A program made the translations under genes and the position numbers. This document shows positions 1 to 8,227 of a stretch of 8,227 nt of DNA, in pieces. The notes beneath the pieces are model-generated. The model worked only from the letters and a program-made list of their open reading frames with translations, did no database searches and was not told the DNA's origin. The stretch's first letter is position 1. Each line of letters starts with the position of its first letter. This DNA is from Ruminiclostridium sp. Lineage in GTDB: Bacteria > Bacillota_A > Clostridia > Oscillospirales > Oscillospiraceae. The stretch covers positions 1 through 8,227 of the forward strand of contig JAFXCU010000042.1 of the NCBI GenBank assembly GCA_017521345.1, in the 5' to 3' direction.

Positions 1-1734
1 GCCGAGGGTCTGGCCATGAAGATCTTCACCGGCGACGTGCCCTACAAGCTCAAGGACAAGGAGGTCTACCTGCTGGACCTGACCTCCCTGGTGGCCGGCA
101 CCCAGTTCCGTGGCCAGTTTGAGAGCCGCATGAAGGGCCTCATTGAGGAGATCAAGAAGCTGGGCAACATCATCCTGGTCATCGACGAGGTCCACAACCT
201 GGTGGGTGCCGGCGATGCCGAGGGCTCCATGAACGCCGCCAACATCCTCAAGCCCGCCCTCTCCCGTGGCGAGATCCAGGTCATCGGCGCCACCACCCTC
301 ACCGAGTACCGGAAGCACATCGAAAAGGACTCTGCCCTGGAGCGCCGATTCCAGCCGGTCATCGTCAACGAGCCCTCCATCGAGGATGCCGTGGAGATCA
401 TCAAGGGCATTGCCCCCTACTACGAGGAATACCACCAGGTGAAGATCACCCCTGACATTGCCCGCCTGGCGGTCATCATGTCCGAGCGGTACATCACCGA
501 CCGTTTCCTGCCGGACAAGGCCATCGACCTCATCGACGAGGCCTGCTCCGACGCCAACCTGAAGAACAAGGCTCTGGCCCGTTCTGCTGAGATCCAGAAG
601 GAACTGGCCGACATCGAAGTAGAGCGGGAGGTCCTGTCCGGCGACACCAGCGACCGGGTCTTTGAGCGGCTGGCAGAGCTCCGCAGCAAGGAGCTCCAGC
701 TACTGGAGGAAAAGCGCGCCCTGGGCGACCAGGAGACCCCCGTGCTGACTCTGGAAAGCCTGGCCCGGGTGGTGGAGCTGTGGACCAAGATCCCTGCCAG
801 CACCATCCAGGAGCAGGAGTACGAGCGTCTGGCCAAGCTGGAGGAGCGGCTGAAGGAGTCCATCGTGGGCCAGGACGAGGCCATCGCCTCTGTGGCCGCT
901 GCCATCCGCCGGAACCGTGTGGGTGTCTCCTCCAAGCGCAAGCCTGTCTCCTTCATCTTTGTGGGCTCCACCGGCGTGGGCAAGACCGAGCTGGTGAAGC
1001 GGCTGGCCGACGACCTCTTCCACTCCCCCGAGTCCCTCATCCGCCTGGATATGTCCGAATTCATGGAGAAGCACAGCGTCTCCCGGATCATCGGCTCTCC
1101 TCCCGGCTATGTGGGCTATGACGAGGCCGGTCAGCTCACCGAGAAGATCCGCCGGAAGCCCTACTCCGTGGTCCTCTTTGACGAGATCGAAAAGGCCCAC
1201 CCCGACGTGCTGAACATCCTCCTGCAGATCCTGGACGACGGCCACATCACCGACGCCCAGGGCCGTGTGGTGAACTTTGAAAACACCGTCATCGTTATGA
1301 CTTCCAACGCAGGCAGCGACTCTTCCTCCGGCCCTCTGGGCTTTGGCAAGACCGCCAACGAACTGAACAAGGATAAGGCCATGAAGGCCCTCCAGCAGTT
1401 CCTGCGTCCTGAGTTCATCAACCGTGTGGACGAGGTCATCTCCTTCAACCAGCTCAGCGAGGAGAACTTCCGCTCCATCGCCCTCATCATGCTCAAGGAG
1501 CTCCAAGAGGTCATGGCCGAGAAGAGCCTGACCTTCACCTGGGACGAGGCCGTCCTGGACGTGTTGGTGAAGGACTCCTACTCTGTGGCCTATGGTGCTC
1601 GGAACCTGCGCCGGTATATCCAGAAGCATCTGGAGGACCCCATCGCCACCAAAATCATCGAGAGCTACCTAAACCCCATCTCCACCCTGAAGGCTGTGGC
1701 CGAGGACGGGAAGATCAACGTTCTGGCTCTGTAA
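1..1734 (+). CDS. clpC: ClpC-like AAA+ ATPase (Clp protease ATP-binding subunit), 5' truncated by the window
   Basis: Hsp100 unfoldase that would feed substrates to ClpP in the cytoplasm. The frame is open from base 1; the first residues match the segment just after the D1 Walker A motif, so the N-domain and the start of D1 (roughly 200 residues) lie outside, and the ATG at 16 is internal. Visible in order: D1 pore loop QFRG (about 109-120), D1 Walker B ILVIDE (to 189), D1 arginine finger LERRF (337-351), a short one-wing coiled-coil M domain (about 570-735), D2 Walker A GSTGVGKT (964-987), D2 pore loop GYVGY (about 1105-1119), D2 Walker B VVLFDE (1168-1185), arginine finger FINR (1414-1425) and sensor 2 GARNLRR (1594-1614). 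A PLGFGK segment (1333-1350) sits where ClpA/ClpC/ClpX carry the IGF/LGF ClpP-binding loop. That loop and the short M domain argue against ClpB. ClpC versus ClpA/ClpE naming is less certain without the N-domain. Confidence 0.93.
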   Translation, partial: AEGLAMKIFTGDVPYKLKDKEVYLLDLTSLVAGTQFRGQFESRMKGLIEEIKKLGNIILVIDEVHNLVGAGDAEGSMNAANILKPALSRGEIQVIGATTLTEYRKHIEKDSALERRFQPVIVNEPSIEDAVEIIKGIAPYYEEYHQVKITPDIARLAVIMSERYITDRFLPDKAIDLIDEACSDANLKNKALARSAEIQKELADIEVEREVLSGDTSDRVFERLAELRSKELQLLEEKRALGDQETPVLTLESLARVVELWTKIPASTIQEQEYERLAKLEERLKESIVGQDEAIASVAAAIRRNRVGVSSKRKPVSFIFVGSTGVGKTELVKRLADDLFHSPESLIRLDMSEFMEKHSVSRIIGSPPGYVGYDEAGQLTEKIRRKPYSVVLFDEIEKAHPDVLNILLQILDDGHITDAQGRVVNFENTVIVMTSNAGSDSSSGPLGFGKTANELNKDKAMKALQQFLRPEFINRVDEVISFNQLSEENFRSIALIMLKELQEVMAEKSLTFTWDEAVLDVLVKDSYSVAYGARNLRRYIQKHLEDPIATKIIESYLNPISTLKAVAEDGKINVLAL

Positions 1735-1741
1735 TGCAAAC

Positions 1742-1787
1742 AAAAACTCCGTCAGCGTATTTTGAATACGCTGACGGAGTTTTTTTA
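1742..1787. terminator. Bidirectional rho-independent terminator
   Basis: Perfect 20-bp stem: arm 1742-1761 pairs with 1765-1784 around a 3-base loop (TTG). The outer part of the stem is A/T, giving a U-run on both strands. It begins 8 bases after the clpC stop and its right arm ends at the base before the thioesterase stop codon (1785-1787), so it can end transcription of both convergent genes. Confidence 0.95.
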
Positions 1788-2183
1788 TCCGCTGACCACA
1801 TAGCCGTTGACGGTAACGAAGGCCACCTCGTTGCCCAGGTCGTCGTTGACCTTCACCTCGTAGAAGCAGATGCGCTTGCCGTCCTTCACCTGCCGGGCTT
1901 CGGCAATGAGACGCTTGCCCTGGGCGGTCTTGAGAAAGGTCACCTGAGAGGCCTGGGTCACCACGTCACGGCCCTGGTTGGCCGCCACAGCAAAGGCGAA
2001 GTCCGCCAGGGTAAAGATGGCTCCCCCCATGGGGATCCCCAGGGCGTTGCAGTGACGGGGCTCAATGGTCATGGAGACCTTGGCATAGCCGTAGTGGGCC
2101 TCGTCAATGACAGCGGCCAGGCCGTCGGACACGAACAGGTCATGGATGAATTTATCTTTCAGTTGGTTCAGGTCTGCCGACAT
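1785..2183 (-). CDS. PaaI-family hotdog-fold thioesterase
   Basis: 132 residues, the usual length for a single hotdog domain of the PaaI/acyl-CoA thioesterase type; expected to hydrolyse a CoA thioester in the cytoplasm, substrate unknown. The signature is the segment PMGGAIFTLADFAFAVAAN (residues 51-69): the GG turn opens the long hotdog helix, and Asp61 in TLAD is the probable catalytic acid. Beta strands follow to the C terminus, ending in VTVNGYVVSG. The residue before GG is Met52 rather than the His of the textbook HGG motif; from memory this variant is common in Firmicute homologues. The start ATG (2181-2183) has an AGGAGGG ribosome site at 2197-2191, 7 bases upstream. The gene is monocistronic, with its own promoter and the shared terminator. 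It is convergent with clpC and divergent from the GntR operon, and neither neighbour suggests a substrate. Confidence 0.9.
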   Translation of the reverse strand: MSADLNQLKDKFIHDLFVSDGLAAVIDEAHYGYAKVSMTIEPRHCNALGIPMGGAIFTLADFAFAVAANQGRDVVTQASQVTFLKTAQGKRLIAEARQVKDGKRICFYEVKVNDDLGNEVAFVTVNGYVVSG

Positions 2184-2217
2184 GGCGGGTCCCTCCTGTT
2201 TTCTTGATGCTGGGATT

Positions 2218-2246
2218 ACTGTACGCCAAAATTTTCACCTTGTCAA
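2218..2246 (-). promoter_or_regulatory. Predicted promoter of the thioesterase gene
   Basis: Read on the minus strand: -35 TTGACA (2246-2241, 6/6), a 17-base spacer, and -10 TACAGT (2223-2218, 4/6). This gives a short leader before the ribosome site at 2197. Its -35 lies 12 bases from the -35 of the divergent GntR promoter. Confidence 0.7.
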
Positions 2247-2258
2247 TGAAATTCCTGG

Positions 2259-2287
2259 TTGACAAATCCGGCCAATCATGGTATGTT
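2259..2287 (+). promoter_or_regulatory. Predicted promoter of the GntR-ABC operon
   Basis: -35 TTGACA (2259-2264, 6/6), a 17-base spacer, and -10 TATGTT (2282-2287, 4/6). The predicted start is near 2294. The operator half-sites begin inside the -10 and continue over the start site. Confidence 0.8.
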
Positions 2288-2319
2288 AGTTATGCGGTTA
2301 GTTAGTCTAGTAACTAACC
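2285..2319. promoter_or_regulatory. Predicted operator for the YtrA-type GntR repressor
   Basis: A perfect inverted repeat with 9-base arms GGTTAGTTA (2296-2304) and TAACTAACC (2311-2319) around a 6-base spacer. A third half-site GTTAGTTA (2285-2292) lies in direct orientation, 12 bases before the matching bases of the left arm, and overlaps the 3' half of the -10. Binding here would block RNA polymerase, as expected for autorepression by the first gene of the operon. The assignment to this protein is inferred from position and from the habit of GntR/YtrA proteins of binding dyads. Confidence 0.8.
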
Positions 2320-2342
2320 AACAACCCAAAGGAGGTGACCCT

Positions 2343-2711
2343 ATGCCGTTCCAGGGTGAAAAGCCCATCTTCCTGCAGCTGGCCGAACAGCTGGAGGAGG
2401 CCATCCTCTCCGGTGCCTACCCGGAGGGCAGCCAGGTCCCGTCCATCACGGAATATGCGGCGACCTATAAGATCAACCCCGCCACCGCCAACAAGGGCAT
2501 CAACCTCCTTGTGAGCGCCGGGCTCCTGTACAAGAAACGGGGCATCGGGATGTTTGTGGCAGAGGGGGCCCGGGCCAAGCTGCGGCAGCAGCGGTCTGAG
2601 GCATTCTACCAAGACTATGTAAAAAAACTGGTGCGGGAGGCCCAGAACCTGGGACTGGACCTGGACCAGCTCACCGAACTCATCCAAAGGGGGTACTACG
2701 ATGTCCATTGA
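2343..2711 (+). CDS. GntR-family transcriptional regulator, YtrA subfamily
   Basis: 122 residues: an N-terminal winged helix (about 8-75) with helix-turn-helix at about 34-56 (SITEYAATYKINPATANKGI) and the wing GLLYKKRGIGMFV. It is followed by only about 45 residues forming a short helical dimerisation tail. That small C-terminal part is the mark of the YtrA subfamily, which typically sits first in an operon with an ABC transporter and represses it. The start ATG at 2343 is chosen for the strong AAAGGAGGTGA ribosome site (2328-2338); the frame is open further upstream, but that would run through the promoter and operator. The stop overlaps the ABC gene by 11 bases, indicating translational coupling. 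The inducing signal is unknown; B. subtilis YtrA responds to certain cell-wall antibiotics, but that cannot be transferred from sequence alone. Confidence 0.92.
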   Translation: MPFQGEKPIFLQLAEQLEEAILSGAYPEGSQVPSITEYAATYKINPATANKGINLLVSAGLLYKKRGIGMFVAEGARAKLRQQRSEAFYQDYVKKLVREAQNLGLDLDQLTELIQRGYYDVH

Positions 2712-3570
2712 ATTACAGTCCATCAGCAAGCGATTCGGCTCCACCCAGGCCCTAGATCAGGTGACCCTGACCCTGGAGGAAGGCCACATCTACGGCCTCC
2801 TGGGCAACAACGGTGCCGGCAAGACCACATTGCTCTCCGTCCTCACCGACCGGCTCCGCCCCGACAGCGGCAACGTGCTGGTAGATGGGGAATCCGTGAA
2901 AAACAACGACGATGCCCTGGGCAAGCTCTTCCTGGTGGGGGAACAGAACTTCTTCCCGGAAGACATGAAGGTGAAGCGGGCCTTCCAGGTGGCAGAATCC
3001 TTCTACCCCGACTTTGACCTGGAACAGGCCCACAGGCTGGCCAAGGAGTTTGGTCTTCCCCTGAAAAAGAAGATCACTTCCCTCTCCACAGGCTACGCCT
3101 CCATCTTCCGGCTGGTGCTGTGCCTCAGCGTCAACACCCCGTACATCCTCTTCGATGAGCCCGTCCTGGGCCTGGACGCCCAGAACCGGGATCTGTTCTA
3201 CCGGCTCCTCATTGAAAAGTACAGCCAGGAGCCCTGCACCGTCATCATCTCCACCCACCTGATCTCTGAGGTGGAGAACATCGTGGATCACACCATCATC
3301 CTCCGGGAGGGCCGCATCATCCGGGATGCCCCCACCGAGGACCTCATGGAAAACACCTATGCCGTCTCCGGTCCCACCGGGATGGTAGACCGTTATACAG
3401 AGGACAAGACCGTCCTCAGCAGCCATTCCCTGGGCGGTCTGAAAACCGTCAGCATCCAGGGCCAGCCCGAAGCTGACCTGCCCGAGGGTCTGGAAGTCAG
3501 CCGGATGAGCCTGCAGGATTACTTCATCAGCCTCCAGGAGGCCGCAGAAAGAGAGGAGGAACGAGCATGA
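2701..3570 (+). CDS. ABC transporter ATP-binding protein (YtrB-like)
   Basis: 289-residue nucleotide-binding subunit with one ABC domain: Walker A GNNGAGKTT (35-43), Q-loop Gln82 in VGEQN, a signature LSTGY (128-132) in place of the usual LSGGQ, Walker B YILFDE (148-153), D-loop GLD (157-159) and H-loop His186 in ISTHL. About 80 residues after the ABC core (from about 210) form an accessory C-terminal domain ending in a charged helix. The start at 2701 has AAAGGGGG (2686-2693) upstream and lies inside the 3' end of the GntR gene; the stop overlaps the permease start (ATGA, 4 bases). It would act at the inner face of the membrane as a homodimer with the permease encoded next. Substrate unknown; export or a sensing/defence role is more likely than import, because no binding-protein gene is present. 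Confidence 0.93.
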   Translation: MSIELQSISKRFGSTQALDQVTLTLEEGHIYGLLGNNGAGKTTLLSVLTDRLRPDSGNVLVDGESVKNNDDALGKLFLVGEQNFFPEDMKVKRAFQVAESFYPDFDLEQAHRLAKEFGLPLKKKITSLSTGYASIFRLVLCLSVNTPYILFDEPVLGLDAQNRDLFYRLLIEKYSQEPCTVIISTHLISEVENIVDHTIILREGRIIRDAPTEDLMENTYAVSGPTGMVDRYTEDKTVLSSHSLGGLKTVSIQGQPEADLPEGLEVSRMSLQDYFISLQEAAEREEERA

Positions 3571-4304
3571 CCACCCCTATGAGAGCTTCCATCCAGCATC
3601 AGCTGAGAGACTACCGCACCAGCGGCCTGATTCTCTTCGGCGTGAACTTCATCCTCATCGTCCTGGCCATCGTGGGCCTGTTCTCCGTTGGCGTCAACGG
3701 AGAGGTCACCTACAGCGCCTACGGCTTCTCCGCCGCTATCTTCATGCTGGTCAGCGGTATTGTCACCGCCCGGCAGACCATCCGCCTGTGCGCCCAGATG
3801 GGTACCGGCCGAAAGACCGCCTTCCTGAGCCTCCTGCCTTCTGCCGTCATTGCCGCCCTGGTCCTTGCAGCCGCCGGTGAGCTCCTGCTGATCGGCGCTC
3901 AGGCCGTGACAGCCGGACACCCGGAATTCTATTTCAACGACCTCTACGGCATCATCTACGTGGGGTTTGATGACACCCTGACCGCCGGTCAGCACGTGGT
4001 CTCCGTCCTCTTCTCTGCCTGCCTGATGCTGGCCTGCTACGGCTTCGGCCTGTTCTGCTCCTTCCTCTACTGGCGGCTGAGCAAGATCGGCTGCGTCATT
4101 GCCGGCATCACCATGGGCGCAGTCTTCACGGTCGGCCTGCCCGGCCTGGGCTGGAAGCTCCAGGACCAGCTCACCGCCCTCATGGAGTTCTGCCTGAAGT
4201 CCGGCTGGAACTGCATGGCAGTGTTCCTTCTGATCGGCGGATTCTTTACCCTCATCAGCTGGCTGCTGGTGCGGAACGTGAACATCCGCGGTTGGCACAA
4301 ATAA
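3567..4304 (+). CDS. ABC transporter permease, six predicted membrane segments
   Basis: 245 residues with about six hydrophobic segments, near 20-42, 51-68, 87-113, 143-167, 173-195 and 215-237. A basic N-terminal helix before the first segment and a short Arg/Lys-containing tail suggest both ends are cytoplasmic. It shows no binding-protein-type permease (EAA) loop and resembles the ABC-2 / YtrC-D style of transmembrane subunit. Membrane partner of the ATPase encoded just upstream, by the 4-base overlap; AGGAGG (3554-3559) is the ribosome site. With one six-helix permease and one ATPase, a 2+2 assembly is the natural guess. The family is not recognised precisely and the substrate cannot be read from the sequence. 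Confidence 0.85.
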   Translation: MTTPMRASIQHQLRDYRTSGLILFGVNFILIVLAIVGLFSVGVNGEVTYSAYGFSAAIFMLVSGIVTARQTIRLCAQMGTGRKTAFLSLLPSAVIAALVLAAAGELLLIGAQAVTAGHPEFYFNDLYGIIYVGFDDTLTAGQHVVSVLFSACLMLACYGFGLFCSFLYWRLSKIGCVIAGITMGAVFTVGLPGLGWKLQDQLTALMEFCLKSGWNCMAVFLLIGGFFTLISWLLVRNVNIRGWHK

Positions 4305-4311
4305 CCATATC

Positions 4312-4343
4312 AAAAGCGCATCGGTTGTCCGATGCGCTTTTAT
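4312..4343 (+). terminator. Rho-independent terminator of the GntR-ABC operon
   Basis: Perfect 13-bp stem, 4312-4324 with 4329-4341, loop TTGT. The T-run (TTTTAT) is short, so some read-through into the next operon is possible. It starts 8 bases after the permease stop. Confidence 0.88.
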
Positions 4344-4344
4344 C

Positions 4345-4373
4345 TTGCAGATACCTCTCCCCTGTTGTACAAT
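4345..4373 (+). promoter_or_regulatory. Predicted promoter of the DUF6440-like / zincin operon
   Basis: -35 TTGCAG (4345-4350, 4/6), a 17-base spacer, and -10 TACAAT (4368-4373, 5/6). It lies directly after the upstream terminator. The predicted start near 4380 leaves a leader of about 22 bases, just enough for the ribosome site at 4387-4394. Confidence 0.72.
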
Positions 4374-4401
4374 GAAGAAAACCCTCAAAGGAGGAGATAC
4401 C

Positions 4402-4602
4402 ATGTTTGGAAAAGAGAAAAAACAGGATGACCGCTTTTATGTGAAAGAAAAGTGCGGCAGTTCCATTTCCGACTCCGGCCTGATGCAGGTCATCGTAGAC
4501 AAGGAGACCGGTGTGAACTACCTGTGGGTCAAGTCCGGCTATGCAGGCGGGATCACTCCCCTGCTGGATGCTGAGGGCAAGCCCATCGTAGAGAGGTATT
4601 AA
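4402..4602 (+). CDS. Small DUF6440-like protein
   Basis: 66 residues, no signal peptide or membrane segment. A charged N terminus (MFGKEKKQDDRF) is followed by a compact, probably beta-rich domain: IVDKETGVNYLWVKSGYAGG (residues 31-50), then ITPLLDAEGKPIV. The motif 'VDKETGVNYL...SGY.GG.TPLLD..GKP' matches what I recall of the DUF6440 family, found in Firmicutes and of unknown function. ATG 4402 is chosen for the AAAGGAGG site (4387-4394); an in-frame ATG upstream at 4372 has no ribosome site and overlaps the -10. The next gene starts 3 bases after this stop, so the two are co-transcribed. One Cys (18) only, no metal site. Function unknown. Confidence 0.78.
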   Translation: MFGKEKKQDDRFYVKEKCGSSISDSGLMQVIVDKETGVNYLWVKSGYAGGITPLLDAEGKPIVERY

Positions 4603-4605
4603 AAT

Positions 4606-4995
4606 ATGGAACTGACTTTTGATCAGGTGGGCGAGCTGCTGGACGAGATGGCCGAGCAGTTTCCCCCGGTCTTTTTTGAAGAACTGAACGGCGGCATCCT
4701 CCTGGAAGAGGAAGCCAAGGAAGACCCCCTCTTTTCCCCCGGGGAGATGTATTTCATGGGGGAATACATCCAGGACGGGTATCTGGGCCGGTCCATCAAC
4801 CTCTATTATGGCTCCTTCCTGGCCTCCGCCCGAAACGAGGACTGGGACGAGGAGACCTGGAAGCAGGAACTCTACACCACCCTGGCCCACGAGCTGACCC
4901 ACCACATTGAGGGTCTGGCCAACGCCCACGGCCTGGACGACAAGGATGAGGAGGACCTCCTCCGCTATCTTCAGGAGTTTTACCCCCAGGAATGA
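4606..4995 (+). CDS. Small zinc metallopeptidase-like protein (zincin, HExxH)
   Basis: 129 residues, cytoplasmic (no signal peptide). The C-terminal third carries AHELTHHIEG (94-103) with the HExxH zinc motif at His95, Glu96 and His99. The upstream segments LNGGILLEEEA and YLGRSINLYYGSF fit the minimal zincins annotated 'metallopeptidase family protein' (PF06262-like). The third zinc ligand is not certain; Glu102, His108 and Asp111/112 are candidates. It is shorter than secreted proteases and lacks a prodomain, so a narrow intracellular role is more likely than general proteolysis. GAGAGG (4591-4596) lies 9 bases before the ATG, inside the end of the upstream gene. No clear hairpin terminator follows. 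Substrate unknown. Confidence 0.85.
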   Translation: MELTFDQVGELLDEMAEQFPPVFFEELNGGILLEEEAKEDPLFSPGEMYFMGEYIQDGYLGRSINLYYGSFLASARNEDWDEETWKQELYTTLAHELTHHIEGLANAHGLDDKDEEDLLRYLQEFYPQE

Positions 4996-5085
4996 CCTCT
5001 CTTCCCCTCAAAATACGCCACCATATCTTGTGGACGGCCCAAATTGGTTACAAATCGGTATCAAGATGTTGAAATTTTTTTACGA

Positions 5086-5141
5086 TTGACCACAAAATAT
5101 TCTCATTTGATATTGAAATTCTCCGCAATTTGTAGTAGTAT
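5086..5141 (+). promoter_or_regulatory. Two overlapping candidate promoters for sepF
   Basis: Candidate 1: TTGACC (5086-5091), 17 bases, GATATT (5109-5114). Candidate 2: TTGAAA (5113-5118), 17 bases, TAGTAT (5136-5141). Both are reasonable sigma-A matches in an A/T-rich tract unlike the surrounding genes. The leader that follows holds a small hairpin (GTCCG 5170-5174 / CGGAC 5181-5185 with a T6 loop). Confidence 0.55.
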
Positions 5142-5227
5142 GTAGAAAATGCTTAAATGTGCAAATCATGTCCGTTTTTTCGGACTTTGGGACAATATCG
5201 GGAGAAGCTTTGAGGAGGAATATGCCC

Positions 5228-5632
5228 ATGGGATTCTTAAGTGCACTGCGCCGTAAGCCGGCAGAAGAAGAGCTGTACGACGAGTACGAAGAGAGCTACG
5301 CATACGAAGAAGAAGAAAACTGGGAGAGCGCTGGTGCGCAGCCCATCCACAGCGTGGCTGATATGCGCGTGGTGGTGGTGGAACCCCAGGAGTATAAGGA
5401 CGCATCTAGAATCGCAGATCACCTGCGCGACATGAAGTTCGTGGTGGTGAACCTGGCCAAGACCGAGACCGAGATCGCTCGCCGTCTGCTGGACTTCATC
5501 TCCGGTGTCATCTTCTCTGAGGACGGCCACATCATGAAGGTGGCTACCAACGTCTATGTGGTGGCTCCCTACTTCGTGGATCTGAACGACCTGACCGGTT
5601 CCGGTGCTTCCGGCGATTATTTCTATTTCTAA
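5228..5632 (+). CDS. sepF: Cell division protein SepF
   Basis: 134-residue cytoplasmic FtsZ-associated division protein that bundles or curves FtsZ filaments and tethers them to the membrane. The N-terminal MGFLSALRRK looks like the amphipathic membrane-targeting helix. It is followed by an acidic, Tyr-rich linker (residues 13-33, 12 of 21 Asp/Glu) and the SepF core domain (about 45-122), recognisable from FVVVNLAKTETEIARRLLDF and SGVIFSEDGHIMKVATNVYVV. ATG 5228 is preferred: GAGGAGG (5212-5218) ends 9 bases before it. ATG 5222, in the same frame, is only 3 bases from the site. The frame is open further upstream without a ribosome site. The gene is monocistronic; the usual ylm/ftsZ neighbours are not in the window. 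Confidence 0.93.
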   Translation: MGFLSALRRKPAEEELYDEYEESYAYEEEENWESAGAQPIHSVADMRVVVVEPQEYKDASRIADHLRDMKFVVVNLAKTETEIARRLLDFISGVIFSEDGHIMKVATNVYVVAPYFVDLNDLTGSGASGDYFYF

Positions 5633-5644
5633 TTTCTCGCACAC

Positions 5645-5673
5645 AAAAACCGCTGCTTGCGCAGCGGTTTTTT
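5645..5673. terminator. Bidirectional terminator between sepF and the alcohol dehydrogenase gene
   Basis: 12-bp stem 5645-5656 / 5661-5672, loop TTGC. It has a G/C core CCGCTGC and A/T outer pairs that give a U-run on either strand (T 5668-5673 on plus, A 5645-5649 read on minus). It lies between two converging genes. Confidence 0.93.
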
Positions 5674-5678
5674 CTTGC

Positions 5679-6848
5679 TCAAAAGCTGTCTTTCAAAATT
5701 TGAAGGATCTCATTTCGGGTGAGGGTGTGATAGCCCCCCTGCTTACGAACACAGCTGGAGGCGATCTCACCCAGGAGGCTGTCATCGGGGATCCCCAGCT
5801 CCCGGAGGGTGGAACACATACCGCTGGCTTTGATATAATCGGCCAGGGCGTCGATCCCCGCCAGAGCCACCTCCTCGTCACTCTTCCCTGCCGGGTCCAC
5901 CCCCCACACGTTGACGGCGAACCGCTTGAACCGGGGGATGGCGTAAAGGTAAACCGTCCGGTAGTAAGCGGGAGAAATGGCCGCCAGACCCATACCGTGG
6001 GTAATGTTGTAGTAGGCAGCCAGCTGGTGCTGGATCTCATGGACCTCCCAGTCCTCGGTCTTGGAGGGGTTCAGCAGGCCGCTGAGGGCCAGAGAGGAGG
6101 CCCACATGAGGTTGCTGCGGGCGTTGTAGTCCTCCGAGTTTTCCAGAGCTGCAGCGGTGTTGCGGATGAGACTCTTCATCAAGGCCTCGGAAAAATCGTC
6201 GGAAATGTTGTCCGCATCGGTGGGACTGAAATAGGCCTCCATGATGTGGGAGAAGGTATCGAAGATACCGGACACCATATGGTACCGGGGTACGCTGTAG
6301 GTAAACTCCGGGTTCAGGATGGCAAAGTCCGGGAGAAAGGCGGACTCCGAACAGGAGGCCTTCACCTTGGTCTCCTCATGGGTGATGACGGCATCCCCGT
6401 CCAGCTCTGAGCCGGTACCTGCCATGGTGACAATGGCACCTACGGGCAGTGGCTGGGTCTCCGGGTCCTGCTTTTCCAGCCAGTACTTGGTCCAGAGGTC
6501 CCCCTCCTCCACGGCAAAGATGGAGACCGCCTTGGCACAGTCAATGACCGAGCCGCCCCCCACCGCCAGGATCAGGTCGGCGTTGGATGCCCGGGCCAAC
6601 CGGGCCCCCTCCAGGACTTTGGCATAGGTGGGGTTGGCCATGATGCCGGAAAACTCGGTGACAGACTTGCCGCAGGCCTTCAGGACTTCCATCACCTGGT
6701 CGTAAACCCCGTTGGCTTTGACGGAACCACCGCCGTAAGCCAGCAGAACGTTGGGGCCGTACTGGTCCAGCATCCCGGGCAGGTGCTCCATGACCGTCCG
6801 GCCGAAAAACACCTTTGTGGGGTTGTGATAGGCAAAATCCCGATCCAA
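5679..6848 (-). CDS. Iron-containing alcohol dehydrogenase (BDH/YqhD-like, group III)
   Basis: 389 residues, full length for the family; a cytoplasmic NAD(P)H-dependent aldehyde reductase or alcohol dehydrogenase. It has an N-terminal nucleotide-binding region with YGGGSVKANGVYDQV (38-52) and VGGGSVIDCAK (96-106), then the TMAGTGSE motif (141-148) and a C-terminal helical metal domain. Metal ligands by spacing: Asp197 and His201 in FDTFSH, His270 in EVHEIQH and His284 in ITHGMG, the same intervals as in E. coli YqhD and FucO. The order of motifs resembles clostridial butanol dehydrogenases; the true substrate cannot be told. The start is TTG (6848-6846), chosen because AGGAGGT ends 6 bases before it and no in-frame ATG lies nearby. 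It follows the Crp/Fnr gene by 16 bases on the same strand, so the two are probably co-transcribed. Confidence 0.94.
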   Translation of the reverse strand: MDRDFAYHNPTKVFFGRTVMEHLPGMLDQYGPNVLLAYGGGSVKANGVYDQVMEVLKACGKSVTEFSGIMANPTYAKVLEGARLARASNADLILAVGGGSVIDCAKAVSIFAVEEGDLWTKYWLEKQDPETQPLPVGAIVTMAGTGSELDGDAVITHEETKVKASCSESAFLPDFAILNPEFTYSVPRYHMVSGIFDTFSHIMEAYFSPTDADNISDDFSEALMKSLIRNTAAALENSEDYNARSNLMWASSLALSGLLNPSKTEDWEVHEIQHQLAAYYNITHGMGLAAISPAYYRTVYLYAIPRFKRFAVNVWGVDPAGKSDEEVALAGIDALADYIKASGMCSTLRELGIPDDSLLGEIASSCVRKQGGYHTLTRNEILQILKDSF

Positions 6849-6854
6849 AAGGGC

Positions 6855-6861
6855 ACCTCCT
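6855..6861 (-). promoter_or_regulatory. Ribosome binding site that fixes a TTG start
   Basis: Minus-strand AGGAGGT, ending 6 bases before the TTG at 6848-6846, in the 16-base gap after the regulator stop. The next in-frame ATG is at residue 20, inside the conserved N-terminal domain, so TTG is the likely initiation codon. Confidence 0.85.
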
Positions 6862-6864
6862 ATA

Positions 6865-7515
6865 TTAGAATGTTAAATCTTCCAGCGCATCTTGATCCAG
6901 AACGGTGACCGTACCGCGGCCCAGGGAGACGATCCCACGGTCGGCAAACTGCTTGAGCATCCGGGTGACCACCTCGCGGGAGGAACCGATGTGCCGGGCG
7001 ATCTGCTCGTGGGTGGCGGAATAGACCGGACCCTTCTGGTACTTGCCCTCGTCCCGAAGATAGCAGGCCAGACGTTTTTCCAGGCTGAAAAAGACGATGC
7101 GCTGGAGGGTATTCAAAGCCCCGGCATACTGGTTGGAGGCCTGCTGGTATACCAGCCGCTCCACGTCCTTGTTCTCCCGCATGAGCTGGGACAGGATGCC
7201 CGCAGGCAGAACGACCACCTCGGAGTTCACCTCGGCAATGATGTGGCTCTCAGTCTCCACCGCCTGGAAGACGCAGGAGGCGGACAGCACACAGGTCTGT
7301 CCCGCCTTGGCCCGGAGAATGGTGATCTCCCGGCCCTCCTCCGACAGGGCAAAGAAAGAGAGGCGACCCGTCCGCACGAAAATGATGCCCACGCAGGCAT
7401 CCCCGTGGCGGTGGACCATCTGCCCCTTCTTATAGCTGATCTGCTGGATGGAACGGTCCAGCAGGTCCCGCTGCTCTGGGGTCAAAAAGGAATAAAAAGG
7501 AATATCCCGGTTCAT
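6865..7515 (-). CDS. Crp/Fnr-family transcriptional regulator
   Basis: 216 residues: a cyclic-nucleotide-binding-like beta-barrel (about 8-110, with GRLSFFALSEEGREITI and the G-rich turn near 72), a long dimerisation helix (about 110-137), and a C-terminal winged helix (about 140-210). The helix-turn-helix runs from about 168 to 190; its recognition helix SSREVVTRML holds Arg180, Glu181 and Arg185, the R-E-x-x-x-R pattern with which E. coli CRP reads GTGA. It lacks the N-terminal Cys cluster of FNR, so an FNR-type 4Fe-4S centre is unlikely, but has Cys75 and Cys81 (C-x5-C) in the barrel. The phosphate-binding Arg-Ser/Thr pair of CRP is not evident, so cAMP is doubtful. ATG 7515 is preferred over ATG 7530 because GGGAGG (7528-7523) serves it; the first ATG overlaps that site and has none. 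It leads the dehydrogenase operon and diverges from dfx. Confidence 0.92.
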   Translation of the reverse strand: MNRDIPFYSFLTPEQRDLLDRSIQQISYKKGQMVHRHGDACVGIIFVRTGRLSFFALSEEGREITILRAKAGQTCVLSASCVFQAVETESHIIAEVNSEVVVLPAGILSQLMRENKDVERLVYQQASNQYAGALNTLQRIVFFSLEKRLACYLRDEGKYQKGPVYSATHEQIARHIGSSREVVTRMLKQFADRGIVSLGRGTVTVLDQDALEDLTF

Positions 7516-7556
7516 AACGGCGCCTCCCATAATATTTTTTAGAATTATTTTAGTTT

Positions 7557-7571
7557 CGTGACTAAATCACG
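7557..7571. promoter_or_regulatory. Palindromic operator upstream of dfx
   Basis: CGTGA-CTAAA-TCACG, a perfect dyad with 5-base arms and a 5-base spacer, centred on 7564. It lies 30 bases upstream of the first base of the predicted dfx -10. The half-site GTGA is the one expected for a Crp-like recognition helix, and the gene for such a protein starts 42 bases away. A near-identical dyad is found at 8154-8166. Which protein binds is inferred; a Fur/PerR-type factor is the alternative. Confidence 0.72.
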
Positions 7572-7581
7572 GAGGATAAGC

Positions 7582-7606
7582 ATACCAAGATGGTATTATC
7601 ATACCA
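7582..7606. repeat. Interleaved inverted repeats ATACCA / TGGTAT in the crp-dfx gap
   Basis: Three half-sites in a row: ATACCA (7582-7587), TGGTAT (7591-7596) and ATACCA (7601-7606). They form two perfect dyads sharing the middle arm (spacers 3 and 4). The second dyad contains an extended -10 on each strand: TGG-TATTAT on plus and TGG-TATGAT on minus. Confidence 0.65.
7591..7599 (+). promoter_or_regulatory. Predicted extended -10 promoter of dfx
   Basis: TGG-TATTAT: TGn followed by a -10 hexamer matching 5/6 (7594-7599). No acceptable -35 hexamer is found at 16-18 bases. The predicted start is near 7606, giving a leader of about 70 bases. The GTGA dyad would then sit at about -42, which fits activator-dependent transcription. 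Confidence 0.65.
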
Positions 7607-7675
7607 TAAAGAACGAGCAAGTGAAATATGCAAATGATAAAAACAGTACGGGAAAAACCGAAAGGAGAAAACATT

Positions 7676-8044
7676 ATGAAGTTCTATAAGTGCAGCCATT
7701 GCGGCAACATCATTGCTTACGTCGATGCTAAGGGTCCCAAGGTCATCTGCTGCGGCGAAGAGATGAACGAACTGGTCCCCAAGACCGCTGATTCCGCTGT
7801 CGAGAAGCACGTCCCCGTGGTCGAAGTGGAAGGCAACCTGGTGAAGGTCACCGTCGGTTCCACCCTGCACCCCATGGCAGAAGAGCACTTCATCCAGTGG
7901 ATCGCTCTGGAGACCGAGCAGGGCAACCAGCGCAAGACCCTGAAGCCCGGCCAGGAGCCCACCGTCACCTTCGCTCTGACCCCCGGCGACAAGGTTGTTG
8001 CTGCTTACGAGTACTGTAACCTGCACGGCCTGTGGAAGGCATAA
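7676..8044 (+). CDS. dfx: Desulfoferrodoxin (2Fe superoxide reductase)
   Basis: 122 residues, cytoplasmic; reduces superoxide to hydrogen peroxide without making oxygen, the usual anaerobe alternative to superoxide dismutase. The N-terminal desulforedoxin-like domain holds centre I with Cys6, Cys9, Cys25 and Cys26 (KCSHC ... ICCG). The C-terminal neelaredoxin-like domain holds the catalytic iron site: Glu43-Lys44-His45 (EKHVP), His65 and His71 (HPMAEEHFIQW), and Cys114 and His117 (YCNLHGLW). All ligands and the active-site Lys are present, so it should be a full 2Fe enzyme. ATG 7676 is taken for the AAAGGAG site (7661-7667) and because Met1 directly precedes the conserved KFYKC. The frame is open further upstream (an ATG at 7628), but without a ribosome site. 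Single gene with its own terminator; rubredoxin, the usual electron donor, is not in the window. Confidence 0.97.
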   Translation: MKFYKCSHCGNIIAYVDAKGPKVICCGEEMNELVPKTADSAVEKHVPVVEVEGNLVKVTVGSTLHPMAEEHFIQWIALETEQGNQRKTLKPGQEPTVTFALTPGDKVVAAYEYCNLHGLWKA

Positions 8045-8067
8045 TTACAATAACCCATAACCATTCC

Positions 8068-8097
8068 GTCCCGCACCGCAAGGTGCGGGACTTTTTT
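8068..8097 (+). terminator. Rho-independent terminator of dfx
   Basis: 10-bp G/C-rich stem 8068-8077 / 8082-8091 with a GCAA tetraloop (GNRA type), followed by T6 (8092-8097). Strong and typical, 23 bases after the stop. Confidence 0.95.
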
Positions 8098-8153
8098 ACC
8101 TGTTTGAGCAAGTCCACAGGCTCTAAAAAGATTTTCAAAAAGATAGAAATTCG

Positions 8154-8209
8154 GTGATAAAATCACAGTGAATGGGTATCCTACAATGGTATGATGTGAT
8201 CACAAAGAA
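8154..8209 (+). promoter_or_regulatory. Promoter and operator region of a gene beyond the window
   Basis: GTGAT-AAA-ATCAC dyad (8154-8166, centred on 8160), then the extended -10 TGG-TATGAT (8187-8195; hexamer 8190-8195, 5/6) exactly 30 bases after the dyad centre. A second possible -10, TACAAT (8182-8187), overlaps it. A 10-base perfect palindrome TGTGATCACA (8195-8204) lies on the predicted start. AAGAAGGAA (8205-8213) resembles a ribosome site, so a start codon just past 8227 is likely. The stretch aligns without gaps to the dfx promoter (38 of 56 identical). Confidence 0.65.
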
Positions 8210-8227
8210 GGAACACACAAACCTTAC

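Follow-up and report, generated by a model that had tools for sequence, protein, structure and literature searches.

At class II CRP-dependent promoters of Escherichia coli the activator site is centred at about -41.5, where it overlaps a poor -35 element, and in FNR the cysteines that ligate the cluster are N-terminal. The sensing of oxygen and disulfide stress in strict gut-type anaerobes is poorly mapped. Redox genes of Clostridia and other anaerobes come under the Crp/Fnr-family regulators HcpR and HcpR2, and in the available text of the source the HcpR motifs, GTAACnnnnGTTAC and TTGACnnnnGTCAA, are in the 6-bp register and serve hcp and frdX (PMC1274295). A second described protein is PgRsp of Porphyromonas gingivalis, a heme-binding member of the Crp/Fnr superfamily with a role in oxidative stress, which was modelled on 3DV8 and which its authors, in the available text, place nearest CooA/NnrR at about 20%; an operator of PgRsp was not found in that text (PMC6955866). 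The same text gives Eubacterium rectale as the source organism of 3dv8 (PMC6955866); in the open-access literature that we found, neither a function nor an operator was seen for the 3dv8 protein. In Clostridioides difficile, the available text of a further study reports induction of the trxA genes by 1% O2 (PMC10880999). Here we analyse a pair of similar promoters that lie next to a Crp/Fnr-type regulator gene.

Results

Two dyad-linked promoters in the window

The window, the whole stretch of 8,227 nucleotides analysed, carries the features collected in Table 1. The string GTGANNNNNTCAC occurs in it exactly twice, at the two dyads of Table 1, where 0.10 occurrences are expected; at least two were seen in 1 of 200 shuffles. 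The 6-bp form GTGA-N6-TCAC has zero occurrences within the window. A -10 hexamer with TGG in front of it lies 23 nt past each dyad, TATTAT at 7594-7599 (TGG 7591-7593) and TATGAT at 8190-8195 (TGG 8187-8189). Both hexamers start 30 bases past the dyad centre; with the first -10 base numbered -12, the dyad lies at -42. The initial annotation had described this equal offset and the shared TGG-TAT(T/G)AT, dyads that differ at 2 of 13 positions, and 38 ungapped identities in 56 between 7558-7613 and 8154-8209. The elements could be located as described, the dyad difference holds, and a recount again gave 38. Among ungapped 56-mer pairings of the two intergenic regions this one ranks first, and none of 2000 Markov-simulated pairs attained 38 identities, their maximum being 35. 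A further remark, that neither promoter has a decent -35, agrees with a consensus scan of 7450-8227, which gave no -35/-10 pair at either dyad-linked -10.

Table 1 Positions of the features discussed, in window coordinates
Feature	Position	Strand	Remarks
Operator dyad 1 (predicted)	7558..7570	none	GTGACTAAATCAC, form GTGAY-NNN-RTCAC; between the divergent regulator and dfx genes
Operator dyad 2 (predicted)	8154..8166	none	GTGATAAAATCAC; identical sequence in L001b, L003b and L003c
dfx extended -10, TGG TATTAT	7591..7599	+	23 nt from dyad; start predicted near 7606
Promoter 2 extended -10, TGG TATGAT	8187..8195	+	Start predicted near 8202
Crp/Fnr-type regulator gene	6865..7530	-	Pfam PF13545, PF00027, PF00325; proposed operator-binding protein
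dfx, desulfoferrodoxin / 2Fe superoxide reductase	7676..8044	+	122 aa; Pfam PF01880, PF06397
Terminator-like hairpin 3' of dfx	8068..8091	+	Within the duplicated unit; aligned region stops at 8097
Second dfx (predicted)	Start near 8271, beyond the window		Position extrapolated from L001

Two other inverted repeats lie at these promoters. TGGTATTATCATACCA (7591-7606) spans the -10 of promoter 1 and is partially retained in relatives, and TGTGATCACA (8195-8204) is a perfect palindrome that overlaps the end of the -10 of promoter 2 and is missing at the matching place in L001. As candidate second operators both were rejected, as they are not fully kept in relatives.

Dyad 1 could also be read in reverse, which would give autoregulation of the regulator gene, and TATTAT does lie 23 nt off on the minus strand (7534-7529). 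Against this reading, transcription starting 12 bases on would begin inside the ribosome-binding region ahead of the ATG at 7515, the position corresponding to the ATG at which the regulator homologues start, and L004, inspected by eye, is without a minus-strand -10 that matches it.

The promoters as copies of a tandem duplication

Aligned regulator homologues served to retrieve relatives. L001, the nearest of these, shares 91% identity with window 4605-8227 (the SepF cell-division gene, PF04472, lies at window 5228-5632). Tandem dfx copies were found by tblastn, two in L001 and three in L003, and window 7558-8097, from the dyad's first base to just beyond the terminator, gave a 79% alignment with the second L001 unit. 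The repeated unit consists of dyad, promoter, 5' leader, dfx, and terminator, and starts at the dyad's first base. In a tree of dfx, second and third copies cluster with support 92/94. Comparison thus shows the twin promoters to be the product of a tandem duplication beginning at the dyad, and being such copies the two window dyads are not independent. The initial annotation had denied that a simple duplication of the dfx upstream gave rise to the intergenic region. The comparison does not support this denial, as the repeat runs from the dyad's first base through the terminator. Since the window aligns over 7558-8097 with the second dyad-promoter-dfx-terminator unit of L001, the gene beyond the window is very probably a second dfx, encoding superoxide reductase. 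The window dfx itself scores 140 bits with NCBIfam TIGR00320, slightly under the cut-off of 146.9. One of the paired centre-I cysteines is lost in the second L001 copy and the third L003 copy (L001:6264-6626 and L003:2565-2930 (minus strand), CC to C and CC to CF), with the second-domain motifs kept, and the second L003 copy is intact; such extra copies may have changed from the 2Fe to the 1Fe type of superoxide reductase.

As the twin promoters are copies, their likeness might reflect recent copying and have no functional meaning. We find this hardly credible, because dyad, spacing, and -10 are retained at the single-copy dfx of L004-L009 though the letters between them diverge, and because the same dyad/-10 arrangement stands ahead of unrelated genes in other genomes. 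Each of L004-L009 has one dfx in the DNA compared, with no further dyad over the following 1.5 to 7.5 kb. One of these, L006, is the cultured Evtepia gabavorous, whose dfx has the same dyad. Over the nine relatives (L001-L009) the dyad precedes 12 of 12 dfx copies, so that conservation of the functional positions extends past the duplicated pair. The distance from dyad to -10 is 23 nt in ten of the 12 and 22 nt in one (L008); L007 offers either TAGTAT at 22 nt or TATCAT at 25 nt. TG stands ahead of the -10 in 11 of the 12, counting the TAGTAT of L007.

A cysteine-bearing regulator family

The regulator, whose gene went unmentioned in the initial annotation, falls within the Crp/Fnr superfamily, with PF00027, PF13545, and PF00325 above cut-off and with 3dv8 as the best PDB sequence match (profile E 3.1e-69), the three cysteines discussed below being visible in the alignment. 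It scores far under the cut-offs of the NCBIfam CRP equivalog NF008732 (42.4 bits versus 266) and of the NCBIfam FNR model (31.9 bits versus 228). Its only cysteines are at positions 46, 80, 86, and 156, so that there are none in the first 45 residues. R185 is invariant in the 126 distinct frames of the family, whereas E186 and each of the three cysteines Cys46, Cys80, and Cys86 are present in 125. Although 80 of these frames were found via a pattern containing Cys80 and Cys86, each of the three cysteines is present in 45 of the 46 frames found outside that pattern, and they recur in 27 of 27 and 16 of 16 frames of later sets. R185 and E186 match the CRP recognition pair. The available text of a published study correlates these two recognition positions with half-site bases G and A (PMC1274295).

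Co-occurrence of the predicted operator motif with the regulator

In a first scan of four relatives, the nearest relative was found to have five N5 sites, located at both dfx genes, at dyad 1 reversed, at a ferritin gene, and at a pyridine-nucleotide-disulfide oxidoreductase gene; the ferritin-gene site lacks the Y..R bases defined below. The genome scan that the initial annotation had suggested thus places matches, in relatives, before redox genes. The motif was refined to GTGAY-NNN-RTCAC, 22-23 nt ahead of TATNAT. The Y..R inner bases were picked after a scan of 40 relatives, some of which recur among the 197 same-order genomes examined below, and therefore the co-occurrence test is not fully blind.

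Across the 197 genomes, GTGA-N5-TCAC with TATNAT at 22-23 nt gave 83 matches in 53 genomes versus 4 in the reversed control, and the pattern with a 6-bp spacer gave 17 matches in 16 genomes versus 9 control matches. Genomes were called regulator-positive if the regulator model matched at E <=1e-20, which held for 73 of the 197, many of the 197 being drafts. The Y..R sites (51 of the 83) occur in 34 of the 73 regulator-positive but only 3 of the 124 regulator-negative genomes (Fisher 1.5e-14). In contrast, N5 sites that are not of the Y..R form (14/73 versus 15/124, p 0.21) and N6 sites (5/73 versus 11/124, p 0.79) show no such association; for all N5 sites the counts are 36/73 and 17/124. No site of the strict pattern was found in 39 of the 73 regulator-positive genomes. 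Of the three regulator-negative genomes with a Y..R site, G167 has it in front of PEP carboxykinase, apparently by chance.

The 51 sites give an order-wide consensus GTGAY-WWN-RTCAC-RGAA, with TATAAT 22 nt on in 43 and 23 nt on in 8. In our own reading, the G and A of RGAA would sit where the -35 sequence TTGACA has its G and A, at a 17-bp spacer. An extended TGn is present in just 13 of the 51, and the extended -10 is therefore a trait of the dfx branch rather than of the regulon. Taken over these genomes, comparison shows that the putative operator GTGAY-NNN-RTCAC is conserved at a fixed 22-23 nt before the -10 and tracks the regulator family.

Spacer preference at regulator loci

The association was also examined in 80 regulator loci (1.06 Mb) chosen by protein and not by operator pattern. 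These contain 63 N5 dyads versus 8.8 in shuffles, about a 7-fold excess. N6 and N3 dyads are enriched about 2-fold (19 versus 9.7 and 17 versus 8.4), and spacers 2, 4, and 7-11 are at or under chance. When a -10 was included in the pattern, N5 gave 33 matches versus 0.1 in shuffles and N6 gave 1. A class-wide search with a protein model later provided a separate set of 27 regulator loci. Eleven of them contain N5 dyads, 12 in all; N6 dyads number 2, and dyads with spacers 2-4 or 7-11 are absent. The loci of 16 lower-scoring relatives (L239-L254) have six N5 dyads in six loci, two N6, one N7, one N2, and five of the form GTGA-N11-TCAC, the last in five of the 16 loci.

For 136 oriented Y..R dyads from protein-found loci, the -10 lies at 22 nt in 37, at 23 nt in 13, and at 21 nt in 7, with scattered low counts at other distances, and for N6 dyads it lies at 22 nt in 2 of 44. 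The thioredoxin promoters of L023, L041, and L205 have a 6-bp spacer, so the spacing is not absolute. In all three, RGAA, a -10-like hexamer, and the half-site on the downstream side are retained, which suggests that the promoter-proximal half-site acts as the anchor. Among trxA promoters 34 of 69 have an exact N5 dyad, 3 an exact N6 dyad, 27 a dyad with one mismatch, and 5 none, but because these counts, like those of regulator-operator distance, mix operator-fetched with protein-found loci and include alternative starts, our case is not rested on them.

These counts bear on whether the dyads are classical sites for cAMP-CRP or for [4Fe-4S]-FNR. The GTGA/TCAC half-sites and the -41/-42 position would fit such sites, but most of the sites have a 5-bp spacer, the regulator has no cysteine before residue 46, and its scores with the NCBIfam CRP and FNR models are those given above; we consider this reading very improbable. 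The classical N6 site was rejected on the spacer counts in the window, the 197 genomes, and the 80 loci. Of the class II CRP/FNR architecture put forward in the initial annotation, the class II-like geometry thus finds support, whereas the attribution to classical CRP/FNR does not, given the 5-bp spacer and a regulator without the FNR-type N-terminal cysteines.

Another transcription factor might bind the dyads, the adjacent Crp/Fnr-type protein merely co-occurring with them. One genome can hold several Crp-family paralogues, with three matches in G001, and other factors could co-vary. However, the dyads are physically linked to the regulator family in loci found by protein as well as co-occurring with it between genomes, and R185/E186 are tied to the half-site G and A by the correlation in the available published text (PMC1274295), all of which makes a different factor quite improbable.

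Genes downstream of the sites

Sixty-eight Y..R sites have a downstream frame. The scan took in 67 of the encoded proteins, a single one being dropped for its masked residues; it covered neither 14 non-Y..R sites nor 3 sites without a frame. The 67 include 21 thioredoxins, 12 desulfoferrodoxins (these being the selected dfx loci), 7 rhodanese, 6 ferritin-like, and 6 Pyr_redox_2 proteins. Single scans gave an Fe/Mn superoxide dismutase, a rubrerythrin, a ferredoxin-thioredoxin reductase catalytic chain, disulfide oxidoreductases fused to rhodanese, TusA, and DsrE domains, and an ODP-type metallo-beta-lactamase fold protein, which we take to be a flavodiiron protein. The non-redox exceptions are PEP carboxykinase, two short-chain dehydrogenases (SDR; L103 and L170), and a repeat protein; the non-redox downstream genes include those of L163 and L178. 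Proteins of about 90 residues are encoded 3' of N5 sites in L104 (1576-1842) and L109 (1201-1473). The L104 protein matches NRDD (PF13597) at its C-terminal end only, and the L109 protein is similar by eye; they are possibly a glycyl-radical spare part, of a type that we would liken to YfiD.

Comparison thus shows that the predicted GTGAY-NNN-RTCAC sites mostly precede thiol-redox and oxygen-defence genes. The proposal that dfx and the off-window gene belong to one small regulon gains support, the matches in relatives preceding redox genes and the regulon appearing to be of a redox/oxygen type.

Discussion

We consider it likely that the window dyads are operators of the adjacent Crp/Fnr-type regulator, which would act by class II activation and sense stress through its cysteines. 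A regulator dimer would bind the dyad about 41-42 bp 5' of the start and, where the -35 is weak, activate RNA polymerase by class II contacts from about -41/-42. It may read oxygen, disulfide, or sulfane-sulfur stress via Cys46, Cys80, and Cys86. Activation would then raise superoxide reductase, made from two gene copies, together with ferritin and a disulfide oxidoreductase encoded at other genomic sites. Binding, the sign of control, and the signal are what we infer here from DNA and protein comparisons. The target set fits oxygen or thiol/sulfane-sulfur stress, for which the cysteines would be a natural sensor.

It is the geometry that suggests an activator and not a repressor: the dyads lie most often 22-23 nt ahead of the -10, which with a start position deduced from the -10 is a class II placement. 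Oxidant sensors often act by derepression. The dyad spans about -48 to -35 and so overlaps the -35 region, and a repressor bound there could be released under inducing conditions. The sharp dyad-to--10 distance, the weak or absent -35, and the class II position point to activation instead, and we regard repression as unlikely.

The axis of the odd-length dyad passes through a base pair, and should the regulator bind as we propose, a dimer geometry unlike that of CRP and FNR would be needed. The odd 5-bp spacer, which makes the operator 1 bp shorter than classical CRP/FNR sites, is the surprising part and bears on how rigid the geometry of Crp/Fnr dimers on DNA is, with the N5 and N6 thioredoxin promoters as natural variants. 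Several comparisons now connect the proposed operator with one regulator family and one group of target genes, and the dyad is probably the mark of a switch for oxygen or thiol stress that has not been described before. A wider proposal, which we advance tentatively and would on balance doubt a little, is that the three-cysteine family occurs class-wide and provides many anaerobic Clostridia with their chief switch for oxygen/thiol stress. Through the odd-length GTGAY-NNN-RTCAC it would jointly activate thioredoxin, ferritin, superoxide reductase, SOD, sulfur-transfer enzymes, and flavodiiron protein.

A search of the open-access literature, outside which most subscription papers lie, found neither this operator nor its regulon. 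What appears to be known is the type, a Crp/Fnr-type class II regulon, and what appears to be new is the unusual 5-bp operator and the uncharacterised cysteine-bearing family. Like class II CRP promoters, those described here have an activator site near -41.5 over a poor -35, but they have a 5-bp spacer where CRP has a 6-bp spacer and cAMP as its signal. As far as the available text of the HcpR and HcpR2 work goes, the systems are alike in placing redox genes of anaerobes under Crp/Fnr-family control. The HcpR motif is different, and the downstream genes tested included none that we could recognise as hcp or frdX; HcpR was rejected as the binding protein on motif and targets (trxA, dfx, and others). 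PgRsp, as its available description has it, shares with the window regulator the Crp/Fnr superfamily and the link to 3DV8, and differs from it in binding heme.
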